The notes under the pieces were generated by a model. The model saw only the letters and a list, made by a program, of their open reading frames with translations. It did not search any database and was not told where the DNA came from. From Deltaproteobacteria bacterium (lineage in GTDB: Bacteria > Desulfobacterota > Syntrophia > Syntrophales > Smithellaceae), in the NCBI GenBank assembly GCA_019136325.1, contig JAGVUJ010000125.1, positions 1 to 12,285 of the forward strand: 12,285 nucleotides of DNA. The letters run 5' to 3'. Position numbers and translations under genes: made by a program. Positions 1-12,285 of this stretch are shown piece after piece. Position 1 is the stretch's first letter. Each line of letters opens with the position of its first letter.

Positions 1-2
1 TA

Positions 3-638
3 AATCTGCAACAAAGTCTTTTTATCGTTTCTTCCAAGTCCGGCTCGACGCTGGAGATAACATCGCTTTTTAAATATTTTTACAATCTCTGTCTGGACAA
101 GTCCGGCAGCGAAGCGGGACGTCAGTTTATTTTCATCACCGATGAGGGAAGCCCGCTTACGAAAACCGCCGAAGGCATTTCCGCCCGTCATATTTTCCTC
201 AACAATCCCGACATCGGCGGGCGTTATTCGGCGCTGTCTCTGACCGGAATCGTTCCCGCGGCGTTGATCGGCATCGACGTGGAAACGTTGCTGCAAAACG
301 TTTCGTCCAATCCGGAAACGCTCATGAGTGCCGGCGCGTCACTGGGTGCGACGCTGGGCGTGCTGGCGACAAAAGGACGCGACAAGCTGACATTTGTTCT
401 GCCGCCGCGCTGGAAATCTTACGGCGGCTGGCTGGAACAACTGATTGCAGAAAGCACCGGCAAGGAAGGCAAGGGCATTCTGCCTGTGCCGGATGAGACG
501 ACGCTTCAGGATATGGGAAGGACCGGGTTTTTGTTCTTTTCCAAAATAAGAATGAAGCCAAACCCTCCGCATTCGAATCTCTGGCTGGTGCAGGCCACCC
601 GGTTATTACCGTTAAGATTCATGATGATTATGATCTGA
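3..638 (+). CDS. Phosphoglucose isomerase domain, upstream fragment (5' cut by window, 3' frameshifted)
   Basis: The reading frame is open from base 3 and has no start in the window. The protein reads like the sugar-isomerase domain of glucose-6-phosphate isomerase, which interconverts glucose-6-phosphate and fructose-6-phosphate in the cytoplasm. Visible landmarks are the SIS-type phosphate-binding stretch VSSKSGSTLE near the start and GGRYSALSLTGIVPAAL at about residues 72-88 of the fragment, equivalent to the conserved GGR(F/Y)S motif. The frame stays homologous only to about base 511. The last roughly 42 residues before the stop at 636-638 are out-of-frame sequence (MGRTGFLFF onward). The real continuation lies in the next frame and runs into the 647-1276 fragment. 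Domain style resembles the C-terminal half of bifunctional transaldolase/phosphoglucose isomerases, but the transaldolase part would lie outside the window, so the fusion is inferred. Confidence 0.82.
   Translation, partial: NLQQSLFIVSSKSGSTLEITSLFKYFYNLCLDKSGSEAGRQFIFITDEGSPLTKTAEGISARHIFLNNPDIGGRYSALSLTGIVPAALIGIDVETLLQNVSSNPETLMSAGASLGATLGVLATKGRDKLTFVLPPRWKSYGGWLEQLIAESTGKEGKGILPVPDETTLQDMGRTGFLFFSKIRMKPNPPHSNLWLVQATRLLPLRFMMIMI
508..514 (+). other. Frameshift point within the isomerase gene (one base missing)
   Basis: The upstream frame loses its similarity at CAGGATATGGGAAGG, and the downstream frame picks it up immediately. Adding one T (CAG GAT TAT GGG AAG GAC CGG) restores a continuous peptide LQDYGKDRVFVLFQN across the junction. 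The lesion is therefore a single-base deletion at about 511-513, not a larger rearrangement. Sequence alone cannot separate a true mutation from an assembly or read error. Confidence 0.8.
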
Positions 639-646
639 GCGCGCAA

Positions 647-1276
647 ATGTTTATCTGGGAGATGGCCACCGCCGTTGCCGCCCGCGTTATGGGTGTTAAT
701 CCTTTCGATCAACCGGATGTGGAAGCCACCAAAAAACATACCCGCGCCGTGATTGCGAATCTGGAAAAGTGCAGCGACGTGGCGGATGAAAAACCGGCAA
801 TGACATTCGGGCAGGGTGAAATCTTCGGCGGCATCCATGGCGCGGCTCCGGCGGACGCTTTCCGGAATTTTCTAAAACAGGCCAAGGCGGGTGATTATAT
901 CTGTCTGCAAGTATTCTTGAGTCCGTCTCAAGAAACGGATGAGGCGGTCATGGGTTTGCGTGACGTTCTCGCGCGTAAATACGCTCTGCCGGTGACGTAC
1001 GGTTATGGACCGCGTTATCTTCATTCCACGGGACAGTTGCACAAGGGTGATTCCGGAAACGGCGTGTTCATTCAGTTGACGCAGGATCATGCGCCGGATG
1101 TGAATATTCCCGACAATATCGGCGAAGAAAAATCCTCCCTCACGTTCGGTGCGCTCAATGCTGCGCAGGCGAAAGGCGACCGGCAGGCGCTGACGGAAGC
1201 AGGACGAAGAATCCTCCGTTTTCATTTTCGAACAAATCCCGCCGCCGGCTTAAAAGCCGTCGCTGAAATGTTTTGA
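647..1276 (+). CDS. Phosphoglucose isomerase domain, downstream fragment (after frameshift)
   Basis: This is the C-terminal remainder of the isomerase begun upstream. The same frame is already homologous from about base 512 (DRVFVLFQN, then SLAGAGHPVITVKIHDDYDLSAQ), so the ATG at 647 is probably an internal methionine, not a true start; no ribosome binding site precedes it. Family landmarks include MGVNPFDQPDVE (residues 15-26 of the fragment), the substrate-site region YGPRYLHSTGQLHKGD at about residues 120-135, and the tail FGALNAAQAKGDRQAL. GQLHKGG/D-type motifs are typical of the isomerase part of Tal/Pgi fusion proteins. It ends at TGA 1274-1276. No clear rho-independent terminator follows before the convergent nitroreductase gene. 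If the frameshift is genuine, the two pieces together are a pseudogene; if it is a sequence error, they are one intact gene. Confidence 0.82.
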   Translation: MFIWEMATAVAARVMGVNPFDQPDVEATKKHTRAVIANLEKCSDVADEKPAMTFGQGEIFGGIHGAAPADAFRNFLKQAKAGDYICLQVFLSPSQETDEAVMGLRDVLARKYALPVTYGYGPRYLHSTGQLHKGDSGNGVFIQLTQDHAPDVNIPDNIGEEKSSLTFGALNAAQAKGDRQALTEAGRRILRFHFRTNPAAGLKAVAEMF

Positions 1277-1355
1277 TCTGGTTTCCTCCATTCGAAAAAC
1301 GAAACGAACTTCTGTCATGTCGGGCGGCGGCAAGACATACTGTCGTTTAAAGAAA

Positions 1356-1388
1356 AGATTTCTCTTCGCTTTGCTCATCGAAATGACA
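1356..1388. repeat. Possible dispersed repeat unit (TGTCATTTCG-type)
   Basis: The minus strand reads TGTCATTTCGATGAGC followed by AAAGCGAAGAGAAATCT. This closely resembles the short TGTCATTTCGA-GCGAAG-GAGAAATCT elements that litter intergenic regions of many environmental bacterial genomes. It sits in the 124-base gap between the convergent isomerase and nitroreductase genes, where such elements usually lie. Only one copy is in the window, so repetitiveness is inferred from resemblance and not shown. Confidence 0.35.
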
Positions 1389-1400
1389 ATATTGTTTTTT

Positions 1401-1967
1401 TTAACTGATCACCCTGAGAATCTCCGGCGCGTGGCGCTCCGATGCCGGCGGAATCTCCTTCGGATAACCGAGAATAATCGGCGCGACAATCCGGCAGCCG
1501 TCGGGAATGGCCAGCAGAGCCCTGGACTGAGGATCGCGGATGTTGGATCCCAGATTGATCCAGCAGGTTCCCAGTCCCCGCTCGGCGGCGGAAAACATGA
1601 TGTAGCTTGCCGCCAGCGCGCAATCAACGTCAAGCGACTTGACGCTCTTTGAACCGATGATGAAAATCACGCAGGGGGCGTTGTAGAAAACATTGAAATT
1701 TTCATCTTTCAGCATATCGATGTATTGCGGCAGCAGGGTTATTTTATTGTGGGTGTAATCCTCAAGCAGATTTGCTTTGCTTTCACCGGAGAGCGCTTTA
1801 ATGGTCTTTTTGCAGTGAACAATCGAAAACCGGCAGGGCTGGTTGTTGCTGGCCGATGGAGCCAGCGTCGATTCCCGAAGGATTTCCTCGATGATGTTCA
1901 TGGGAATGCTCTTGTCCTGAAAATCGCGAATGGACCTTCTGTTTTTTAATAAATCCTGAAATGTCAT
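1401..1967 (-). CDS. Nitroreductase family protein (FMN-dependent)
   Basis: A 188-residue cytoplasmic flavoprotein of the nitroreductase fold, whose members use FMN and NAD(P)H to reduce nitro compounds, quinones or flavins. The N-terminal FMN-binding signature RRSIRDF is at residues 10-16, APSASNNQP at 36-44, and the late stretch GLGTCWINLG followed by IPDGCRIVAPIILGYP is the usual C-terminal FMN-site region. There is no fused ferredoxin domain and the length suits a minimal single-domain member. The start is set at 1967 because AGGAGG (1975-1980 on the complement) stands seven bases before it; ATGs at 1973 and 1994 are badly placed relative to that site. It is the last gene of the minus-strand run, 30 bases after the M50 protease gene. 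The substrate cannot be told from sequence. Confidence 0.9.
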   Translation of the reverse strand: MTFQDLLKNRRSIRDFQDKSIPMNIIEEILRESTLAPSASNNQPCRFSIVHCKKTIKALSGESKANLLEDYTHNKITLLPQYIDMLKDENFNVFYNAPCVIFIIGSKSVKSLDVDCALAASYIMFSAAERGLGTCWINLGSNIRDPQSRALLAIPDGCRIVAPIILGYPKEIPPASERHAPEILRVIS

Positions 1968-1997
1968 ATTCATTCCTCCTTTAAATGTTGCCATGGG

Positions 1998-2627
1998 TTA
2001 CGGAAGTAATACACCGATCACCGTTAAAATGACGAATTGAAAAAAATTAACAACCGGATTAAGAAAACCCAGCAAAAGCAGACCGATGACAATAAAAAAA
2101 CCGTAAGGTTCGATTTGCGAAAGAGTTCTGTTTACTGAAGCCGGAGCAAAACCCATCAGAATTTTTGAACCGTCGAGCGGTGGAATGGGAATCAGATTGA
2201 AGGCGGCCAGCACAATGTTTATTCGCGCGAACAAATAGAGAATCTGCTCCAGCATACCTCCCGGTTCCGGCGACGAGACACGCCACAGCAAAAAAGCGAC
2301 AAAGGCGCAAATCATGTTGGCGGTGACGCCTGCGGAAGACACCAGAACCATCCCTTTGCGCCGGTTGCGAAGAGGAATGTTTTCCAGGTTTACGGGCACC
2401 GGTTTCGCCCAGCCAAATCCGACGAAGAAAAGCATGAGGGTTCCCAGGGGATCAAGATGCTTGATCGGATTGAGTGTGAGCCTCCCGAGCCATTTGGCTG
2501 TCGGATCGCCCATCTTGAACGCCATCCAGCCGTGCGCCAGTTCGTGAAATATCACCGAATATAAAAGCAAAACCGCCAGGATTGCAAAAGCCGCCGGATC
2601 TTTGATGAATAATTGTATCAGTCCCAC
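1998..2627 (-). CDS. Site-2-type zinc metalloprotease, M50 family (membrane)
   Basis: A 209-residue integral membrane protein of the small M50 peptidase group. These enzymes use a zinc ion held within the membrane to cut membrane-embedded substrates. The zinc motif HELAH is at residues 28-32 in a hydrophobic helix. The third-ligand motif NLIPIPPLDG, with its aspartate at about residue 152, is present. GWAKPVPVN near 72-80 is a conserved family stretch. No PDZ domain is seen, so this is the short form, unlike RseP. The start is GTG 2627, eight bases after AAGGA; TTG 2630 is the alternative and adds one residue. It follows the flippase-like gene by about 20 bases, so the two are probably co-transcribed. 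The substrate is unknown. Confidence 0.9.
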   Translation of the reverse strand: MGLIQLFIKDPAAFAILAVLLLYSVIFHELAHGWMAFKMGDPTAKWLGRLTLNPIKHLDPLGTLMLFFVGFGWAKPVPVNLENIPLRNRRKGMVLVSSAGVTANMICAFVAFLLWRVSSPEPGGMLEQILYLFARINIVLAAFNLIPIPPLDGSKILMGFAPASVNRTLSQIEPYGFFIVIGLLLLGFLNPVVNFFQFVILTVIGVLLP

Positions 2628-2648
2628 CAACGTATTCCTTATTGTTTT

Positions 2649-3644
2649 TTAGAGCGTCTCCGTTTGCGTTTCTTCTTCAAGAATATCATTTTGCCGATAT
2701 TTTTCCCATTGGGAAAAATAATGATATTTCATGCCGATCATGATTCCCATCAATCCCATTAAAAGTTCGACGGCGGTTATGAGCAATCGGGAGATCACCG
2801 GCAGAATCAGGGCCGCTTCAATCGTGGCAAACTGCTTCAGCATGAAAAACATGGCGCCTTCCCGCACGCCAAGTCCGCCCATGGTAAAAAAAGCCAGCAA
2901 TCCCAGAATCAGCGAGACGGAGATCGTCGCCATCATGGCGAAAATATGCGAAAACGATAAGGGCATGTTCACTCCCCGCGCGAGAAAATACAGGGCAATC
3001 CCGAGAAAAACGCACGCCAGAGCGTAAAGCATCTGCACCTGAATAAATGTGGTCTTCTTGGTGTGAATCGGTTTGATGTTCAGGTTGAACAACCGGTTGA
3101 CGGGTCGAATCAGATAATTGATGATGGTGTGGTTTCCGATAATAAAAACGGCGTCCATCATCAGGAACAGCATGAATATCGGCAGGGTGGCGTGAAGGGA
3201 CATTTCCCGGACATAAATGAAATAGTAATAAAAGGAGAACAGGGCTGTGACGAAAAACAGACAGATAAAACTGACCAGATTGATATAAAGCAGCGTGACG
3301 TTGGCAATGCCTTTGGATGAAAGCAGCGCTATCTGGGCCGCATACGTCCATATTTTCCCCGGAATGTATTTGAATATGGCAGACGTGCAGTACAGTGCGA
3401 AGCTTTCGGTATAATTTAATTTTTCCGTTAAATAGCTGTTGACAAAAATTCGCCAGACGACAGGTCCGATCAGCAGGGCGCAACTGCCGAAAATAACCGC
3501 CAGGCTCATCTCCACGGGGTTGATGCTGAAATCCCAGGTCCGGATGGCCCCGGCGTTCTTCTGGAATTGCAGATAAAAAAAGTAAACCGCTACGGCGACA
3601 ACTGCCAGCGCCGAAAGGTATCGTAGCAATTTTTTTATAGTCAC
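2649..3644 (-). CDS. Lysylphosphatidylglycerol synthase TM/flippase-like (UPF0104) membrane protein
   Basis: A 331-residue multi-pass inner-membrane protein with about eight hydrophobic segments. It matches the LPG_synthase_TM/UPF0104 family, related to the flippase half of MprF and to the archaeal AglD C-terminal domain. Family hallmarks are KYIPGKIW at residues 92-99 and MGGLGVREGA at 255-264. It lacks the aminoacyl-phosphatidylglycerol synthase domain, so a lipid or lipid-linked glycan transport role is only an inference from relatives. The start is GTG 3644, eight bases after GGAG. It is the first gene of a minus-strand run with the M50 protease and nitroreductase, downstream of a near-consensus promoter at 3728-3756. 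The C-terminus is a short charged tail rich in Glu and Thr. Confidence 0.85.
   Translation of the reverse strand: MTIKKLLRYLSALAVVAVAVYFFYLQFQKNAGAIRTWDFSINPVEMSLAVIFGSCALLIGPVVWRIFVNSYLTEKLNYTESFALYCTSAIFKYIPGKIWTYAAQIALLSSKGIANVTLLYINLVSFICLFFVTALFSFYYYFIYVREMSLHATLPIFMLFLMMDAVFIIGNHTIINYLIRPVNRLFNLNIKPIHTKKTTFIQVQMLYALACVFLGIALYFLARGVNMPLSFSHIFAMMATISVSLILGLLAFFTMGGLGVREGAMFFMLKQFATIEAALILPVISRLLITAVELLMGLMGIMIGMKYHYFSQWEKYRQNDILEEETQTETL
2682..2728. repeat. Nested inverted repeats in the 3' end of the flippase-like gene
   Basis: The inner arms ATTTTTCCC (2699-2707) and GGGAAAAAT (2711-2719) are perfectly complementary around a 3-base loop. The outer arms AATATCATT (2682-2690) and AATGATATT (2720-2728) are also perfect. 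On the minus strand this would form a long hairpin about 35 bases before the stop codon and just ahead of the M50 gene. No T-run follows, so it does not look like an intrinsic terminator. It may be an mRNA processing or stability element. Confidence 0.45.
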
Positions 3645-3664
3645 GCCGTTGTCTCCGTTTAAAA

Positions 3665-3699
3665 TCCGGCAGACCGCCGGAGCCGGGTTGCCTGCCGGA
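3665..3699 (-). promoter_or_regulatory. Hairpin in the 5' leader of the flippase operon
   Basis: The inverted repeat TCCGGCAG (3665-3672) / CTGCCGGA (3692-3699) has 8-bp arms and a 19-base loop. It lies between the predicted minus-strand promoter (start near 3721) and the GTG at 3644, so it would be in the untranslated leader. On the minus strand the stem is followed by ATTTT, a weak run for termination. It could be an attenuator, a stabilising leader stem or a protein-binding site. On the plus strand an A/T-rich stretch with eight Ts follows, but no gene upstream on that strand needs a terminator. Confidence 0.4.
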
Positions 3700-3727
3700 A
3701 ATTAAAATTTTTTTTGAGCGGTCTGAA

Positions 3728-3756
3728 TGTATATGACAAATAGGCACCGTTGTCAA
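3728..3756 (-). promoter_or_regulatory. Near-consensus sigma-70 promoter of the flippase-M50-nitroreductase run
   Basis: On the minus strand TTGACA (3756-3751) is separated by exactly 17 bases from TATACA (3733-3728). That is a perfect -35 and a 5/6 -10 box at the ideal spacing. Transcription would start near 3721, leaving a leader of about 76 bases before GTG 3644. Confidence 0.72.
3734..3755. promoter_or_regulatory. Inverted repeat between -35 and -10, candidate operator
   Basis: TGACAA (3734-3739) and TTGTCA (3750-3755) form a 6-N10-6 inverted repeat filling the spacer of the minus-strand promoter and overlapping its -35. A bound dimer here would block polymerase. The divergent TetR-family regulator starting 100 bases away is an obvious candidate, but the assignment is inference, and part of the symmetry comes from the -35 itself. 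Confidence 0.38.
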
Positions 3757-3804
3757 AAAAATGCCTCCGAAAACGAGACGTTGATCTTTTTCGTGAAATA
3801 AAGC

Positions 3805-3833
3805 TTGACAAAGCGGCCCAATATTCATACGCT
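3805..3833 (+). promoter_or_regulatory. Candidate sigma-70 promoter for the tetR-export operon
   Basis: TTGACA (3805-3810) is followed after 17 bases by TACGCT (3828-3833). The -35 is perfect and the -10 is weak (3/6). It would start transcription at about 3840, just ahead of the ATG at 3857, giving a very short leader. Confidence 0.45.
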
Positions 3834-3844
3834 TGTTTAAAACA
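3834..3844. promoter_or_regulatory. Short palindrome at the tetR transcription start, possible operator
   Basis: TGTTT-A-AAACA is a perfect 5-1-5 palindrome abutting the -10 of the predicted tetR promoter. Its position suits autorepression by the TetR-family protein encoded immediately downstream. It is short and AT-rich, so chance is a real alternative. Confidence 0.25.
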
Positions 3845-3856
3845 GGTGTTTGAAAG

Positions 3857-4507
3857 ATGGTCGTGGATTCCAGAAAATCAAATTCAAAAACGCGCGCGGC
3901 GATTATCGAAGCGGCGGGAAGAATATTTGCCGAGGAAGGTTATAAACAGGCAACGGTCAGAGACATTTGCAGTCATGCCGGAGCCAATGTCGCGGCCATC
4001 AACTACCACTTCGGAGACAAAAAAGAATTATATCTTGCCGTCCTGAAGCATTATCAGGAAATCGCGTTTCAAACCTACCCGCCCGATCTTGGCATGAAGG
4101 AAACACAGAAGCCGGAGGAAAAACTGCGCGCGTTTATCCGGTCGTTCCTGATGCGGATTATGGACGACGATCGTCCTGCCTGGTTCGGCAAGCTTCTGGC
4201 CCGGGAGTTTACAAATCCGTCTTGGGCATTCGATATTCTGGTGGATGAAAACATTCGTCCCTCCTTTCAGCTGCTCACCGGAATCATTGCCGTGATCCTG
4301 GACAAAAGCCCGAAAGACAGGATTGTACGGCTTTGCGCCATGAGCATTGTCGGACAGTGTCTTTATTTCCGGCATTCTCACCCTGTCATCACCAGAATCT
4401 ATCCGGGTGAAACATTCGGGGTCAAGCAAATCGATGAATTGACGGAACACATCACGCTTTTTTCTTTGCGTGGACTCATGAAAGAGAAACGAAAACTCAG
4501 CAGGTGA
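3857..4507 (+). CDS. TetR/AcrR-family regulator, CecR-like (DUF1956-type C-terminus)
   Basis: A 216-residue DNA-binding repressor type. The TetR N-terminal domain runs from about residue 10 to 60 (TRAAIIEAAGRIFAEEGY, then the helix-turn-helix ATVRDICSHAGANVAAINYHF, ending DKKELY). The C-terminal ligand/dimer domain carries LAREFTNPSWAFDILVDENIRP (about 114-135), then VRLCAMSIVGQCLYFRHSHPVI. This pattern is typical of the CecR (YbiH) C-terminal domain. E. coli cecR precedes the ybhGFSR ABC exporter genes. Here the regulator leads a TolC-adaptor-ATPase-permease operon whose next gene starts four bases after its stop, so control of the pump and of itself is likely. The ATG at 3857 has only a weak AGGTG upstream. 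The inducer is unknown. Confidence 0.9.
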   Translation: MVVDSRKSNSKTRAAIIEAAGRIFAEEGYKQATVRDICSHAGANVAAINYHFGDKKELYLAVLKHYQEIAFQTYPPDLGMKETQKPEEKLRAFIRSFLMRIMDDDRPAWFGKLLAREFTNPSWAFDILVDENIRPSFQLLTGIIAVILDKSPKDRIVRLCAMSIVGQCLYFRHSHPVITRIYPGETFGVKQIDELTEHITLFSLRGLMKEKRKLSR

Positions 4508-4511
4508 AAAC

Positions 4512-5789
4512 ATGCACAAGAATATTTTTTTCATAATCCTTTTACTGGCGCTGCCGTTCGCCGCGACAGCCGCGGAACCGGCAGCGGGCTCCACCGCCTA
4601 TAATCTGGAACAATGCCTGTCCATTGCGCTGGAGAAACATCCGAGTCTCAGGGCGTCGGCAGGAACGATCAAAATGAATGAAAGCCGTGTCGGACAGGCC
4701 CGGGCTCAATATTATCCGCAGGTCGATTTATCCACCAGCTACAACAGAATCGGTCCGACAACGCCGCCCGGCGAAAGTATCGACGCCTATGATCAATATT
4801 CAACGGGAATCAACCTCGGCGTGACTCTTTTTGATTTCGGCAAAACATCCACCCGTGTGGCCATTCAGCATCTCAATGTTTCCGCCTCGCGCGCCGATTA
4901 TGAAGAGGTCAAAACACAAATCATATTGAATGTGAAAAAAGCGTATTACGATCTGCTGCAAACCCAACGCAACCAGGCTGTGGCCGTTGACACAATGAAC
5001 CAGTTTCAGCGGCATCTGGATCAGGCCAATGCTTTTTTCCGCGTCGGCACCAAACCGAAATTCGACGTGACCAAGGCGGAAGTTGATCTTGGCAACGCCA
5101 GGCTGAGCGTATTAAAAGCGGAGAATGCGGTTCGCGCCGCGATGATCACCTTGAAAGATGTCATGGGCGTTCCCGAAAAAGCCGATTTTGCCATTATCGA
5201 TAATCTCGCTGATCGGAAAATCGAACTGGAATTAAGCGATGTCTTGAAAAAAGCGTATGCCAACCGTCCGGATCTCAGTTCCATCGTGGCAAAACGGGAA
5301 GCAGCGGAGCGTTCAATTGAACTCGCGAGGAAGGATTACTATCCCATCCTGTCGGGCAGCGCCGGGTACGGATTTTCCGGAACGGATTTTCCTCTGGGAC
5401 GCGGCTGGAATGCCGGTGCTGCGCTGAGTATCCCGCTTTTTTCCGGATTATCGACAAAATATCAGATTGATGAAGCCGGCGCCAATCTGGACATTCTCAA
5501 GGCCAATGAGGATAGCATCCGTCAGGCCATTCGTTTGGACGTCGAACAGGCCTATCTGGATGTTCGGGATACGGCCGAACAAATAGTCATGGCTGAAAAG
5601 ACCGTGCTTCAGGCGCAGGAAAATTACGATCTGGCGTCCGGACGGTACCGAACCGGCGTCGGAAATCCCATTGAGGTCGCGGATGCCACCATCTCTCTTA
5701 ATAACGCCAGAGCCAATTTGAATACGGCGCTTTATAATTACAAGATCGCGCGGGCTATATTGGAAAAATCCATAGGAGCGAATCCATGA
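4512..5789 (+). CDS. TolC-family outer membrane efflux protein
   Basis: A 425-residue outer membrane channel of the OEP family, the exit duct of tripartite pumps. It begins with a signal peptide (hydrophobic run IFFIILLLALPFAATA, likely cleaved near residue 20-21). Two OEP repeats follow, about residues 30-215 and 235-420. Each is rich in long amphipathic helices with Ala/Gln/Asn/Asp heptads, e.g. NQFQRHLDQANAFFRVGT and the related late repeat ENYDLASGRYRTGVGNPIEV. The length suits TolC relatives in such operons. The ATG at 4512 follows AGGTGA in the tail of the tetR gene. The stop overlaps the next ATG by four bases (ATGA at 5786-5789), indicating translational coupling with the adaptor gene. 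Confidence 0.92.
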   Translation: MHKNIFFIILLLALPFAATAAEPAAGSTAYNLEQCLSIALEKHPSLRASAGTIKMNESRVGQARAQYYPQVDLSTSYNRIGPTTPPGESIDAYDQYSTGINLGVTLFDFGKTSTRVAIQHLNVSASRADYEEVKTQIILNVKKAYYDLLQTQRNQAVAVDTMNQFQRHLDQANAFFRVGTKPKFDVTKAEVDLGNARLSVLKAENAVRAAMITLKDVMGVPEKADFAIIDNLADRKIELELSDVLKKAYANRPDLSSIVAKREAAERSIELARKDYYPILSGSAGYGFSGTDFPLGRGWNAGAALSIPLFSGLSTKYQIDEAGANLDILKANEDSIRQAIRLDVEQAYLDVRDTAEQIVMAEKTVLQAQENYDLASGRYRTGVGNPIEVADATISLNNARANLNTALYNYKIARAILEKSIGANP

Positions 5790-6970
5790 AGAAAAAAATC
5801 ATCATTTCATTGATCATCGTCTGCATGATAGCGGCGGGGCTGTTTTTTTATCTCAAGGGGAACGGGGATGATACAGCTTATAAAACAGAAAAGGTGACCC
5901 GCGGCGAGATTAAATCCGACGTAACGGCAACCGGCACGGTGAACGCCGTCACAACGGTTTCCGTCGGTACGCAGGTTTCAGGAACCATTAAAAGACTTTT
6001 TGCCGACTACAATTCGCCGGTGAAAAAAGGCCAGTTGCTCGCGCAGATCGATCCCTCCACCTTTCAGGGGCAGGTCGATCAGGCCAGAGCCAATCTATTG
6101 TCGGCTCAGGCGAACATGGAAAAATCCGCCGTGAATGTTACCGACGCGCGCAGAACCTATGACCGCAGCCGGGAACTCTTCGCCCAGAATTTCATCGCCA
6201 GAAGCGAACTGGATACGGCGGAAACGAATCTTCATTCCACTGAAGCCCAGCTAAAGGTTAATCAGGCGCAGGTCGAACAGGCCAAAGCCTCCCTTAAGAT
6301 AGCGGAAACAAATCTGCAATACACAAATATCGTTTCGCCGGTAAACGGGACCGTCATCTCCCGCAGCGTGGATGTCGGCCAGACCGTGGCGGCCAGCTTT
6401 CAGACACCGACCCTCTTCAGCATCGCCCAGGATTTGACCAAAATGCAAATCAACACGAGCGTGGATGAGGCGGACATCGGCCGGGTGCAGACCGGACAGG
6501 ACGTCTCGTTTACTGTCGACGCCTATCCGGATACAATCTTTGCCGGAAAAGTTTCCGAGGTGCGTAATGCGCCGACCACGGTGTCCAATGTTGTGACCTA
6601 CGATGTCATTATCAAGGTGGATAATCCTCAGTTGAAATTAAAACCGGGAATGACTGCTAATGTGTCCATCACCGTCGAAACCCGTCATGATGTCCTGCGC
6701 GTACCCAATGCCGCCCTGCGCTTCAAACCTTCAGAGACGAAGGGACGGAAAGGAACGGGAGCGGAGCAACAGGACAGGAAAGGATCAAGAGTCTGGATTC
6801 TGGAGCAGGAAACTCCCCGGCCTGTTCAGGTTACCACCGGGCTCAGCGACGGCAACTACACGGAAATCAGTTCCGGTCAGCTCAAAGCGGGCCAGGACAT
6901 TATCACGGACAATTTGAATAATAAAAAAGGAAGCAGCAGCGCTCAACACCCGCCTCCGAGGTTTATGTAA
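5786..6970 (+). CDS. macA: MacA/HlyD-type periplasmic adaptor of the efflux pump
   Basis: A 394-residue membrane fusion protein linking inner-membrane transporter and outer membrane channel. A single N-terminal membrane anchor occupies about residues 4-23. The split lipoyl-like half-motifs are VSGTIKRLFADYNSPVKKGQ (about 64-83) and IVSPVNGTVISRSVDVGQTV (about 182-201). They flank a coiled-coil hairpin (about 95-178) rich in Gln/Ala/Asn. Beta-barrel and membrane-proximal domains follow (DVSFTVDAYPDTIFAGKV; LKPGMTANVSI). The lysine/arginine-rich insert at 313-335 (SETKGRKGTGAEQQDRKGSR) lies where MacA-type adaptors carry a variable loop. The C-terminus ends in a Ser/Pro tail. The gene overlaps tolC by four bases and the ATPase gene by one. 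The symbol rests on architecture and on the MacB-type partners. Confidence 0.9.
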   Translation: MKKKIIISLIIVCMIAAGLFFYLKGNGDDTAYKTEKVTRGEIKSDVTATGTVNAVTTVSVGTQVSGTIKRLFADYNSPVKKGQLLAQIDPSTFQGQVDQARANLLSAQANMEKSAVNVTDARRTYDRSRELFAQNFIARSELDTAETNLHSTEAQLKVNQAQVEQAKASLKIAETNLQYTNIVSPVNGTVISRSVDVGQTVAASFQTPTLFSIAQDLTKMQINTSVDEADIGRVQTGQDVSFTVDAYPDTIFAGKVSEVRNAPTTVSNVVTYDVIIKVDNPQLKLKPGMTANVSITVETRHDVLRVPNAALRFKPSETKGRKGTGAEQQDRKGSRVWILEQETPRPVQVTTGLSDGNYTEISSGQLKAGQDIITDNLNNKKGSSSAQHPPPRFM

Positions 6971-7662
6971 TGACGCTCATTGAAACAAGAAAACTTGTTA
7001 AAACATACGACGTCGGCGATGAAGGTGTTCACGCTCTGGAAGATGTGTCCGTCAAAATTGAACAGGGCGAATTCGTCGCGATTATGGGACCTTCCGGTTC
7101 AGGCAAATCCACCTTCATGAATATCATCGGCTGTCTCGATCAACCGACGGCAGGCGAGTATATGCTGGCCGGTCAAAAAATCGGCGGCTTGTCGCGGGAT
7201 GATCTGGCGGCTATCCGTAATCGCCAGATCGGTTTTGTCTTTCAGGGTTTCAATTTGTTATCACGGACATCGGCGCTGGAAAATGTCGAACTGCCGCTGC
7301 TTTATAATCACGTTCCGTCAAAGGAAAGAAAACTGAAATCCACGGCGGCGTTAAAAATGCTGGGGCTGGAGGGGAGAGAACAGCACCATCCCAATCAACT
7401 TTCCGGCGGTCAACAGCAGAGAGTGGCCATCGCCCGTGCATTGGTGAACAACGCGCCGATCTTGATGGCCGATGAACCGACGGGCAATCTGGATACAAAA
7501 ACCAGCATCGAAATTATGGAACTTCTGGTTCAATTGAACCGGGATTCCGGAACAACCATTATTCTGGTCACTCATGAGTCGGACATCGCCGCGTTCAGCA
7601 AACGCATTATCCGGTTTGTGGATGGACATGTGGTCAGCGATGAAGAGGTAAAAAAATCATGA
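6970..7662 (+). CDS. MacB-type ABC transporter ATP-binding protein
   Basis: A 230-residue cytoplasmic ATPase that powers the adjacent permease; it is of the LolD/MacB/FtsE type. All motifs are intact: Walker A GPSGSGKST (residues 40-48), Q-loop FQGFNLL with Gln at 92, signature LSGGQQQRVAIARAL (144-158), Walker B ILMADEPTGNLD (164-175) and H-loop His202 in LVTHE. In classical E. coli MacB this domain is fused to the permease; here they are separate genes. The ATG overlaps the adaptor stop by one base (TAATG) and the stop overlaps the permease ATG by four (ATGA), so expression is coupled. Confidence 0.95.
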   Translation: MTLIETRKLVKTYDVGDEGVHALEDVSVKIEQGEFVAIMGPSGSGKSTFMNIIGCLDQPTAGEYMLAGQKIGGLSRDDLAAIRNRQIGFVFQGFNLLSRTSALENVELPLLYNHVPSKERKLKSTAALKMLGLEGREQHHPNQLSGGQQQRVAIARALVNNAPILMADEPTGNLDTKTSIEIMELLVQLNRDSGTTIILVTHESDIAAFSKRIIRFVDGHVVSDEEVKKS

Positions 7663-8888
7663 TCAGCATTGTGTCCACGCTCCGCATCGCTTTAAGGGCC
7701 TTATGGATCAACAAGATGCGTTCAGCACTGACCATGCTGGGCATCATTATCGGCGTCAGCGCCGTGATTATCATGCTGGCGGTGGGCACGGGCGTCAGCC
7801 GGAAAGTGTCATCGCAAATCTCCAGCATCGGCAGCAACCTGATCATCATCATGCCGGGCAGCTCCTCACAGGGGGGCGTCCGGATGGGCGGGGGCAGCCA
7901 GTCCACATTAACCACCGCCGACGCGGATGCCATCCTGAAGGAATGTTCCGCCGTTTCCGCCGTGGCCCCCATGCAGCACGGTTCTGCGCAGGTGGTGTAC
8001 GGGAATCAGAACTGGTCAACCAGCATTCAGGGAACCACGCCCGGTATTCTGGAAGTGAAGGATTGCGGCCTGACGGCGGGACGGAACATGAATGCGCAGG
8101 ACGTCCGCAGCGCTACGAAGGTCTGTCTTCTGGGACAGACGGTTGTTGATAATCTTTTCGGCAGTATAGATCCCATCGGTCAAATCATCAGAATAAAGAA
8201 AATTCCATTCACGGTTATCGGCGTTCTGGAACCCAAAGGGCAATCCCTGGGCGGCCAGGATCAGGACGACACCATCATCATTCCATTGAGCACGGCTCAG
8301 AAAAAAGTCTTCGGCAGGACCATCCCCGGAATGGTGCGGTCGATTATGGTCAAGGCGAGAAGCAGCGAGGATCTGACTATTGCAGAAAGACAGATTACGG
8401 ATCTGCTGCGTCAGCGGCACCGCATCGGTCCGAACAAGGAAGATGATTTCACCGTCATGAACTTGACGCAGGTTCTGAATATGGCGGAACAGACCGCCAA
8501 CACGTTTGCCCTGCTTCTGGGAGCGATCGCTTCCGTGTCGCTGCTGGTCGGCGGCATCGGCATCATGAACATCATGCTGGTTTCCGTGACGGAACGCACA
8601 CGGGAAATCGGCATTCGCATGGCCGTCGGCGCAAAGACCTGGGACATTCGCATTCAGTTTATTATCGAAGCTCTGACCCTTTCCATGATCGGCGGCATTG
8701 CCGGCATTATCATCGGAAGCAGCGGCTCCTTCGTCCTGTCCACCGTTTTTGAGATTCCTTCCGTCGTATCGCTTCTATCGGTTCTCCTCTCATTCAGCTT
8801 TTCCGGTTTTGTGGGAATTTTCTTCGGCTTTTATCCGGCCTACAAGGCATCGCTGTTGAATCCGATCGACGCTTTGCGATTTGAATAG
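7659..8888 (+). CDS. MacB-type ABC transporter permease (FtsX superfamily)
   Basis: A 409-residue inner-membrane permease. The first membrane helix (about 22-43, after NKMRSALTMLG) leads to a large periplasmic MacB_PCD domain (about 45-270). The FtsX domain follows, with three helices at about 283-309, 337-361 and 370-395. Hallmarks are GGIGIMNIMLVSVTERTREIGIRMAVGA (in the 298-325 region) and the closing FYPAYKASLLNPIDALRFE. A Gly/Ser-rich loop near residues 66-82 is a local oddity. MacB-type systems act as mechanotransmission pumps that push periplasmic substrates through TolC rather than across the inner membrane. The substrate (peptide, lipopeptide, macrolide or envelope molecule) cannot be deduced. 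It is the last gene of the operon; no intrinsic terminator is evident after TAG 8886-8888. Confidence 0.93.
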   Translation: MISIVSTLRIALRALWINKMRSALTMLGIIIGVSAVIIMLAVGTGVSRKVSSQISSIGSNLIIIMPGSSSQGGVRMGGGSQSTLTTADADAILKECSAVSAVAPMQHGSAQVVYGNQNWSTSIQGTTPGILEVKDCGLTAGRNMNAQDVRSATKVCLLGQTVVDNLFGSIDPIGQIIRIKKIPFTVIGVLEPKGQSLGGQDQDDTIIIPLSTAQKKVFGRTIPGMVRSIMVKARSSEDLTIAERQITDLLRQRHRIGPNKEDDFTVMNLTQVLNMAEQTANTFALLLGAIASVSLLVGGIGIMNIMLVSVTERTREIGIRMAVGAKTWDIRIQFIIEALTLSMIGGIAGIIIGSSGSFVLSTVFEIPSVVSLLSVLLSFSFSGFVGIFFGFYPAYKASLLNPIDALRFE

Positions 8889-8908
8889 TCATCGGGGGAA
8901 ATATCGCA

Positions 8909-8937
8909 TTGACACATGCCGTGATTCCTTATATGGT
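8909..8937 (+). promoter_or_regulatory. Sigma-70-type promoter for the 8967 membrane gene
   Basis: TTGACA (8909-8914), then exactly 17 bases, then TATGGT (8932-8937). The -35 is perfect and the -10 matches at 4 of 6. Its position in the 78-base gap between the export operon and the next gene suggests that gene is transcribed on its own as well as by any read-through. Confidence 0.6.
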
Positions 8938-8966
8938 CACGCGCTGAAAAAATATTCAGGCAACGC

Positions 8967-9776
8967 GTGGATTCTATGAAACAGCAACAAATCATCAATG
9001 CATCCATAACGACCATCTGGCAAAAATGGTCCGTAACGGTCAAGGTGATGCCCGTCATCATCCTGGTCGCCATCCTGAAATTTCTTTCTCATCAGTTCGG
9101 CTGGGAAATTATGGAGCTCAACGCCCTCTTTACCAGTCTGGTCGCCGGAACCATTTTTCTGATCGGATTTCTTATCACCGGCGTGCTTTCCGATTACAAG
9201 GAAAGCGAAAAAATTCCCAGCGAACTTGCGTCGTCGTTAAAAGCCTTATTGGACGACAACTGCACTATCTATCACGGCAGGAACTCGGCCGCTGCCCGCG
9301 CGTTTATGGATTTTCAGAAGGCGTTGATTCATTCATTGCTGGACTGGTTCTACCGAAAGGAAAGAACAAAATCATTGCTGGATAAAATCAGCATGATGAA
9401 TCAGTTCCTGATTGAGCTGGATAAGGAAGGCGTTCCGGCGCCGTATATTGTCAAAATGAAGAACGACCAGAACAACATCAGAAAAATGATCATGCGCATT
9501 GATACGGTCAGGGATACCAGTTTCATCAGTTCAGCCTATGCCATCGTGGAAGCGATGGGTTTTCTGGTTGCAATCGGGCTGATTGTTATGAAAATCGAAC
9601 CGTTTTATGCGTCATTGTTTTTTACCTTGCTGGTGACCTTCCTGATTGCCTACATGGTTTTTTTAATCAAAGACCTGGATAATCCTTTTGATTACAGCGA
9701 GAAGGGAGAAAGCGGAACGGAGATTTCCTTAAAACCTCTTCGTGACCATATTTCTTCCATGCAGGATTTAAATTAA
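8967..9776 (+). CDS. Bestrophin-like (DUF4239-like) integral membrane protein
   Basis: A 269-residue protein with four predicted membrane helices in two pairs, about residues 26-41 and 53-75, then 190-208 and 213-234. A long charged cytoplasmic-type stretch (about 76-185) separates the pairs. The pair-domain-pair layout and the sequence IKDLDNPFDY just after the last helix resemble the bestrophin-like DUF4239 family, some relatives of which are anion channels. SDYKESEKIPSEL after helix 2 is also conspicuous. No enzymatic motif is seen. The start is GTG 8967, six bases after AGG; an ATG three codons in (8976) is farther from that site. The family call rests on layout and one short motif, so function is open. 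Confidence 0.75.
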   Translation: MDSMKQQQIINASITTIWQKWSVTVKVMPVIILVAILKFLSHQFGWEIMELNALFTSLVAGTIFLIGFLITGVLSDYKESEKIPSELASSLKALLDDNCTIYHGRNSAAARAFMDFQKALIHSLLDWFYRKERTKSLLDKISMMNQFLIELDKEGVPAPYIVKMKNDQNNIRKMIMRIDTVRDTSFISSAYAIVEAMGFLVAIGLIVMKIEPFYASLFFTLLVTFLIAYMVFLIKDLDNPFDYSEKGESGTEISLKPLRDHISSMQDLN

Positions 9777-9843
9777 ATTTTCTCAGTGTAACAATCACAC
9801 AATAATCTTTTTACTATTCAATGGACGTTTGAGAGATCAAAAT

Positions 9844-9871
9844 TCAAATCGTAAAAAGAATGTCGATTTGA
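9844..9871. promoter_or_regulatory. Inverted repeat TCAAATCG/CGATTTGA
   Basis: Perfect 8-bp arms at 9844-9851 and 9864-9871 with a 12-base A-rich loop, immediately left of the tandem palindromes. No T-run follows on either side, so a terminator for the 8967 gene is doubtful. It may be an additional protein site. The rest of 9777-9873 is AT-rich and shows no gene. Confidence 0.35.
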
Positions 9872-9873
9872 GA

Positions 9874-9922
9874 TGTATAATATTTATACAGTTGATTGAT
9901 CAGGTTGTATAAATATTATACA
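9874..9922. promoter_or_regulatory. Tandem palindromic sites, candidate activator-binding (UAS) pair
   Basis: Two 17-bp sites, TGTATAATATTTATACA (9874-9890) and TGTATAAATATTATACA (9906-9922), are exact reverse complements of each other. Each is itself a 7-3-7 palindrome (TGTATAA-N3-TTATACA), so the pair is also a near-perfect direct repeat. Their centres are 32 bp apart, about three helical turns, which would place two dimers on one DNA face. They lie roughly 120 and 152 bases before the transcription start predicted from the sigma-54 promoter. That is the usual distance for enhancer sites of NtrC-type activators. The protein that binds is not in the window. Confidence 0.7.
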
Positions 9923-10007
9923 CAATCTGCTGGTGAACTCCTCCTTGTTTTTCATAAACAAACAATTAATAAAATGATTACATCTAGTTATGCAGTTATT
10001 CGGTAAA

Positions 10008-10023
10008 TGGCACGAGCATTGCT
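10008..10023 (+). promoter_or_regulatory. Sigma-54 (-24/-12) promoter of the ZraP-like gene
   Basis: TGGCACGAGCATTGCT matches the sigma-54 consensus TGGCACG-N4-TTGCW at every defined base. The invariant GG (10009-10010) and GC (10021-10022) have the required 10 bases between them. Transcription should begin near 10034, about 34 bases before ATG 10068. Sigma-54 promoters need an ATP-driven activator bound upstream, which the tandem palindromes would supply. Confidence 0.88.
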
Positions 10024-10067
10024 ATTAATCAGAGTAAATAAAAAAATAACTCACAAGGAGACAAGTT

Positions 10068-10571
10068 ATGAAAAAATTAGCATTAGCGTTAACGGTGATC
10101 GGGCTGAGCATTCTTTTGACCATGCCGGCGTATGCTTTCGGTCCTCGTGAAGGCCGAACGACCGGAAGGGGGTTTCAGACGGGAGACCATTGTGGCGGGT
10201 ATTACGGATTGGCTGGTCTGAATAAATTAAACCTTTCCGATGAGCAAAAAGCCAGAATTGAATCGCTTCGTGAGGCTCATATCAAGGATATACGTCCGTT
10301 AAGAGAAAAAATGTTCGACAAATCGGTGGAGTTACGCAGGTTCTGGCTGGAGGCAAATCCCGACAGAAACAAAATCACAGCCAAACAAAAAGAAGTAAGG
10401 GCGTTGCGTAATCAGATGGAAGATAAGAAGACAGCTTATCGGTTTGAAATCAACAAGGTGCTGACGAAAGATCAGAAGGAAAAACTGGCAATCTTCGGCT
10501 GGAACAAAAAAACAGGATTCGGCCCACGCGGCGGGAAACGAGGGTCTTATGGTCCGGGCGGTTGTTTCTAA
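10068..10571 (+). CDS. ZraP/Spy/CpxP-like periplasmic protein (periplasmic heavy-metal sensor family)
   Basis: A 167-residue exported protein. The signal peptide is KKLALALTVIGLSILLTMPAYA with cleavage near residue 23. The mature part is a helical LTxxQ-type domain of the Spy/CpxP/ZraP group: LNLSDEQKARIESLREAH (about 54-71), a central Arg/Lys/Glu-rich hairpin, then a second repeat VLTKDQKEKLAIFG (131-144). Relatives are periplasmic chaperones or metal-binding dampers of envelope-stress two-component systems. A His-Cys pair at 41-42, the Gly/Arg-rich flanks and a penultimate Cys (166) are possible metal or thiol sites. AAGGAG lies seven bases before the ATG. Control by a sigma-54 promoter parallels E. 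coli zraP, but the regulator pair is absent here. The next gene follows after 94 bases with no terminator, so the two are probably co-transcribed. Confidence 0.83.
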   Translation: MKKLALALTVIGLSILLTMPAYAFGPREGRTTGRGFQTGDHCGGYYGLAGLNKLNLSDEQKARIESLREAHIKDIRPLREKMFDKSVELRRFWLEANPDRNKITAKQKEVRALRNQMEDKKTAYRFEINKVLTKDQKEKLAIFGWNKKTGFGPRGGKRGSYGPGGCF

Positions 10572-10665
10572 GGGCCTTCATAAGGATGAGAATGGTTTGT
10601 GTCGTTCAAGAAATATGGATTGAGTCAACTTTATTAATAAAATGAACGGAGGAGTAAAAAATAAA

Positions 10666-11271
10666 ATGAAAAAGTTAATGATTAAAACCTTTTTAGTGAT
10701 CCTGGTGGTATGTATGCCGGTTGCGGCCATAGCCGATGTAAGGGTGCACGTGAATATTCCCTTGCCGCCGCCGATTTTCTTCCCGGCGCCGCCTCAACTG
10801 GTGGTGATACCGGAGACCGATGTTTATGTCGTCCCCGATGCCCGTGAAGACATATTTTTCTACGGGGGGTGGTGGTGGCGTCCGTGGAACAACCGCTGGT
10901 ATCGTTCACAGTACTATGACAGAGGATGGGCTTATCATCCCAATCCCCCTTATTTCCACAGAAGCATTCCTTCGGATTGGAGGTATAACTACAGAAATCA
11001 TAGCTGGAAAGGATATCGGTGGGAACCTCAGCGCACTCATCATCGGGACATTCAACGAAACTGGAATGCGTGGCAGAAAGACAGATACTGGGAAAAACAA
11101 AGGTATGGTGTGCGGGAAATGAAACATAAACGTTTCGCCCCGCAATACAAAACCGAGACGCGGAAAACAGTGACAAAATCTGTTGTCCAGCACAGAGGGA
11201 AAGGCCCCGGTGATTCCGGATATCCCGGAAGAAGCGACAGAAGGCCGTCGGGAGACAGAGACAGACGTTAA
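10666..11271 (+). CDS. Secreted aromatic-rich protein of unknown function
   Basis: A 201-residue exported protein that I cannot assign to a characterised family. A signal peptide (MIKTFLVILVVCMPVAAIA, cleavage near residue 24) is followed by a Pro/Val stretch (VNIPLPPPIFFPAPPQLVVIP). Then comes a core extremely rich in Trp, Tyr and Arg (GGWWWRPWNNRWYRSQYYDRG, about 68-88; further Trp/Tyr/His to about 150), and a basic, Gly/Pro/Arg/Asp-rich tail ending in DRDRR. The composition suggests a surface or periplasmic protein that binds metal, polysaccharide or membrane. The start is placed at ATG 10666, 11 bases after GGAGGAG; the ATG at 10642 lies upstream of that site and lacks its own. It shares a transcription unit with the ZraP-like gene and ends just before a strong terminator, so a linked envelope-stress role is inferred. 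Confidence 0.8.
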   Translation: MKKLMIKTFLVILVVCMPVAAIADVRVHVNIPLPPPIFFPAPPQLVVIPETDVYVVPDAREDIFFYGGWWWRPWNNRWYRSQYYDRGWAYHPNPPYFHRSIPSDWRYNYRNHSWKGYRWEPQRTHHRDIQRNWNAWQKDRYWEKQRYGVREMKHKRFAPQYKTETRKTVTKSVVQHRGKGPGDSGYPGRSDRRPSGDRDRR

Positions 11272-11293
11272 AATCATAAGCATATGATAGTTG

Positions 11294-11330
11294 ATCCCCC
11301 TGGCAAGGACCATGGCCAGGGGGATTTTTT
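11294..11330 (+). terminator. Strong rho-independent terminator of the ZraP-like unit
   Basis: Perfect 11-bp arms ATCCCCCTGGC (11294-11304) and GCCAGGGGGAT (11315-11325) around a 10-base loop, followed by a run of Ts to 11330. It lies 23 bases after the stop of the aromatic-rich gene and closes the sigma-54 unit. Confidence 0.93.
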
Positions 11331-11415
11331 ACTTTGAAAATTGGTCAATCCTCCACTGAGGCCCCGGGAAAAGCCATGCATAAAAATTCCTGATGTAACC
11401 TCTTTATTTTGACAC

Positions 11416-11444
11416 TTGACAAACCGTCTTGCGGCATATAGCTT
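11416..11444 (+). promoter_or_regulatory. Candidate promoter of the lipoprotein gene
   Basis: TTGACA (11416-11421) with TAGCTT (11439-11444) at 17-base spacing; TATAGC at 11437 with 15-base spacing is an alternative. A second TTGACA at 11409-11414 overlaps almost in tandem. The -10 is weak by consensus. The gene is isolated between two terminators, so it must have a promoter in this 180-base gap. Confidence 0.45.
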
Positions 11445-11511
11445 GCCAGCGATACAAAGGCTTGGGAAATGAAACCAGGTTCCTGAAGCGTTGAAAGGAG
11501 GTTTATCGTTG

Positions 11512-12003
11512 ATGAGAAAAGTATTTGCTATTTTCGTTTCTATGCTTTTTGTTGTTTCTTTATCGTTTGCCGTTGCGGGTTGCAGTAAAATTGAAGAAGA
11601 CTCTGCGAATTTGCGGAAAGCTGCGGCTGAATTGAAAGCACAGGCGGATGCGAAAAAGGCTGCGGCCGAATTGAAAGCACAAACTGATGCACAGCAGGCT
11701 GAGGCGGATTTAAAAGCCAAAGCCGAGGCGATGAAAGCCGAAGCGGAATTAAAAGCCAAAGAGATGGCAAAAAAGACTGCTGTGAAAGTAAAGCAGGTTA
11801 AAAAAGGCGTCGAAAAAGTTGCAAAAGAAGTTGCCACGGATGTCAAAAGCGCCGGCAAGGAAGTGAAGGAAGCTGCAAAAGAAACGGTGGTTGAAGTCAA
11901 GAGCGCCGGTACGGAAGTGAAAGAGACCGTCAAAGAGAAAGCAGTTGAAGTCAAAGACGCCGTAAAAGACGCGACAACCGACGTCAAAAATGCCGGCCAG
12001 TAA
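11512..12003 (+). CDS. Repetitive Ala/Lys/Glu-rich lipoprotein, LEA-like helical
   Basis: A 163-residue exported lipoprotein. The N-terminal signal ends in the lipobox AVAGC with Cys24 as the acylation site; Ser25 at +2 suggests outer-membrane sorting by enterobacterial rules. Residues 39-90 are four 13-residue repeats of the type AELKAQADAKKAA. Residues from about 91 onward form a second looser repeat of Val-Lys-Ser-Ala-Gly and Glu-Val-Lys units. The whole mature part is charged, lacks aromatics and Cys, and should be a long amphipathic helix or coiled coil, like Lpp-type tethers or LEA/desiccation proteins. No Lpp-type C-terminal lysine anchor is present. ATG 11512 follows AAAGGAGG by ten bases; TTG 11491 is rejected because it precedes that site. 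It is monocistronic, between terminators at 11294 and 12033. Confidence 0.85.
   Translation: MRKVFAIFVSMLFVVSLSFAVAGCSKIEEDSANLRKAAAELKAQADAKKAAAELKAQTDAQQAEADLKAKAEAMKAEAELKAKEMAKKTAVKVKQVKKGVEKVAKEVATDVKSAGKEVKEAAKETVVEVKSAGTEVKETVKEKAVEVKDAVKDATTDVKNAGQ
11626..11781 (+). repeat. Four tandem 39-bp (13-residue) coding repeats
   Basis: The first two units are nearly identical in DNA (GCTGCGGCTGAATTGAAAGC at 11620 and GCTGCGGCCGAATTGAAAGC at 11659, 39 bases apart). Units three and four are diverged but keep the 13-residue register with A(E/D)LKA at each start. The pattern suggests expansion by internal duplication, the first pair being most recent. Confidence 0.75.
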
Positions 12004-12032
12004 CCGGTGCAGGCGGAAGGATCAAACAGATG

Positions 12033-12068
12033 AATCGGGTATTTTCTTAAAAAATGCCCGATTTTTTT
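12033..12068 (+). terminator. Rho-independent terminator of the lipoprotein gene
   Basis: Arms AATCGGGTATTTT (12033-12045) and AAAATGCCCGATT (12051-12063) pair with one G-T wobble around a 5-base loop. The T-run reaches 12068. It begins 30 bases after the lipoprotein stop. No T-run follows on the minus strand, so it serves mainly the plus-strand gene. Confidence 0.85.
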
Positions 12069-12080
12069 GTGCCCGCAAGT

Positions 12081-12285
12081 TCAGGAGAAACCCTTTTTAC
12101 CGAATTTCAGTTCAAACTTTTTGCCGCTGACGATTTCCGGAGCCACCTCGGGCACCGGATGCTGCGGGATAATAATATGCGCACGGCAGGTTCCCAGAAT
12201 GTCTTTTTCAATATCCATACCGGGCATGATTTGAATTAACGCCAGGCCTTTTTCCGTCAACTGAAGCACGCCGACGGATGTGACA
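12081..12285 (-). CDS. C-terminal end of a probable family I CoA-transferase (5' cut by window)
   Basis: The minus-strand frame is open from the window edge to TGA at 12083-12081, giving the last 67 residues. It contains GVLQLTEKGLALIQIMPGMDIEKDIL, which resembles the late GLxLxEIAPGxDxExDIL segment of acyl-CoA:acetate/3-ketoacid CoA-transferases (beta subunits and fused YdiF-type enzymes). These swap CoA between short-chain acids. The tail after this motif (HPVPEVAPEIV, then GKKFELKFGKKGFS) is longer and more basic than I would expect. Catalytic residues lie upstream, outside the window, so the call rests on one motif. The gene converges on the lipoprotein gene. Confidence 0.6.
   Translation of the reverse strand, partial: VTSVGVLQLTEKGLALIQIMPGMDIEKDILGTCRAHIIIPQHPVPEVAPEIVSGKKFELKFGKKGFS

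Follow-up and report, generated by a model that had tools for sequence, protein, structure and literature searches.

A conserved pair of palindromic boxes before a sigma-54 promoter and its Spy/CpxP-type gene in Smithellaceae, a probable enhancer for a ZraR/HydG-type regulator

The DNA analysed here, referred to as the window, is a stretch of 12,285 nucleotides from contig JAGVUJ010000125.1 of a Smithellaceae genome. The features with which this analysis is concerned are all located on the forward strand and are as follows:

3857..4507, + strand: TetR-family regulator of the CecR type (CecR_C, 128.4 bits), ahead of the efflux operon
4512..8888, + strand: TolC/HlyD/MacB-type efflux operon (Pfam OEP, HlyD, ABC_tran, and MacB_PCD/FtsX)
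9874..9890, + strand: candidate distal enhancer box (site A), TGTATAATATTTATACA, exact match; the spacing to its partner is kept at orthologous promoters
9906..9922, + strand: candidate proximal enhancer box (site B), TGTATAAATATTATACA, exact match; position conserved
9976..9990, + strand: ATTAC/TTA element, GATTACATCTAGTTA, in the interval from enhancer to promoter, where it recurs by eye in many orthologue rows (uncounted)
10008..10023, + strand: sigma-54 -24/-12 promoter, TGGCACGAGCATTGCT, full match to TGGCAC-N5-TTGCW
10068..10571, + strand: Spy/CpxP-family periplasmic protein of 167 aa (Pfam Metal_resist and LTXXQ), the presumed target gene
10642..11271, + strand: downstream gene for a secreted-looking protein of a family that was not recognized (52% identity to L070:2235-2819)

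The Spy/CpxP protein passes the gathering scores of both Pfam families (Metal_resist, 43.4 bits versus 29.2; LTXXQ, 36.5 versus 24.3) and has 285 homologues at E ≤0.001 (120 among the matches listed); no solved structure was found for the Spy-type alignment at E 0.001. Pfam scans of 14 ORFs and a six-frame scan for the signature of enhancer-binding proteins (EBPs) detected no kinase or regulator of this kind in the window. Directly upstream of the boxes, an imperfect inverted repeat with 13-nt arms 28 nt apart is present at 9806-9859, and positions 11491-12003 contain a lysine/alanine-rich, lipoprotein-like ORF, of which the match to Apolipoprotein is weak and below the cut-off.

Both 17-bp boxes are perfect 7-3-7 palindromes by exact string position, are exact reverse complements of one another, and start 32 bp apart, precisely as described in the first-pass annotation of this DNA. 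A scan of the whole window allowing three or fewer mismatches detected sites A and B only; at the same threshold, shuffled windows (n = 200) contained a mean of 0.20 boxes, and at least two boxes were present in 4 of the 200. The intergenic region in which they lie (9777-10067) is 291 bp long with a G+C content of 29%, and among 20,000 dinucleotide shuffles of this region at least one perfect 7-3-7 palindrome occurred in 940, two occurred in 21, and two that were identical or inverted occurred in none. The promoter TGGCACGAGCATTGCT carries the GG and GC of a -24/-12 element and is the only full match in the window according to the consensus scan. The 15-bp core of site B begins 101 bp ahead of the -24 element, and 85 bp separate the end of the site from that element. 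When the transcription start is assumed to lie ~12 nt past the GC of the -12 element, the box centres fall near -152 and -120, in agreement with the distances given in the same annotation. NtrC-type upstream activating sequences are likewise paired palindromes, placed ~100-150 bp ahead of -24/-12 promoters, and the NtrC box itself, TGCAC-N5-GTGCA, is unrelated in its letters to the boxes of the window.

One scan of genome contigs yielded 41 orthologous loci, from metagenome-assembled genomes titled Smithella, Syntrophaceae, Smithellaceae, or Deltaproteobacteria. A sigma-54 element matching at least 10 of the 11 consensus positions is present upstream of the gene in 39 of them, and no element at this threshold was found in L026 (163 bp of upstream DNA) or L032 (369 bp). 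When any site that agrees with GGATA-N5-TATCC at 7 or more of its 10 letters is counted as a box, two boxes are located exactly 32 bp apart at 33 of these 39 promoters and 33 bp apart in five orthologues (L004, L012, L016, L020, and L031), L035 belonging to neither group, with an unclear pair. As a control, the other flank of the top-scoring box was examined in the same way; a score of at least 7/10 was reached there in 2 of the 39, L002 and L017, where the true partner lies on that flank. Paired palindromes at a conserved upstream position, as are expected for a sigma-54 promoter with an EBP, are thus found in the window and in its orthologues. In the first-pass annotation, lack of conservation upstream of orthologues was regarded as an argument against an enhancer; because position, spacing, and palindromy are all conserved, this argument does not apply to the architecture, whereas the exact letters differ at one symmetric position. 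All four half-sites of the window are GTATA, versus GGATA in orthologues such as L001. A third GGATA half-site is located between the boxes in 24 of the 39 orthologues and is missing in the window. The exact inversion of the two boxes is not the conserved feature, box A being the reverse complement of box B in 0 of 51 distinct related pairs.

The core of site B begins 101 bp ahead of the -24 element in the window and in 10 of the 39 orthologues; in the other 29, the distance is 89-93 bp (22 loci), 99 or 102 bp (3), 105 bp (1), or 113 bp (3), L002 and L017 being measured from their proximal box. These groups differ by roughly one helical turn, and the helical phasing of the 10 distinct values is suggestive only (R 0.57, p ~0.04 at 10.5 bp), the fit at 10.5 bp being no better than that at 11-11.5 bp. 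The ATTAC...TTA element appears by eye to shift together with the enhancer, lying ~1 helical turn nearer the promoter at the 89-93 bp loci. In the window, 9976-9990 is possibly a bending site, such as one for IHF.

In 37 of the 41 loci, a divergent sensor kinase gene was recognized by eye beside the spy-type gene, with L001 counted from an N-terminal fragment and the kinase of L035 split over two frames. Among the four other loci, L013 and L039 have none within the stretch, and L026 and L032 are cut off. A whole or partial sigma-54 response regulator is encoded in 28 of the 41. In L031 and L036, the regulator consists of receiver, Sigma54_activat, and HTH_8 domains, and the kinase consists of sCache, PAS, HisKA, and HATPase domains. 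The L031 pair, which represents the relatives in the NCBIfam equivalog scoring, has ZraR (551.7 bits; cut-off 760) and ZraS (402.1 bits; cut-off 479) as its best models, and the 167-aa window protein, the third protein scored, reaches 27.4 bits with ZraP (cut-off 200); all three values are below the respective cut-offs. The best-matching solved structure is that of ZraR (1ojl). As a separate observation, a similar ORF of 52-61 codons precedes spy in six loci (L012 at 7803-7988, L020, L030, L032, L035, and L037), with the pattern MKKLT..L...LL..YY[P/S]...RK...EYI....S and, in five of the six, a sigma-54 element farther upstream, at -264 to -280; the ORF possibly encodes an undescribed small membrane protein of the spy operon.

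These relatives resemble the ZraPSR (HydHG) system, in which a Spy/ZraP-type gene is likewise divergent from genes for a kinase and a sigma-54 response regulator. The zraP/zraS spacer of Escherichia coli K-12 contains two 15-bp palindromes, GAGTAAAAATGACTC and GAGTCATTTTTACTC, which are exact inverted copies, as are the boxes of the window, are 31 bp apart (versus 32 bp in the window), and sit between opposed sigma-54-like elements (10/11 for the zraP-facing and 9/11 for the zraS-facing element). Descriptions in PMC8249747 have ZraR binding this spacer, and ZraR is tied to envelope stress there and in PMC7657598. The differences concern the letters (GAGTAAAAATGACTC/GAGTCATTTTTACTC in E. coli and G[G/T]ATA-N5-TAT[C/A]C here), the gene context, with no ZraS/ZraR genes adjoining the zraP-type gene in the window, and the scored proteins, which are below the equivalog cut-offs; the locus is therefore not classed as ZraPSR proper. 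The geometry seen in the window is thus that of a ZraR enhancer. The box had been regarded in the first-pass annotation as unrecognized and possibly defining an undescribed regulon, a view that is not supported in this form, because the gene layout in relatives with its divergent kinase and regulator, the best scores of the L031 proteins with ZraS and ZraR, and the geometry of the E. coli spacer make the type of regulator recognizable. It is most likely ZraR-like.

We therefore consider it probable, with some confidence, that the two boxes serve the Spy/CpxP-type gene and its sigma-54 promoter as an upstream activating sequence and are read by a ZraR/HydG-type regulator. Dimers of the phosphorylated response regulator would bind each 17-bp palindrome, and the 32-bp spacing, three helical turns, would place them on one face of the DNA for assembly of the ATPase ring. 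A DNA loop, probably bent at the ATTAC element, would bring the ring to the promoter at 10008-10023, where it would open the sigma-54 polymerase. The Spy/CpxP product may help the envelope to withstand metal or folding stress, as ZraP and Spy do; such stress would be the inducing signal, and the organism of the window would employ a ZraR-like protein of its own. The GTATA box can be read as a specificity variant of the ZraR-type box in which one letter pair has changed, that is, an architecture known from E. coli with letters that differ. Points against this reading are the lack of a kinase or regulator gene in the window, the GTATA letters, the missing third half-site, and the equivalog scores below the cut-offs. 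Under this reading, an uncharacterized box from uncultured syntrophs is tied to a regulator family and to a probable role under stress. The arrangement of two palindromes found in the zraP/zraS spacer is common to E. coli and the present phylum.

The GTATA form was also detected elsewhere in the phylum. In the phylum sample, the general pair with one or fewer mismatches was found in 17 of 395 genomes (control, 0), and in 8 of the 17 a GTATA-type pair adjoins a divergent kinase. Five of these eight loci also showed a Spy-like ORF, and four showed a full sigma-54 element. In another class, to which one of the GTATA loci belongs, 16 of 42 genomes carry a GTATA pair and none has a control match. 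Regulator and pair could be tabulated together for 51 distinct systems, drawn from 40 fetched stretches and the 41 orthologous loci: 12 of the 16 GTATA-pair genomes of the other class (all except L130, L149, L150, and L153), 14 of 24 other stretches (including two duplicates), and 27 of the 41 orthologous loci, with the duplicates (L142 = L030 and L161 = L037) counted once. In 39 systems, the recognition helix reads ITRxTL with x = K (28) or R (11), and G occupies the variable position in 135 of 156 half-sites; in the other 12, x is A (9), M (2), or V (1), and T occupies it in 46 of 48. Twelve of the 13 non-G half-sites in the ITRKTL systems originate from six loci (L006, L007, L024, L027, L034, and L035) for which the table took a different pair from that in the orthologue survey. 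All 12 regulators with GTATA boxes fall into a single clade (support 100/99) and therefore represent one evolutionary contrast, not twelve.

A universal one-residue code does not fit E. coli ZraR, which has the ITRKTL helix, yet its boxes are GAGTA/GAGTC, and other residues must therefore matter too. The best 211 hits of two protein searches, a non-random set, contained 205 regulators with K, five with M, and one that was unreadable; the five ITRMTL regulators are close to those of Syntrophaceae in the protein database. A scan of the order for TLR-type ITR[M/A/V]TL helices gave 0 of 155 genomes and is weak, as it covered some codons only and excluded TLH helices. We tentatively propose, as a possibility that we consider somewhat less likely than not, that the ZraR-like regulators of this phylum fall into two classes, ITR[K/R]TL reading GGATA and ITR[A/M/V]TL reading GTATA, with the choice resting largely on one residue. 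This yields a hypothesis of one residue and one base pair for the choice of DNA by EBPs. If it is true, the window, in which a Syntrophaceae-type Spy gene is combined with GTATA boxes, would represent a change of its own, namely a second switch inside Syntrophaceae, and the regulator of its organism would be expected to lack the basic helix residue.

The most serious alternative is that the boxes are the enhancer of a different NtrC-family protein, the gene having left ZraSR control on losing its neighbour and the new activator reading TGTATA-N5-TATACA. The ZraSR linkage is indeed absent in the window, deviating boxes are carried by L013 and L039, which also have no nearby kinase, and TGTATA-like pairs with the same spacing occur in a different context in genomes G062, G063, G066, and G069. 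According to the main text of PMC4641369, EBPs of Desulfovibrio vulgaris have motifs of the TGT-N11-ACA type, to which the box of the window also belongs, TGT/ACA motifs are common to several of them, and, as in the boxes of the window, the TGT and ACA half-sites are 11 bp apart; that text, in which the motif logos are figures, contains none of the strings ZraR, HydG, Spy, CpxP, or GGATA/TATCC. Neither the box itself nor a Syntrophales ZraR regulon appeared among the literature matches listed (titles, abstract openings, and open-licence full texts). However, the ZraR-type enhancer has the same spacing and the same 101 bp to the -24 element, GTATA boxes occur with ZraR-like systems elsewhere, and mixed GGATA/GTATA half-sites are found beside ITRRTL regulators (L135, L136, L137, and L166). 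We regard a different activator as unlikely.

A repressor operator, e.g. for the CecR-type TetR encoded at 3857-4507, is very improbable: the gene is present in the window and TetR proteins bind palindromes, but no box with three or fewer mismatches precedes that gene or its operon, the boxes stop well upstream of the -24 element, and the region adjoins the kinase gene in nearly all orthologous loci. A cruciform, hairpin, or attenuator with a stem of 17-bp arms and a 15-base loop can be dismissed almost entirely, since the single strand folds well (z -5.8) but the stretch precedes the promoter and lacks a T-run, it is the palindromy of the single box, not the A/B inversion, that recurs in related pairs, and the window contains no Rfam match at the gathering score.

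The probable ZraR-type pair is not confined to the main spy gene. A scan for the GGATA-type pair in 24 of the 41 genomes gave matches in 20 (control matches in 2). A generalized pair (G[G/T]ATA-N5-TAT[A/C]C twice at 32 bp, two or fewer mismatches; control, the reversed pattern) was found in 83 of the 155 genomes of the order, versus 3 for the control, the individual loci being those among the matches listed; together with the position, spacing, and palindromy kept in orthologues, this count supports the proposal of the earlier annotation that the boxes are an enhancer for the sigma-54 promoter. Loci outside the main spy gene include four TolC-HlyD-MacB operons (L069, L077, L141, and L145), each with a box pair and a sigma-54-like element; in L069, the boxes are at 7087 and 7119 and the element (9/11) is at 7219. 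These operons are similar to the efflux operon of the window (4512-8888), the OEP of which is 56% identical to that of L069 and which carries neither a box (three or fewer mismatches) nor a full sigma-54 promoter match. Other loci with the pair are L072 (a DUF3300 protein), L071 and L073 (Spy-type genes), and L070, where the homologue of the 10642-11271 gene has its own box pair (2045-2091) and a sigma-54 promoter, TGGCACATCATTTGCT, at 2180. The remaining matches of the first scan were without such context or outside those viewed.

The CecR-type TetR of the window is 43% identical to L074:3737-4372. In L074, a box pair (3496-3542) with an imperfect sigma-54 element precedes the genes for a CecR-type TetR and TolC-HlyD-MacB, a gene order that recurs in the window without boxes.

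Across the order, the GTATA pair with three or fewer mismatches was detected in 16 of 155 genomes versus 10 with control matches, which is near noise, and with TG/CA flanks it was detected in 10 of 155 (control, 0). In L084-L087 (genomes G062, G063, G066, and G069), TGTATA-type pairs at 32 bp are located near genes that by eye are crotonase-like or HMG-CoA-lyase-like, with a TGGTAT...TTGCT element in three of the four loci, and these pairs perhaps belong to a further EBP regulon whose box is similar.
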